A DNA stretch of 55,927 nucleotides from Desulfobulbaceae bacterium (GTDB lineage Bacteria; Desulfobacterota; Desulfobulbia; Desulfobulbales; Desulfobulbaceae). Shown piece by piece: positions 1 through 55,927 of the stretch; position 1 is the stretch's first letter, and every line of letters starts with the position of its first letter. The notes under the pieces are model-generated. The model was not told the DNA's origin and did not search any database. It worked only from the letters and a program-made list of their open reading frames with translations. The stretch is from positions 1 to 55,927 of the forward strand of contig JANTGH010000004.1 of NCBI GenBank assembly GCA_024763055.1. Reading direction: 5' to 3'. The translations under genes were made by a program, and so were the position numbers.

Positions 1-54
1 ATTTTATAGTCCGGTGCTTTGTTTTTTCTATCTTTAAAAAAAACATATTTATCC

Positions 55-83
55 TTGACAGGAGAGGTGTGGGAATTTATTGT
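55..83 (+). promoter_or_regulatory. sigma70-type promoter of first DUF134 gene
   Basis: A perfect TTGACA (55-60) is followed after exactly 17 bp by TATTGT (78-83), giving a housekeeping-type promoter about 45 bp before the start codon. The second DUF134 gene has the same two hexamers at the same spacing (1067-1095), which supports both calls. Confidence 0.6.
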
Positions 84-86
84 TAG

Positions 87-106
87 TTATGAAATATATT
101 TCATAA
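87..106. promoter_or_regulatory. 20-bp perfect palindrome, probable operator
   Basis: TTATGAAATATATTTCATAA reads identically on both strands. It begins 3 bp after the -10 hexamer, covering the expected transcription start, a position where a bound repressor would block transcription. The downstream gene encodes a helix-turn-helix protein, so autoregulation is a reasonable inference. It recalls Rex-type sites (TTGTGAA...TTCACAA) but the half-sites are separated by 6 rather than 4 bp, so no regulator is assigned. Confidence 0.55.
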
Positions 107-125
107 AATAAAAAAAGGAGGATGG

Positions 126-482
126 GTGGTTCGTCCAAGAAAAAATCGTTGTGTTCAAGCTCTACCGGTTTCAGCTTTTTATAAGCCAAGGGGCGTTGTT
201 CTGCACAAGATGAAGGGTGTTACCTTGACGCTTGAAGGTTTTGAGGCCCTGCGGCTTATTGATGCGGAGGGTATCAACCGTGAAGAAGCAGCTCAGATGA
301 TGGATATTTCCACGCCGACTCTATGTCGGATTTTGGCCGAGGCGAGAAGCACTGTTGCCCGGGCGCTTGCAAATGGCTGGGCTCTGCGGATCGAAGGCGG
401 AGACTATACGATTGTCGCTGGAGAGAGCCGTAAAGGACGGGGATCGGCGCATTGTGGGCGGGGTGGCCGGAGAAGCAGATAA
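126..482 (+). CDS. DUF134 family helix-turn-helix protein
   Basis: A 118-aa protein of the DUF134 family, predicted small DNA-binding proteins that are often found beside NifX-like and ferredoxin-inserted ATPase genes in anaerobes. It has the family signature RPRK at the N-terminus, the FYKPRG segment near residue 20, then LEGFEALRLID and a helix-turn-helix (about residues 45-75, EAAQMMDISTPTLCRILAEA). The tail is Gly/Arg-rich with one Cys (GRGSAHCGRGGRRSR). The GTG start at 126 is preferred because it restores the canonical VRPRK start and follows AAGGAGG at 115-121. A paralogous DUF134 domain is encoded at 1132. Role inferred: sensing metal or Fe-S status and controlling this cluster. Confidence 0.88.
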   Translation: MVRPRKNRCVQALPVSAFYKPRGVVLHKMKGVTLTLEGFEALRLIDAEGINREEAAQMMDISTPTLCRILAEARSTVARALANGWALRIEGGDYTIVAGESRKGRGSAHCGRGGRRSR

Positions 483-484
483 AT

Positions 485-571
485 CAGCATGGCTGGGCCA
501 TATTTTAAGGTCACAGCTACAATAACATATGAAAATCGACCGAAACGACATCACTTCGTGGGCGATTTTCG
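485..571. repeat. intergenic repeat family, copy A
   Basis: Starts 3 bp after the DUF134 stop codon. It shares CAGCATGGCTG, then CCA..TTTT.A.GTCA.AGC.ACAA, and at the other end CGAAACG and GGCGATTTTCG, with 23198-23301, where copy B likewise follows a stop codon. About 32 of the first 41 positions agree. GAAAATCG (531-538) can pair with CGATTTTC (563-570). The remaining sequence to 706 shows no gene. Confidence 0.6.
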
Positions 572-706
572 GGTAGATAGAGCAACTATAGGAAAATTTC
601 AGTGGCAAGGTATCGAGGCGCTCAGGCGCAGGGATGATTTGGTTAGATCCTGAATTTCGAATTTTGAACCCTGAATTGTAAACTTCAATGCATAAAGGAG
701 GTTATT

Positions 707-925
707 ATGCCTGCACAAAATGGAACAGGCCCGGAAGGAAACGGACCGAAAACCGGTAGAGGTATGGGAAGATGTGGAACAGGAGCCGGTAGAAATAATG
801 TCGATGAATCAACCACGTCAGTTCGTGGTTCTGGTCGTGGTTGCCGCCGACAGGGTGGTAATGGATTGGGAAGAGGGCAAAAGCGTGGTGGTGGCGCCAA
901 CCGTGGCCGCCAAGGCAATAGATAA
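707..925 (+). CDS. DUF5320 family small Gly/Arg-rich protein
   Basis: A 72-aa protein beginning MPAQNGTGPEGNGPKTGRGMGRC, the usual opening of DUF5320 proteins (GTGP.G.GP.TGRGMG.C). The rest is low-complexity Gly, Arg and Asn with a second Cys (GRGCRRQGG). The ATG at 707 follows AAAGGAGG at 694-702 at ideal spacing, and a strong terminator lies 39 bp after the stop, so it forms a monocistronic unit. The biochemical role of the family is not known to me; its habitual neighbours are DUF134 and NifX-like proteins, as here. Another frame (720-1004) is open across it but lacks family character. Confidence 0.8.
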   Translation: MPAQNGTGPEGNGPKTGRGMGRCGTGAGRNNVDESTTSVRGSGRGCRRQGGNGLGRGQKRGGGANRGRQGNR

Positions 926-963
926 ACGGTTCCTGGTAACTTTAAATTTAACGAATATGACTT

Positions 964-998
964 CCCGGGGTCGCGGCTTTTGCGACCCCGGGTATTTT
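964..998 (+). terminator. intrinsic terminator after DUF5320 gene
   Basis: Perfect 11-bp GC-rich stem CCCGGGGTCGC (964-974) / GCGACCCCGGG (982-992) with a 7-nt loop, followed by TATTTT. Confidence 0.9.
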
Positions 999-1066
999 AA
1001 TTGATTCTTAACACCTCTGTGATTGCGCCCTGAGGTTTTAATGCGTCATATTGTCTTTTTTTAGGG

Positions 1067-1095
1067 TTGACAAGCATGGGGGGCACAGCTATTGT
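1067..1095 (+). promoter_or_regulatory. sigma70-type promoter of DUF134-NifX fusion gene
   Basis: TTGACA (1067-1072), 17-bp spacer, TATTGT (1090-1095), identical in both hexamers and spacing to the promoter at 55-83. It lies about 37 bp before the chosen ATG at 1132, which argues against translation starting upstream of it. No palindrome like the one at 87-106 follows. Confidence 0.6.
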
Positions 1096-1131
1096 TTCGC
1101 TCGCTTGAGCAAAAAAAACAGGTGGATGAAT

Positions 1132-1881
1132 ATGGCGCGGCCGAAAAAACGCAGACAGGTAGCCCAATTACCGCGGGCCTGTTATTTTAAGCCTCGGGGG
1201 ATTCCGTTAAGGGAGTTGACCGAGGTTTACCTGCCCATCGAAGGGGCGGAGGCCCTGCGCCTTGTCGATATCGACGGACTTGATCAAAATGCCGCAGCCC
1301 GGCGCATGGATGTTTCCCGGCATACGCTTGGTCGAATACTGGCCCAGGCCAGGCGGGTTGTTGCCCAGGCAATTACCGAGGGGCTGGCCATCCGTATTGA
1401 AGGCGGTGATTTTGTAGTCAAGGGTAAAGGGAGTAAGAAAAGTTCTTTGTCCGTAGAGAGCACGGCTGTTGATCAGGCCGATGGCAAGAGCGTTCAAACA
1501 AGTAGAATAAAGACGAAAGGGGATATAATGGAAAAAATAGCCATTTCGAGTGAAGGACCTTCACTTGATGATCGAGTTGATCCAAGGTTTGGTCGGGCCG
1601 GGGGGTTTATTGTTGTCGATCCGGACACCATGAACACACAATATATTGACAATGGTTCCAGCCAGGTTATGGGGCATGGCGCCGGTCTGCAGGCTGCGGA
1701 AAACGTTGCCGCAGCAGGGGCCAAGGTTGTGCTCAGCGATTATATTGGTCCCAAGGCCTTTAGGGCGCTTGTGTCGGCCGGTATCAAGATTGGACAGAAT
1801 TGCGGCAACATGACTGTTCGCGAGGCCGTTGACAAGTTTAAGAAAGGGGAAGTGCCTCTTGCCGACAAACCAAACAGGTAG
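1132..1881 (+). CDS. DUF134 - NifX-like (dinitrogenase FeMo-cofactor biosynthesis) fusion protein
   Basis: A 249-aa two-domain protein. Residues 1-95 are a DUF134 helix-turn-helix domain (MARPKKRRQ, YFKPRGIPL, GAEALRLVDIDGL, NAAARRMDVSRHTLGRILAQARR). A Ser/Lys-rich linker follows, and from residue 133 there is a NifX/MTH1175-type domain (MEKIAISSEGPSLDDRVDPRFGRA, then YIDNG and CGNMTVREAVDKF). Members of this fold bind iron-molybdenum or other Fe-S precursors. The start at 1132 follows AGGTGG and gives the canonical MARPKK start; the frame is open further upstream but only through the promoter. An internal ATG at 1528 has its own AAAGGGG, so a free NifX-like product is possible. It heads the run to the two ATPases. 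Suggested role: a cofactor-binding regulator. Confidence 0.87.
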   Translation: MARPKKRRQVAQLPRACYFKPRGIPLRELTEVYLPIEGAEALRLVDIDGLDQNAAARRMDVSRHTLGRILAQARRVVAQAITEGLAIRIEGGDFVVKGKGSKKSSLSVESTAVDQADGKSVQTSRIKTKGDIMEKIAISSEGPSLDDRVDPRFGRAGGFIVVDPDTMNTQYIDNGSSQVMGHGAGLQAAENVAAAGAKVVLSDYIGPKAFRALVSAGIKIGQNCGNMTVREAVDKFKKGEVPLADKPNR

Positions 1882-1926
1882 GCGGGGATATTTCCAGACA
1901 AGCATGCTGAGGTTTCTTGAAAAGTT

Positions 1927-2805
1927 ATGAAAATTTCTGTTGCCAGCGGCAAGGGCGGGACCGGCAAAACCACGGTTACCGCTTCTCTTGCCACAATTTG
2001 GGATTCACCGCTTCTTGCGGTTGACCTCGATGTAGAAGAGCCGAACCTGCATCTCTTCCTTCATCCGGAACTTGGACCCCCGACCAAGGCTTGGATGGAA
2101 GTTCCGGAACTGGATGTGGGAAAATGCAATTTATGCGGGGATTGTGTGGAGTTGTGTCAGTTCAAGGCCCTCTCCATTATGATTTCAACCCTGACTCTTT
2201 ATCCGGATATGTGCCATGGCTGTGGCGGATGTATAGCCATTTGCAAGGAAAAGGCACTGAGTCCGGCAAAGCGGGAGTTGGGAGAGATCTACGAGGGCAA
2301 GACGGGTGACATTGATTTTCTTTCCGGCACGCTGCGTGTTGGCGAGGCAATGACCCCGCCTTTGATGGAACAGGTCAAAAAACGGATGGCCGTAATTATC
2401 GAGGACAGCGGAAAAGATGTAATCCTTGATGCCCCTCCCGGCGTAAGTTGTCCGGCAATTTGTGCGGTTATTGACAGTGATGTAATTGTTTTGGTCACCG
2501 ATGCCACACCCTTTGGTTTTTATGATTTTAAACTGGCCTGGGAATCCTTTGCTCCTCTTGGCAAGCCGATGGGGGTTGTTATTAATCGGGCGGGTATGGG
2601 TACGGACGATATTTATCAATTTTGTGCTGAAAAAAACATTCCCTTGTTAGCTGAGATTCCTTTTGATCGCACAATCGCCGAGGCATATTCACGGGGAAGG
2701 GTGATCAGTGATGTTTCCAAAGAATTGAACGAAGTATTTGCTTCGCTTCGTGATAAAATCCGCGTCCTGGCCGATCAATCCGGCAAGGAGGGAAGTCATG
2801 CGTGA
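1927..2805 (+). CDS. MinD-superfamily P-loop ATPase with inserted 2x[4Fe-4S] ferredoxin domain (copy 1)
   Basis: A 292-aa protein of the COG1149 type. Residues 7-16 form the deviant Walker A of the Mrp/MinD/NifH group (SGKGGTGKTT), followed by VDLDVEEPNLHLF. Two ferredoxin clusters are inserted: Cys67, 70, 73, 77 and Cys96, 99, 102, 106. The ATPase fold resumes with DAPPGVSCP and VLVTDATPFGFYDFKL. The domain order suggests ATP-dependent handling of Fe-S clusters or nucleotide-gated electron transfer; no substrate is established for the group. It lies 45 bp after the DUF134-NifX gene and overlaps the next ATPase by 8 bp (2798-2805), so the two ATPases are probably made together, perhaps as a heterodimer. 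Confidence 0.9.
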   Translation: MKISVASGKGGTGKTTVTASLATIWDSPLLAVDLDVEEPNLHLFLHPELGPPTKAWMEVPELDVGKCNLCGDCVELCQFKALSIMISTLTLYPDMCHGCGGCIAICKEKALSPAKRELGEIYEGKTGDIDFLSGTLRVGEAMTPPLMEQVKKRMAVIIEDSGKDVILDAPPGVSCPAICAVIDSDVIVLVTDATPFGFYDFKLAWESFAPLGKPMGVVINRAGMGTDDIYQFCAEKNIPLLAEIPFDRTIAEAYSRGRVISDVSKELNEVFASLRDKIRVLADQSGKEGSHA

Positions 2806-3667
2806 AATACTTATTATCAGCGGTAAAGGGGGAACGGGAAAAACCTCGCTTACCGCTGCTTTTGCCCATATCTCCGCTAACAAAATTATTTGTGATCTCG
2901 ATGTGGATACTCCGGATCTGCATCTTTTATTGCAGCCCGATCATGAAAAAGAAGTTGAGTTTCACGCCGGCAACGAGGCAAAGATAGATCCGGCAGGCTG
3001 TATCAGTTGCGGCATTTGCGAGGATATGTGCCGTTATAATGCCATACATCAGGAGAACGATACCTTTGTTGTTGATCCAATTCGTTGTGAGGGGTGCAAG
3101 GTCTGTGTTACCTTTTGTCCCGAGCAGACCATCAGTTTTCCGGAAAAACATTGCGGAACATGGTATGTTTCATCAACGCGGTTTGGAACCATGGTGCATG
3201 CACAGTTGTTTCCCGGTGAAGAAAATTCCGGTCGTCTCGTTTCTCTTTTGAAAAATGAAGCCAAAAAACTGGCAAAGGAAAAGAATATTGATTGTATTTT
3301 GAGCGACGGAGCGCCCGGAATCGGTTGTCCCGTTATCAGCTCGCTTTCCGGGACCAATTTTGTGGTTCTTGTTACTGAGCCCACGCCATCAGGTCGCCAT
3401 GATCTGGAGCGTGTGGCAGCCCTGTGCGAGCATTTCCGTCTTCGCGCAGGCGTCATCGTCAACAAGGCTGATCTTAATGTGGATGAAACAGAGAAGATAG
3501 AACGTTTTTGTCGCGGGAAAGAGTATCCCCTGCTGGCAAAACTTCCCCATGATTCGTTGGTAACCGAGGCTATGGTCAAGGGAGTTGCGGTTACCGAGCT
3601 TGGTGAGAGTGCAATTGGCACGGAAATCAGGCAGGCTTGGGAGCAGATAGAGAAACTTGCCGGATAG
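2798..3667 (+). CDS. MinD-superfamily P-loop ATPase with inserted 2x[4Fe-4S] ferredoxin domain (copy 2)
   Basis: A 289-aa paralogue of the preceding gene with the same architecture. Walker A is SGKGGTGKTS at residues 8-17, then CDLDVDTPDLHLL, then Cys68, 71, 74, 78 and Cys97, 100, 103, 107, and the C-terminal ATPase part (DGAPGIGCPVISS, VLVTEPTPSGRHDLERV). The ATG at 2798 is chosen because it starts at the conserved MREILIISGKGG, has GGAGGGAAG just upstream, and overlaps the previous stop, indicating translational coupling. The frame is open to 2738, but that stretch encodes the other ATPase. Pairs of such ATPases beside NifX-like proteins recur in sulfate reducers and are thought to act in metal-cofactor assembly. 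Confidence 0.9.
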   Translation: MREILIISGKGGTGKTSLTAAFAHISANKIICDLDVDTPDLHLLLQPDHEKEVEFHAGNEAKIDPAGCISCGICEDMCRYNAIHQENDTFVVDPIRCEGCKVCVTFCPEQTISFPEKHCGTWYVSSTRFGTMVHAQLFPGEENSGRLVSLLKNEAKKLAKEKNIDCILSDGAPGIGCPVISSLSGTNFVVLVTEPTPSGRHDLERVAALCEHFRLRAGVIVNKADLNVDETEKIERFCRGKEYPLLAKLPHDSLVTEAMVKGVAVTELGESAIGTEIRQAWEQIEKLAG

Positions 3668-3731
3668 TTATAGTTATATCAATCCGGTATCTGATATATT
3701 TATTTTAACAAACAGCTTAAGGAGAAAGAAG

Positions 3732-4109
3732 ATGCTCATAGGTATTCCTTCAACTCAACCCGGCGGTATGGATGCCGCTTTTGGCGCTCATTTTGGTCAT
3801 TGCGATCTGTATACTGTTGTCGAGGTGTCTGACGGTGAGGTGAAAAAGGTGGGCACCCTGCCGAGTGTGCCCCATCAGCAGGGCGGTTGTCTGGCGCCGG
3901 TGCAGCATCTTGCTGATAACGGCGTTAAGGTACTGCTTGCCGGAGGTATGGGGATGCGCCCGCTGATGGGGTTTAACCAGATGGGTATTGCGGTCTATCA
4001 TGCCGGAAATGCTCCGACGGTCGGCACTGCGGTCGAGGCTTTTCTTGCCGGACAGCTGCAGCAGTTCACCCAGGATCAAACCTGCGGTGGTGGCGGTGGT
4101 CAGATGTAA
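3732..4109 (+). CDS. NifX/NifB-type FeMo-cofactor binding-fold protein
   Basis: A 125-aa protein of the dinitrogenase iron-molybdenum cofactor biosynthesis family: MLIGIPSTQPGGMDAAFGAHFGHCDLYTVVEV at the N-terminus, then GGCLAPVQHLADNGVKVLLAGGMGMRPL and a Gly-rich tail with CGGGGG. The Cys in GHCD and GGC and the His in HFGH are candidate metal ligands. The start at 3732 follows AAGGAGAAAG and gives the family N-terminus. It lies 64 bp after the second ATPase and probably belongs to that transcript. It is probably a carrier or acceptor for a cluster handled by the ATPases; that role is inferred. Confidence 0.88.
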   Translation: MLIGIPSTQPGGMDAAFGAHFGHCDLYTVVEVSDGEVKKVGTLPSVPHQQGGCLAPVQHLADNGVKVLLAGGMGMRPLMGFNQMGIAVYHAGNAPTVGTAVEAFLAGQLQQFTQDQTCGGGGGQM

Positions 4110-4164
4110 ATTGTTACGAGGCATTGTGACATACTGCGTGGCGTCGGAATTGATCGAAAGCAGG

Positions 4165-4199
4165 CGGGCATGTTTGTGTATCATCTGATGCCTGTTTTT
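4165..4199 (+). terminator. possible intrinsic terminator after NifX-like gene
   Basis: CGGGCAT (4165-4171) can pair, with one G-T, to ATGCCTG (4188-4194), followed directly by TTTTT. The 16-nt loop is long and the stem short, so termination may be partial. Confidence 0.35.
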
Positions 4200-4230
4200 A
4201 GTCCAAAAATAATGAGAACTCTACCGTACA

Positions 4231-4635
4231 ATGTCGGAACATGATGCAAGAGCAATAGATCAGCTTGGCAGGACCTTTTTGTTGCATGCCAATACGCCGC
4301 TTAATCTTGGTAGCCTCGAAAAGCCGGATGGATCCGCTCGCCTTGTCGGTCAGTGCGGTGACGCAATCAAGATAGATTTGAAGGTTCGCGGCGATGTTAT
4401 TGATGAAATTTGCGTGCTTCCCGAGGGTTGTGTGTTCACCAGGGTCTGTGCCAGCGTGGTAAGCGAGCTGGCCGATAAGAAAAGCCTTGACCAGGCTTTG
4501 GAAATAGAACCGGAACAGATTCGAGATATCCTCGGTGACCTTCCTGAAGATCACCTGCATTGCGCCCGTCTTGCCGTTAATACCCTTGGTGAGGCTATTG
4601 CGGAGGTGTTGCGGAAGAAGGCGGAAACTTCCTGA
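4231..4635 (+). CDS. IscU/NifU N-terminal-type Fe-S cluster assembly scaffold
   Basis: A 134-aa protein of the IscU fold. The usual [2Fe-2S] ligands can be placed: Cys42 and Asp44 (GQCGDAIKIDL), Cys67 (PEGCVFTRVCAS), and His110-Cys111 (LPEDHLHCARLAVNTL). Length matches IscU and lacks the C-terminal domains of full NifU. It would hold nascent Fe-S clusters before transfer, fitting its place after two Fe-S ATPases and a cofactor-binding protein. The start at 4231 has only weak upstream purines, but no better start lies nearby that keeps the fold complete. No desulfurase (NifS/IscS) is in the window. Confidence 0.85.
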   Translation: MSEHDARAIDQLGRTFLLHANTPLNLGSLEKPDGSARLVGQCGDAIKIDLKVRGDVIDEICVLPEGCVFTRVCASVVSELADKKSLDQALEIEPEQIRDILGDLPEDHLHCARLAVNTLGEAIAEVLRKKAETS

Positions 4636-4733
4636 GTCAACAGGCTGAAGGTACCCTCAAAATATACGAAGGAGAAAAGGCATGTAGCACAAAGGGTATC
4701 TCTTTGGTCGGCAATGAAATGGAGAAAGAAGGT

Positions 4734-5108
4734 ATGTATAATTTTTTACTTGTTTCACCAAGGGCGGGGGAACTGGCTGATTTTACAGCCGCCCTGGCGG
4801 CGCAACCGGACATTACACTTAAACAGGTTGATACCGGTGGGGCAATGCTGCAGTTCATTCAGGAGAAGAGTCCGCATCTTGTTATCCTGGATCAGGAAAT
4901 TAATGATAGAGATTCCCTTGAGCTGGTGAATGAAATTTTGCAGGTCAATGCCATGATCAACAGTACCATGATCTCTTCCATGGATGCTGAAACCTGGCAT
5001 GAAAAGAGTGAAGGCCTTGGCATGATGCCTCCGGTACCGGATCCTCCGACCGAAAAAGATGCCCTGGCCCTGCTCGAGAACTTCCGGGGAATGCCCGGCC
5101 TTTCCTGA
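4734..5108 (+). CDS. degenerate response-regulator receiver-like protein
   Basis: A 124-aa single-domain protein with a receiver-like pattern. MYNFLLVSPRAGELADF is strand 1, but the acidic pair usual there reads Ser-Pro. LVILDQEINDRDSLELV keeps the aspartate of the phosphorylation loop. The conserved Lys near the end is missing in the segment GMMPPVPDPPTEKDALALLENF. It is therefore probably a pseudo-receiver or one with altered phosphorylation. The ATG at 4734 is preferred because GGAG at 4721-4724 is well placed; ATG 4719 and TTG 4704 are in frame upstream. I recall similar proteins beside NifX/ATPase clusters in other sulfate reducers, so it is probably a functional part of this cluster. 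Confidence 0.7.
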   Translation: MYNFLLVSPRAGELADFTAALAAQPDITLKQVDTGGAMLQFIQEKSPHLVILDQEINDRDSLELVNEILQVNAMINSTMISSMDAETWHEKSEGLGMMPPVPDPPTEKDALALLENFRGMPGLS

Positions 5109-5502
5109 GGCAGGGCTGAATTCGGGATATTTGTTCCCTATCCTTCCCATAAACAGGTTTTTTTTTGAGTTGAACCGGCTTTTTTTTGTTGGGTTTCCCA
5201 CTTGCTATTTTTAATTGTTGCGGTATATGTATTGGAAACATATGCACAATAGTTTCTCCTGTCGTTGATCGTTATACCAATTTAAGAGGAGGCTGCAGGA
5301 ACCCGGCAAAGAAAATTGAGCAATGTTGCCTGTTTTTTCTCCGTTTTCTCCGTTGTGTCACCGGCCATATGACTGCTTTGTATCGGTTGCCGTACTTCGG
5401 AAGCGACTGAAAATACGCGGAGTTGAATACTATCTCTCCGGTCTTGCCTCATTTTTAATGCCGCGTTTCGTATCGTTCATTTTTTTTTATGGAGGTAGGA
5501 AA
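5109..5502. other. 394-bp intergenic region
   Basis: No convincing gene. It contains two T-runs (about 5158-5166 and 5180-5188) without a strong stem before either. Open frames here lack ribosome binding sites and family resemblance. The last 20 bp carry the GGAGG of the exported protein gene. Confidence 0.5.
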
Positions 5503-6285
5503 ATGTTGAAACACTGGAAAGTTGGGTTGTTTGTCATGATGCTGTCCGGGATTTTTGCCGTCAGCGCCTGGGCCGTTCCGACGAAATTAACGGTGAGAGC
5601 ACTTGCTAACGATGCCAAATTTATCGGTTCGGTAGTGGGAGGTATGAAGGTTGTGGTTAAAGATTATTATACCGAGCAGGAACTGGCCAGCGGTATGATT
5701 ATGGGCGGCACCGGCAATACCAAGCTGATCATGAAGGAACCGGTCACCCGAGGAAAAATCAGGTCTGAGGGAAAGGGTACCGCCGCAGCGGTTTTTGAGT
5801 TTGATATCAAGGATCCGCAGAAACTTTTAATCGAAATAATCGGCCCCATGGCAGCAGAGGCGAATATCCACAAAGAGGCAAAGACGACCTGGCTGTTGCC
5901 GGGACAGGATATTACCGGCGACGGCATACTTTTTAATCTGACGGGACTGATTGTCCATCCGGATAATCCTGAGGCCCATGAATTTTTTAAGCTGGGTACC
6001 ACTCTTCCTATCAGCGCCGTAGTGACCCCGATGTGCGGTTGTCCGGTCAGACCGGAATTTCCCTTGTGGAATGCCAATGACTATACGGTTACCGCCTATA
6101 TTTACAAGGGAAGTAAATTGATCACCAAGCTCCCTTTGAAATACGCCGGATCAACCAGTAATTTCAGCGCAAAATTTACCCCCAAAGAAAAGGGCGGCTA
6201 CCGGGTTGTTTTTACAGCCTTTGACAAGAGGAATAATCAGGGAGTCGGCATCAGCGGTTTTGTTATGACTGCACCCAAAAAATAA
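5503..6285 (+). CDS. exported protein of unknown function
   Basis: A 260-aa protein with a Sec signal peptide: MLKHWK, a hydrophobic stretch (residues 7-22) and a probable cleavage after AWA, residues 22-24. The mature part looks beta-rich, with a first region around TVRALANDAKFIGSVVGGMKV and a C-terminal Ig-like region ending YRVVFTAFDKRNNQGVGISGFV. The motif MCGCPV near residue 175 is a candidate metal site or redox pair. The ATG at 5503 follows GGAGGTAGGA; the frame is open to 5323 but the signal peptide fixes the start. I do not recognise the family. It stands alone between the metal-cofactor cluster and the dcw cluster. Confidence 0.8.
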   Translation: MLKHWKVGLFVMMLSGIFAVSAWAVPTKLTVRALANDAKFIGSVVGGMKVVVKDYYTEQELASGMIMGGTGNTKLIMKEPVTRGKIRSEGKGTAAAVFEFDIKDPQKLLIEIIGPMAAEANIHKEAKTTWLLPGQDITGDGILFNLTGLIVHPDNPEAHEFFKLGTTLPISAVVTPMCGCPVRPEFPLWNANDYTVTAYIYKGSKLITKLPLKYAGSTSNFSAKFTPKEKGGYRVVFTAFDKRNNQGVGISGFVMTAPKK

Positions 6286-6738
6286 AGCATACCGGCTGAG
6301 TTTCCGGACATGACTGTAAGTAAATTTGTTAAGGCGGCCCTTGTTGTCTCGTTTTTTACCTGCAGGTAGAGGTTACAGGGATCGAAATTTGGTAAAATTG
6401 AATTCTTAAATGTATTGTATCGCCGACAGGACAAACTGTTTGATCGACTGTGTCCTGTCGGTAATTTGTCCATTGTAATTTCACTTTTCTTCTCACCCCA
6501 CTTTCCACCCGCACTCATTTCTTTTGTTTTTCCATCTTTTTTATCTTCTGTATTGTATTCCCTTTAATAACCTGTTGTTAGACTTTATATCCTGTCGGAA
6601 TATGGTTCCGGCTTCAGATGCGGAATTTTGTTCAATACCATAGTAGTAGTAGTGAATGATTACCTGGCCTACCATATGTTGTGGTTTTTGCTTTTACGGG
6701 GCATTAGCTCAAAGTCTTGATTTTCTGACTCTTTTTTC
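6286..6738. other. intergenic region before the dcw cluster
   Basis: No gene seen. An inverted repeat, CCGACAGGACA (6423-6433) and TGTCCTGTCGG (6451-6461), forms a perfect 11-bp stem with a 17-nt loop. The sequence after it is TAATTTG, so it is a weak terminator at best for the exported protein gene. The 3' half-site TCCTGTCGG recurs near 6591. Confidence 0.5.
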
Positions 6739-6767
6739 TTGACACTATAGAGGGTGTACGATAAAAC
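6739..6767 (+). promoter_or_regulatory. probable dcw operon promoter (PmraZ)
   Basis: TTGACA at 6739-6744 is followed after 17 bp by TAAAAC (6762-6767); GATAAA two bases earlier is an alternative -10. The MraZ boxes begin about 8 bp downstream, as expected for an autoregulated mraZ promoter. Confidence 0.55.
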
Positions 6768-6770
6768 AAA

Positions 6771-6810
6771 AGATAAGTGGTGTAAAGTGGTTTAAAATGG
6801 TTGAAAGTGT
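6771..6810 (+). promoter_or_regulatory. MraZ operator: four tandem 10-bp boxes
   Basis: Four repeats in exact 10-bp register: AAGTGG (6775-6780), AAGTGG (6785-6790), AAATGG (6795-6800) and AAGTGT (6805-6810). MraZ binds tandem G-rich direct repeats of this spacing upstream of its own gene (AAAGTG-type boxes in Mycoplasma, TGGG-type in Escherichia coli). The position between promoter and mraZ fits autorepression of the dcw operon. Confidence 0.8.
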
Positions 6811-6861
6811 TCTCGCTCTTTTGCTCTGGCTGGTGACAATGTGAAGCATCAGGTCTCTTCA

Positions 6862-7308
6862 TTGCGATTTCGCAGTCGCTCGGAACATTCTCTTGATACC
6901 AAGGGGCGACTCAATATACCGAGTCGGTTCCGGGAGGTATTGCGTGAGGTGTATACGGAGACAGTGGTTGTGACCAACTGGCAGAAGAGCTTGAAAGCCT
7001 TTCCCCTGGAAGAGTGGGAAAGGCTGGAAGAAAAGTTGATTAGTAAAGGACGTATGCAGCCGGGTATGGGGGATTTTGTCCGTTACGTGATTTCCGGGGT
7101 AACGGTTTGTCCTCTGGATAAACAGGGACGGATTCTACTACCCGCTACCCTGCGGAGTGAGTTCGGCTTTACTAAGGAAGTTGTGCTCAACGGCATGCTT
7201 GAGCATTTTGAAATATGGGATAAATCGGCCTGGCAGCTCGAGACACAGCGTACCAGGGAGAGGTTCACGGATTTTGATTCCGGTCTGTCGTCACTTGGTA
7301 TTTTGTAG
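6862..7308 (+). CDS. mraZ: transcriptional regulator MraZ
   Basis: A double SpoVT/AbrB-fold regulator, 148 aa from the preferred start. The first half carries SEHSLDTKGRLNIPSRFREVL and the second VCPLDKQGRILLPATLRSEFG, the two DKGR-type repeats of MraZ. The TTG at 6862 gives LRFRSRSEHSLD, aligning with the usual MFRGxxEHxLD start, and AGGT lies 7 bp upstream; GTG at 6841 would add seven residues with no ribosome binding site. It binds as a ring to the tandem boxes at 6771-6810 and is the first gene of the dcw operon; rsmH begins 7 bp after its stop. Confidence 0.93.
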   Translation: MRFRSRSEHSLDTKGRLNIPSRFREVLREVYTETVVVTNWQKSLKAFPLEEWERLEEKLISKGRMQPGMGDFVRYVISGVTVCPLDKQGRILLPATLRSEFGFTKEVVLNGMLEHFEIWDKSAWQLETQRTRERFTDFDSGLSSLGIL

Positions 7309-7314
7309 CGGACC

Positions 7315-8214
7315 ATGGCCCATAATGCGGCAAATCTTCATTTTCCGGTTATGGCAGATGAGGTGCTTAACTGTTTACAACCTGAAAACGGAGGCCTTTA
7401 CGTGGACGGCACTCTTGGCCTTGGCGGGCACAGTCAGGCCATTCTGGAAGCCTCGGCACCATCAGGTCGGGTGATAGGTTTTGAATGGGACCACGATGCG
7501 GCCCTGCTTGCTGCTGACCGGTTGAAGAATTTTGCCGATCGGATAACCATTATTCAAGCCTCCTATGCCGATATGGTCGATGAACTGGTTAAAATAGGGA
7601 TTGAAGGCATTGACGGCCTGCTGGTTGACCTTGGTGTTTCTTCACTGCAGCTTGATCAACCGGAACGGGGGTTTAGTTTCAGAGAGGATGCGCCTCTGGA
7701 CATGCGAATGAATCGGGATTTACAGATAGATGCAACCGTTATCCTTGCAAGGTCTTCAGAAGAAGAACTGGCAGATATTTTTTATCATTACGGGGAAGAG
7801 CGGCAGGCACGCCGTATTGCCGCTTATATCTGCAAGGTAAGAAAAACTTCACCGGTCAAGACTACAAAACAACTGGCCCATCTGGTTGCAAGCGCAGTTC
7901 CGAGACGGTTTCATCCGGAAAAGATTCATGTGGCGACCAGGGTGTTTCAGGCCCTGAGAATAGCGGTCAACCGTGAACTTGACAACCTGGTCAGGCTGTT
8001 GGCCGAGGCGCCTAAGCTCTTACGGCCGGAAGCAGTATTTTGCGTTATTACCTTTCATTCGCTCGAAGATCGGATTGTGAAACAGGCCTTCAGGAAGGAT
8101 GAACGATTAAAAGTAGTCCGAAAAAAGCCTGTACGAGCGCAAGATGAGGAAATTGCAGTCAATCCGCGGGCACGGAGTGCTAAGCTGCGAAGCGCTGTAA
8201 GGCTGGAGGGATAG
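7315..8214 (+). CDS. rsmH: 16S rRNA (cytosine1402-N4)-methyltransferase RsmH
   Basis: A 299-aa S-adenosylmethionine-dependent methyltransferase that modifies C1402 in the decoding centre of 16S rRNA. Recognisable elements are FPVMADEVL, VDGTLGLGGHSQAIL (motif I), LLVDLGVSSLQLDQPERGFSF, HVATRVFQALRIAVNREL and FCVITFHSLEDRIVK. Length and order are normal. It starts at ATG 7315, 7 bp after mraZ, the standard dcw arrangement. Confidence 0.97.
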   Translation: MAHNAANLHFPVMADEVLNCLQPENGGLYVDGTLGLGGHSQAILEASAPSGRVIGFEWDHDAALLAADRLKNFADRITIIQASYADMVDELVKIGIEGIDGLLVDLGVSSLQLDQPERGFSFREDAPLDMRMNRDLQIDATVILARSSEEELADIFYHYGEERQARRIAAYICKVRKTSPVKTTKQLAHLVASAVPRRFHPEKIHVATRVFQALRIAVNRELDNLVRLLAEAPKLLRPEAVFCVITFHSLEDRIVKQAFRKDERLKVVRKKPVRAQDEEIAVNPRARSAKLRSAVRLEG

Positions 8215-8230
8215 AGGTCTATGAGGTTGT

Positions 8231-8249
8231 CGGCAGCATGCGGCTGCCG
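8231..8249 (+). repeat. small hairpin between rsmH and ftsL
   Basis: CGGCAGC (8231-8237) pairs perfectly with GCTGCCG (8243-8249) around a 5-nt loop. No T-run follows, so it is not a terminator. It lies inside a 21-codon open frame (8221-8286) that ends on the ftsL start as ATGA. Confidence 0.45.
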
Positions 8250-8282
8250 GGCAGGGATAAGTACTGAAAAGAGGAGAGAGCC

Positions 8283-8642
8283 ATGATAGTCAACACACAG
8301 ACAAGACCATATCGTTACCGGACCATGCCTGCAGGGTTTCGCAGGCGGCCATCTGCAAGCCGGACAAAAGAAATGTCTGTTGAGTTCCGGCGGTTCGTCT
8401 GCGTCATCCTCTGTGTGGCCTTTGTCCTGGTGCTTGGCTGCGGACAGATTTTTCATTGGACGATCGTGAAGAATTGTCAGAAAATTGACCAGTTGCAAAT
8501 GGTCTCTTCGGAGCTTGGCACTGAAAATATCAATCGGTTGGCTAAAAGAGCGCAGCTGATGTCTCCTAAACATGTCGAGGCTGTTGCCGCCGTACGATTC
8601 GACCTGCATGCACCGACCAAAGGTCAGGTTCATCACCTGTAA
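8283..8642 (+). CDS. ftsL: FtsL-like cell division protein
   Basis: A 119-aa bitopic membrane protein in the ftsL position. A basic cytoplasmic N-terminus (residues 1-35) precedes one transmembrane helix (about 38-58, CVILCVAFVLVLGCG). A short periplasmic region compatible with a coiled coil follows (KNCQKIDQLQMVSSELGTENINRLAKRAQ). FtsL joins FtsB and FtsQ to control the FtsW-FtsI synthase. Sequence identity within this family is always low, so the call rests on topology, length and synteny. AGAGGAGAGAG precedes the ATG, and the next gene starts within 10 bp. Confidence 0.75.
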   Translation: MIVNTQTRPYRYRTMPAGFRRRPSASRTKEMSVEFRRFVCVILCVAFVLVLGCGQIFHWTIVKNCQKIDQLQMVSSELGTENINRLAKRAQLMSPKHVEAVAAVRFDLHAPTKGQVHHL

Positions 8643-8651
8643 TTGTGGAGC

Positions 8652-10487
8652 ATGTATAAAACAACGCTCAAGTCACAAAAACGTAGAAAACACCGGTTCT
8701 ATGTAGCCGGAGTGTTACTGATTTTGCTGGCAGCGGCTGGCGGAGTTCTGTACCGATTACCCGTCCCCCTCCAGGATATCAGCAGGATTATACAGCTTGC
8801 TGTCGGCAAATTTTCCTTATTTCCAGCGGACGATGTGTCCGCTGGAAATGTTTTAAGGGGAACAATCTATGACCGCAATTTTAAGGAACTTGCAGTCTCC
8901 TACCAGTTGTTTTCGTTGTACGTTCATCCGGCAAAAATTGCAAACTACAGTGAAACCGCCGCCAGCCTGTCGGAAATAATTGCAATACCAAAACAGGCCA
9001 TAGAGGCCCGTCTTAAGGAATCCAAACGGGTGATTGAACTGGCAGATGATCTTGATTCTGCTCAAGTGCAAACTATAGAGCAGTTGCACCTTGATGGTGT
9101 TTACTGTAACAGCTCTGAGGTGCGGTTTTATCCGGAGCATACGGCGGCCGCCCAGATTATCGGGTATACCGGTGGAGGTGTAGGGCTTTCAGGGGAGGAA
9201 AGGCAATATGACCTCATGTTGCAACCCGGGGAATACAAGGCGGTCGATGTCCCGGAAGTGGATTTTAAGGATAATACGGTCCTGGGGCGGCAAGGCACGG
9301 ACCTGATCCTGACCCTGGATATGGAACTGCAGAAAAAGGTCGACGAGAAATTACAGCGTCTGCTGTATGACCAGGATGCGAGCATGGGTGCGGCCCTGTT
9401 ACTCGACCCGGTATCCGGCCGGGTGCTTGCGCTTTCCAGCCGGCCTTCCTTTAACCCGAATTATTTTTGGCAGGCAGACAATGCTACCCGGCAAAACAGA
9501 GTGTACAACAGGATTTTTGATATTGACCTCATCAGGCCCCTCCTGGTCCGCGCTGCAGCAAGGATAAACACGGGCCGGCAAACCGCTCCCCTGCTTCCGG
9601 TGACAATTGCCGCTAAAGATTTTGGCCTTACCCGGGAAACCTACGACGAGACAATAAACACTCTATGCTTGGCCCAACCGGTTCCTGAAGATTTTTCTTC
9701 CCAAGACAATCAGCAGGAAGGTTTACCCGGAGAGGACGGAGAGGAAAGGCTCAGCGTTATGCAGTTTGGTATCGGTATTGCCGGTCTGATGAATGGAGGC
9801 CGGTGCCTGTCCCCCCTTTTTCTGGATTCCATTTATGATGTGGGGAATAAACATCGATTTTCTCTTCGCGAGGAGGCAACGGCCAGTGTACATATTCTAT
9901 CACCGGCCATGGGAGTCCTTGTACGCAGGGAATTATCTTCGTATCTTGCCTCTTTGTCAAAAGATAAGACACTTTCCTATGCCGGGAGGAGTGCACGCGT
10001 TATTTTTGGCGAAAAAATCTCGAAATATGTGCAACAGCAGTTTTTTTTCGGCATGATCCCTAAAAAAAAGCCTGAAATGCTGCTCATTATGGCTATTGAC
10101 CAAGGTCACATCGGACCGGTGCGGAAAAGAAAAAAGCGAGGCAGTATGTACGGCGAGGGAAAATCTTTGCTGGCCGATCTGTATACTACCGCACGCCGAG
10201 AACAGGTGGTCGAACATCCGACAAAAAAAAATGATAAGAACCTGGCACAATTTCTTATCAGCCGACGGATTGATTACACTCCCTCTCCGGTCCGGAGGCC
10301 GGGAGATGCTATGGCAATGCCACGACTCATCGGGATGAGTTTAAGAAAAGGATTGCAACAGTTAAACAGGCAGAATCTGCGCATCACCATTCAGGGAAGT
10401 GGCCGGATAGTCGCTCAGTCACCGGATGCGGGGGAGCGGTTGGATAATGTAAAATCCTGTCGGCTCACTCTTGAATCGGAGATCTGA
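8652..10487 (+). CDS. ftsI: FtsI-like penicillin-binding protein lacking transpeptidase catalytic motifs, PASTA domain
   Basis: A 611-aa protein in the ftsI position. Visible: one transmembrane helix (about 17-37); pedestal domain with RGTIYDRN (69-76) and QIIGYTGG...GLSGEERQYD; then GTDLILTLDMELQ and GAALLLDPVSGRVLALSSRPSFNPN, all typical of class B PBPs; a C-terminal PASTA domain (about 557-611). The catalytic part is degenerate. Where active enzymes read NRxxxDxxEPGSTFK this reads NRVYNRIFDIDLIRP, so SxxK is LIRP (293-296). The AGKTGTAQ box reads AGRSARVI (444-451). No SxN is present and the domain is shortened. No frameshift or stop interrupts it, so it looks like a maintained pseudoenzyme. 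ATG 8652 is preferred; TTG 8643 is in frame. It probably cannot bind penicillin covalently or cross-link peptidoglycan. Confidence 0.85.
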   Translation: MYKTTLKSQKRRKHRFYVAGVLLILLAAAGGVLYRLPVPLQDISRIIQLAVGKFSLFPADDVSAGNVLRGTIYDRNFKELAVSYQLFSLYVHPAKIANYSETAASLSEIIAIPKQAIEARLKESKRVIELADDLDSAQVQTIEQLHLDGVYCNSSEVRFYPEHTAAAQIIGYTGGGVGLSGEERQYDLMLQPGEYKAVDVPEVDFKDNTVLGRQGTDLILTLDMELQKKVDEKLQRLLYDQDASMGAALLLDPVSGRVLALSSRPSFNPNYFWQADNATRQNRVYNRIFDIDLIRPLLVRAAARINTGRQTAPLLPVTIAAKDFGLTRETYDETINTLCLAQPVPEDFSSQDNQQEGLPGEDGEERLSVMQFGIGIAGLMNGGRCLSPLFLDSIYDVGNKHRFSLREEATASVHILSPAMGVLVRRELSSYLASLSKDKTLSYAGRSARVIFGEKISKYVQQQFFFGMIPKKKPEMLLIMAIDQGHIGPVRKRKKRGSMYGEGKSLLADLYTTARREQVVEHPTKKNDKNLAQFLISRRIDYTPSPVRRPGDAMAMPRLIGMSLRKGLQQLNRQNLRITIQGSGRIVAQSPDAGERLDNVKSCRLTLESEI

Positions 10488-10495
10488 TCCCCGAC

Positions 10496-13400
10496 ATGCG
10501 GCTTGCAGAACTGGCAAAGATCCTCGCTCTACCCCGGGTTGAAAAAGCTCTGTCAACGGCTGAACTTACTAAAATTACAGCCGATTCACGGCAGGTAGTT
10601 CCCGGGGCAGTTTTTGTAGCTGTCCGGGGAGCCGTGACCGATGGTCACAACTATATTGCAAAAGCTGTTGATAGAGGCTGCCTTGCAGTTGTTGCCGAGC
10701 ATTGTCCTGAGGTTATTCGCGGAAAGAGAATTCCATGTTTTCAGGTGCAAGACAGCCATGCAGCCCTTGGTCAATTAGCCGCAGCCTGGAACAATTATCC
10801 GGCCAAAAAACTGCGGTTGATGGGCCTGACCGGGACAAATGGCAAGACAACAGTTTCCTGGTTGCTTGAAAGCATCCTCCGGCAGGCAGGGTTCCATACC
10901 GGAGTTATCGGCACGGTGAATTATCGTTTTATGGATCGGGCGGAGAACATGATTGTCCGGCCGGCACCGTTGACCACCCCTGAACCCCTGCAGTTGCAGG
11001 CGTTGCTTCAAGAGATGGTAGAAGCCGGCGTCAGTCATGTGATTCTTGAGGCTTCTTCCCATGCCCTGGCACAGAAGCGCATGGCCGGAATAGCGTTTGA
11101 CGTGGCTGTTTTTACAAATCTAACCAGGGACCATCTGGATTATCACCAGGACATGGAAAGCTATTTTTCGGCAAAAAAACTGCTTTTTACAGAATATATG
11201 AAGTCTTCCGGCACGGCAGTGGTGGTTATGGACGGGATGTCCGACAAAGAGGATTATGGGCGCCGGCTTGCTGCAGAACTTTCCGGAGTCTCCGTCCTGA
11301 CGGTAGGCTTCGGTGAAGATTGTGCTATCAGGGCAAAGAAATGTACACAGGGTATTAATGGTATTTCCTGTGAATTTATATTTGGACAAAGAGTGCGTAA
11401 AATATCTTCCAATATGACAGGTAGTTATAATGTGTTAAACATGCTTGCCGCGGCAGGCGCAGCCCGGGGTCTGAATATCCCTGCCGAACAAATAGTTGCT
11501 GGTCTTTTGAGAGTGGGCCAGGTTCCGGGCAGGCTTGAACGGGTCACCCTGCCGGGATTACCGGAGAGGGAGATGCCGTCTGTTTTTGTTGATTATGCCC
11601 ATACTCCTGATGGCCTTGAAAAGGTTCTTTCCACCATGAAGACAATGACCAGGGGTCGATTGATTTGCATTTTCGGCTGTGGCGGAGATCGTGATGCGGG
11701 GAAACGAACGCTGATGGGCGAAGTTGCCGGTCGGCTTTGCGATGTTGTTATTCTTACTTCGGACAATCCGAGGACTGAAAACCCTATGGACATAATAGAG
11801 GAGACCTTGTGCGGTGTTCAGGAGGCAGGCATGGCCAAACGGTCTGTGGCTGAGTTGTTTGACATGGACGCTCCGTTAAACGGCTTTTCTGTGGAGTCGG
11901 ATCGGAAACGGGCCATTCATCTGGCCTGTAGCTTGAGTGACCGGGGAGATGTGGTGCTCATCGCCGGCAAAGGGCATGAACAGTATCAGATTATTGGTCG
12001 GGAGAAACAATTTTTTGACGATCGCATTGAAGCGCAGAACGGGCTTGCTGCCTGGACGGTTCAACATCTTGAGCAGGCACTCAACGCGCAATGTATCGGT
12101 GGAAAGAGAGCGCGACTGCTCGGCGAAATTTCAACGGATACCCGAACCCTGCGGCCCGGCGATGTGTTTGTTGCTCTCTGCGGGGAAAATTTTGACGGCC
12201 ATGGGTTTGTGCAACAGGCCGTCGATAAAGGTGCCGGTGCACTAATAGTTCAGGAGAAACCTGCCGGGAAATTACCCGGGGTGCCGGTTATTTTAGTGGA
12301 AGATACCCTGCAAGCCCTTGGTGATCTTGCGGCGTATCGCCGGCGGTTGTGGGACGGGGAAGTAAAAGTCATTGCCATTACCGGCAGTTCCGGAAAGACG
12401 ACGGTCAAGGAGATGACGGCCGCTATTTTTAAGCATTTTTACGCGGTTCCCGAACCGGCGCCAAATGCGGTTTTAAAAACAAAGGGCAACTTGAATAATC
12501 TGATCGGCCTTCCCCTGTCCCTGTTGCGGCTTACCGGCGAACATCGGGTTGCTGTTTTGGAAATGGGGATGAATCGGCCCGGTGAAATCGCTGGAATGAC
12601 CGAGATTGCTGACCCGGATATCGGCTGTATCAACAACATTCAGGCCGCCCATCTTGAAGGACTTGGTACCATTGAGGGGGTTGCAAAAGCCAAGGGCGAG
12701 TTGTTTGCCGGGTTGAAGGACGATGCCGTTTTTGTGGTCAACTATGATGATCCGCTGGTAGTTAAGCTTGCAGGAAAGTACCGGGGCGTCAAGATAGGAT
12801 ACGCCGTAACCTCCGCCGGCAGAAGACGTGGTCCTGTTGTCAGGGTTACACGAATTACCGGGCTTGGTGAGGCGGGAAGCCGTTTCACTCTTCGAATCGG
12901 CGACTGGCAGGAGCGGCTCCACCTGCCGGTGCCGGGAATTCATAATATCCACAATGCCGCGGCTGCCGCTGCCATCGCTCATGCCGCCGGTGTTGATACC
13001 CGGAGCATTGTCCAGGGGCTTGTCCATTTTCAGAATGTGGATAACAGGATGCAGTTTATGCAGGTTGGGGGCGGGCTGCGAGTGCTGAACGATTCATATA
13101 ATGCCAATCCCTCCTCTATGGCTGCTGCACTGCGGACTGTTGCAACCTTTACCCCGAAATATCGTCGGGTGGCGGCCCTTGGCGACATGCTCGAACTTGG
13201 TGAAAATGCTGCCGCCGCCCATCGAGAGGTGGGTCGACTGACGGCTTCTCTTGGCTATGACATGCTTGCGGTTACCGGGGAGTATCGGGCTCAAGTCATT
13301 GCCGGCGCGCGAGAAGGAGGGATGCCCGGGGAACGGGTGATGTCCTTTGTTGACACCATTGCCATGGCCGACTGGTTGTATCATCTTCTGATTACCGGGC

Positions 13401-13510
13401 GGTTGAGTGAAGATGACTGGCTGCTTGTCAAAGGTTCCAGGGGCATGCGGATGGAAAATCTGCTCGTTGAGCTGCAGAATCGTTTTGATCCTGCCCGGGC
13501 CGGGGGATAA
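10496..13510 (+). CDS. murEF: MurE-MurF fusion: UDP-MurNAc-tripeptide synthetase / UDP-MurNAc-pentapeptide synthetase
   Basis: A 1004-aa bifunctional cytoplasmic ligase. Residues 1-520 are MurE: TADSRQVVPGAVFVAVRG, ATP loop GLTGTNGKTT (110-119), EASSHAL, and DNPRTENP near 425, the DNPR motif linked to meso-diaminopimelate. Residues 525-1004 are MurF: STDTRTLRPGDVFVAL, ATP loop AITGSSGKTT (about 627-636), NLNNLIGLPLSLL, EMGMNRPGEI and NDSYNANPSSM. The join is in frame with no stop, so both steps that complete the pentapeptide precursor occur on one chain. MurE and MurF are usually separate neighbours; fusions occur in some lineages. It starts at ATG 10496, 8 bp after ftsI. Confidence 0.95.
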   Translation: MRLAELAKILALPRVEKALSTAELTKITADSRQVVPGAVFVAVRGAVTDGHNYIAKAVDRGCLAVVAEHCPEVIRGKRIPCFQVQDSHAALGQLAAAWNNYPAKKLRLMGLTGTNGKTTVSWLLESILRQAGFHTGVIGTVNYRFMDRAENMIVRPAPLTTPEPLQLQALLQEMVEAGVSHVILEASSHALAQKRMAGIAFDVAVFTNLTRDHLDYHQDMESYFSAKKLLFTEYMKSSGTAVVVMDGMSDKEDYGRRLAAELSGVSVLTVGFGEDCAIRAKKCTQGINGISCEFIFGQRVRKISSNMTGSYNVLNMLAAAGAARGLNIPAEQIVAGLLRVGQVPGRLERVTLPGLPEREMPSVFVDYAHTPDGLEKVLSTMKTMTRGRLICIFGCGGDRDAGKRTLMGEVAGRLCDVVILTSDNPRTENPMDIIEETLCGVQEAGMAKRSVAELFDMDAPLNGFSVESDRKRAIHLACSLSDRGDVVLIAGKGHEQYQIIGREKQFFDDRIEAQNGLAAWTVQHLEQALNAQCIGGKRARLLGEISTDTRTLRPGDVFVALCGENFDGHGFVQQAVDKGAGALIVQEKPAGKLPGVPVILVEDTLQALGDLAAYRRRLWDGEVKVIAITGSSGKTTVKEMTAAIFKHFYAVPEPAPNAVLKTKGNLNNLIGLPLSLLRLTGEHRVAVLEMGMNRPGEIAGMTEIADPDIGCINNIQAAHLEGLGTIEGVAKAKGELFAGLKDDAVFVVNYDDPLVVKLAGKYRGVKIGYAVTSAGRRRGPVVRVTRITGLGEAGSRFTLRIGDWQERLHLPVPGIHNIHNAAAAAAIAHAAGVDTRSIVQGLVHFQNVDNRMQFMQVGGGLRVLNDSYNANPSSMAAALRTVATFTPKYRRVAALGDMLELGENAAAAHREVGRLTASLGYDMLAVTGEYRAQVIAGAREGGMPGERVMSFVDTIAMADWLYHLLITGRLSEDDWLLVKGSRGMRMENLLVELQNRFDPARAGG

Positions 13511-13513
13511 TTA

Positions 13514-14593
13514 ATGCTCTATCATTTTCTCTATCCGCTCCATGCCGAGGTCAGCTGGCTCAACGTTTTTCGCTATATTACCTTTCGCACCATCGGCGCT
13601 GCGGTAACGGCATTTTTACTTTTTTGTATCTTCGGGCCGAAATTTATCCGTTGGCTGCAGGTTCGGCAGATCGGCCAGGTGGTGCGCAGTGATGGACCCG
13701 AGTCGCATCTCAGCAAGCAGGGTGTTCCAACTATGGGTGGAATGCTTATTATTGCCACCATGGTCACCTCCACCCTTCTCTGGGCTGATCCGGCCAGCGG
13801 CCTGGTCTGGCTGTTGATTGGCATTTGCCTGTTTTTCGGTGGGATTGGCACAATGGATGACCTGCAGAAGATAAACAGAGGAAACAGTAAAGGGGTATCG
13901 GCCCGCGGCAAGTTGCTGCTGCAGATGATCGGAGCTTCAATGGTCGGATTCTATCTCCTGCTGCATCCGGAATATGACGGCAATCTTGCCATACCGTTTT
14001 TCAAGGGATTCCATCCTGATCTTGGCTGGTGGTATGTTCCCTTTGCCGTTATCGTCATCGTCGGGGCCTCGAACGCGGTCAACCTGACCGATGGCCTGGA
14101 CGGACTGGCCGCAGGACCGGTGATGATCAGCGGCGGGGTCTACCTGATTTTTGCCTATGCCGCCGGTAATGCCATTGTCGCCCAGTACCTGCAGATACCC
14201 TTTGTTCAGGGTGCCGGTGAGGTGGCTGTTTTCTGCGGCACCATGGTGGGGGCCTGTCTCGGATTTCTCTGGTTCAACACCTATCCGGCGCAGATTTTCA
14301 TGGGTGATGTGGGGTCTCTGTCGCTTGGGGGAACTCTTGGCGCCGTGTCCATCATCATCAAGCAGGAGATCCTTCTTTCCATTGTCGGCGGTATTTTTAT
14401 GATGGAGGCCCTGTCCGTCATTCTGCAGGTCGGCTATTTTAAGATGTCCGGAGGCAAACGCATTTTTCTCATGGCGCCGATTCATCATCATTTTGAGAAA
14501 AAAGGCTGGCAGGAACCCAAGGTGGTTGTCAGATTCTGGATCATTTCCATTATTTTAGGTCTGCTGGCGCTTGCCACCTTGAAACTGCGCTGA
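13514..14593 (+). CDS. mraY: phospho-N-acetylmuramoyl-pentapeptide-transferase MraY
   Basis: A 359-aa polytopic membrane enzyme that transfers phospho-MurNAc-pentapeptide to undecaprenyl phosphate, forming lipid I. Signature elements: [11 protein letters not shown], the Asp-rich DDLQK site, [28 protein letters not shown] and [22 protein letters not shown]. About ten hydrophobic helices and the length are standard. Its ATG is 4 bp after murEF and its stop is 2 bp before murD, so translation is probably coupled. Confidence 0.97.
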
Positions 14594-14595
14594 TT

Positions 14596-15981
14596 ATGAA
14601 GCTTGTCAGAGGGAAAAGAGCGGTTGTACTTGGTCTTGGGGTTTCGGGGATGGCCGTGGTCAGGTATCTCCGGGAGCAGGGGCTTACGACGACAGTCTCG
14701 GAATATCGATTACGTAAAGATTTCAGTAAGGAAGAACTGGCACTGGTCGAGGGCCTTCAGCTTGAAACCGGGGGACACAGCGATGAATTTGTTCTTCGAA
14801 ACGATTACATTATTGCCAGCCCGGGAGTGCCCCTTGACCTGCCGGTACTGTGTAAGGCCCGTGAGCGCGGAATTCCCATTGTCGGGGAACTGGCCCTTGC
14901 CGCCGGAGAAATCCCGGTGCCGGTCATTGCGGTTACCGGATCAAATGGTAAAACCACTGTGACGGGTCTGATCGGGGAATTGCTGCGGGCGGGAGGATAT
15001 CAGCCCTTTGTCGGCGGAAATATCGGCACGCCGCTGCTTTCTTATCTGTTGTCGCCCAAGGGGTATGACGTGCTGGTGCTGGAGCTTTCCAGTTTTCAGT
15101 TGGATTTGTCAGGAGATTTCAGGCCGGATATCGCCCTGTTGCTGAATCTGTCACCGGATCATCTGGATCGCCATCAGAGCATGGAGGAATACACGAAGGC
15201 AAAATGCAGGATTTTTAGCAACCAGCAGAAGGGTGACCGGGCGATACTTGGCGCCGATGATCCGCTGGTTATGGCGCAGGCTGGAGAGATCAGGGCAGCT
15301 GTTTCAACCTTTGGCGACAACCGGAATGCGCAGGCCGGAGTTGTTGAAGACAGGGTGCACGTGAGCGTCGATGGCGGGCAAAGTTGTTTTGAGTTGCAGA
15401 AGACAGGCTTGAACTCCGGGGTCAATCGATTGAATGCGGCCGCGGCGATTTTGGCGGCAAAGCATTTTGGCGTAAGCGATGAAAGGATACGTCGCGGGCT
15501 CGCAGTGTATAGCGTTCCTGAGCATCGTATGACTCGGGTAGCTGAAATTGACGGTGTTTCATTTATTAATGATTCCAAGGCCACCAATGTCGGGGCAATG
15601 GCTGCGGCCATACAAAGTTGTCCTGCCGGGATGGTTCTGATCGCCGGAGGCCGTGATAAGGCAGGAGACTTTACAGGTTTAAGAGAACTTGTTGCCTCCA
15701 GGGTCGACCATATGCTGTGCCTCGGAGAGGCGGGGCCGCTTTTAATGAAAATTTTTGTGGATGTGGTCACGGTGGAGCAGGTGGAGGATATGCGGGCAGC
15801 GGTTGCACGGGCGGCCGTTCTGGCCGGGCCGGGGCAAACGGTTTTGCTTGCGCCGGGTTGCGCAAGTTTTGATATGTTTTCCGACTATGCCGAAAGAGGG
15901 CGGGTGTTCACTGCGTGTGTTCAGGCGCTTTTCAGTACAGGAGAGGAGAGAGACAATGACAAAGATATGTTGCGTCTGTAA
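14596..15981 (+). CDS. murD: UDP-N-acetylmuramoylalanine--D-glutamate ligase MurD
   Basis: A 461-aa cytoplasmic ligase adding D-glutamate to UDP-MurNAc-L-Ala. Features: N-terminal Rossmann GLGVSGMAVVRYL, ATP loop AVTGSNGKTTVTGL (near residue 116), LELSSFQLD, LNLSPDHLDRH, and C-terminal NDSKATNVGAM and LIAGGRDKAGDF. The end (LLAPGCASFDMFSDYAERGRVF) is the normal MurD terminus, plus a short extra tail overlapping the next small gene by 26 bp. FtsW would usually follow here; it does not. Confidence 0.96.
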   Translation: MKLVRGKRAVVLGLGVSGMAVVRYLREQGLTTTVSEYRLRKDFSKEELALVEGLQLETGGHSDEFVLRNDYIIASPGVPLDLPVLCKARERGIPIVGELALAAGEIPVPVIAVTGSNGKTTVTGLIGELLRAGGYQPFVGGNIGTPLLSYLLSPKGYDVLVLELSSFQLDLSGDFRPDIALLLNLSPDHLDRHQSMEEYTKAKCRIFSNQQKGDRAILGADDPLVMAQAGEIRAAVSTFGDNRNAQAGVVEDRVHVSVDGGQSCFELQKTGLNSGVNRLNAAAAILAAKHFGVSDERIRRGLAVYSVPEHRMTRVAEIDGVSFINDSKATNVGAMAAAIQSCPAGMVLIAGGRDKAGDFTGLRELVASRVDHMLCLGEAGPLLMKIFVDVVTVEQVEDMRAAVARAAVLAGPGQTVLLAPGCASFDMFSDYAERGRVFTACVQALFSTGEERDNDKDMLRL

Positions 15982-16177
15982 CCGGGTTGAACACGGAACC
16001 CACTGGAAAAATGATTATGTGTTTGGGGCCAATGAACGGGTGACCCACGGATACTGCCCTTTATGTTTTGACGTGATCATGGCGGAGCTTTTGGAATCAA
16101 GAGACGAACTGACAGCTGTGGATGAGAACGGCCAGGCCCGCAGTGCGAGGAACCGGCAGTCAGTCCTGTGCGCCTGA
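15956..16177 (+). CDS. 73-aa Cys-pair (zinc-ribbon-like) protein in the ftsW position
   Basis: A short protein starting at ATG 15956 behind GAGAGGAGAGAG, overlapping the murD end and, by 10 bp, the murG start. It has two Cys pairs, ICCVCNRV and THGYCPLCFDV, spaced like a zinc ribbon. The layout ICxxC...W...(S/T)HGxCPxC...EL matches the C-terminal domain of the response regulator at 29311-29913 (SICSECKKI...SHGLCPDCYQKRRKEL), a module common at the ends of deltaproteobacterial signalling proteins. A free-standing version inside the dcw cluster is unusual. Function unknown; it has no membrane segment, so it is not a remnant of FtsW. Confidence 0.7.
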   Translation: MTKICCVCNRVEHGTHWKNDYVFGANERVTHGYCPLCFDVIMAELLESRDELTAVDENGQARSARNRQSVLCA

Positions 16178-17250
16178 TAGTGACCGGCGGTGGCACCGGA
16201 GGCCATCTGTTCCCGGCCCTTGCCGTCGCCTGCGGGGTGCGGCGGCAAATTATTGGGAGTGAAGTTCTTTTTATCGGCACCGGTCGTCAGATCGATGCTC
16301 AGGCGCTGGCGGATTTTGATTTTTCCCGGAAGGTGATCAATTTTTCCGGGGTCAAGGGGTTAGGGATGTCCGGTCTGCTGCATGCCGCCTCCCGGTTTCC
16401 CCAGGCCTTGATCCAGTCCTTGCTGATTATAAGAAAGTTCCGGCCGGACCTGGTTTTTGGAGTCGGTGGGTACGTGACCGGTCCTGTTCTGCTTGCGGCA
16501 AAAATCCTGCGGGTGCCGATCTGTATTCATGAACAGAATTCCGTGCCCGGACTGGCAAACAGGCTTGCAGGCAGGCTTGCCGACGCGATCTGTATTTCAT
16601 TGCCGTGCAACCCGCCTTTTGTGAAAAAAAAAACGGTAATGACCGGCAACCCGGTACGGGAGGAAATTCTGGAGGCTGCGTCCCATCAAAAAGACGTATC
16701 CGATGATTTTGTTGTCACCCTGCTGGTGCTTGGCGGCAGCCAGGGGGCGCGCAGGGTCAATGCGTTAATTTTTGAGGCTGTGAAAATTCTGCGGGCAGAG
16801 GGCGCCGAGATACGAATCATTCATCAGACGGGAATAAATGATGAGGAGGCAATGCGGGCCGGATATGAAAAGATAGGTGTCCGTGCCGAGGTGGCGGCTT
16901 TTTTCGCAGATATGGCTGATCTGTACAATCGGGCTGATCTTGTCGTCTCAAGGGCCGGGGCAACGACACTGGCCGAACTTGCGGTCATGGGACTGCCGGC
17001 GGTTTTGATCCCCTTTCCCTATGCAGCTGATGATCATCAAACCACCAATGCCGGTTATTATGTGGAAGGCGGTGCAGCACGCATGCTGCAGGAAAGGAAG
17101 CTGAGCGGCCGGAAACTCGCTGGGGAAATTGACACCCTCTTGAAGGACCGGCCCGGCCTGCGGAAAATGGCGGGGGCAATGCGGAGCATGGGCAGGCCGG
17201 AGGCAACAAAACGTATCCTTGATGTATGCGCCCGACTGATAAAGAAATAA
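16168..17250 (+). CDS. murG: UDP-GlcNAc:undecaprenyl-PP-MurNAc-pentapeptide GlcNAc transferase MurG
   Basis: A 360-aa GT-B glycosyltransferase making lipid II on the inner face of the membrane. Motifs: IVTGGGTGGHLFPALAVA at the N-terminus, GVGGYVTGPVLLAA, HEQNSVPGLANRL, GGSQGARRVN, and the UDP-GlcNAc site SRAGATTLAELA...PFPYAADDHQTTNA. It starts at GTG 16168 inside the end of the small Cys-pair gene. An intact run of ten A near 16624 shows that long homopolymers in this window are read correctly. Confidence 0.97.
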   Translation: MRLIVTGGGTGGHLFPALAVACGVRRQIIGSEVLFIGTGRQIDAQALADFDFSRKVINFSGVKGLGMSGLLHAASRFPQALIQSLLIIRKFRPDLVFGVGGYVTGPVLLAAKILRVPICIHEQNSVPGLANRLAGRLADAICISLPCNPPFVKKKTVMTGNPVREEILEAASHQKDVSDDFVVTLLVLGGSQGARRVNALIFEAVKILRAEGAEIRIIHQTGINDEEAMRAGYEKIGVRAEVAAFFADMADLYNRADLVVSRAGATTLAELAVMGLPAVLIPFPYAADDHQTTNAGYYVEGGAARMLQERKLSGRKLAGEIDTLLKDRPGLRKMAGAMRSMGRPEATKRILDVCARLIKK

Positions 17251-17294
17251 TTGTCGGCAGCGGATCAAGAGGCATGGTTTGGCTATGAAGGTAT

Positions 17295-18665
17295 ATGTAT
17301 AATAAAACAAAAAAAATACACTTTGTCGGGATCGGCGGCATAGGTATGTCCGGGATTGCCGAGCTGCTTTTGAATCTTGGTTATCAGGTCAGTGGTTCGG
17401 ATCTCAATGAGTCGGAGATTACCCGTAAACTGACAACGCTGGGTGGCATAATTCATGTCGGTCACAAGGGCCGGTGGGTTGAGGGGGCTGATGTGGTTGT
17501 GACCTCTTCAGCTATTAATCCGGAGAATCCGGAGGTCATGGCGGCCAAAGAGGCGCATATACCGGTCATTCAGCGGGCGGAAATGCTGGCTGAGCTCATG
17601 CGGCTGGCCAAGTACGGCATAGCAATAGCCGGCAGTCATGGCAAGACATCGACGACCTCGCTGGTTGCCAGCATCCTTGCTGAAGCACGTCTGGATCCGA
17701 CCGTGGTGGTCGGGGGCAAGGTGGACAGCCTTGGCGGCAACGCCAAACTTGGCTGTGGTGATTTCTTGGTGGCTGAGGCGGATGAGAGTGACGGCTCTTT
17801 TCTCAAACTTTCTCCGGTAATCGAGGTCGTGACCAATATTGACCTTGAACATCTGGATTATTACCGTGATCTTGACCATATTAAGGATGTATTTTCCAGG
17901 TTTATAGAGATCCTGCCCTTTTACGGGGTGGCCATTCTCTGTTTTGATGATGAAAATATTGCCCGCCTGCTGCCGAAGATTCAGCGGCGGGTGCTCACCT
18001 ACGGATTGAGCGAACAGGCTGATCTGTATGCCACCCGTATTGAGAGCCGGGGCCTGACCACCGAGTTTGCTGTTCGTTTTCGGGGGGAAGAACTGGGTAT
18101 CGTCAAAGTAAACCGACCCGGCAGGCATACGGTTTATAACGCTCTGGCAGCGATTGCCGTCGCCCTTGAGCTTGATATCGAGTTCAGTGTTATTACCAGG
18201 GCGCTGGCAAAGTTTGACGGGGTACAGCGCCGGCTGCAAATCAAGGGAGAACGAGCCGGAATCGTGGTTGTTGATGATTACGGCCATCATCCCACCGAAA
18301 TCAGAGCAACCCTTGATGCCGTCCGTGACGGTTGGCCTGACAAAAGGCTTGTGGTGGCCTTTCAGCCGCATCGTTTTACGCGGACAAAGGCATTGTTTGA
18401 CGAGTTCCAAACCGCCTTTCATCGGGCCGACGTGCTGGTGATGACCGATATTTATGCCGCCAGCGAACAGCCGATTGAGGGGGTTTCCAGCAAACATTTA
18501 TTAGCGGCGATTAAAGAGCATGGCCAGCGAAAGGTGCATTACGTGCCTGCTGTCGATGAGTTGCCAGAGATGTTAGGCGGCCTTCTTGAACAAGGAGACC
18601 TGTTGTTGACCCTTGGCGCCGGCAATATCGTCCGGGCCGGTGAGCGATTGCTGGAACTGTTGTAA
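17295..18665 (+). CDS. murC: UDP-N-acetylmuramate--L-alanine ligase MurC
   Basis: A 456-aa ligase adding the first L-alanine to UDP-MurNAc. Features: [25 protein letters not shown] loop [19 protein letters not shown] (near 113), [37 protein letters not shown] and [16 protein letters not shown]. All are intact and the length is standard. It starts at ATG 17295, 44 bp after murG. Confidence 0.97.
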
Positions 18666-18676
18666 AGGCATGGCCA

Positions 18677-19600
18677 ATGCTTGATTCCAGGCAACAGCAG
18701 GCACTCTCGGCCATGTTTGGTGCTGCCGTCGCTTTTGATGTCTCCACGGCGGATTTTTGTACCTTGAAGGCCGGAGGAAGGGCTGCAGCTTTTATCGAAA
18801 TAAGTGATCTGGATCAATTATCAGCCTTATTGGGATTCTGCCGGAAGGAGGGAGTTTGCCGGCGGGTTATCGGCCGGGGCTCAAATATTCTGGTAACCGA
18901 TGCCGGATTTTCTGGTGTCCTGGTTCGGCTGGCCGGTGAATTCAGGACTGTGCGGCAAAGAGATGAACCTGATTCCATAGTGATAACGGCGGGTAGTGGC
19001 TGTCTGCTGGCGGAATTGCTTGGCTATTGCCGGCGGCACGGTCTGGGCGGATTGGAATTCCTGGTTGGAATTCCCGGTGGCGTGGGCGGAGCTGTCCGAA
19101 TGAATGCCGGCGCCTTTGGCCATTGGCTTGGAGAACTGCTTGAGCGTGTGGTTATTGTCGGCCCGGATGGTGAGGCGCAGGAAAAAATGAGGGGAGAATG
19201 GAGCTGTGGTTACCGACGGTTTACAATTGATGGTTGCGATCTGGATAGTGTTATCATCCTTTCCGCCGATTTTGAATTGCAAAAAAACGACCCGGTGCTG
19301 ATTCAGCAAACCTTGGAGAAATACCGGTCACTGCGCAGGGAAAAGCAACCCCCGGCGCTCCCTTCGGCTGGTTCGTTTTTTAAAAATCCTGCCGGCGATT
19401 TTGCCGGCCGCCTGATTGAAGCCGGCGGCTTGAAAGGGTTTCGTGTCGGAGGAGCCATGGTCTCGCCGATACATGCAAATTTTATTATTAATACCGGTAC
19501 AGCCACGGCCACGGATATTATCAATCTGATGCACAGGATCCAGGAAAAAGTAGAAGCGGAAACAGGTATTTTTCTTGAGCCGGAAGTTCATATAATTTAA
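18677..19600 (+). CDS. murB: UDP-N-acetylenolpyruvoylglucosamine reductase MurB
   Basis: A 307-aa FAD enzyme producing UDP-MurNAc. FAD-domain motifs: LKAGGRAAAFIE, IGRGSNILVTDAGFSG, GLEFLVGIPGGVGGAVRMNAGAFG. The catalytic Ser lies in LPSAGSFFKNP and the final Glu in FLEPEVHII; this layout fits a type II MurB. It starts at ATG 18677, 11 bp after murC. Confidence 0.96.
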   Translation: MLDSRQQQALSAMFGAAVAFDVSTADFCTLKAGGRAAAFIEISDLDQLSALLGFCRKEGVCRRVIGRGSNILVTDAGFSGVLVRLAGEFRTVRQRDEPDSIVITAGSGCLLAELLGYCRRHGLGGLEFLVGIPGGVGGAVRMNAGAFGHWLGELLERVVIVGPDGEAQEKMRGEWSCGYRRFTIDGCDLDSVIILSADFELQKNDPVLIQQTLEKYRSLRREKQPPALPSAGSFFKNPAGDFAGRLIEAGGLKGFRVGGAMVSPIHANFIINTGTATATDIINLMHRIQEKVEAETGIFLEPEVHII

Positions 19601-19632
19601 GCTAACAGGATTAGACGGATTGCAAGGGACCC

Positions 19633-20565
19633 ATGGCGGCATACACTCCAAAATATTCTAAGAAGCCTTCAAACAAAAAAGGACTTTTAGCTGCCATCCG
19701 TCGGAGGTTTCCCCGAATTCGGAAGAAAAAGGCGCTCAATGCCGGCAAGCCTCAGCTGGTTGGCGTCACCGGAAGACCCCTATCGCCGGGGCGCACTGGT
19801 TTCCGCGTTCGTCTGCTGCTGTTTGTCGTCCCGCTTGTTGTTGTTCTTGGCGGATGGCTTTCATATCAATGCCTTGTTCGTTCGGATATTTTTCGTCTGA
19901 CCGAAGTGTCAGTGACCGGTAACCGAAAAATCAGCCGGCGGCAGCTTATTGAAAAGACAGGTTTGACAAGAGGAACGAATCTTTTTGTCTTTGACGTAAA
20001 GGCAGCTGAAAAGAGGGCAGACGAGCTTGCCTGGGCGGATCAAGTTGATATCCATATTTTCTGGCCGTCCAGGGTCGTTGTTACTGTTCGAGAACGTCAA
20101 CCTCTGGCCCTGGTTAATCTTGCCGGGGATAAAGGGCGGCGGCTTTTTTATGTCGAAGGTGACGGTGCCGTTTTTTCTCCTGTTCAACCAGGACAGGATA
20201 ATGATTTTCCCGTTATTACCGGAGAATTGACCACTCTTGGTCTTGAAGGTGATCATATTTCGACCGGGACGATTGCGTCCAAGGCGCTGGAGTTTCTCCA
20301 TCTGGCCGCCCGGGGTAATGCCATACTTCCCGTGCAGGCGATTTCCGAGATCCATGTGAATGCGGATCTCGGACTCATTGTGTATCTCGTGGATCGCCCT
20401 TTTCCGATTTATGTGGGCACCAAACGGATACGCACAAAGTATTATCGATTGGTCAAGATCCTGGAACGGTTGTACAGAAAGAAAAAAATAGCGAAAATTA
20501 AAGAAATCCGAATGGATTATACGGAAAATAAAGTGCTGGTGGCAATGGTCAGCCCCGGCGGGTGA
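19633..20565 (+). CDS. ftsQ: cell division protein FtsQ
   Basis: A 310-aa bitopic protein: basic cytoplasmic N-terminus (1-55, rich in Lys/Arg), one transmembrane helix (about 58-78, VRLLLFVVPLVVVLGGWLSY), then a POTRA domain (FRLTEVSVTGNRKISRRQLIEKTGL) and the FtsQ beta domain (VTVRERQPLALVNL...YVEGDGAVF). It scaffolds FtsL and FtsB and relays signals to the septal synthase. It is normal here, although FtsI looks inactive. The stop is 6 bp before ftsA. Confidence 0.93.
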   Translation: MAAYTPKYSKKPSNKKGLLAAIRRRFPRIRKKKALNAGKPQLVGVTGRPLSPGRTGFRVRLLLFVVPLVVVLGGWLSYQCLVRSDIFRLTEVSVTGNRKISRRQLIEKTGLTRGTNLFVFDVKAAEKRADELAWADQVDIHIFWPSRVVVTVRERQPLALVNLAGDKGRRLFYVEGDGAVFSPVQPGQDNDFPVITGELTTLGLEGDHISTGTIASKALEFLHLAARGNAILPVQAISEIHVNADLGLIVYLVDRPFPIYVGTKRIRTKYYRLVKILERLYRKKKIAKIKEIRMDYTENKVLVAMVSPGG

Positions 20566-20571
20566 TGGTCG

Positions 20572-21795
20572 ATGGAAGAGAATGAACCACAGGAGTCCGG
20601 TGCGCTTGTTGCCGGTCTTGACATAGGAACAACGAAAATCTGCGCGGTTATTGGTGAAGTTTTTGATGACCGGGTCGATGTCATCGGTGTCGGCACCGCC
20701 GCTTCCTCCGGGATGAAGAAAGGTGTGGTTGTCAACATCGAGGCCACGGTCAAGGCCATTCATGAGGCCGTGGATGCGGCCTCAGACATGGCCGGCTGCG
20801 ATATTGAAACCGTTTTTGTCGGTATTGCCGGCAACCATATCAAGAGTTTTAATTCGCCCGGTATCCTGGCTATCAATAATCAGGAAATTAGAGAAAAGCA
20901 TATTGAAGAGGTTATCCGGGCGGCCCAGACCGTGAAGATTTCCGATAATCAGCAAATTATTCACGTGCTGCCTCAGGAATACATGGTGGACGATCATACC
21001 GGCATCCAGAATCCGCTCGGCATGACCGGAGTACGGCTGGTTACCAATGTTCACATCGTCACCGCGGACAATACCTCGTTGCATAATCTGGTGACAAGCT
21101 GCAACCGGGCCGGTCTTGCCGTTTCAGAGATAGTTCTTGAGTCGGTGGCTTCATCGTGCACGGTGCTGAACAGGGATGAGATGGAACTCGGAGTGACACT
21201 GCTTGATATCGGAGGCGGAACCACTGACCTGGCAATTTTTTGTAATGGAACCATCAAACATACCTGGGAGTTGGCCCTTGGCGGCAACAATTTGACCAAT
21301 GATCTTTCCGTGGGACTGCGTACGCCTCTGCAGGAGGCCGAGGAGTTAAAGTATCTTTACGGCGGCGCGCTTTCTTCCATGATTAAGGATAACCTGATAA
21401 TTGAGGTTCCCACAGTCGGTGACCGCAAGCCCCGGAAGGTTTCCCAGCGGGTTATGGTGGAGATACTTGAGGCAAGGATTGAAGAAGTTCTACAGATGGT
21501 GAATGCCAATATCTGCAGCTCCGGTTATCGGAATCGGATCAATGCCGGCATGGTTCTGACCGGGGGAACATCGCTGCTGGCAAATATCGTTGAAATGGCG
21601 GAACAGATTTTTGACATGCCGGTCCGGATGGCCTGTCCCACGGGTATCGGCGGCCGGGTGGAAGATGTTCGCTCGCCACGTTGCACTACAGCAGTCGGGC
21701 TGGTACTCTATGGAAGCCAGGCTTTACATGCCGGTCCCCGGGAAACCGGCGGTATGGTGACCAGGCTGAAGAGCTGGGTAAAAAATATTGTCTGA
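20572..21795 (+). CDS. ftsA: cell division protein FtsA
   Basis: A 407-aa actin-like ATPase that anchors FtsZ to the membrane. Visible: VAGLDIGTTKICAVIGEV (phosphate 1), the 1C domain with VFVGIAGNHIKSFNSPGI, LDIGGGTTDLAIF (phosphate 2), AGMVLTGGTSLLANIVEMAE, and the C-terminal amphipathic membrane-targeting helix TRLKSWVKNIV. All standard elements are present. Confidence 0.97.
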   Translation: MEENEPQESGALVAGLDIGTTKICAVIGEVFDDRVDVIGVGTAASSGMKKGVVVNIEATVKAIHEAVDAASDMAGCDIETVFVGIAGNHIKSFNSPGILAINNQEIREKHIEEVIRAAQTVKISDNQQIIHVLPQEYMVDDHTGIQNPLGMTGVRLVTNVHIVTADNTSLHNLVTSCNRAGLAVSEIVLESVASSCTVLNRDEMELGVTLLDIGGGTTDLAIFCNGTIKHTWELALGGNNLTNDLSVGLRTPLQEAEELKYLYGGALSSMIKDNLIIEVPTVGDRKPRKVSQRVMVEILEARIEEVLQMVNANICSSGYRNRINAGMVLTGGTSLLANIVEMAEQIFDMPVRMACPTGIGGRVEDVRSPRCTTAVGLVLYGSQALHAGPRETGGMVTRLKSWVKNIV

Positions 21796-21973
21796 AAAGG
21801 GGAAAAGACTTTAGTCCGGAGCTGGTTAATGGTATAGATTGACCTGATTGCATTGCAGTGTCCGATGCGTTTCCGCTGCCGGTTCCGGTGTTTGATCGTT
21901 GAGGTGGAGTTTCAGTATGTTGTACGGATGAAGACGGTTTGTTTGGTGATCATTCTTGTCAGTGAGGGAAGCC

Positions 21974-23164
21974 ATGTCGTTTAGAGTCGCGGAAGAAGAA
22001 TCTGTAGCAGCCATTAAGGTTATCGGGGTTGGTGGAGGAGGGGGTAATGCTATCAATACCATGGTGTTGAACAGGTTGTCCGGGGTTGAGTTTATTGTGG
22101 CCAATACCGATGTGCAGGCCCTGGAGAAGTCCCGGGCTGATGTTCGCCTGCAGCTTGGACCCGGTATTGCCAAGGGCATGGGAGCCGGGGCCGACCCTGA
22201 AGTAGGCCGTGAATCCGCCCAGGAAAGCTACGATGAATTGAAAAGTACCCTGCAGGGCGCGGATATGGTCTTTGTCACCGCTGGTCTTGGAGGCGGTACC
22301 GGCACCGGCGCCGCGCCGGTGATAGCAAAACTCTGTAAGGAAGCCGGCGCTCTGACCGTTGCCGTTGTCACCAAACCGTTTTACTTTGAAGCAAAAAAAC
22401 GGATGCGCAATGCCGAAGCGGGATGGGAGGAACTCAAGGAATATGCCGACACCATTATTACCGTACCCAATGATCGCCTTCTTTCATTAATGCAGAAAAA
22501 TTCAACCCTGGTGGATATGATGCAGAAGGTTGACTATGTACTTCTGCAGGCGGTAAAGGGAATAACCGATCTAATCAATCTCCCCGGTCATATCAATGTC
22601 GATTTCGCCGACCTGCGTACCGTTATGAAAGAGGTGGGACCGGCCATCATGGGTACCGGGGCTGCCGTCGGCGAAAACCGGGCCAGCGAAGCGGCCAAGA
22701 GGGCAATTGATAACCAGTTGCTTGAAGATGTCGGTATTGATGGCGCCCGGGGTGTGCTGGTCAATATTTCGGCCACGGAAAACACCCTGACGCTGGCCGA
22801 ATTTATGGAGGCCTCGGCCCTTATTCAGGAAAAAGCTCACGATGATGCCAATGTTATCATCGGCGCATTGTTTGACGAATCCTGCGGTGAAGAGCTTCAG
22901 GTTACGGTCATTGCCACCGGTATTGATTCTATTGACGAATCAGAGACCATCTCCCAGATAGAGCTGGTCAAGGGTCAGGACGCTGCCCCTGCTTCCTCCA
23001 CGCATCGGGATCTCGAAGAAACATCTCGGGAGGAGCGGCCGGTCAGTATCGCTAAACCGAACAAGACACCGGCAGGGCTTTCCAGACTCCCTTTTCCGGT
23101 CTTTGATGATCATGAGCTTGAGGATTATGATGAGCCGGCCTATCTGAGGAAAAAAGCCAATTAG
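21974..23164 (+). CDS. ftsZ: cell division protein FtsZ
   Basis: A 396-aa tubulin-like GTPase. [15 protein letters not shown], the tubulin signature [10 protein letters not shown] (near 106), the T7 loop [11 protein letters not shown], and the C-terminal conserved peptide [12 protein letters not shown], which binds FtsA, are intact. The start at ATG 21974 follows GTGAGGGAA; the frame opens at 21956 but that lacks a good ribosome site. A 178-bp gap separates it from ftsA and could hold a separate promoter, though no clear hexamers are seen. Confidence 0.97.
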
Positions 23165-23197
23165 TGTTGGCTCAGGCAGATAAGGATTCTTTATAAC

Positions 23198-23301
23198 CAG
23201 CATGGCTGAACCAAGTTTTCAGGTCATAGCCACAACAGATAAGCGTAGACTTCGAAGCATGAAAAAAGCCCGAAACGGCGCCGTTTTGTTGGCGATTTTC
23301 G
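23198..23301. repeat. intergenic repeat family, copy B
   Basis: Homologous to 485-571: both start CAGCATGGCTG and end GGCGATTTTCG, and both follow a stop codon closely. This copy is longer in the middle and contains the perfect palindrome AAACGGCGCCGTTT (23274-23287), a potential hairpin. It lies just before the radical SAM gene, whose start is unclear. Confidence 0.6.
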
Positions 23302-23387
23302 AATAAAAGACAATCAAACCGATATCATCTAATATCCTTTCCTCTGAAACAGGGACCATCCGCAAAAAGTGGAAAGGTCGCCTGTCC

Positions 23388-25079
23388 GTGGCCCTTCTCT
23401 ACCCCAATACCTATTCCCTTGCCGTTTCCAACCTCGGTTTCCAACTCGTCTACAGCCTGTTGAACGAGCAGCAAGGTGTTGTCTGCGAACGGGTTGTCTA
23501 CCCGGATGCAGGCCAGCGGTTGCGATCGCTGGAATCAAACCGGCCTCTTACGGATTTTACCATCGTCTGTGTGTCGGCCAGCTTTGAGCATGATTTTCCC
23601 CGTCTTGCCGGGATGCTGACAGCCGGGTGCATTGAGCCCATGGCAGCTAACCGGCCGCAGACCATTGCTCCCGGGGCGCCTCTGGTCATTCTTGGCGGAG
23701 TCGCCATATTCATGAATCCCGAGCCTGTCGCCCCTTTTGCCGATCTCATGGTTATCGGTGAGGCGGAACCGGTGCTTGCCGATGTCTTTGCGAAACTATC
23801 CACAGGGATCATGAAAGGCGTGAAAAGGAGGAACCTCCTTTCCCGATGCGCTGCTGTCAGGGGCTGTTATGTGCCCTCTTTGTATACCTATTTGTATGAT
23901 AACGATGGCCGGGTACAGAAAATCATTGTCGATTCAGGCGCCCCGGTCCGCGTAAAAAAGATCGTACAGCAGGAGGCAACCTGCGCCGCCCACTCCATGC
24001 AGATGTCCCCGGTTGCGGAATTAGGCATGTATATGACGGAACTTGGCCGGGGCTGCAGCCGGGGCTGCCGTTTCTGCGCCGCAGGGTTTATCTATCGCCC
24101 CCCGCGTCTCTGGACGGGGAAGGCCATTGTTGCCGCTATCAATAACCGGCCGCCCCATGTCAATCGGGTAGGCCTGTTAGGCATGGAAATGGCCGATGGT
24201 GTTACCCTGGATCATATTGCCGCAATCCTGCAGGAGCAGCAATGCGCCCTGTCCTTTTCCTCATTGCGCGCGGACCGCATCAGCCCTCAACTTCTCGACC
24301 TGCTGGCCATATCCAATCTAAAATCGGTGGCTATTGCACCGGATGGCGCTTCAGAGCGGCTGCGGCGGGTCATTAATAAAGGCCTTTTAGAGAAAGATCT
24401 TCTTTCGGCGGCGGAAAAACTTGTCCGGGCCGGTATTGTCCATTTAAAACTTTACGTCATGATCGGGCTGCCTACGGAGACCGAGGCGGATCTTGCTGAA
24501 TTGATTGAGATGCTTGGCCGCATGCGGCAAGTTATATTGGCGCCGGCAAAAAAACAGGGCCGCATGCCCGAGCTGACACTTTCGGTTAATTCTTTTGTGC
24601 CCAAGCCCTGGACACCTTTTCAGTATCTCTCCTATGGCGGTCTTTCCACAGAACAGGCTCTGGCGGATAAAAGCGCTTCTACAGCGGTGCTGGCATTAAA
24701 GAAAAAAATCAGGTATCTTCGCAGGATGATAAAAAAACTGCCCAATATACAACTGAAGGTTGATCGGCCGGAACGGGTGCTTGAGCAGGCGGTTTTTTCC
24801 CGTGGGGACCGGCGGCTCGCTGATGTATTGCTTGACATCGGCACGGGGAAATACACATTTAAACAGGCAATGCGGGCGTATGGCCTTTCCAGTTGGCAGT
24901 ATGCCGTTCGGCCGCGGTCTGTAGGAGAAATGATGTGCTGGGAGGTGCTTGACCACGGGATTGCAGAAGGGTATCTCTACCGGGAACTTGAGCGGGCGCT
25001 CAGGGAAAAAACAACGGTTCCATGCGACACCAGCTGCTGTAAAAGATGTGGAGTCTGTGGTGATGCGCTGGAAATTTGA
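23388..25079 (+). CDS. B12-binding-like radical SAM protein
   Basis: At least 563 aa. The N-terminal part resembles a cobalamin-binding-type Rossmann domain (VALLYPNTYSLAVSNLGFQ, VILGGVAIFMNPEPVAPFADLMVIGEAEP). The radical SAM core carries CSRGCRFCAAGF (CxxxCxxC, near residue 220), and the C-terminus ends in a Cys cluster (CDTSCCKRCGVCGD). The substrate is unknown. The start is uncertain: GTG 23388 is the first canonical start, but the frame is open back to 23307 and the preceding residues GTIRKKWKGRLS look like the family N-terminus. Repeat copy B ends at 23301, so it may have replaced the original start. Its end overlaps the kinase gene. Confidence 0.8.
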   Translation: MALLYPNTYSLAVSNLGFQLVYSLLNEQQGVVCERVVYPDAGQRLRSLESNRPLTDFTIVCVSASFEHDFPRLAGMLTAGCIEPMAANRPQTIAPGAPLVILGGVAIFMNPEPVAPFADLMVIGEAEPVLADVFAKLSTGIMKGVKRRNLLSRCAAVRGCYVPSLYTYLYDNDGRVQKIIVDSGAPVRVKKIVQQEATCAAHSMQMSPVAELGMYMTELGRGCSRGCRFCAAGFIYRPPRLWTGKAIVAAINNRPPHVNRVGLLGMEMADGVTLDHIAAILQEQQCALSFSSLRADRISPQLLDLLAISNLKSVAIAPDGASERLRRVINKGLLEKDLLSAAEKLVRAGIVHLKLYVMIGLPTETEADLAELIEMLGRMRQVILAPAKKQGRMPELTLSVNSFVPKPWTPFQYLSYGGLSTEQALADKSASTAVLALKKKIRYLRRMIKKLPNIQLKVDRPERVLEQAVFSRGDRRLADVLLDIGTGKYTFKQAMRAYGLSSWQYAVRPRSVGEMMCWEVLDHGIAEGYLYRELERALREKTTVPCDTSCCKRCGVCGDALEI

Positions 25080-26691
25080 TCTTACAGCAATACTGGCAGC
25101 AATACAACAGAGACTGCCTGCCGGAAAAACGTGTGCTGTTCCCGGGCTGTGTCAGCGTTGCGCGGGCTTTGCGGCGGCTGCGGTTAACCAGTTGCGCCGA
25201 GGGCGATGGTTTCAACGCTCAGGTGGTGAAGGGCTTCTTCCTTTTGAATTGGTCAAGTATTTTTCCTTTATCAGTCTGGTCCTCATTTTCTGCGCTTCCC
25301 TTCTCCTTTCCTGGATACTGGCAAACAATGCCAGGCATGTACTGTTAAAACGCAGCGAGGCTTATTCGCAGCTTTTTGCGGAAAATCTCAACCGGCAGGT
25401 CTTTTTGCAGTTTGTGTTGCCGACCGTTGTCCGTTATGGCCGTATAGCCCTGTCTGATGAACGGCAGTTTAGACGGCTGGACGGAATTGTCCGCAATATT
25501 ACCCGTGGCATGCATATTGATTCAGTGACGATTTTTGATTCCCGGGAAAATATTATTTCCTATTCCACCATTACGGAGATGGTGGGTAGAAAAAACATGG
25601 GCGGGCTTGAATATGAAAAGGCGAAAAAGGGCGACGATAATTCCGTGCTGGTCAGCAGTGGTTCGCTGTTCAGTCTGCTTCCCGGAGCCCCGACTGTTTA
25701 CTGCACCCTGAAAACCTACGTTCCCTTCCGCCAGGAAGACCGCACCGGGGAACGATCCGGTGAAATAATGGGCGTGATTGAGGTCGTCCAGGACCTTTCC
25801 GCTGATTTACGTGCAATTATCGGCCTGCAGGGAAGGATAATCTTCCTCTCGCTGATGATCATGGGAATTCTCTTTGCTATCCTCACGGTTATTGTGATCC
25901 GGGCCAATAAGATTATGGCCGAACGGGCCCGGGAACGATTGCGTCTTGAAGAAAAACTGGGTGAGGCGCAGCGGTTAGCGACTCTTGGCAAGATGGTGGC
26001 CGCGGTTTCCCATGAAATTAAAAATCCCCTGGGTATTGTTCGGTCAACGGCTGAGATGCTGGGTAAACGCATCGCAAAAGTCGCGCCCGGCAGTGAACAT
26101 CTGACGGATATTATTGTTGAGGAGACGACTCGGCTTGATAATATTGTTCGGGAATTTCTTGATTTTGCCCGGCCAAGGGAACCTTCGTTGCAGCCCGAAT
26201 CCATGAATGTGCTGGTGGAGCGTATTGCCAGGTTTTTTGCACAGGAATTTGAGAAAAAAAATGTTACACCGGTGATAACCCTTGATCCTGATCTGCCGGC
26301 GATAAGCATGGATAGCGAGCAGATCTATCAGGTTCTATTCAATATTATATTTAACGCATTGCAGGCCATGCCGGAGAAAGGAACATTGACGATTACCACC
26401 GGCTCTGATCCGGAAACGGGTACTGTGATTCTGACGGTTGCCGATACCGGTGTTGGCATGGATGAGGAAAAAAAGGCGCAGATTTTCACGCCGTTCTTTA
26501 CCGATAAAAACAGGGGTTCCGGGCTTGGCCTGGCCATTGCGAAAAATATTGTTGAGAAACATCAGGGAAAAATAGCCGTCGAAAGCCGGGTGGGTGAGGG
26601 CAGCGTTTTTACTGTAATTCTGCCGGGTCCGGATAATGCTCCGGATTTGGAAACGACGCAAACGAGCGGTGAAGATGGAGGAACCAAATAA
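25063..26691 (+). CDS. membrane sensor histidine kinase
   Basis: A 543-aa kinase. A cytoplasmic N-terminal stretch with a Cys motif (CAVPGLCQRC, near 23-32) precedes TM1 (about 65-88). An extracytoplasmic sensor region follows (89-256, HIDSVTIFDSRENIISYSTI), then TM2 (about 258-280). Next come HisKA with AAVSHEIKNPLGIVRS (His near 317) and an HATPase domain with NIIFNALQAMP, VADTGVGMDEEKKAQIFTPFFT and GSGLGLAIAKNIVEKH. The ATG at 25063 behind GGAG overlaps the radical SAM end, suggesting coupling. The likely partner is the receiver protein at 29311. The signal is unknown; the N-terminal Cys might bind metal. Confidence 0.88.
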   Translation: MRWKFDLTAILAAIQQRLPAGKTCAVPGLCQRCAGFAAAAVNQLRRGRWFQRSGGEGLLPFELVKYFSFISLVLIFCASLLLSWILANNARHVLLKRSEAYSQLFAENLNRQVFLQFVLPTVVRYGRIALSDERQFRRLDGIVRNITRGMHIDSVTIFDSRENIISYSTITEMVGRKNMGGLEYEKAKKGDDNSVLVSSGSLFSLLPGAPTVYCTLKTYVPFRQEDRTGERSGEIMGVIEVVQDLSADLRAIIGLQGRIIFLSLMIMGILFAILTVIVIRANKIMAERARERLRLEEKLGEAQRLATLGKMVAAVSHEIKNPLGIVRSTAEMLGKRIAKVAPGSEHLTDIIVEETTRLDNIVREFLDFARPREPSLQPESMNVLVERIARFFAQEFEKKNVTPVITLDPDLPAISMDSEQIYQVLFNIIFNALQAMPEKGTLTITTGSDPETGTVILTVADTGVGMDEEKKAQIFTPFFTDKNRGSGLGLAIAKNIVEKHQGKIAVESRVGEGSVFTVILPGPDNAPDLETTQTSGEDGGTK

Positions 26692-26731
26692 GGAGGCTGT
26701 TGTGTTGCCTTCCCGGAAGCGGGTTTGATCT

Positions 26732-27856
26732 ATGGTCCTGCGTATCGGCTGTTGTATAACCCCGCATGGTTTTGGTCATGCTGCCAGGGCTGCCGCGGTC
26801 ATGGAGGCAGTGGCAAAGCTTGTCCCGGCGGAGTTTATTATTGTCACTACCGTTCCCCGCTGGTTTTTTAGCCAATCCCTTTCCGTCCCTTTCAGTTATA
26901 ACCGGCTGACCACCGATGTCGGTCTGGTGCAGAAAAGCTCGCTTGACGAAGATATGCAGGCCACCCTGCGCGCACTGGCGGATTTTTATCCCCTCTCCGA
27001 TGCATGTATTGCCCATGCCGTGCGTCTGTTTTCCACCTGCGATCTTATTTTCTGTGATATTGCGCCGCTTGGCATTGTCACGGCTGAAAGGATCGGCATT
27101 CCCTCGCTGCTTATTGAAAACTTTACCTGGGACTGGATTTATGCCCGGTATCTTGATGAATTCCAGGCCCTGGAAGCCCATATCGACTATCTCCGGCAAA
27201 TATATTGCAGGGCAAACTATCATATTCAGACCGCACCGGTCTGTCGGGTAACTGCGGGCGTAAAAACCGTGCCTCCCGTCAGTCGATCAAGGCGAAAAAC
27301 CCGGGCGGAGATTCGCAGGCGGCTACGGGTGAGTGATGAGGATAAACTTATCCTGATAACCATGGGCGGTGTTGTTGGGGACGAATACGCGGTCGGGCCG
27401 TTACAACAGGAAAAAGCAGCAGTGTTTGTGTTGGCCGGAAAAGGAGCAGCAGTGAAAATTGAAGGAAATATCCGCTTGCTTGCGCAAGATTCAACGTTCT
27501 ATCATCCCGATCTGATAGCCGCATCTGATCTTGTTGTCGGCAAGACAGGCTATTCGACCCTGGCCGAGGTGTATAGCGCCGGGGTGCCTTTTGGGTATAT
27601 TCGCCGTGATTCCTTTCGTGAGTCCGGTGTTCTTGTCGATTTTATCAAACGAAAAAGGGCAGGACTGGAAATTTCTGCGCTTGATTTTAAGACCGGCAAA
27701 TGGTTGCGACAGCTTCCGGAATTGTTTACCCTGCGGGCCAGGTCCGGCAAAAGGGAAAACGGCGCTGAAGTCATAGCTGAATACATTGTCGATCTGTTGT
27801 CGAAAGATGCAAGGAATTCATTGAAATTACAGATTAAAACTGAAGACTTTTTTTGA
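26732..27856 (+). CDS. glycosyltransferase-like (GT-B fold) protein
   Basis: A 374-aa cytoplasmic protein of the type that starts GCCITPHGFGHAARAAAVMEAV, with DIAPLGIVTAERIGIPSLLIENFTWDW and a C-terminal nucleotide-sugar-type site (ITMGGV; DLVVGKTGYSTLAEVYSAGVPFGYI). This resembles the uncharacterised MurG-like glycosyltransferase family and the N-terminal domain of plant arabinokinase-type proteins. The substrate is unknown. It sits 40 bp after the kinase and 9 bp before the ABC ATPase, within what looks like one transcript. Confidence 0.7.
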   Translation: MVLRIGCCITPHGFGHAARAAAVMEAVAKLVPAEFIIVTTVPRWFFSQSLSVPFSYNRLTTDVGLVQKSSLDEDMQATLRALADFYPLSDACIAHAVRLFSTCDLIFCDIAPLGIVTAERIGIPSLLIENFTWDWIYARYLDEFQALEAHIDYLRQIYCRANYHIQTAPVCRVTAGVKTVPPVSRSRRKTRAEIRRRLRVSDEDKLILITMGGVVGDEYAVGPLQQEKAAVFVLAGKGAAVKIEGNIRLLAQDSTFYHPDLIAASDLVVGKTGYSTLAEVYSAGVPFGYIRRDSFRESGVLVDFIKRKRAGLEISALDFKTGKWLRQLPELFTLRARSGKRENGAEVIAEYIVDLLSKDARNSLKLQIKTEDFF

Positions 27857-27865
27857 CACAAATTC

Positions 27866-28489
27866 ATGGGCCGGCTTGAAATTCATAACCTGACCTTCCG
27901 TGACCGGGGGCCTTATTCTCTACAGATTAACGGCGGCGAGTGTGTCGGTCTGCAGGGGGCTTCAGGCTCCGGTAAGAGCCTTCTCCTTCGCGCCATTGCC
28001 GATCTTGACCCCCATGGTGGTTCCATGCGGTTGGACCAGATGGAGTGTGCGGATGTCCCGGCCCCGCAGTGGCGAAAATCCGTTGCCATGCTGCCGGCTG
28101 AGAGTTCCTGGTGGTTGGATACGGTAGAGGAACATTTTAAAAATTTTTCCGCTATCTCAAAGGATTATCTTGCTCAGTTAGGCTTTGACTCTGAGGTGGG
28201 AGGGTGGCAGGTCAGCCGGCTTTCCACGGGAGAGAAACAACGGCTGGCCATCCTCCGCATGCTGGAAAACCGGCCCGGCGCTTTGCTGCTTGATGAACCC
28301 ACGGCCAGTCTTGATGCCGTCAATATCACAAATGTAGAGCAACTGCTTCTCGAATATGGCTGCGACAATAACGTCCCGCTGCTCTGGGTAAGTCACGATC
28401 CTGATCAACTCGTCCGGGTGGCCGACCGCTGTCTTTACATGCATCCGGACGGTAAACTGACTGCATATGGGGAAAACGATGGGTGTTAA
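27866..28489 (+). CDS. fetA: FetA-type ABC transporter ATP-binding protein
   Basis: A 207-aa ABC ATPase: Walker A GLQGASGSGKSLLLRAIADLD, Q-loop region WRKSVAMLPAESSWW, signature LSTGEKQRLAILRML, Walker B ALLLDEPTASLD and switch His in LLWVSHDPDQL. It pairs with the UPF0014 permease that overlaps its end by 23 bp. In Escherichia coli FetAB exports iron and protects against oxidative stress; iron or another transition metal is the likely substrate here. Confidence 0.88.
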   Translation: MGRLEIHNLTFRDRGPYSLQINGGECVGLQGASGSGKSLLLRAIADLDPHGGSMRLDQMECADVPAPQWRKSVAMLPAESSWWLDTVEEHFKNFSAISKDYLAQLGFDSEVGGWQVSRLSTGEKQRLAILRMLENRPGALLLDEPTASLDAVNITNVEQLLLEYGCDNNVPLLWVSHDPDQLVRVADRCLYMHPDGKLTAYGENDGC

Positions 28490-29276
28490 ACCATTAAGCC
28501 CGTTTGATTTAAGTCTTGCCGCCATGCTTGTCCTGGCGCTGGGTATCTTAAGCTGGCGTCTGCGGCTTGGCCTGGAAAAAAGGCTGGCAATTTCCGCCCT
28601 GCGCACCACTGTGCAACTGCTTTTTATCGGCCAGGTTCTTCGGGTTCTTTTTACCCATGCCAATTTTATTTTTGTCTTTACCATTTCCATGGTCATGCTC
28701 CTTGTTGCGGGTCGTGAAGTCGTTGCCCGGCAGCATAGGAGGATTCGCGGCTTGCAGGGTTGGTTTCTGGGCACCGGTTCCATGTTTGTTTCTTCCTTTG
28801 CCGTCGCTTTTTTTGCTCTGGCCGTCGTCATTGCCAAAGATCCCTGGTATACTCCGCAGTATGCCATTCCCCTGCTTGGAATGCTGTTGGGTAACACCAT
28901 GAACGGGATAGCGCTTTCCATGGACCGGATGACGGAAACCCTGTGGCAGCAGCGCCGGATTGTTGAGCAGCGGCTGCTTCTTGGTCAGACAAGCCTGGAG
29001 GCAATTCATGAAATTCGGCAGCAGGCCATGCGCTCAGGCATGATTCCCATCATTAATTCCATGGCCGCGGCCGGCCTGGTCAGTCTGCCGGGGATGATGA
29101 CCGGACAGATTCTTGGCGGTTCTTCACCCATGGATGCGGTCAAGTACCAGATTCTCATCATGTTTTTAATCTGCGCCGGCACCGGATTCGGCGTCATAAC
29201 CGCCATAACCCTGACTTGCAGAAAGCTCTTTGATGACCGGCAGCGACTGCGTCTTGAGGTGCTGCAAAAGCATTAG
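28467..29276 (+). CDS. fetB: FetB-type (UPF0014) metal-export permease
   Basis: A 269-aa polytopic membrane protein of the UPF0014 family with about seven helices. Family segments are ISALRTTVQLLFIGQVL, LLGMLLGNTMNGIALSMDRM, and GMIPIINSMAAAGLVSLPGMMTGQILGGSSPMDAVKYQI. The ATG at 28467 overlaps fetA; ATG 28479 is also possible. With the ATPase it forms a half-size exporter. Its position between a sensor kinase and a response regulator suggests control by that system. Confidence 0.9.
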   Translation: MGKTMGVKPLSPFDLSLAAMLVLALGILSWRLRLGLEKRLAISALRTTVQLLFIGQVLRVLFTHANFIFVFTISMVMLLVAGREVVARQHRRIRGLQGWFLGTGSMFVSSFAVAFFALAVVIAKDPWYTPQYAIPLLGMLLGNTMNGIALSMDRMTETLWQQRRIVEQRLLLGQTSLEAIHEIRQQAMRSGMIPIINSMAAAGLVSLPGMMTGQILGGSSPMDAVKYQILIMFLICAGTGFGVITAITLTCRKLFDDRQRLRLEVLQKH

Positions 29277-29310
29277 GATCGCAACTGCAACATCGTGAAG
29301 GAGACCTCTT

Positions 29311-29913
29311 ATGAAGAAAAGGATATTACTTGTTGATGATGAGGCAATTATCCGCAAGATTCTGGAATTGAACCTGCTTGATGAGGGATACGAGGTTGAT
29401 ACGGCTGCATCCGGAGAAGAGGCTGTTTCCATGCTTGATACCGGCTATGATCTGATCATTACTGATCTCATGATGGAGGGCATTGATGGTTTAGAGGTTT
29501 TAAGATGTGCAAAAAACAAGGATAAAAACAGTAGTGTTTTTATTTTGACCGGGTATGGCGAACTGGATTCAGCAGTGGCTGCTCTTCGAGCAGGTGCCGA
29601 GGATTATCTGCTTAAACCCTATAACCATCAGAAATTACTTGTCCGGGTTGCCAGGACTTTTAAAAAACAGGATATGCAGCACACCCTGGATCTCTATGAG
29701 GACATCCTGTCGATTTGCAGTGAATGCAAGAAAATTCGTGATAACAATGATTGCAAGCAAGGTAATGGCGGGTGGGTGACAATAGAGAAATATTTAAGCA
29801 AAACCACCGGTTCAGCGATGAGTCACGGTCTCTGCCCGGATTGCTACCAAAAACGCAGGAAAGAATTACAGCAGATCATTGACGACAGCCTCACAGACGA
29901 TAAAAATATTTGA
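29311..29913 (+). CDS. response regulator with C-terminal Cys-pair domain
   Basis: A 200-aa protein. The receiver domain (1-125) is complete: VDDEAIIRK acid pair, phosphoacceptor Asp52 (LIITDLMMEG), Thr in FILTGYGE and Lys in LLKPYN. There is no DNA-binding domain; residues 133-187 are a Cys-pair module (SICSECKKI...GWVTIEKYL...SHGLCPDC). This module is frequent on deltaproteobacterial signalling proteins but has no established role known to me. GGAGACC precedes the ATG. Output is probably through protein interaction. It is the likely partner of the kinase at 25063. Confidence 0.87.
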   Translation: MKKRILLVDDEAIIRKILELNLLDEGYEVDTAASGEEAVSMLDTGYDLIITDLMMEGIDGLEVLRCAKNKDKNSSVFILTGYGELDSAVAALRAGAEDYLLKPYNHQKLLVRVARTFKKQDMQHTLDLYEDILSICSECKKIRDNNDCKQGNGGWVTIEKYLSKTTGSAMSHGLCPDCYQKRRKELQQIIDDSLTDDKNI

Positions 29914-29918
29914 TTTCT

Positions 29919-30120
29919 TTAAGGCTGTGAATATACAATATCGATTGTCTTGCGGGTATCATCACGGTAACTGGTTTTCATTTTTTCGTGTACCTCGCGC
30001 CCGTCTTCAGTCAAGCTGTGCCCACCTGAAAATACGGATTTTTCAAGGCATCATAGTGTTCGGAATGGCACTTGTTTTCATGTTTTTTCCCCTGTAGTCC
30101 TTGCCGGAGAGAGGGTTCAT
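29919..30120 (-). pseudogene. small conserved-looking gene broken by two single-base shifts
   Basis: Read on the minus strand from ATG at 30120, the frame gives MNPLSGKDYRGK, then after a -1 shift at an A6 run (about 30085) KHENKCHSEHYDALKNPYFQVG, then after a second -1 shift at a GGG (about 30021) HSLTEDGREVHEKMKTSY and on to IDIVYSQP and TAA at 29919. Joined, it is a 67-aa protein with normal codon character. Each break equals one missing base in a homopolymer. It ends 5 bp from the convergent response regulator. I do not recognise the family. It may be decaying, recoded or affected by sequence error. Confidence 0.5.
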
Positions 30121-30244
30121 TTAAGAAACACTGCCGTCAGGTTGTGAGAAAGTTTGTTTTCCGGGTAAAGAAGGGTATTGACAAGTCCTGAATTTCACGG
30201 CAAGATAATTTTTCAAGTGTTCGCAGTCAACCCCATAGGTAGCC

Positions 30245-33200
30245 GTGAAAAAAAAAATCCTCATTTTTAGTGTCAGTATCGGGCTTGTTGCCTGTGTCCT
30301 TCTTTTTTTTCTCCCTGTCCTGCTTTCCTCTGACTTTGTCTTAAAAAAGATACTTGATCGAGTCAATACCCGGCCCGGGATAACCCTGCAGGTTAAAGAC
30401 TTCAATGTCGGCTGGTGGCAGGGGCCAAGTTGTACCGCCGTGACATATTCTGATCCTGAGCATGGCCTGCAGGCTACAGTTGATCAGATAACAGGTGACC
30501 ATGGTCTGCTGGCTCTTTTGGCTGCACCTAAAAACCTCGGTATCTTTCGGATACAGACCCCGATTTTGACCCTTACAAGTCGATCGCAAGCTGAAAAGCA
30601 GTCCGGAAATTCGACGGTCTCCGCCGAGAAAACCCAATCACAGTCTCCTGCGATAAAACAATCATCACCTGTTAATACCGTTGATGCGGGAAAGAGTCCG
30701 TTTTGGGATACCCTTGCCGTTAAGCTTGTCGTTCAGGAGGGCAGGGTGGTTATTCAGGGAAAGGAAGCCGTTAATGCCGTGCCGGAAGGGAGTATTTCGC
30801 TTTCCGCTTCTCTTGCCGAAGGAACGGTGAAGTATGATCTGCACTGGCTTGGCAAAGATGAGCAGGGGAAATTGACGGCCGATGGTTTTATCAACCTGCC
30901 CGCACGTCAGCAGGATATACTGGACACTCTTGTTACCCGTATGCATCTTAAGGTATCAGATTTTCAGATCGCCCCCCTGTTGACCATCGCCGCCCGGCAG
31001 GGCAATGTCCCTACCGGTGCAGGTCTGTTGAATGGTGAGTTGACATTCAGCGGTGCGGGCCGGGACAAACTTGATGTTGTCGGCAATCTTGATTGCTCAA
31101 ATCTTGATCTGTCCGGTGGTGTACTCAAGAAGGATCATCCTCAGTTACAGAAAATGGTGGTTCGTATAGATGGTGGCAAAAAAGACAAAAACAACTGGTA
31201 CCTGACACATTTGGATATTAATGGTGATCCCGGTACAATCGCTGCTACGGGTAGTTTTGATGGTGATAATGGCCAGGCCCGGTTTAGCGGCTCGGTGCAA
31301 CTTCCCTTTTTCTTTACCCAGTTTCCCCATCTTTTAAAGGTACAGCAGGGTGCCTCGGTAAGTACCGGTGCATTGACCTTTTCCGGTGAGTTGACACGGG
31401 AAGGTTTAAAACAGCAATTAATAGCCGATGCTGCTGTCGACAAAATGGCCGGTATGTTGAATAATCGTCCCTTTTCCTGGGGTAAGGCGGCAACACTTTC
31501 ATTTTCAGCCGCGCAGTCGGGAAATGAAATAACAGTTGATAATCTGGAGATGACAACATCCTTTGCCCGGTTGCAGGGCAAAGGTTCTCTCGCTGATTTT
31601 TCCTTGGATGCCACGGTTGATCTCATAAAGGCCGATCGTGAGATCAGCAAGCTTTTTTCATTGCCCTGGAGCGGTAGTGGTCAACTCTCTGCACGGGCGA
31701 CATCAAAACTTGATGACACAAAACGTTATCTTGTGGAATTTCAAGCAGAGAGTCCGGAGCTTTCACTTACCAGGGAGGGCAAGAGTATCCTGCCTGGATC
31801 GCCCTTTCAGGTAAACGGAAGGCTGTCGGCCCCGAACACCTGGCTGCAGGGCCAGGGAAGCGCGAATGTCAAGCTGGATGGTTCTATCTGGCCGGGAACT
31901 TTTTCTCTTGCGGCAACTGGCCTAACCCGACAGAAAATAGGGGTTGCCACCGATTACGATCTTTCCACCCGTGTACAACTCGGTCGTCTTTCCAGGCTCC
32001 TGCATAATTTGCAGATGCTGCCGCAAAAGACAACTCTGTCCGGTGAACTGAATGCGGTCGTCGTCGGTTTTTTAGCAAAAAATCAGGTTGTCCTGCGAGG
32101 TCTTGACGCTCAGGTAGGTGACCTGGTGTTTACCAAGGGGAAGACAACGGTTCGGGAAAAAAAACTTATTGTGCAAACCAAAAAACCGATCGTGGACAGC
32201 AAGTCTCCGGTTGTCGTCCGTAAGCTCCAAGTGGTAAAAAGCCGGGCGGCCTGGAACGGCGGAGAAAACGGATTTGCAACCTTTGACGGACAAAAACATC
32301 GTTTAACTGTCCACGATATACGGGTGCGCAGTGGGCTTATCGATCTGAATCTTGATGAACTGCTGGTGAATAATCTAAAAGATGCTCCACATTCCTGGCG
32401 GGCTGATTTGCAAGGTCGAGCTGATCTCGCCAGGCTTTATACCTTGTTGCCGACAGGTACCGACCGGCAGAAAAAAATTCAGATTTCAGGACAGGGTCAG
32501 TTTGAACTTCAGGCTGATCAACAAGGAGGATCGTATCCCCTCACTCTGAAGCTACTGGTTCCCAAGTGTCGAATGAGCCGGGATGATAAAAAAATTTTTC
32601 ATGATGAACAGGTTCGTCTGTCCCTGCAGAGCAACGGCCTGCTTGCGGATAGTGATCTGAAAATAAATAAACTGAAACTGTTCACACCACCGTTTTCCCT
32701 GCAGGCGGCGGGCATGCTGCATCGATCAAAAGGCAGTCGCCTTGTTCTTCAAGGTGAGCAATCCGTTGATTTTTCAGCTGTGAGCAGGTTGCTTAAAAGT
32801 TTTACCGGTCAGGATGTGGTCATGCGTGGCCGCAGACAGCAACATTTTGCCGTCGACATGCCGCTTGGTAAAAAAAGCTTGGAAACAGGGCAATTCTCCA
32901 CATCATTCTTGATGGATAAAATGACCTGGTCCGGGATTGATGCCGAGCAATTTTCTCTCCCTGTTTCGCTTGCTCAGGGTGTGTTGCAGGGAGGGTTGCA
33001 TGGAGCGCTTAATGGTGGCCGCCTTGAACTGGATACGACCTACCGCCTGACCGCTAAGCCACCGCATATCGTCATGCCTGATGGAGCACGGATCCTCAAG
33101 GATGTACATATTGACAAACCGTTTGCGGACGGGGTGCTGGCAAAGCTCCATCCCCTGTTCGGGGTGTTGGCCCGGCCAAGTGGAACCGTGAGCGCCCGGA

Positions 33201-33718
33201 TGGATAACTTCTATTGGCCCGTCGGGCCTGATGGTAAAAAGCAGGCCCGATTTGCCACCGTTTTTGATATCAGTAAAATTTCTCTTGATAGTCGCGGGGT
33301 CCTGCAGGAGGTTCTCCGGCTTTTGCAGGTTCATGAGCAGACCTTAACGCTCAAACAGAGTGAAATTACCTGTGTAGGAGAAAAGGGACGGATTGGGTGC
33401 ACGCCGGTCAAGGTTCTGGTGGCGGATTCTGAAATGACGATCAGCGGTTCAGTGGGGATGGATCAGACCCTTGACTATCTGCTGGAGATCCCGGTGACGG
33501 AGAAGCTGATTGGTCGGGAAGGGGCAAGAGTTCTGGAAGGAACAACCATCAAGGTTCCCATTCGCGGGACTTTAAAGAAACCGAATTTTAACAGGGACCT
33601 GATCACGGAAGCGTTTTCGGACCTTGCCGGACAGGCCGCGAAAAAGGCCGCAGAAAAGGCCATCAAAAAGCAGGTGGAAAAATTTGTGCCGGGATTGTTT
33701 AAGGGCCTGAAACTGTAG
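30245..33718 (+). CDS. AsmA-like large envelope protein
   Basis: A 1157-aa protein with an N-terminal membrane anchor (ILIFSVSIGLVACVLLFFLPVLL, residues 5-27) and a long periplasmic repeat-like beta region typical of AsmA/TamB-type proteins (VNTRPGITLQVKDFNVGWWQG; LTFSGAGRDKLDVVGNLDCSNLDLSGG). The end resembles AsmA C-termini (VPIRGTLKKPNFNRDLITEAFSDLAGQAAKKAAEKAIKK). Such proteins are thought to move phospholipids towards the outer membrane. It starts at GTG 30245, with weak purines upstream. crcB begins 6 bp after the stop, so they share a transcript. Confidence 0.8.
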   Translation: MKKKILIFSVSIGLVACVLLFFLPVLLSSDFVLKKILDRVNTRPGITLQVKDFNVGWWQGPSCTAVTYSDPEHGLQATVDQITGDHGLLALLAAPKNLGIFRIQTPILTLTSRSQAEKQSGNSTVSAEKTQSQSPAIKQSSPVNTVDAGKSPFWDTLAVKLVVQEGRVVIQGKEAVNAVPEGSISLSASLAEGTVKYDLHWLGKDEQGKLTADGFINLPARQQDILDTLVTRMHLKVSDFQIAPLLTIAARQGNVPTGAGLLNGELTFSGAGRDKLDVVGNLDCSNLDLSGGVLKKDHPQLQKMVVRIDGGKKDKNNWYLTHLDINGDPGTIAATGSFDGDNGQARFSGSVQLPFFFTQFPHLLKVQQGASVSTGALTFSGELTREGLKQQLIADAAVDKMAGMLNNRPFSWGKAATLSFSAAQSGNEITVDNLEMTTSFARLQGKGSLADFSLDATVDLIKADREISKLFSLPWSGSGQLSARATSKLDDTKRYLVEFQAESPELSLTREGKSILPGSPFQVNGRLSAPNTWLQGQGSANVKLDGSIWPGTFSLAATGLTRQKIGVATDYDLSTRVQLGRLSRLLHNLQMLPQKTTLSGELNAVVVGFLAKNQVVLRGLDAQVGDLVFTKGKTTVREKKLIVQTKKPIVDSKSPVVVRKLQVVKSRAAWNGGENGFATFDGQKHRLTVHDIRVRSGLIDLNLDELLVNNLKDAPHSWRADLQGRADLARLYTLLPTGTDRQKKIQISGQGQFELQADQQGGSYPLTLKLLVPKCRMSRDDKKIFHDEQVRLSLQSNGLLADSDLKINKLKLFTPPFSLQAAGMLHRSKGSRLVLQGEQSVDFSAVSRLLKSFTGQDVVMRGRRQQHFAVDMPLGKKSLETGQFSTSFLMDKMTWSGIDAEQFSLPVSLAQGVLQGGLHGALNGGRLELDTTYRLTAKPPHIVMPDGARILKDVHIDKPFADGVLAKLHPLFGVLARPSGTVSARMDNFYWPVGPDGKKQARFATVFDISKISLDSRGVLQEVLRLLQVHEQTLTLKQSEITCVGEKGRIGCTPVKVLVADSEMTISGSVGMDQTLDYLLEIPVTEKLIGREGARVLEGTTIKVPIRGTLKKPNFNRDLITEAFSDLAGQAAKKAAEKAIKKQVEKFVPGLFKGLKL

Positions 33719-33724
33719 TCTCTC

Positions 33725-34117
33725 ATGGAAATGGTTATCAGACTCAGTATTATCGGTGCAGGTGGTTTTGTCGGCGCAGTGCTGCGTTATCTTGTCAGCA
33801 GTTGGGTTCAATATCGCAGTGGTTCCATTGTTTTTCCATTTGGTACCATGGCGGTTAATATAACAGGATGTTTTATCATCGGTTTTCTCACCTTTCTTGT
33901 TGAAAGCAGATCGTTTTTTTCCCCGGAGATCAGATCGTTTATCCTTATCGGCTTGCTTGGCTCCTTTACAACATTTTCAACCTTCGGCAATGAAACCCTG
34001 GGGCTTTTGCGAGAAAGCAGGATTGATCTGGCGGTCATGAATGCCGGTATTCAGGTTTTTGTCGGCGTGGGTATGGTCTGGATTGGTCGCATCCTGGCAG
34101 CCGGCATCTGGAGATAG
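33725..34117 (+). CDS. crcB: CrcB/Fluc fluoride ion channel
   Basis: A 130-aa membrane protein with four helices. Conserved elements: GGFVGAVLRYL, FGTMAVNITGCFIIGF (the channel Asn) and GLLGSFTTFSTFGNETLGLL, the Phe box and Thr/Ser track of Fluc channels. It functions as a dual-topology dimer exporting fluoride. The DUF190 gene follows 2 bp later, a classic pairing. No fluoride riboswitch can precede it directly because only 6 bp separate it from the AsmA-like gene. Confidence 0.95.
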   Translation: MEMVIRLSIIGAGGFVGAVLRYLVSSWVQYRSGSIVFPFGTMAVNITGCFIIGFLTFLVESRSFFSPEIRSFILIGLLGSFTTFSTFGNETLGLLRESRIDLAVMNAGIQVFVGVGMVWIGRILAAGIWR

Positions 34118-34119
34118 AT

Positions 34120-34458
34120 ATGGAACTTCCACAGGAAGGCAGTTTGTTGCGTATTATCATTGGTGAGAGCAGTCGCCATGAGGGGAAACATCTTTACGAA
34201 TGGATTGTTATCAAGGCCAGGGAATGTGGTATTGCAGGGGCAACGGTCACCCGTGGAATGATGGGCTATGGGGCGAATTCAAGGATAAAAACCGCTTCGA
34301 TTTTATGTCTGTCCGAGGATTTGCCCGTCATCATAGAACTGATTGATGAGCAGGAGTTGCTTGAGGATTTTCTTGAGATTATTGATCCGGTTATCGGCGA
34401 GGGCCTTGTGACCATGGAGAAGATGCATATCCGGCTGTATCGGCATACAAAAAAATAG
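34120..34458 (+). CDS. DUF190 family protein
   Basis: A 112-aa soluble protein of the DUF190 family: LLRIIIGESSRHEGKHLYEWIVIKARE, the hallmark GIAGATVTRGMMGYGANSRI, LSEDLPVIIELIDE and GEGLVTMEKMHI. Its fold is PII/GlnB-like. It is nearly always linked to crcB and is presumed to act in fluoride resistance or its regulation. Start 2 bp after crcB. Confidence 0.93.
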   Translation: MELPQEGSLLRIIIGESSRHEGKHLYEWIVIKARECGIAGATVTRGMMGYGANSRIKTASILCLSEDLPVIIELIDEQELLEDFLEIIDPVIGEGLVTMEKMHIRLYRHTKK

Positions 34459-34640
34459 GTAGAGGAGATTGGCGGATTTTGTAGGGTCTGTGGCGAAAAG
34501 TTCACTGATCTTATCTGAACGTGGTCTTTAAGGCGCAGGCAGTTCGCTGCTTTCAGTGTTAGTTGCGGCTGTATCCCGATAATTTGATTCAGTTATGCTG
34601 GTTACATGGAATAGGAATGATTTTTTTACGGGGGAGAGCA

Positions 34641-36368
34641 ATGCATAAAAAAATTGTTGTCATCGGAGCGGTCGCAGCCGGGCCCAAGGCAGCCTGCCAT
34701 CTTAAAAGGTTGCAGCCGGAATGGGACATTACAGTGGTCGACCAGGATAATCTGATTTCTTACGGCGGCTGCGGGATTCCCTATTATGTCTGTGGTGATG
34801 TCTCCGACGAGGCTGAATTACGTTCAACCAGTTTTCATATGGTCCGCGATGTTCCATTTTTTGAAAAGGCCAAGGGGTTGGAGGTGTTGATTCGGACCAA
34901 GGCCCTGTCGATTGATCGGAAAAACAAGGTTATCCAGGCTGAAAATCTGGATACCGGGAAACAATTGGAGCTGCCCTATGATAAGTTAATGCTGGCCACC
35001 GGGGCCAGACCCTTTGTCCTGCCCATTGACGGCGCCGGCCTGGACGGGGTATTTACCATCGCTAATTTGCATAAGGCTATTGAGATTAAACAGCGTATCT
35101 CCAAGGGACTGGTTTCCAGGGCTGTTGTCATAGGCGGAGGTGCGATAGGGGTGGAGATGGCTGAGGCCTTGACCGATCTCTGGGGAGTTGAAACCGCTTT
35201 GATTGAGTTTATGCCGCAACTTTTACCGCGTATTGTCGATTGGCAGTTTGCCGCCATGCTGAAAACTCATTTGCAGGAAAAAAATGTTGCGGTCTATATC
35301 AATGAGGGGGCTTCCGCCATTTTAGGGGATGGAAACGGTAAAGTCACCGGCGTGCAGACACCGGAGAGGATACTTGAGGCGGATCTCGTGATTATGGCCG
35401 CTGGAGTTCGTCCTCGCAGTGAACTGGCCCAGAAAGCCGGGCTGAGTGTGGCTTCCTGGGGAGGGATTGTGGTTAATCAGCGCTTGCAGACAAGTGATCC
35501 GGATATATACGCGGCCGGCGATTGTATTGCCGTTACTAATCTAATCACAGGTAAGGAGACCTACGCTCCTCTCGGTTCACTTGCCAATCGTGAAGGGCGT
35601 ATTGTCGGCGATAACATGGCAGGTCTTGCCAGTCGGTTTAAGGGGGTTGTCGGGTCTTTTATCATGAAGGCTTTTGATCGTTGTATTGGTGCTACCGGCA
35701 TTTCCTATGAGGTGGCGCTCAGTGAGGGCTTTGATGCAGATTATGCCCTGATCGCCCCCTCGGACCGCGCCCATTTCTTTCCGGGAGAGGCCATTGCGGT
35801 TTATCAGCTGGTTTTTGATCGCAGTAGTCGCAGGGTACTTGGCATGCAGGGATTTGGCGTCATGAACGATTCCGTTTCCGCCCGCATTGATGCGGCTGCG
35901 GTCATGATCACAAACAATGCCGTCATAGAGGATTTCAGAGATGCTGAAATGGCCTATGCTCCTCCTTTTTCTGCGGCTATTGACTCCATCAATGCAGCGG
36001 CCTTTGTTGCCGATAATCTCTGCGCCAATCGCTTACGTAAAGTTGATATGGACCGTTTCCTGGCCTGGATGAAAGATTTCTCTCTTGAGCCGGACTGGGT
36101 TGCTCTGGATATACGGCACCCGCTTGAATCAGGTCCCTTTGTCGAAAAGTTTGGTCCGAAAAGGTGGGTGGCCGTACCCTATGCTGAAATACGCGGCCGG
36201 CAGGCCGAGGTTCCCGAAGATAAAACCATAATCATCATCTGTGATGCCGGGACTCGTTCTTATGAGGTACAAATATTTCTTGACCATATTGGTCAAAAGA
36301 ATACCATGGTATTAAGTGGTGGATTTAATGTGGTCCGCCGTATCGGAGTAGACTGGTACCCCAAATAA
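34641..36368 (+). CDS. CoA-disulfide-reductase-like FAD/NAD(P) oxidoreductase with rhodanese domain
   Basis: A 575-aa flavoprotein. FAD site VVIGAVAAGPKAACHLKRL; single active-site Cys44 in SYGGCGIPYYV; NAD(P) site VVIGGGAIGVEMAEAL; second FAD motif DIYAAGDCIAV; a dimerisation domain; and a C-terminal rhodanese domain (about 475-575) with loop CDAGTRSYE carrying a likely active Cys near 534. This matches the CoADR-rhodanese fusions that reduce CoA persulfides or polysulfide, apt for a sulfur-metabolising organism. The ATG at 34641 follows GGGGGAGAG; the frame is open to 34563 but without a good start. It stands alone, with no partner gene in the same run. Confidence 0.9.
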   Translation: MHKKIVVIGAVAAGPKAACHLKRLQPEWDITVVDQDNLISYGGCGIPYYVCGDVSDEAELRSTSFHMVRDVPFFEKAKGLEVLIRTKALSIDRKNKVIQAENLDTGKQLELPYDKLMLATGARPFVLPIDGAGLDGVFTIANLHKAIEIKQRISKGLVSRAVVIGGGAIGVEMAEALTDLWGVETALIEFMPQLLPRIVDWQFAAMLKTHLQEKNVAVYINEGASAILGDGNGKVTGVQTPERILEADLVIMAAGVRPRSELAQKAGLSVASWGGIVVNQRLQTSDPDIYAAGDCIAVTNLITGKETYAPLGSLANREGRIVGDNMAGLASRFKGVVGSFIMKAFDRCIGATGISYEVALSEGFDADYALIAPSDRAHFFPGEAIAVYQLVFDRSSRRVLGMQGFGVMNDSVSARIDAAAVMITNNAVIEDFRDAEMAYAPPFSAAIDSINAAAFVADNLCANRLRKVDMDRFLAWMKDFSLEPDWVALDIRHPLESGPFVEKFGPKRWVAVPYAEIRGRQAEVPEDKTIIIICDAGTRSYEVQIFLDHIGQKNTMVLSGGFNVVRRIGVDWYPK

Positions 36369-36438
36369 AAAACACCAATTAGCTGCTTTTTAGGAAGTGA
36401 GAACCAACCGGCAGCAGGTATCGATCCGAGGAGATTTT

Positions 36439-38070
36439 ATGGCGGAACTGAATGAAGAGCATATGATTGAGGAAATCCAGGCGAACATCAAGACCGGTGA
36501 TTCACTGAAAGCCCGCCTGGTCCTTGATCATCTTAGCAGTGTGGATAAGACGACGCAGAACCGGCTGTTGTATGAGCTTGCCAGGGCGGATGCCGAATTT
36601 ACCATTCCATTGCTCAACCATGTCCTGACTACTTTTCCCGATCTGGCAATGGAACTGCCGGTGATACGCGAGACCCTTATTTCCCACCTGATCGCCTATC
36701 CTGAGCTGCTTATCGATGGGCTGCGTAACCCTGTGATTCTGGATAAAACCGTTATGATTGAGACGGCAGGTGAATTGAAGCTTGATGAGGCAACTCCAGC
36801 ACTCATCGAGCTTCTTGGTGAGACCGATGATAATGACATTTTAAAATTGATTATTGAAACACTGGGCTTGATTGGAGATCCACAAAGTGTCAATACCCTG
36901 ACTGATTACCTGTATGCTGCTGACCGGGAGTTGATAATCACTTCCATCCATGCCTTAGGTCAGGTGGGAACCCCGACCGCCATGCATCGCCTCGCTGAAC
37001 GGATGGGCACGGATAACGAGCTTGACCTGCTTATTTTAGGTATCTTTGCCGATGTGCAAGACCAGGTTTCTCTGGAAAAACTAAATGATACGTTGCGCTC
37101 TCATCATGCGCATATGCGTATTTATGCCAAGGATGAACTGATCCGGATCGGAGTGAAGTCCGTGCCGGTCCTCATTGAAAATCTCAAGGAAACGGATGAC
37201 GATTTTCTTGTTCATACCTTAAATGTACTGGGTGATATCGGTGATGAGAGCGCGATCATGCCTATACGTAACCTGCTTGATTCGGTGCCTAAAAATGCTA
37301 ATGTCAGGTTTGCGGCGTATGAGGCGCTGGCCTTGCTTCCGCTGCGTAAGGGCGCTTATACTCTGGCGGCAGGATTGACGGATAAGGAGGACCATGTCTG
37401 TGTTGCCGCGGCCCGGGCCATTGACCGGAATTTTAACGAGATTCTTGCCGCGGGAATCAAAAATATGATCCGGAACAAGGATGAAGAAGCCCGGCATATT
37501 GTCAAGATTATTACCAATGCCCAGGTCGATAATATTTTTCTAAACCTTGCCGGCGAGGATTATTTCCAGGAAATGGCCCTGATCTATCTGCCGCACAGCC
37601 ACCAGGACACCAGAAACCATTACATTGCCTTGCTGAAGAAAAACAGGCATGATGAGTTTGCCGCCAGAGTAGCCGGTGGCGAAGTAGAGAGTGGCGCCGC
37701 AAAGGTTAAAATCTGTGCTGTTGATGATTCAAGAATGATTCTAAATATTTACAAGGCAACTTTGCATGAACTCGGTTTTGAACCGGTGTTGTTTGAATTT
37801 CCGGCCGGTGCTTTGGAGTGGCTAAAAAATGAAAAACCAGCGCTGCTGCTGACGGATTTAAATATGCCGGAAATCTCGGGCATTCAGTTGACTGAGGGAA
37901 TTCGAAAAAAATACAATGCGGAAGAACTCCCTGTTGTTATGGTGACGACCCAGAGCGACACTCAGGACCATGAGGCGGCCGAACGAGCCGGTGTAAATGA
38001 TATTTTGATCAAGCCGTTTAACGCAGATACGCTTAAGGCGGCCATGGGTAAGTTTATCTCGGTTACTTGA
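36439..38070 (+). CDS. HEAT-repeat protein with C-terminal receiver domain
   Basis: A 543-aa protein. Residues about 90-400 form HEAT-like repeats (ATPALIELLGETDDNDILKL, LIITSIHALGQVGTPTAMHRL, LVHTLNVLGDIGDESAIMPI). Residues about 421-540 are a complete receiver domain (AVDDSRMILNIYKATL, phosphoacceptor Asp in LLLTDLNMPEISG, Thr in VMVTTQS, Lys in LIKPFN). The receiver is C-terminal, the reverse of most regulators, so phosphorylation may change the HEAT scaffold's binding surface. The ATG at 36439 follows CGAGGAGA. No kinase is adjacent. The binding partner is unknown. Confidence 0.85.
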   Translation: MAELNEEHMIEEIQANIKTGDSLKARLVLDHLSSVDKTTQNRLLYELARADAEFTIPLLNHVLTTFPDLAMELPVIRETLISHLIAYPELLIDGLRNPVILDKTVMIETAGELKLDEATPALIELLGETDDNDILKLIIETLGLIGDPQSVNTLTDYLYAADRELIITSIHALGQVGTPTAMHRLAERMGTDNELDLLILGIFADVQDQVSLEKLNDTLRSHHAHMRIYAKDELIRIGVKSVPVLIENLKETDDDFLVHTLNVLGDIGDESAIMPIRNLLDSVPKNANVRFAAYEALALLPLRKGAYTLAAGLTDKEDHVCVAAARAIDRNFNEILAAGIKNMIRNKDEEARHIVKIITNAQVDNIFLNLAGEDYFQEMALIYLPHSHQDTRNHYIALLKKNRHDEFAARVAGGEVESGAAKVKICAVDDSRMILNIYKATLHELGFEPVLFEFPAGALEWLKNEKPALLLTDLNMPEISGIQLTEGIRKKYNAEELPVVMVTTQSDTQDHEAAERAGVNDILIKPFNADTLKAAMGKFISVT

Positions 38071-38257
38071 TTATATTGATTAATACGCACCTGTTCCTTG
38101 GTAAACTGAGGCAGGAGAGAAGAGACGTTTTTTCATGGCCGGCAAAATGACTTGAAGAGGTCTGCTTCTTTTGTCCTTACCACGCAATCAGGCCCCATCA
38201 TTTACAATACTGATTGCTCGAGAGATACAGTGATCCCTTGATTCATTTACTGATGAC

Positions 38258-38587
38258 TTAGTGAGTGGTTTGCATCGGTTCAATCTTCCATTTTACCAGC
38301 TTGGCAAGAAAAAGAAGAGCCCTGTCAGCTGGTTGATCATGGCAGTTTTGTCGGATGATCCGGTCGATACTGTCGACTGTTTTTGCGTTCCAGATTTGTA
38401 AAAGATTGTTTTCCATGAGCGGTCCGATCATTCGCAGTTGTGCCAGTTCTGTGGCGTAACAGCCTAATTCCGGTTTGTTTTTGTAGATTTCAAGGATACA
38501 ATGCTGTAATCGGTCGGGTTTTTCCGTCAGGATATGGGCGGAAACGTTCAGCCATTGTTCAGTCCGTCCTTCAATATTTTTATTCAT
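38258..38587 (-). CDS. hypothetical protein, 109 aa
   Basis: A helical soluble protein starting at ATG 38587 with GGAGGGG well placed upstream. Sequence includes WLNVSAHILTEKPDRLQHCILEIYKNKP and DRIIRQNCHDQPADRALLFLAKLVKWKIEP. No signal peptide or membrane segment. I do not recognise the family. It is downstream of the PHP gene on the same strand with a 110-bp gap. The 187 bp separating it from the convergent HEAT-receiver gene show no clear terminator. Confidence 0.6.
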   Translation of the reverse strand: MNKNIEGRTEQWLNVSAHILTEKPDRLQHCILEIYKNKPELGCYATELAQLRMIGPLMENNLLQIWNAKTVDSIDRIIRQNCHDQPADRALLFLAKLVKWKIEPMQTTH

Positions 38588-38684
38588 GATTCCCCTCCAT
38601 CGTTCGCGGTCAAAAATGCTGCATAATTCCTTTTTTTACTTGGCTTGCAATGACTATAGCACAGAGGGTCTCACATTTTTCTGA

Positions 38685-38696
38685 CATTGGCCAATG
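38685..38696. repeat. 12-bp palindrome after PHP gene
   Basis: CATTGGCCAATG is a perfect palindrome one base after the PHP stop codon. No T-run follows on either strand, so a termination role is doubtful. Confidence 0.35.
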
Positions 38697-38697
38697 G

Positions 38698-39462
38698 TTA
38701 CGTGTGTTCTTCAAACCAATCATCTAATCGGTCAAAGAAGCGTCCTACCTGGTCGGGATGATGTGCGTCTGAGCCGACAACAAGTGGAATGCCCAATGTA
38801 ATTGCCCGATCAATGATTCGTTTGCAGGGGTACGGTTCGTTGCGGATGACGAAACCTGAGGTATTAATTTCAAGCATTGTTCCTTTCTTTCGCATGAGGA
38901 GAAGGAGTTCATCAATCAGTTGCCAGTGTTTTGTGCTGAAATGAAGATCAGGGGAGTGACGGAGAACTGCGTCAAGGTGACAGATTTTATCGCAGTCCAG
39001 AGAGTGCAGGGCATGGAGTAATCCATTGAAATAGTCTTCCATGACCTGATGTGTTCCGATTTTTGTCAGGGTGGACAGGTCCGACCTCTTTCGGCTGACC
39101 ATGTTGTAGTGGTGGGAGTTATGAGCATAAAAATGATAGGATAAGCCAATGGTGTCCCAAGGGTAGGCCGTTAATTGTTGTTTAAGCTCCTCGATGGCCT
39201 CAGGGTTGAAACCAGCTTCCACTCCAAGCTCAATGTCAATCCGATCCCCGTATTTTTTCTTCAGTATTCTTCCCTGCCGAAAATATTCTCCAAAATCTTC
39301 GGGCCTGAGCCATGTTCGGCGATTGGAGAGGATTGCAACCTCAAGATGCTCAAGGAAGGTGATTCGGTGTAACCCGCGAGTAAGAGCAGAGATGATATAT
39401 TCTTCCATTTCCCCGCTGGCATGATTGCACAGGGAGGTATGGATATGCCCATCAGTCGTGAT
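38698..39462 (-). CDS. PHP-domain phosphoesterase (histidinol-phosphatase-like), start unresolved
   Basis: A PHP metal-dependent phosphoesterase. From about 39462 the frame reads ITTDGHIHTSLCNHASG, giving the first HxH metal motif. It continues EHLEVAI, IELGVEAGFNP, IGLSYHFYAHNSHHY, HLDAVLRHSP, EINTSG and LVVGSDAHHPDQVG, a full set of PHP ligands. The first ATG in frame (39408) would delete the HxH motif, yet no ATG, GTG or TTG exists between it and the upstream gene. The frame stays open into that gene, where CCCAAAA (39522-39516) sits in the right phase for a -1 ribosomal shift that would fuse both. A non-canonical start (ATC 39462 or similar) or a sequence error are alternatives. Confidence 0.75.
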   Translation of the reverse strand: MTTDGHIHTSLCNHASGEMEEYIISALTRGLHRITFLEHLEVAILSNRRTWLRPEDFGEYFRQGRILKKKYGDRIDIELGVEAGFNPEAIEELKQQLTAYPWDTIGLSYHFYAHNSHHYNMVSRKRSDLSTLTKIGTHQVMEDYFNGLLHALHSLDCDKICHLDAVLRHSPDLHFSTKHWQLIDELLLLMRKKGTMLEINTSGFVIRNEPYPCKRIIDRAITLGIPLVVGSDAHHPDQVGRFFDRLDDWFEEHT

Positions 39463-39503
39463 ATCGACAGGAAGAGGTCCAGATATATATTGAGAACTAT
39501 GGA

Positions 39504-39701
39504 TTATGCGTTGCCTTTTGGGAAAAAATGCACCACGCCGTCTATATCGGAAGTGTCGCAGATCTCCCCGATTTCCATTTCCAGATCGAACAGCTCTTCA
39601 AAGTTGTTCATGTTGACGGATAAGGCCGGGCCATCGGGCAGGTGGTAAATTAAGGTGTCAACGTTTTTGAAATCTATGGAGGGAGAAAATATTTTTTTCA
39701 T
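39504..39701 (-). CDS. small acidic hypothetical protein upstream of PHP gene
   Basis: A 65-aa protein from ATG 39701 (MKKIFSPSIDFKNVDTLIYH...DTSDIDGVVHFFPKGNA); TTG 39728 in frame would add nine residues. It is acidic, with a probable mixed alpha/beta fold, and I do not recognise the family. It ends TAA at 39504. Nine bases before the stop it contains C CCA AAA in the phase of a -1 slippery site, and the -1 frame is the PHP frame. Either it is a separate product with a PHP-fused minor form, or both belong to one broken gene. Confidence 0.55.
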   Translation of the reverse strand: MKKIFSPSIDFKNVDTLIYHLPDGPALSVNMNNFEELFDLEMEIGEICDTSDIDGVVHFFPKGNA

Positions 39702-39953
39702 TGGATATGTCTTTAAATGAGCATGCAATTCGTTATGCTGCTTTCTATTGCCGCCATTCTTATTCTTTGTTTTCTGTAAAGAGAGTATTCCTTTTCCTTT
39801 TTATACGCATTATTCATTGAAATAGCAAGCCGGCATTGTTTGTAGAAAAAATTATATAAAAAGGATCGTTTTTAGTCAGGGCTTTTGAACAATTTTCATT
39901 GTTTCGTTATGGTTGTAGCCCAAAGTTTGATCCGGCCATACTGATGAGGTGAC

Positions 39954-40082
39954 ATGAATAAATTCTTTAAAAAGCATTGTCCCCTCGCTTTGGGTTTGAC
40001 AGGTGGACTTGTGATGGTAATATATACAGCTTGTGCATTAATGAACCTGTTATTGAGATCCACCGCAAAACAGACGAAATAA
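39954..40082 (+). CDS. 42-aa single-pass membrane protein
   Basis: A short frame starting at ATG 39954 behind GAGGTGA at good spacing. It encodes MNKFFKKHCPLALGL, a hydrophobic helix (LTGGLVMVIYTACALMNLLL, about 15-34) and a basic tail RSTAKQTK. The positive ends around one helix and the ribosome site make it a credible small protein. It lies 50 bp before the YkgJ-type gene on the same strand and may share its transcript. Function unknown. The rest of 39702-40132 shows no other gene. Confidence 0.6.
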   Translation: MNKFFKKHCPLALGLTGGLVMVIYTACALMNLLLRSTAKQTK

Positions 40083-40132
40083 ATACATTACTTCAGTAAT
40101 ATATAACCCACATAGAGGAGAGGTGCATCACC

Positions 40133-41086
40133 ATGAGTGAGGAACAAGTTCAAGATCAAAAAAATGATTTTTTTAAAAGCACGGATAAGAATCCATCACA
40201 CATTCAGCCGGAAAAGCTTACCCTTGATTCATCGCTCAAGTTTGAATGTCATCCCGGGGTGCCTTGTTTTACTGCATGTTGCCATAATATTAAAATTATT
40301 CTTACTCCTTACGACATTCTTATTCTTCGTGAACGCCTCGGTATCCCTGCGCATGAATTTATTACCAGGTATACGGAACCAACTTTTCTGGAGAAAACCG
40401 ATATGCCCGGAGTGCGGATCAAGTTGACCGAAGATAAAAAAGCCTGCCCTTTTGTTACTCCTGAAGGATGCACCGTGTATAATGACAGGCCAACAGCCTG
40501 CCGTTATTACCCTGTGGGAATGGCTGATTTTCATGAGGGGGGGACTGATGACGCCAAGGAGGATAAATTTTTCTTTCTTGTCAAGGAGCCGCATTGCAAG
40601 GGATTTGAGGAGCCGAAGCAGTGGACTATCCGTGAATGGCGTAAGGATCAGGGCGTTGATAAACGCGATGAATTGAACAAAGAATGGCTACGGCTTGTGA
40701 TGCGACGGAAATCTTTTGGTTATCAGGCGACTCTGTCAGAGGCGGCAAAACGCATGTTTTTTATGGCCTCAACGGATTTGGATAGTTTTCGACGGTTTAT
40801 TTTTGAGAGTTCGTTCCTTGATACCTACGAGCTTGATGACGAGACTGTTGCAAAGATTAAAGAAGATGATGTCGAACTCATGTTGTTTTCCTTCTCTTAC
40901 CTGGCCAATACGTTGTTTGGCGCCCAGGGAATGACGATCAAGAAAGAAAAAATCGACGCAAAGGTTAAAGAGATCAAGGCCCGGCAGGATGAATCATTGA
41001 AGGACGCGGAAAGGGAGTATCTTGCACTTAAAGCGGAACGTGACCGTTTGCGTAACGAGGAGGAAAAAAAAAGTACAGGGGAGTAG
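40133..41086 (+). CDS. YkgJ-type (UPF0153) Cys-cluster protein
   Basis: A 317-aa protein with a Cys cluster of the YkgJ family: CHPGVPCFTACCHN near residues 39-51, then ACPFVTPEGCTVYNDRPTACRYYPVG, a set able to hold a zinc or Fe-S centre. The C-terminal third is helical and charged (KVKEIKARQDESLKDAEREY), probably a coiled coil. The ATG at 40133 follows GAGGAGAGG. A perfect terminator ends the unit at 41151. The precise role of this family is unknown. Confidence 0.85.
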   Translation: MSEEQVQDQKNDFFKSTDKNPSHIQPEKLTLDSSLKFECHPGVPCFTACCHNIKIILTPYDILILRERLGIPAHEFITRYTEPTFLEKTDMPGVRIKLTEDKKACPFVTPEGCTVYNDRPTACRYYPVGMADFHEGGTDDAKEDKFFFLVKEPHCKGFEEPKQWTIREWRKDQGVDKRDELNKEWLRLVMRRKSFGYQATLSEAAKRMFFMASTDLDSFRRFIFESSFLDTYELDDETVAKIKEDDVELMLFSFSYLANTLFGAQGMTIKKEKIDAKVKEIKARQDESLKDAEREYLALKAERDRLRNEEEKKSTGE

Positions 41087-41110
41087 TGTGTACCTGAATC
41101 GGATACACGG

Positions 41111-41151
41111 CAAAGGGATGATTTTTGGACAAAATCATCCCTTTGTTTTTT
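41111..41151 (+). terminator. strong intrinsic terminator
   Basis: Perfect 15-bp stem, 41111-41125 with 41131-41145, loop TGGAC, then TTTTTT. It ends the YkgJ-type transcript on the plus strand. Confidence 0.93.
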
Positions 41152-41180
41152 CAATCCGGGGCAGCGCTGGGAAATGGATG

Positions 41181-41669
41181 TCAGGCTTTTATGGCAAAGA
41201 CGTCGGCAACTTCCTGTAAGGCTACTTTTTCCTTGTCGCTGACTTTGGTCCCGCCAAAACCGAGAAATCCCCCTTCTCTTGCGGCATTAGCAGCCTTGAC
41301 GCTCACATCATAAAGCCAGTCCTTGATTTCGGCAGCTTCTTCAGGGGTGGCTTTTTGGTCAAGAATCTGCGCGGCCTGAGACAAGGCATCAAGGGATGTC
41401 TGTCGAATAGTCTCAAGATCTTTTTTCTCAAATTTCAGTTGCGCCTGTTTTAACATTTCCTTTTCTTTGAATTCGGCAAGCAAAGCAGACAGGAGTTCGC
41501 AGTTGCTTTCCTTTTCTTTTGCCAGAATTCCAGAGGAAACGGCAAGGGCCTCTTTCATGCTGCCAAGAACAAAACTTGGGTCAGCCATCATGATGTAAAT
41601 ACCGGCAGCGCCCGGTGCCTGCAGCAATTTCTTCCACTCCTGCCCGGTAAATGATGATTTTATGGTCAT
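41181..41669 (-). CDS. hypothetical soluble protein, 162 aa
   Basis: Starts at ATG 41669 with GGAGG upstream. Largely helical: EWKKLLQAPGAAGIYIMMADPSFVLGSMKEALAV, then a Lys/Glu-rich helical stretch, and a Gly-containing end NAAREGGFLGFGGTKVSDKEKVALQEVADVF. No signal peptide. It resembles conserved uncharacterised cytoplasmic proteins but I cannot name the family. The terminator at 41764-41793 isolates it from the Kbp-like gene upstream. Confidence 0.65.
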   Translation of the reverse strand: MTIKSSFTGQEWKKLLQAPGAAGIYIMMADPSFVLGSMKEALAVSSGILAKEKESNCELLSALLAEFKEKEMLKQAQLKFEKKDLETIRQTSLDALSQAAQILDQKATPEEAAEIKDWLYDVSVKAANAAREGGFLGFGGTKVSDKEKVALQEVADVFAIKA

Positions 41670-41763
41670 TGCCTGATCCCTCCGATTACTTTTGTTTTTC
41701 GCGGATAAAAAAACACCTAAATGGAGTGGTTTTTATTTTTATCCTGATCCCGGCGTGCGGTCG

Positions 41764-41793
41764 GCTTAAAGAAAACCCTTATTCTTTAAGGGT
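41764..41793 (-). terminator. intrinsic terminator of Kbp-like gene
   Basis: On the minus strand ACCCTTA and TAAGGGT (41793-41787 and 41781-41775) pair around a 5-nt loop and are followed by TTTTCTTTAAG. It lies 35 bp after the Kbp-like stop codon. Confidence 0.75.
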
Positions 41794-41827
41794 ACGTTGC
41801 GATTGAATATCTTAATACAATCACGGA

Positions 41828-42259
41828 TCAATCAATTGGAATACGAATTTTCTGGCCGACGTATATTTTATCCGGATCCTTGATGACCTCTCGATTTGCC
41901 TCAAAAATACGCATGTACGCCGAACCTTTGCCGTAATATTTTTTTGCAACTGCGGAAAGAGTGTCTCCGGAAACAATTTCATAATATTCAACCTTTTCAA
42001 CGGCAACAGGTGCAACAACTCCATCAAATTTCACTTCACTGACACCGTGGACGTTTCCGGCCATCAGCACTGCTTTTTCCAGTGCCTCGGAACTCACGGC
42101 TTCACCGCTGAGCGATGCTACACCATTTGCAACAGTTACCTGCAGGTTACTTACACCGGGATTATCTTCTTCGATATAGGCGGCAATCTTCTCCGATGCT
42201 TCCTCTTCCCTGTGAAAGAGTTTTTTTCCGATATTTTTTGCAAAACTCAGTAGACCCAT
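41828..42259 (-). CDS. kbp: BON-LysM protein, Kbp (YgaU)-like
   Basis: A 143-aa protein with a BON domain (about 18-82, EKIAAYIEEDNPGVSNLQVTVANGVASLSGEAVS) and a LysM domain (about 92-142, YYEIVSGDTLSAVAKKYYGKGSAYMRIFEANREVI...VGQKIRIP). Length and order match Escherichia coli Kbp, a cytoplasmic potassium sensor. No signal peptide is present, agreeing with that location. GGAGAATATT precedes ATG 42259. It is one of a run of minus-strand stress and envelope genes. Confidence 0.88.
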   Translation of the reverse strand: MGLLSFAKNIGKKLFHREEEASEKIAAYIEEDNPGVSNLQVTVANGVASLSGEAVSSEALEKAVLMAGNVHGVSEVKFDGVVAPVAVEKVEYYEIVSGDTLSAVAKKYYGKGSAYMRIFEANREVIKDPDKIYVGQKIRIPID

Positions 42260-42334
42260 AATATTCTCCTGTTTGATGCGTTACTTTTATCATGGTGATA
42301 AATATATATAGTCGATCATGCGGCTCAACACGGA

Positions 42335-43120
42335 CTATACACCCAGAATTTGTTCAATATGGCCGGTAACCTGAGGATGTAGACCCAGACCTGATGCCAG
42401 CTGCTGCATGTATTGCCGCTCAGCTGGAGTATCCACCTCAATGGCAAGCAAGGAAGCCGAATATATTTGCGCTGCCATTTCAGGTTCGCCACCTGCTGAG
42501 GCAATTACCGCATCAATGTCCATGGGCTTGTTTGCCTCGGACAGGAAAAATTGTTTTTCTTCTTCAGTGAGCCCATTTTCCTGTAACTTGCCGACGATTT
42601 TTTGAATTTCCACGTCATCAATATTACCATCGGCTTTTGCCGCGTTAATCATGGCTTTGACGATTATCTCGGCATCTTGTTCAAGGGCCGCTATGTCTTG
42701 AGGGGTCTGGGGTTCAAACAGAGCCCTTGGTGTGTTATGTGGGGTCTGGCCGGCTTTTTGTAGAGCGGACAGGGCAAGAGAGGCCAGCATTGCAAGCCCT
42801 CCTCCTCCTATTGCTCCCCTGGCGGAACTCTTTCCTCCGCCAAGCAAGGCCCCTGCCAGAGCGCCAAGCCCGCCAAGTGCAGCCTTATTGTTGCCAAGAC
42901 TGCCAAGCACCTCCCCAATTACCCCTCCAAGCCCACCAACACCAGCCTGGCCCATCTGGCCCGATTGCTGTCCGCCAAGCATCTGCCCAAGACTGCCGAC
43001 AATATCTCCGAGTGATCCACCAGATCCGCCGGCGCCAAAGGCATTTGCCATCCGATTACCACTTGACTGCGACATGCCCTGCTGTACCATTGTCCCAAGA
43101 ATGTCCATAAATCCAGCCAT
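42335..43120 (-). CDS. DUF533 (YebE/TerB-like) protein
   Basis: A 261-aa protein. The N-terminal half is low-complexity Gly, Ser and Gln with a hydrophobic Gly/Ala/Leu region (GALAGALLGGGKSSARGAIGGGGLAMLASLALSAL). The C-terminal half is TerB-like (LEQDAEIIVKAMINAAKADGNIDDVEIQKIVGKL...ERQYMQQLASGLGLHPQVTGHIEQILG). The whole matches DUF533. ATG 43120 has GGAGGACAGT upstream and gives MAGFMDILG; the in-frame ATG at 43132 lacks a ribosome site. Role unknown; members are associated with the inner membrane and stress. Confidence 0.85.
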   Translation of the reverse strand: MAGFMDILGTMVQQGMSQSSGNRMANAFGAGGSGGSLGDIVGSLGQMLGGQQSGQMGQAGVGGLGGVIGEVLGSLGNNKAALGGLGALAGALLGGGKSSARGAIGGGGLAMLASLALSALQKAGQTPHNTPRALFEPQTPQDIAALEQDAEIIVKAMINAAKADGNIDDVEIQKIVGKLQENGLTEEEKQFFLSEANKPMDIDAVIASAGGEPEMAAQIYSASLLAIEVDTPAERQYMQQLASGLGLHPQVTGHIEQILGV

Positions 43121-43165
43121 ACTGTCCTCCACAAGTATTTACGTGTTGATTATAGTTATAGGTGA

Positions 43166-43822
43166 TTATCTACCCATCTGGGCAATAAAGGCGTTTGATT
43201 GGCCAATGGCCGCGTTCATCTTTTTAATCAGACTGTCGATGTCTTTTTCCAGCGACGAGAATTCCGACTGCAGGGAGCCGATGGCCTGAGCGTTGAGATT
43301 ATGTTTGAGAAAAAGAACATTATCACGAAACGTCTTCAGTACCGGGGTCATGCTTGCCTCTGCCGCACGCATGGAGTGCAGCATTTCTTTGTAACGTGAT
43401 CTGGTTTCCTTAAGCTGCTGTTTGCTGGAACGACGAAGGTCTTTGTTTTCATACAGCCCGAGTTCATCTTCCCATTCGTCAAACAGGGCATCGGAGACGT
43501 CTTCTACCTTGTCAATTCGATCAGAGACCTTTTTTGCCGCCTTTTCACAGTCGATATATTCTTCGTCAAGCAGCTCGTACGCCTTTTTCAAGTCGGTATT
43601 TTTTAATTGCACGACGGAACCGAATTGTTCCAGTGCTGATTTGAACTGTTGCTGTGCCTCTGCCTGGGAATCTCTTGCCCCTTCAACTCGGTCAATGAGA
43701 ATGTCACGCTTGTGGACACCGACTTTTTCCATGGCTGAATAATATGTTCTGGAACAGCCTCCTGCAAGCAGGCAGCAAAACAGTAACAGAATAAAGCTAT
43801 GAAAGGAGTGGTGGTAATTCAT
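43166..43822 (-). CDS. DUF2959 lipoprotein
   Basis: A 218-aa predicted lipoprotein: signal peptide with lipobox LLAGGC (Cys23), then TYYSAMEKVGVHKRDILIDRVEGARDSQAEAQQQFKSAL, the DUF2959 signature, and long helices (LDEEYIDCEKAAKKVSDRIDKVEDVSDALFDEWEDEL). It is probably a helical bundle anchored to a membrane facing the periplasm. GGAGAAG precedes the ATG. The function of the family is unknown. Confidence 0.87.
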   Translation of the reverse strand: MNYHHSFHSFILLLFCCLLAGGCSRTYYSAMEKVGVHKRDILIDRVEGARDSQAEAQQQFKSALEQFGSVVQLKNTDLKKAYELLDEEYIDCEKAAKKVSDRIDKVEDVSDALFDEWEDELGLYENKDLRRSSKQQLKETRSRYKEMLHSMRAAEASMTPVLKTFRDNVLFLKHNLNAQAIGSLQSEFSSLEKDIDSLIKKMNAAIGQSNAFIAQMGR

Positions 43823-44080
43823 TTTTCTTCTCCAGAGGGTAATTTCATTAAGACGGTATGTGTCACCTTGCCTGTAACTCTTTTGGTTACCACTTAAGCT
43901 CTGCTATGAATAATTGCGTAATGAAAAACACAATACACAGGAACCATTGCATTTTCAGCGATGTTATCTTTGCTTACTCGGTTGAGCTTTGCTGGAAATC
44001 AGTGTTTCTTCCGGCGCAGTAGTCAAAAAAATAAACTATTAAATGAATAAAAAAAGCAGGATATTAATTCGCGTTAGAAG

Positions 44081-44662
44081 TCAGGGTTTTTTATTCTCGT
44101 TTTTCTCTATAGAAGAAAAAGATACATCCGGCATCTCTCGCTGGGTGGCCAGTTCCAACGCAAGGTAGTCCTGTTTTTCAAAGTCAAACTTGCGGGCAAG
44201 CAGGGAAGCCGGAAAGGAGTCAACCATGGTGTTAAAACGGGAAATATAGCTGTTATAACGATTTCTTGCCTGTTGTATATCCTGCTCAATTTCATTAAGG
44301 CTGTTTTGTAGACTAAGAAAGTTGGTACTGGCCTTCAAATCCGGATATGCCTCGGCAACGGCAAGCAATCCACCTATATTACGAGAAATTTTTTGCTCCT
44401 GTTCTATGCGTCCAGGATCAGAGACCATGCCTAATTGCCGGGTTTTCTCCTGAAAAATTTTTCCCTCGTGGGCGCTGTAGCCTTCGATTATCTGTACAAG
44501 ATTCGGGATCAGGTTTGCCCGCCGTTTCAGGGCAACATCAATGGCGTTTAATGACTCTTCAATCCTGTTCTTGTATTTGATAAATCTGTTGTACGCCCCG
44601 ATCGTCCAGGCTGTGAGAACAACAGTTACAAACAATGTAGGGATAATTATTTCCGGGTTCAT
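44081..44662 (-). CDS. lemA: LemA family protein
   Basis: A 193-aa protein with an N-terminal transmembrane helix (IIIPTLFVTVVLTAWTIGAYNRFI) and the LemA helical domain: RIEESLNAIDVALKRRANLIPNLVQIIEGYSAHE, then AVAEAYPDLKASTNFLSLQNSLNEIEQDIQQARNRYN and the ending DFEKQDYLALE. Family role is unsettled. It starts 13 bp after the HU stop with no strong ribosome site, so translation may depend on coupling to HU. The 258 bp to the next gene downstream show no clear hairpin terminator. Confidence 0.93.
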   Translation of the reverse strand: MNPEIIIPTLFVTVVLTAWTIGAYNRFIKYKNRIEESLNAIDVALKRRANLIPNLVQIIEGYSAHEGKIFQEKTRQLGMVSDPGRIEQEQKISRNIGGLLAVAEAYPDLKASTNFLSLQNSLNEIEQDIQQARNRYNSYISRFNTMVDSFPASLLARKFDFEKQDYLALELATQREMPDVSFSSIEKNENKKP

Positions 44663-44675
44663 GGGCTGAGTGTAA

Positions 44676-44948
44676 TTATTTTATCGTTTCAGCGAGCTGT
44701 TTGCCGGCCCTGAATTTAACAACTTTTTTGGCCGCTATGTTCATTGTTTCACCGTTTTGCGGATTTCTGCAGGTTCGGGCGGCCCGTTTGGCCACTGAAA
44801 AAGTGCCGAAGCCGATCAGGGAAATTTTTTCTCCATTAGACAGTGCCCCGGTCAGGGTCTGCATAAATCCCTGCAGGGCTCGGCCTGCTTCCACTTTACT
44901 TAAATTCGTAGACCGGGCGATAGTGTTGATTAATTCCGTTTTGTTCAT
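44676..44948 (-). CDS. hup: HU-family DNA-binding protein
   Basis: A 90-aa nucleoid protein: MNKTELINTIARSTNLSKVEAGRALQGF, ISLIGFGTFSVAKRAARTCRNPQNGETMNIAAKKVVKFRAGKQLAE. The DNA-binding arm is complete, with RNPQNGE where HU has RNPxTGE. GGAGG precedes ATG 44948. LemA is the next gene downstream in the same unit. Confidence 0.95.
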   Translation of the reverse strand: MNKTELINTIARSTNLSKVEAGRALQGFMQTLTGALSNGEKISLIGFGTFSVAKRAARTCRNPQNGETMNIAAKKVVKFRAGKQLAETIK

Positions 44949-45491
44949 TGGTTGTTCCTCCTTATTCGACGTTGATTAAACGGGGTTTTGAATTGCACAA
45001 CTCAAGTCCCCCTTAATTGGTTATTTTTTGTAAAGATATTTCGCGTGGACCTGATTGATCAGTTGTTGTTTTCAACCCTTCAAATTCTTGCGGTAAGCCC
45101 TCCATAAGAATAAGAATTGCCCGATAAAAAAAACAGCAGCCGACATGGAAGAGCTTTTTTACCTGTTGAGGTGCATTTTCACAGTACAATGACCGTCGTC
45201 GGTATGATATGCTTTCGTATTCGCTATTTCATATGTCTCAGAAAGACAATGCGAAAACACGTATCCCGTACTCGCTGGTCGTCGATCCGGACAATATAAA
45301 TATTTTGAAACATACTTCTCTTGAGAAGTGATAACAAGGATTATTCATAAGGGTAAAGAATATTTTTCCTGGGGTAAATATTTGGTAAGTTTGGTAATTT
45401 TTGATTCATATTTTTCCGCCTCGTGGTGGTAAGAGTATGAATGTGAATAAAACGCGACGCTGTGTCGTTAAAATGATTTAAGGAGAGAACT
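44949..45491. other. 543-bp intergenic region between hup and CYTH gene
   Basis: A divergent region expected to hold promoters in both directions; none with good hexamers could be fixed. It contains an inverted repeat ACTTCTC/GAGAAGT (45314-45320, 45323-45329). A frame at 45209-45331 encodes a 40-aa peptide without a ribosome site. The last bases carry AAGGAGAG of the CYTH gene. Confidence 0.45.
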
Positions 45492-45980
45492 GTGGGAACC
45501 GAGATTGAACGGAAGTTTTTACTTGTCGGCAATAACTGGAAAAAACTTGCCCGGGGAATAGTTTATCGACAGGGGTATCTTCATTCCTCAAGAGAACGGA
45601 CCGTGCGGGTTCGTATCGCCGGCAACAGAGGATTTTTAACTATTAAAGGAGGTGGAGTTGGTATTAGCCGGATGGAGTTTGAGTATCAGATTCCAGTGGA
45701 AGATGCCGAGATCATACTTGAAAAACTCTGTGAGAAGCCGTTCATTGAAAAGAAGCGCTACAAAATTGAGTATGCTGGATTCACCTGGGAAGTGGACGAA
45801 TTTTTTGGTGAAAACGACGGATTAACTATGGCCGAGATTGAACTGACGAGCGAAGAACAACCCTTTGACAAACCACCCTGGGTTGGAAAAGAGGTCAGTG
45901 GCGATCCCCGTTATTTCAATGCTGTTTTGAGTAAATTTCCCTACACCACCTGGGACAAAAAAAAGCAGGGAGCAGAGTAA
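45492..45980 (+). CDS. CYTH-domain protein (triphosphate tunnel enzyme family)
   Basis: A 162-aa CYTH protein starting at GTG 45492 behind AAGGAGAG. It opens GTEIERKFLLVG, the ExExK signature, and carries the Arg/Lys/Glu ladder of the triphosphate tunnel (TVRVRIAGNRGFLTIKGG, RMEFEYQIP, EKKRYKIEYAGFTWEVDEF, MAEIELTSEEQPF). Bacterial members mostly hydrolyse tripolyphosphate or nucleoside triphosphates; a few are adenylate cyclases. The precise activity cannot be read from sequence. Confidence 0.9.
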   Translation: MGTEIERKFLLVGNNWKKLARGIVYRQGYLHSSRERTVRVRIAGNRGFLTIKGGGVGISRMEFEYQIPVEDAEIILEKLCEKPFIEKKRYKIEYAGFTWEVDEFFGENDGLTMAEIELTSEEQPFDKPPWVGKEVSGDPRYFNAVLSKFPYTTWDKKKQGAE

Positions 45981-46016
45981 GAAAAAAAAAGCCTCGCCGG
46001 AAGGCTCCGGCGAGGC
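45981..46016 (-). terminator. intrinsic terminator of pyruvate:ferredoxin oxidoreductase gene
   Basis: Perfect 11-bp stem (45991-46001 with 46006-46016), loop of 4 nt. On the minus strand it is followed by nine T, so it ends the oxidoreductase transcript. It also lies just after the convergent CYTH gene. Confidence 0.9.
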
Positions 46017-46050
46017 AGGGAAAAATAATTTCGTTTAACAACGAAGAGGA

Positions 46051-49000
46051 CTACTCGATTTCCAGAGCTTTGAGACGTCCCTGCAGTACTTTCCAGGATT
46101 TATCTACATCTTGCTGCGCTTCTGCCATAAGGGTATCCGCCATTTCAGGATTGGCCATTTTCAGCATCCGGTAACGATTTTCGCCCTGAGCGTACTCGGC
46201 AAAGGGGATGGTTGGCGCCTTGGAATCAATAATCAAAGGATTTTTTCCCTCATCCTCAAGAAGCGGGTTATAGCGATACAGCGGCCAATGACCGCAGGCA
46301 ACGGCTTTTTTCTGCTGTTCATGCGCTGTCGCCATATTGATACCGTGGTTGATGCAATGGGCATAGGCAATGATTATGGACGGGCCGTCATACGCCTCGG
46401 CCTCATTAATAGCTTTTACAAGCTGCTGTGGATTGGCCCCTAACGAGACCCGGGCCACATAGATATTGCCGTAGGTAGAAAAGATCATGCCCATGTCTTT
46501 TTTCGGCATTCTTTTACCGCCGGCGGCAAACTGGGCCACAGCCGCACGTGGGGTGGATTTGGACATTTGGCCACCGGTGTTAGAATAGACCTCGGTATCA
46601 AGAACCAGTACATTGACATTCTCACCCGAGGCCAGAACGTGATCCAGTCCGCCATATCCGATGTCATAGGCCCAGCCGTCACCACCAAAGATCCAGACCG
46701 ATTTTTTCACGAGATAATCAGCAACATGATAAAGACGCTTGGCAACTATTGAGCTTGATTTACTTAAGCTTTCTTTCAGGGATGCGACCTGCTCACGCTG
46801 GGCTTCTATTTCTTCCTGTGTCTTTTGGCTGGCTGAAAGCAGTTCTTTAACAAATTTTTTAGTAATCAGTTTTTCTGCAGCAGCAGCTTGCAGTAATTCT
46901 GCAGCCTGGTAGGAAAGTTTGTTCACCGACTGGCGCATACCGAGACCGAATTCGGCATTATCTTCAAACAGGGAGTTTGACCAGGCCGGACCACGACCAT
47001 CCGCATTTTTTGCATATGGGGTGGTCGGCAGGTTGCCCCCGTAGATGGATGAACAACCGGTGGCATTGGCGATCAGCATCCGGTCCCCAAACAGCTGCGT
47101 CACCAGTTTGATGTACGGAGTCTCGCCGCAACCGGCACAGGCGCCGGAGAATTCAAACAGCGGTCTCTTCAACTGGCTGCCTTTAATGGACGCCGGGTTG
47201 ATCAGGCTGCTGTCCATCTCCGGCAGGGCCATGAACAGATCCCAGTTTTTAGCCTCACGCTTGGTGACCGCCTCGGTGTTGGCGATCATTTTAAGGGCTG
47301 ATTCGCCGGTCTTTTTACCGTTCTTGTCCTTTTTCATGGCCGGACAGACTCTGACGCAGTGGCTACAGCCGACACAGTCACGGGTAGAGATCTGGATGGT
47401 AAATTTTTTACCTTTGAACTCCTTTCCGACGGCATTGGCGGTTTTAAAGGATTTAGGCGCCTTGACCGCTTTGAGTTCAGCTGGAGTAACGATCTTCATC
47501 CGAATACAGGCATGGGGACAGACGAGGGAACAACGTCCGCACTGGATGCAGGTTTCAGCATCCCATTGCGGCACATGGACGGCAATGTTCCGTTTTTCCC
47601 ATTGGGTGGTGGCTGTTGGCCATCGGCCATCGGCAGGAACCTGGGAAATCTTCAATTCTTCACCTTTTCCTTCGATCATTTTGGCGGTAACTTCCTTGAC
47701 GAACTCGGGCGCTTCCTCAGGGACTGTGGGCGGCAGTTTGTGACCACTGATACGTTTGGGAACCTTGATCTGAACAATGTTGTTTACGGCCCCGTCAACG
47801 GCATCATAATTCATTTTGACGACCTTATCGCCTTTCTTGCCGTAGGTCTTTTTAATAGCATCCTTGATCGCCTTGATGGCCTCGTTTTTCTTGAGGATGC
47901 CCGAAATCAAGAAGAAGGCGGTCTGCATGATCATATTGATGCGGGCGCCAAGGCCGAGGGCCTCGGCCAGCTTAATGGCATCTATGACATAAAATTTCGC
48001 CTTTTTGTCGATAAGCTGCTGCTGCACCTTGGCGGGCAGGTGATCCCAGACCTTGGTTTTCGGGTAGGGAGAGGTCAGCAGGAAGGTACCGCCGTCTTCC
48101 AGGTTTGCCAGCATGTCGTAATGATCAAGGAAAGTGAAGTTATGGCAGGCAACAAAGTTTGCCTTGTTGATCAGATACGGCGCTTCAACCTGATTTTCGC
48201 CAAAGCGCAGATGGGACACGGTCATGGATCCTGATTTTTTCGAATCGTAGACAAAGTACCCTTGAGCGGAATTGTCCGTCTCCGTACCGATAATTTTGAT
48301 GGTATTTTTATTGGCGCCGACGGTTCCGTCGGAACCGAGACCGAAAAACATGGCTCGATAGACGTCTTTGCCTTCAATGTTAAAGGAGGCATCGTAATCT
48401 ATGCTGGTAAAGGCAACGTCATCATGCGGTCCGACGCAGAAGTGGTTTTTGGGCGCCATGACGGCCATATTGTCATAAACAGCCTTAACCATGGCCGGGC
48501 TGAATTCAGCGGAACCAAGACCATAGCGACCGGTCAGGATCAACGGCATGAACAGGGTCGGATTTGCTTCAACCGCCTCGCCGATTGCAGCACGGACATC
48601 AAGATATAATGCTTCTCCCATGGAACCGGGTTCTTTGGAACGATCCAGTACCGTAATCCGCTCAACTGTTGAGGGGAGGGCATTGACCATGGCCGCGGCA
48701 TCAAAGGGACGATACAGCCGAACAATGACCATACCTAATTTGCGGCCCTGTGCGGCAAGATAGTCTATGGTCGCGGCGGCGGTCTCGGCGCCGGAGCCCA
48801 TGATGACAATGACATCGGTGGCGTCGGGAGCGCCGTGGTAATCAAAGAGGTGATACCTTCGGCCGGTGAGGGCGGCAAATTTGTCCATGGTTTCCTGAAC
48901 AATGGCCGGCACGGCATTATAGTATTTATTGACTGTCTCGCGACCGGTGAAATAAAGATCCGGGTTCTGGGCTGTCCCGGACATGGAGGGTCGATCGGGG

Positions 49001-49626
49001 GTCAGTGCCCGTTTTCGATGCTCAATGATCAGGTCTTCGTCAATAATCTCCCGCATGTCGTCATCGGAGAGTTGTTCCATTTTTTGGATCTCATGGGAGG
49101 TGCGGAAGCCGTCAAAAAAATGCATGAACGGGATGCGCGAGGCAAGGGTGGCCTGGGTGGAAATCAGGGCCATGTCCTGAGCTTCCTGTACGTTTTGTGA
49201 ACAGAGTGCGGCCCATCCGGTCTGGCGGGCTGCCATAATGTCACCATGGTCACCAAAAATTGACAGTCCCTGGGCGGCTATGGAACGGGCCGTGATATGG
49301 AAGACCGTAGGCGTCAGTTCACCGGCGATTTTGTACATGTTCGGGATCATCAGCAGTAATCCCTGGGAGGCGGTAAAGGTCGTGCACAGGGCGCCGGTTG
49401 TGAGGGAGCCGTGCAGAGAGCCGGCCACGCCTCCTTCAGACTGCATCTGGGAAATGACAGGGATGGAACCCCAGATATTTTTCTGTTTGGCATTGGCCTT
49501 GGCATCAGCCTCCGCTGCCATGGGTGAAGAAGGGGTAATCGGATAAATAGTGATTACTTCACTGGTGGCGTAGGCGACATGGGTGCATGCCTGGTTTCCG
49601 TCAATGGTGACCATTTTTCTTGACAT
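46051..49626 (-). CDS. nifJ: pyruvate:ferredoxin (flavodoxin) oxidoreductase
   Basis: A 1191-aa single-chain enzyme oxidising pyruvate to acetyl-CoA and CO2 with reduction of ferredoxin or flavodoxin. Domains in order: I (GNQACTHVAYATSEVITIYPITPSSPMAAEAD), II-IV (FGLGSDGTVGANKNTIKI), ferredoxin domain with CIQCGRCSLVCPHAC and CVGCSHCVRVCP, then the thiamine-diphosphate domain with FSGACAGCGETPYIKL, GGDGWAYDIGYGGLDHVL and DTEVYSNTGGQ. AAGGAGA precedes ATG 49626. Monomeric homodimer-type enzymes of this length are typical of sulfate reducers. Ends at a strong terminator. Confidence 0.97.
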   Translation of the reverse strand: MSRKMVTIDGNQACTHVAYATSEVITIYPITPSSPMAAEADAKANAKQKNIWGSIPVISQMQSEGGVAGSLHGSLTTGALCTTFTASQGLLLMIPNMYKIAGELTPTVFHITARSIAAQGLSIFGDHGDIMAARQTGWAALCSQNVQEAQDMALISTQATLASRIPFMHFFDGFRTSHEIQKMEQLSDDDMREIIDEDLIIEHRKRALTPDRPSMSGTAQNPDLYFTGRETVNKYYNAVPAIVQETMDKFAALTGRRYHLFDYHGAPDATDVIVIMGSGAETAAATIDYLAAQGRKLGMVIVRLYRPFDAAAMVNALPSTVERITVLDRSKEPGSMGEALYLDVRAAIGEAVEANPTLFMPLILTGRYGLGSAEFSPAMVKAVYDNMAVMAPKNHFCVGPHDDVAFTSIDYDASFNIEGKDVYRAMFFGLGSDGTVGANKNTIKIIGTETDNSAQGYFVYDSKKSGSMTVSHLRFGENQVEAPYLINKANFVACHNFTFLDHYDMLANLEDGGTFLLTSPYPKTKVWDHLPAKVQQQLIDKKAKFYVIDAIKLAEALGLGARINMIMQTAFFLISGILKKNEAIKAIKDAIKKTYGKKGDKVVKMNYDAVDGAVNNIVQIKVPKRISGHKLPPTVPEEAPEFVKEVTAKMIEGKGEELKISQVPADGRWPTATTQWEKRNIAVHVPQWDAETCIQCGRCSLVCPHACIRMKIVTPAELKAVKAPKSFKTANAVGKEFKGKKFTIQISTRDCVGCSHCVRVCPAMKKDKNGKKTGESALKMIANTEAVTKREAKNWDLFMALPEMDSSLINPASIKGSQLKRPLFEFSGACAGCGETPYIKLVTQLFGDRMLIANATGCSSIYGGNLPTTPYAKNADGRGPAWSNSLFEDNAEFGLGMRQSVNKLSYQAAELLQAAAAEKLITKKFVKELLSASQKTQEEIEAQREQVASLKESLSKSSSIVAKRLYHVADYLVKKSVWIFGGDGWAYDIGYGGLDHVLASGENVNVLVLDTEVYSNTGGQMSKSTPRAAVAQFAAGGKRMPKKDMGMIFSTYGNIYVARVSLGANPQQLVKAINEAEAYDGPSIIIAYAHCINHGINMATAHEQQKKAVACGHWPLYRYNPLLEDEGKNPLIIDSKAPTIPFAEYAQGENRYRMLKMANPEMADTLMAEAQQDVDKSWKVLQGRLKALEIE

Positions 49627-49684
49627 AAATCGTTCTCCTTACACAGGTAGTTTGTCGTTTGTCGGCAAGATTCCGCCGTTCAAT

Positions 49685-50374
49685 TTATTTTTTTTGTTTG
49701 GAAGGCAGGTTTTGGAGTTCGTCCTTATTATGAGAGATTATATGGTAATTCTCAAGAGCTGAAATATCTTTTTCGAAATCAGACAGTTTATCTTCGTCAA
49801 TGGAAATGCGTATAGCCACACGTTTCTGGTTTGTCGGCCCATCGTTAAACGAGGTGAGGATGGAGAGGACCTGAGCGTTATAGTTGCGCAGAATATCGAT
49901 AACCCGGGTAACTGACCCGCGGGCATCGGGCATGTCGATCACGTATTGATTGGCTCCGTCCTGGATGCCTGTGGCGTGAATAAAACCGCGCAGGATATCT
50001 GTTTCGCTGAGCAGACCGACCAGGTTGTTTTCATCATCAAGGATCATGATCCCGGATATTTTTTCTTTCAGCATAACAAGAGCGGCCTTCTCCAGTGTGT
50101 CGTCCTGGTGAAGGGAGATACATTTGTCGGTCATCACATCTTTTATTTTCATTTCCGACAGCAGGTAGTTCATCTCATGGATATCAATATCGGAGGTGGA
50201 CGATGGAGAGGCCTCTTTCAGGTCACGGTCAGTGACCACACCGGCTAATTTCCCCTGGGAGAGAACCGGCAGCCGCCTGATATTATTTTCTTTCATGATT
50301 CGGTTGGCCCGCATCACGGACGTGTTGGCATCAACGGTCAGTACCGCGGTTGCCATCCAGTCTTTTATCAACAT
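49685..50374 (-). CDS. tandem CBS - ACT domain protein
   Basis: A 229-aa soluble protein with two CBS motifs (MATAVLTVDANTSVMRANRIMKENNIRRLPVL...VVTDRDL; MTDKCISLHQDDTLEKAALVMLKEKISGIMIL...LLSETDILRGF) and a C-terminal ACT-like domain (VIDMPDARGSVTRVIDILRNYNAQVLSI). This is the AcuB-like arrangement; CBS pairs bind adenine nucleotides. GAGGAGG precedes ATG 50374. It lies 58 bp upstream of the oxidoreductase gene on the same strand, so it may be co-transcribed and report energy state. Confidence 0.9.
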   Translation of the reverse strand: MLIKDWMATAVLTVDANTSVMRANRIMKENNIRRLPVLSQGKLAGVVTDRDLKEASPSSTSDIDIHEMNYLLSEMKIKDVMTDKCISLHQDDTLEKAALVMLKEKISGIMILDDENNLVGLLSETDILRGFIHATGIQDGANQYVIDMPDARGSVTRVIDILRNYNAQVLSILTSFNDGPTNQKRVAIRISIDEDKLSDFEKDISALENYHIISHNKDELQNLPSKQKK

Positions 50375-50683
50375 AAAAACCTCCTCAATTGGGACAGTTG
50401 TTCGGTCGGAGATAACGCCTGAAAAAATGGAAATTATAGAGCAGTATCGTTACCCGAAAAATATCAAACCTGCAGTCAGGTAAGGCGATGACAGGCATAA
50501 TATTAAAAATTTACAGGAATTTTATACTATAAATGAAGTTGGGTTTCGTTGCAATATTAAAGCGATGTGATTGGCCTGGAAATATGGCGTTCCATACCGA
50601 AAACGTGGCATTTTCTGGTGTTTTCCGAAATAATCTGCTCTAATGTATCTTCGTCTACAAATTTAATATGTTAAGGAAATTTA
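50375..50683. other. divergent intergenic region
   Basis: AT-rich region between the CBS-ACT gene (minus) and the pabBC unit (plus). No promoter with good hexamers and no RNA structure was recognised. No sigma54-type GG-N10-GC pair was found. Confidence 0.4.
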
Positions 50684-50740
50684 ATGACTACCCTGTGGGA
50701 TTCCCTTTATAATTCACCTGTTATTTATGCAAGGCATTGA
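50684..50740 (+). CDS. possible 18-aa leader peptide overlapping pabBC start
   Basis: ATG 50684 follows TTAAGGAAATTTA, a better ribosome site than anything before the pabBC ATG. It encodes MTTLWDSLYNSPVIYARH and stops with TGA at 50738, 11 bases past the pabBC start at 50727, in another frame. This is the layout of a translational-coupling leader. The peptide shows no run of one amino acid, so attenuation is not indicated. Confidence 0.35.
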   Translation: MTTLWDSLYNSPVIYARH

Positions 50741-52619
50741 TTCCGATTTAATAAGGAAAGTAACGACAGCTCTTGAAGGAATGCGGGAATTTGTTTTTCT
50801 TGAAACCTGCAGGCCGTCAAAAAATGATAACCGTTCTTTTTTGTTCACTGACCCGATTTGCCGGCTGGAATGTACATGGAGTGATAATGTCAACGAGTTT
50901 TTGAATAGTGCGGAACTATACAGCAAGCAGGGATATTTTCTTGCCGGCTGGTTTGAATACGAATTCGGTTATCTTTTGGAACCAGCGCTGAAGCGCTTGC
51001 TTTGGCCCGGCAAAGCCGGCAAGGTTGTTGCCCGACTTGGAGTTTTTGAGAAACCCCTTATCTTTGATCACCTGACGGGTCGGTTTGTAGAGGGTAACGA
51101 TTGGCCGAAGGCCGAAAGCACTCTGTCAACAGTCAAAATCAATAACTTGAAAACAAATATTTCCAGACAGGAATTTCTTGCTGATGTTGAAAAAATAGGT
51201 CGTTATATAAAGGCTGGAGATACGTATCAGGTAAACTACACATTTAAGCTGGATTTTTCCTTTGTTGGTTCGCCGGCTGTTCTGTACCGGCAATTGCGAA
51301 GAAACCAGTCCGTAGCCTATGGAGCCTGGATTCGCAGCCGGGGGCTTGATATCATGAGTTTTTCTCCGGAGCTCTTTTTCAGCTCCAAGGGAAACTCCAT
51401 TCGGGTGCGGCCAATGAAGGGTACACTGGTTCGTGGCCGGAATGTGGAAGAAGACCGGCAAATGTCTGCAAGGCTTTCTATGGATGGCAAGAGCAGAAGT
51501 GAAAATGTGATGATTGTTGATCTGCTGCGAAATGATTTGTCCCGCCTGCTCAACAATACCGGTGGCGGGGTGGTTAAAGTGCAGTCTCTTTTTGATGTTG
51601 AGGTCTATGAAAGTCTTCTGCAGATGACGTCCACCATTGAAGGTATTGCAAACCCCTCTTCCAGCATTGGCCTTGCGGATATGCTGAGTTTTCTTTTTCC
51701 CTGCGGCTCAGTGACCGGGGCGCCAAAAATCAGAACCATGGAAATTATCCGTGAACTGGAGAAGGAACCTCGTAATGTCTATTGCGGGGCTCTTGGATAC
51801 TACGGTTCAGGGAGGATGTGTTTTAATGTGCCGATTCGAACTTTGACTCTTGCCGATGGCAGGGGCAGTATGGGGATTGGGGCGGGAATCGTCCATGATT
51901 CCGATCCTGAATCCGAATGGAGGGAATGTCTGCTCAAAGCCAATTTCCTTACCCGATCACGGCCGGAGTTTCAGCTTATTGAAACCTTATGTTGGCTCCC
52001 GGACAGGGGTTTTTTGTTTCTGCAGGAACATCTTGAGCGATTAGCGTCTTCGGCAGAATATTTTTTCTTTCAGATGAGTGATCATGATGTTCGGTGCAGG
52101 CTGGAGCAGGTTGCGGAGCAGTTTTCAGATGATTGCATGCGGGTACGGCTTTTGGCGCATAAAGACGGCCGTGTTGAGGTGACGTCGAGCAAAGTAACAA
52201 CCGTTTCCGGTTTGGAAAAAGAATTACCTGCAGTCTCTTTTTCCGCCTGCAGGGTAGATGCCGATGATGTCTTTTTCTTTCATAAGACTACTCACAGGCC
52301 TCTCTACAACAGGGAAAGGCAACGGGCAGTGGACCAGGGATTGTACGAGGTGCTCTTTATGAATACCCGGGGAGAAGTGACGGAAGGCACCATCTCCACT
52401 TTATTTATTCAACTGCATGGCAAGTTGTATACCCCGCCGGTTGCCTGCGGTCTTCTCCCCGGTATCTTTCGTCGTTGGTATCTGGAATCGGGGAAAGCGG
52501 AAGAACGAGTTATGGGAATTGATGATATCATCGAAGCCGATGCATTGTATGTGGCCAATTCGGTCCGGGGACGGGTTCAGGTCAGGTTTGTTGATGAGAA
52601 ACACTATAAACGGATATAG
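50727..52619 (+). CDS. pabBC: aminodeoxychorismate synthase component I / aminodeoxychorismate lyase fusion
   Basis: A 630-aa bifunctional enzyme for p-aminobenzoate (folate) synthesis. Residues 1-415 are PabB: FVFLETCRPSKNDNRSFLF, YIKAGDTYQVNYTFKLDF, RPMKGTLVRGRN with the catalytic Lys, and FPCGSVTGAPKIRTMEII. Residues about 425-630 are a PabC-type class IV aminotransferase fold: PDRGFLFLQEHLERL, the PLP Lys in FHKTTHRPLYNRERQ, and EVTEGTISTLF. The fusion is known in several phyla. It starts at ATG 50727 with no ribosome site of its own; the overlapping 18-codon frame may drive initiation. Confidence 0.94.
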   Translation: MQGIDSDLIRKVTTALEGMREFVFLETCRPSKNDNRSFLFTDPICRLECTWSDNVNEFLNSAELYSKQGYFLAGWFEYEFGYLLEPALKRLLWPGKAGKVVARLGVFEKPLIFDHLTGRFVEGNDWPKAESTLSTVKINNLKTNISRQEFLADVEKIGRYIKAGDTYQVNYTFKLDFSFVGSPAVLYRQLRRNQSVAYGAWIRSRGLDIMSFSPELFFSSKGNSIRVRPMKGTLVRGRNVEEDRQMSARLSMDGKSRSENVMIVDLLRNDLSRLLNNTGGGVVKVQSLFDVEVYESLLQMTSTIEGIANPSSSIGLADMLSFLFPCGSVTGAPKIRTMEIIRELEKEPRNVYCGALGYYGSGRMCFNVPIRTLTLADGRGSMGIGAGIVHDSDPESEWRECLLKANFLTRSRPEFQLIETLCWLPDRGFLFLQEHLERLASSAEYFFFQMSDHDVRCRLEQVAEQFSDDCMRVRLLAHKDGRVEVTSSKVTTVSGLEKELPAVSFSACRVDADDVFFFHKTTHRPLYNRERQRAVDQGLYEVLFMNTRGEVTEGTISTLFIQLHGKLYTPPVACGLLPGIFRRWYLESGKAEERVMGIDDIIEADALYVANSVRGRVQVRFVDEKHYKRI

Positions 52620-52634
52620 AGATATCAGGGCCAC

Positions 52635-53123
52635 ATGACAAAAAATACTCCTTGTCCCTGCGGCAGCGGTTTGGCTGCCAAGACATGTTGCGGGCCCGTA
52701 CTTTCCGGAGAAGAATTCCCGGATACGGCGTTACAGCTGATGCGTTCGCGTTACACGGCACATATGCTGAAAAATGCCGGGTATCTGCTGAAAACCTGGC
52801 ATCCGTCCACCCGGCCGGACGAAACGACTATTCATTTTAATGACTGGTACCAGCTGCGAATTATTGAGACCCTGGCAGGGGGCCTGGAAGATGATTCGGG
52901 TATTGTTGAGTTTCGAGCCCTGTATCGTCACGGAACCATGCGTGGAGTTCTCCATGAAAGGAGTCGTTTTTGTAGAAAAGACGGCCTCTGGTATTATCTG
53001 GACGGGGAGATTCTGGAATCAAACCGTACCGTGCCTGAAAAGGTGGGCCGTAACAGTCCCTGTCCCTGCGGCAGCGGCAGGAAATACAAAAAATGCTGTC
53101 TTCATGTACAACCGGATAGGTGA
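52635..53123 (+). CDS. YchJ-family SEC-C motif protein
   Basis: A 162-aa protein with SEC-C zinc motifs at both ends: [17 protein letters not shown] at the N-terminus and [18 protein letters not shown] at the C-terminus. Between them is the YchJ/NTF2-like domain ([38 protein letters not shown]). This is the full YchJ layout. Start ATG 52635, 15 bp after pabBC, so probably co-transcribed. Function unknown. The 106 bp before the convergent chemoreceptor gene show no clear terminator. Confidence 0.93.
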
Positions 53124-53229
53124 GATTTTTTACTGTATCCTGCAAGCGACCTGTTGCAATCGCCGGAGCCGTAACCCTGCCTTCATGTAAAGGGATTTGT
53201 TCACGGGAAAACCGGGTCAGGTTATCGTG

Positions 53230-55647
53230 TTAATTTGTTTCCCGTTTTTCACATTCTTCTGTTTTTATACGGTCGATTGAATCAAAAATTTTGTCCACCA
53301 GCGACTCAAGTTCCATAATCGTATTTGCGATATTATCAAAAGTGTTCTCCGGTAAGGCGCATTGTCTGCTGGTTTCCTGAATATGGTTGTTAAAACGATC
53401 ATTTAACTCGACGGATTTGCGCCAGGCATTGGTGTCGGTAAAGCTGCGGCCGGCGCTGCGCTTTATCCATTGTGACAGAGGTGAAGCCGCAGGTTGTTCC
53501 ACTGTCGACTCTCCATTGGAAACAGTTTCGGTAATAGCGCAAACGTAATTAATTATTTCCAGCTTCAGCGAGGCGATCTCAAAGACGAATTCCATATCGC
53601 AGATCTGGTCCATCGGGCGGTCAAGGGTGGTTGCCTTATTGGCCGTGGCAACAAGGCTGTCTATTTCAAACTGCACTTCCTCCGCGTAGACCTTCACTCG
53701 CTCTCCTACCTCAAGAGAGGCCGTGTTTATCCTGGACAACTCTTCTGCGGCAAGACGTAACGAGGCCACTTTGTCCTGTTGAATATCAGAACCTCGCGCG
53801 ACCTCATTGACGGTATCAATGACGGTGTTGATCGTGTTGTTGATTTCTCCCAGGGCGTCTTTGGTTTTTAAAGCCAGGATTTTTACCTCTTCGGAAACAA
53901 CAGCAAATCCCTTGCCGTGTTCCCCTGCCCGCGCAGCCTCGATGGTGGCGTTGAGCGCCAGCAGATCGGTCTGTTCGGCAATATCACCAATAGTGTTAGT
54001 GATATTTTTCATTAACTTCGCCTGTTCCAGAAGCGACGTGACCTTGTTGCTGCTTGTCTCAATGGAACTGGATATATCCCGGATTGATGTTGAAGACCCT
54101 TCTATGGCCTCTGATTGCCTGGCGGACGCTTTCTGCAGTTCTTCCGAGGTGGTATTGAGATCTTCCGCGCTTTTACTCAATTTATTGCCTACATTAAATA
54201 TAAAGGACATCAATTCCGAGATGGAAACGCCGAGGGTGTTTATTGACGAGATAAGCCCGCCCATGCTTCCCGAAGCCTTGCCGGTCTTCAGCCGCATGGT
54301 AAAGTTTGATTCTGAAAAGGAAAGAATGGCTTTTGATATACTTTCAAATTGTTCCCTGGTGCTTGCAATGAGTTTATTCAGGTTGTCGACAAGTAGGAGT
54401 ACGTCATTCTGATCAGTCGTTGGTTCAATACTGAGATTATAAAAGCCATGTTGGACTTTTTTAACCGTTGACTCCACGGCTGCCATTGTTTCTCTGTTTT
54501 TTCGATGTATTTCTTTGTCGTGGAGAAAAATCTCTTTGGTTTTCTGCATGTTTTTGTTGATGACCGACGCCATATGTCCTATCTCATCGTTTGATGACAG
54601 GGCAATCGGTTTAATATCATGGCGTTCTTTGTTGAGAAAGAGGAAGAAATCGGTCAAGCCGTCATGAAAAACGGCAAGCGGTTTAAGCACCAGCCGGTGG
54701 ATGGACAACATCATAGACAGACCGACCATAATCATGAGCCCGGCAATGAGCAGCAGGTAGGAGTTTGAAATTTTATTGACAACGGCAATTTGTGATTGAA
54801 GAATATCCGCCTTCTCGCCGATTACCTGCAGGCCCATTTCCTTGTTCCTGAAATCCAGGACCGGCAGATAGGTAACAAAGTACTCGCTGGTGATAAGATA
54901 GCCCTGAGAGAGGAGTTTTTTGTAATCAAGACGTTGCGCAAATTCAACTGTGTCCTGTTTGAACCATTTTTTGCTTGCCGCCCAGTATTCATCTATTTTT
55001 GCGTTATTCCTTAATTTTGGAGCAATGTTGACGGTTTTGTCGTTGACAAGAATGATATACTGCCGCCCCTGTTTTTTGAAATCCCTGTTTACGCTGCCGA
55101 CACCCTGAATAAATTCAAGGGATCCAAGCTGCCGCCCCTCTTCAATCACTGGAACAATACCTCTTATTACCAGCCCGACAGAGCCGGTCTCAAAGCCGGA
55201 CCAGGCCTCGCCGTGGGCAACAGCACCTTTCAGGCTGAAGCGAAACCCGGTTAAATCATCGCCGAACTTCGCATGATTCCAACTTCGGACAAAGGATTTC
55301 ATGTCCGGAGTATGCAGGTGCAGTTTGATATTTTTAAATTTGGAATTTTTTCTATATAAATTGCCTATGGCGGCGAAAATATCTATTGCTGTTTTCCTGT
55401 CTCTGTTCTTAAGGGCATTCCGGACGTCTCTGTTGGCGGCAAAGCCGATAGCATTGGTCAGCCCGATTTCCTTTTTTTTGTTTATCTGCGTGGTAATAGC
55501 GTCCTGGAGAAACTTGACCCGCATGTTGATCTTCTGCTGGACAAGTTTTTTGGTGGTTATTCTGGAATAAAAAATACCGGCACCTATTCCAAGACAACCT
55601 AATAGAATAATAGCAATCAGAACCTTTCCGGTGATAGACGCTTTCAT
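53230..55647 (-). CDS. methyl-accepting chemotaxis protein, Cache-type sensor, CZB-like tail
   Basis: An 805-aa chemoreceptor. TM1 is about residues 7-28 ([21 protein letters not shown]), followed by a large periplasmic Cache-type sensor (30-295). TM2 (about 298-318) leads into HAMP-like and helical regions. The signalling hairpin tip is [38 protein letters not shown]. Residues about 690-790 resemble a chemoreceptor zinc-binding (CZB) domain placed as usual after the signalling helix, but the Cys and some His ligands are not evident, so zinc binding is doubtful. No che genes are nearby. The ATG at 55647 lacks a strong ribosome site. Confidence 0.9.
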
Positions 55648-55809
55648 AGTCTTGTTTCACTTGTTTGGCGGTTAAAAGAAAAATTGTTATATTGATTCTA
55701 TCATGGAAAATTCAAAATTCAAAAAAAGTAATACCAGATCGACAGGTTTTTTATGTAACCGTACTTCTTGAAATAATATAAATTATTACCTAAATCCTGC
55801 AGTTGTTCG

Positions 55810-55927
55810 TGCACCGAGAACGTTGAGACGGGTGCAGATACAAGGAGGCAAGCGAATTTCGGCACAGGTGTACTGTTGGTACATCGAGCACGAAATTCGT
55901 GAAGCCGACACAGTAGATGTGCCTGTA
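55810..55927. repeat. structured repeat-like element at window edge
   Basis: Two hairpins in tandem. TGCACC (55810-55815) pairs with GGTGCA (55831-55836). A longer one has arms CGAATTTCG (55853-55861) and CGAAATTCG (55891-55899) and an inner stem TGTAC/GTACA (55869-55873, 55879-55883), all in one register. I recall similar sequences as dispersed intergenic repeats in related genomes. The element runs off the window. Confidence 0.45.

Follow-up and report, generated by a model that had tools for sequence, protein, structure and literature searches.

The window, the 55,927-nucleotide stretch of Desulfobulbaceae DNA that was analysed, carries a dcw cluster in the order mraZ, rsmH, ftsL-like ORF, ftsI, murE-murF fusion, mraY, murD, murG, murC, murB, ftsQ, ftsA and ftsZ. 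The part of the cluster considered here comprises the following features (G, L and f numbers below are our handles for genomes, loci and families).

8283..8642, + strand: ftsL-like small ORF between rsmH and ftsI, assigned by position; 9 of the 10 named relatives that were mapped have a similar ORF
8652..10487, + strand: ftsI, 611 aa, a class B PBP that lacks the active-site motifs (frame, Pfam, alignment and structure model)
10496..13510, + strand: murE-murF fusion, 1004 aa; its halves match MurE and MurF, which other clusters encode in separate frames
13514..14593, + strand: mraY
14596..15981, + strand: murD
15982..16167, + strand: murD-murG junction, ftsW absent; the site of ftsW in relatives with an active FtsI
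16168..17250, + strand: murG
17295..18665, + strand: murC
18677..19600, + strand: murB
19633..20565, + strand: ftsQ, from position and a weak NCBIfam match (E 1.9e-6, below the cut-off)
20572..21795, + strand: ftsA
21956..23164, + strand: ftsZ, an ORF named by its place after ftsA and by sequence similarity, without a library scan

The name ftsL is merely inferred, since the ORF has no NCBIfam match. Frames as long as the fused murE-murF recur elsewhere in the family, in f12 and at L309, and were absent from the mapped f3, f5, f6 and f15 clusters.

The ftsI open frame (8643/8652-10487) contains no internal stops and encodes 611 aa when counted from the ATG. Its parts are as follows.

8697..8753, + strand: N-terminal membrane anchor, residues 16-34, a hydrophobic stretch within model helix H7-35
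8850..9371, + strand: pedestal (PBP dimerisation) domain, residues 67-240 (Pfam PBP_dimer at 67-176, E 3e-16)
8856-8879, + strand: RGTIYDRN, in the pedestal
9384..10103, + strand: transpeptidase-like domain without active-site motifs, residues 245-484 (alignment; PBP3/FtsI fold)
9513..9545, + strand: lost SxxK site, IFDIDLIRPLL against FEPGSTFK (alignment with intact FtsIs)
9981..9998, + strand: lost KTG site, AGRSAR against AGKTGT (alignment with intact FtsIs)
10314..10445, + strand: C-terminal PASTA domain, residues 555-598 (Pfam)

The protein meets the criteria for FtsI in its dcw site between ftsL (named by position) and murE, its single N-terminal anchor and its pedestal, positions of which are conserved both in the class and in the outgroup (genomes of the phylum outside the class). 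It fails them in lacking the SxxK, SxN and KTG motifs and, within its genome, the cognate SEDS partner FtsW. Alignment with 76 intact outgroup FtsIs placed L, P, P, T, R, a gap and S at the motif positions S, K, S, N, K, T and G, the placement of single columns being approximate; the residues LIRP lie at 9528-9539. The Pfam transpeptidase model scored 26.6 bits, above the cut-off of 22.1, with the match split into two stretches, the best of which spans only model positions 1-37 of 299. The PASTA match (30.7 bits against a curated cut-off of 23.2) satisfies the criterion for a PASTA-domain protein, and the PASTA motif MPxxxGxSLR is strongly conserved across class FtsIs. No NCBIfam family cut-off was reached by the window FtsI or by three relatives. 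The original prediction, made from the sequence alone, had described lost motifs (LIRP, AGRSAR and no SxN), a shortened domain, a 611-aa frame without stop or shift, and a conserved anchor, pedestal and PASTA domain. Each of these claims held: LIRP and AGRSAR lie where it had placed them, SxN is absent, the transpeptidase-like part has a class median of 248.5 residues where intact FtsIs have 290 in identical columns, and the retained domains were supported by Pfam, alignment and model.

Profile searches recovered FtsI from 143 of the 144 class genomes, a sample of 55 genera in a single order, each genome being 90% or more complete; draft assemblies underlie much of the analysis. Comparison of the last 300 residues reduced the 182 class loci examined to 148 distinct sequences, and 12 of the 143 matched genomes fell outside the full motif readout. 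In the aligned columns, SxxK was found in none of the 148 distinct FtsIs and KTG likewise in none, and a cruder pattern scan returned merely stray motif matches elsewhere in the proteins. Excluded from the motif counts were five outgroup PBP2 matches (L250, L251, L254, L256 and L258), L259 (a PBP2 whose genome gave no profile match), L283 (an FtsI divided between two frames), L323 (a partial sequence from G028) and the duplicate dcw copies L308-L322 and L327. Named members with a dead FtsI include Candidatus Electrothrix and Electronema (cable bacteria), Candidatus Desulfobulbus rimicarensis and the isolate Desulfogranum mediterraneum DSM 13871; these names point to the Desulfobulbaceae, a family assigned to the class Desulfobulbia (PMC7873302).

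SxN was retained in 4 of the 148 sequences (L038, L138, L145 and L163), all from families other than the window's; in these it stands at the aligned place despite the loss of SxxK and KTG. The ftsI frame is long and open in most class genomes. At L032 (G012, a one-contig genome) it lies in two pieces, perhaps through sequencing error.

The dN/dS of FtsI ranged from 0.135 to 0.215 in seven genome pairs, indicating purifying selection on the dead protein. These values are simple Nei-Gojobori counts with approximate domain limits, and one pair entered twice, under different locus names. For neighbouring genes, covered in some of the pairs, the range was 0.04-0.35. The transpeptidase-like part showed no consistent relaxation across the seven pairs (0.089-0.228); in one of them it evolved faster than the pedestal (0.228 versus 0.077). 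Local decay of one gene is ruled out by the long frames, the class-wide state and the dN/dS.

An AlphaFold2 model of FtsI built with 24 sequences (mean pLDDT 77.4, pTM 0.70) predicts a class B PBP. Foldseek searches with the model returned class B PBP structures at E 1e-28 to 1e-24 (rows shown) with a TM of about 0.5, and VIA-align superposed it on class B PBPs with Z of 28-31 and an rmsd mostly of 3-5 Å. The alignment to SpoVD gave Z 30.6 (403 residues aligned, 4.5 Å), and that of model residues 8-517 to the FtsI chain of the solved FtsWIQBL core gave Z 28.3 (431 aligned, 8.8 Å). Residues conserved class-wide are R69, D74, R158, Y160, P161, G171, G181 and E183 in the pedestal and G256, P265, P269, N270, L379, N381, G383, P388, P470 and P474 in the transpeptidase-like part. 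Among the columns filled by the window protein over residues 245-484, no S, T, C, K, H, D or E reaches 85% conservation in the class, and what is conserved there is G, P, N or L. An alternative nucleophile was considered and rejected, there being no conserved candidate in the class alignment.

The partner polymerase is missing as well. Six clusters with an intact FtsI have the order murD-ftsW-murG. Of the 18 class clusters mapped, 15 have murD and murG with no ftsW in between and three stop short of that region; ftsW is likewise lacking there in three outgroup clusters with a dead FtsI. A Pfam SEDS match was obtained in 141 of the 144 class genomes, none of which contains two complete SEDS proteins, and no FtsW was found outside dcw either. 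G001 has one complete protein and one fragment, G014 has two fragments, and G037, G091 and G149 gave no match. The sole SEDS match of the window genome adjoins mrdA (PBP2) and mreD and is identified as RodA on account of these neighbours. At 29 of 30 SEDS loci from the window genome and its relatives the adjoining PBP2 frame carries SxxK and KTG; the thirtieth is cut by a contig end.

The absence of ftsW from four Desulfobulbaceae genomes has already been published, together with a model of cable-bacteria division in which FtsI is a recruited divisome protein (PMC7873302). The relevant passages of that paper do not mention lost FtsI motifs, and no report of a pseudoenzyme FtsI in this class was found in the open-access literature searched (titles and starts of abstracts, most subscription journals being outside the scope). 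Within those limits, the absence of ftsW is known for four genomes and the dead FtsI appears to be unreported.

We sought the same state elsewhere in the phylum. Among 93 genomes outside the class, SEDS proteins number two in 72, three in one and one in 20. Matches to the FtsI profile were obtained in 87 of the 93, and all 87 were retrieved; five proved to be PBP2, leaving 82 FtsIs. Of these, 77 carry SxxK, 76 of them with the full set of motifs and the other divided between two frames; the remaining five are dead. In the motif alignment, 76 of 81 outgroup FtsIs have all three motifs and the remaining five have none. The five dead proteins (G162, G190, G215, G223 and G243) represent three families, and each genome has a single SEDS adjoining PBP2. 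Conversely, 72 of the 77 genomes with an SxxK-bearing FtsI have two or more SEDS proteins. In G163, G164, G167 and G204 the single SEDS lies within 8 kb of the SxxK-bearing FtsI, and in G163 it was mapped as ftsW in dcw; G202 also combines such an FtsI with a single SEDS, the place of which is unlisted. Loss of FtsW thus accompanied FtsI inactivation wherever both could be judged.

No FtsI was recognised in 10 of the 20 single-SEDS outgroup genomes (G171, G199, G222, G242, G168, G196, G172, G200, G219 and G239), leaving aside unread weak second matches in two of them (G196 and G200). These ten could conceivably show where the same course of loss ends. A PBP2-grade transpeptidase match at E 1e-61 or better was returned by each of the 15 single-SEDS outgroup genomes searched.

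In trees of dcw proteins, the dead groups f58 and f64 adjoin the class and f26 stands separately, among lineages with an intact FtsI. Forcing all dead groups together was disfavoured by AU tests with six proteins (p 0.030) and with ten (p 0.0096), which argues against a single shared origin of all dead FtsIs. The AU test rows are not independent of the first tree, and the ten-protein set omits three rows of the six-protein set (f27, one f12 and one f1). Two separate losses in the phylum are therefore likely; they are not proven, because long branches (f43, f24 and f27) remain in the tree sets.

Which wall synthases remain? No third class B PBP was found in the class genomes: two pedestal matches, which we take to be FtsI and PBP2, were present in 139 of 144, the exceptions being G012, where the FtsI frame is split, with three, and G037, G091, G028 and G149 with one each. 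GT51 domains occur in 143 of the 144 class genomes, with two or more in 142, and the window genome encodes three class A PBPs with SxxK and KTG. Of the criteria for an FtsWI-independent divisome driven by a class A PBP, those that can be read from sequence (no FtsW, no active FtsI and a class A PBP present) are satisfied; that a class A PBP makes the septal wall would be an inference. One class A PBP frame, L040 1995-5420, encodes 1141 aa with a long insert in the transpeptidase domain, and frames of similar size occur in relatives.

Two genomes bear on the choice between these enzymes. G037, from the window's family (99% complete; L116, L339 and L345), has a dead FtsI and three GT51 matches; SEDS, PBP2 and MreB were not found in it. 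Of its two class A PBPs examined by pattern among the three, one has SxxK and KTG and the second has no KTG match. Its septum could hardly be built by anything but class A PBPs, provided that the draft is as complete as stated. G091 (L131; 2.0 Mb, 90% complete) retains a dead FtsI, an ftsL-like ORF and the start of a frame resembling murE, and SEDS, PBP2, GT51 and MreB were all not found there. Unless its assembly is incomplete, G091 fits neither a class A PBP nor a RodA-PBP2 reading, and, if the 90% completeness is not to blame, its dead FtsI needs no class A PBP.

On this sequence evidence the septal synthase pair FtsW-FtsI is gone as an enzyme in the class. With one septal wall enzyme missing and the other without an active site, the class probably divides by a different route. 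We consider it likely that FtsI is a non-catalytic divisome scaffold and that class A PBPs make the septal wall; both the scaffold role and the identity of the synthase are inferred. FtsI would be a purely structural member of the divisome, retaining its anchor, pedestal, predicted transpeptidase-like fold and PASTA domain. Its anchor and pedestal would dock on FtsL and FtsQ, its PASTA and transpeptidase-like surfaces may bind other divisome or wall components, and it would recruit or gate another synthase at the Z ring. That synthase would most likely be a class A PBP, which polymerises and cross-links, while RodA-PBP2 would retain elongation and may help at the septum. The gene content of G037 and the precedent of Clostridioides difficile make class A PBPs the first choice. 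The scaffold itself may be dispensable in some single-SEDS lineages, given that half of such outgroup genomes have no recognised FtsI.

The original prediction had proposed a pseudoenzyme kept by selection, acting as a scaffold contacted by FtsL and FtsQ with cross-linking supplied elsewhere. The pseudoenzyme is supported by the 148 class sequences, in the absence of activity or penicillin-binding data, and selection on the protein by the dN/dS of the seven pairs; the scaffold is consistent with our results and likely, and remains an inference. The checks it had suggested showed that the motif loss is class-wide, that no extra FtsI with intact motifs was found beside FtsI and PBP2, and that an FtsI/PBP3 fold is predicted. 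Intact relatives with neutral decay of this copy, or a sequence error, would have refuted it; the class-wide loss, independent assemblies and dN/dS oppose both. It had considered lost cross-linking only, and the loss of FtsW went unremarked.

The most serious rival is that RodA-PBP2, the sole remaining pair of a SEDS protein and a class B PBP, performs both elongation and septation, with dead FtsI linking the pair to the Z ring. This is possible: SEDS is kept in 141 of the 144 class genomes, PBP2 is intact where read (SxxK and KTG at 29 of the 30 SEDS loci), and a PBP2-grade match was obtained in all 15 single-SEDS outgroup genomes searched, so that RodA-PBP2 could serve the septum and its retention counts against the scaffold and class A reading. 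Against it, G037 combines a dead FtsI and three GT51 matches with no RodA, PBP2 or MreB found, and RodA-PBP2 of C. difficile is read as specialised for elongation, although the authors of that study leave room for it to act in both (PMC10693644). We infer that septation by RodA-PBP2 is less likely than by class A PBPs, and it is not excluded.

The remaining alternatives are weaker. Dead FtsI might act as a brake or timer, a negative regulator of the new septal synthase rather than its activator or recruiter. The repression of PBP1b polymerase activity by E. coli FtsBLQ (PMC6325244) speaks for such a role, but the non-catalytic class B PBP of C. difficile promotes septation (PMC12539705), and we consider a brake unlikely. 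That the transpeptidase-like domain is still an enzyme through other residues would agree with its maintenance under purifying selection; it is very unlikely, as no potentially catalytic residue type of those listed above reaches 85% conservation in the columns filled by the window protein. Finally, the split frame of G012 might suggest a decaying remnant or a sequencing artefact, a reading all but excluded by the long frames in most genomes, by the occurrence of the dead protein in independent assemblies as well as an isolate, and by the dN/dS.

The preferred reading, a scaffold FtsI with class A PBPs as septal synthase, can be set against known systems. The protein resembles FtsI/PBP3 of the FtsWI synthase in locus, anchor, pedestal and predicted fold, and most outgroup FtsIs likewise align with it in a PASTA-like C-terminus; it differs in the missing SxxK, SxN and KTG, the missing FtsW partner and the shortened domain. 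The FtsW-FtsI pair has been regarded as universally required for making the septal wall, with C. difficile, which divides with a class A PBP, as the worked-out exception (PMC10693644). There PBP1 is the septal synthase, and PBP3 binds PBP1 and promotes septation non-catalytically (PMC12539705). Both divisomes are without a canonical FtsW/FtsI enzyme pair (PMC10693644, PMC12539705), both retain class A PBPs and RodA-PBP2, and a non-catalytic role of a class B PBP, proposed here, is common to them. However, the dcw pair of C. difficile is SpoVE-SpoVD, which serves sporulation, whereas here an FtsI dead by sequence occupies dcw; its PBP3, also of class B, can perform the helper role without catalytic activity; and it has no FtsA, which is present in the window's cluster. 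That division class B PBPs have a structural role independent of catalysis is also known from Bacillus subtilis, in which inactive PBP2B (S309A) supports division (PMC5656894), and from Staphylococcus aureus PBP1, for which inactive mutants are reported (PMC9426605). Those are laboratory mutants, in contrast to the natural, class-wide state described here, and B. subtilis has a back-up transpeptidase, PBP3. Both B. subtilis and S. aureus have FtsW.

A bolder reading, which we judge as apt to prove right as wrong, is that a whole Gram-negative class including the cable bacteria divides without FtsW-FtsI enzymes, that this loss arose at least twice, each time as a package (ftsW gone, FtsI catalysis gone, FtsI protein kept in place), and that class A PBPs are the septal synthase. 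If true, the repeated loss would show that FtsI has a catalysis-independent divisome function, under selection strong enough to last over the age of a bacterial class. The apparent loss of the enzyme pair from the class amounts to a natural separation-of-function experiment in which selection kept what FtsI does besides catalysis, and surfaces conserved in the dead protein should mark where FtsI makes its non-catalytic contacts. The group affected is a large set of sulfur-cycling bacteria, among them the electricity-conducting cable bacteria. As the relevant passages of the published model of cable-bacteria division (PMC7873302) do not mention the missing active site of FtsI, both that model and the expected beta-lactam targets of the class need a second look.
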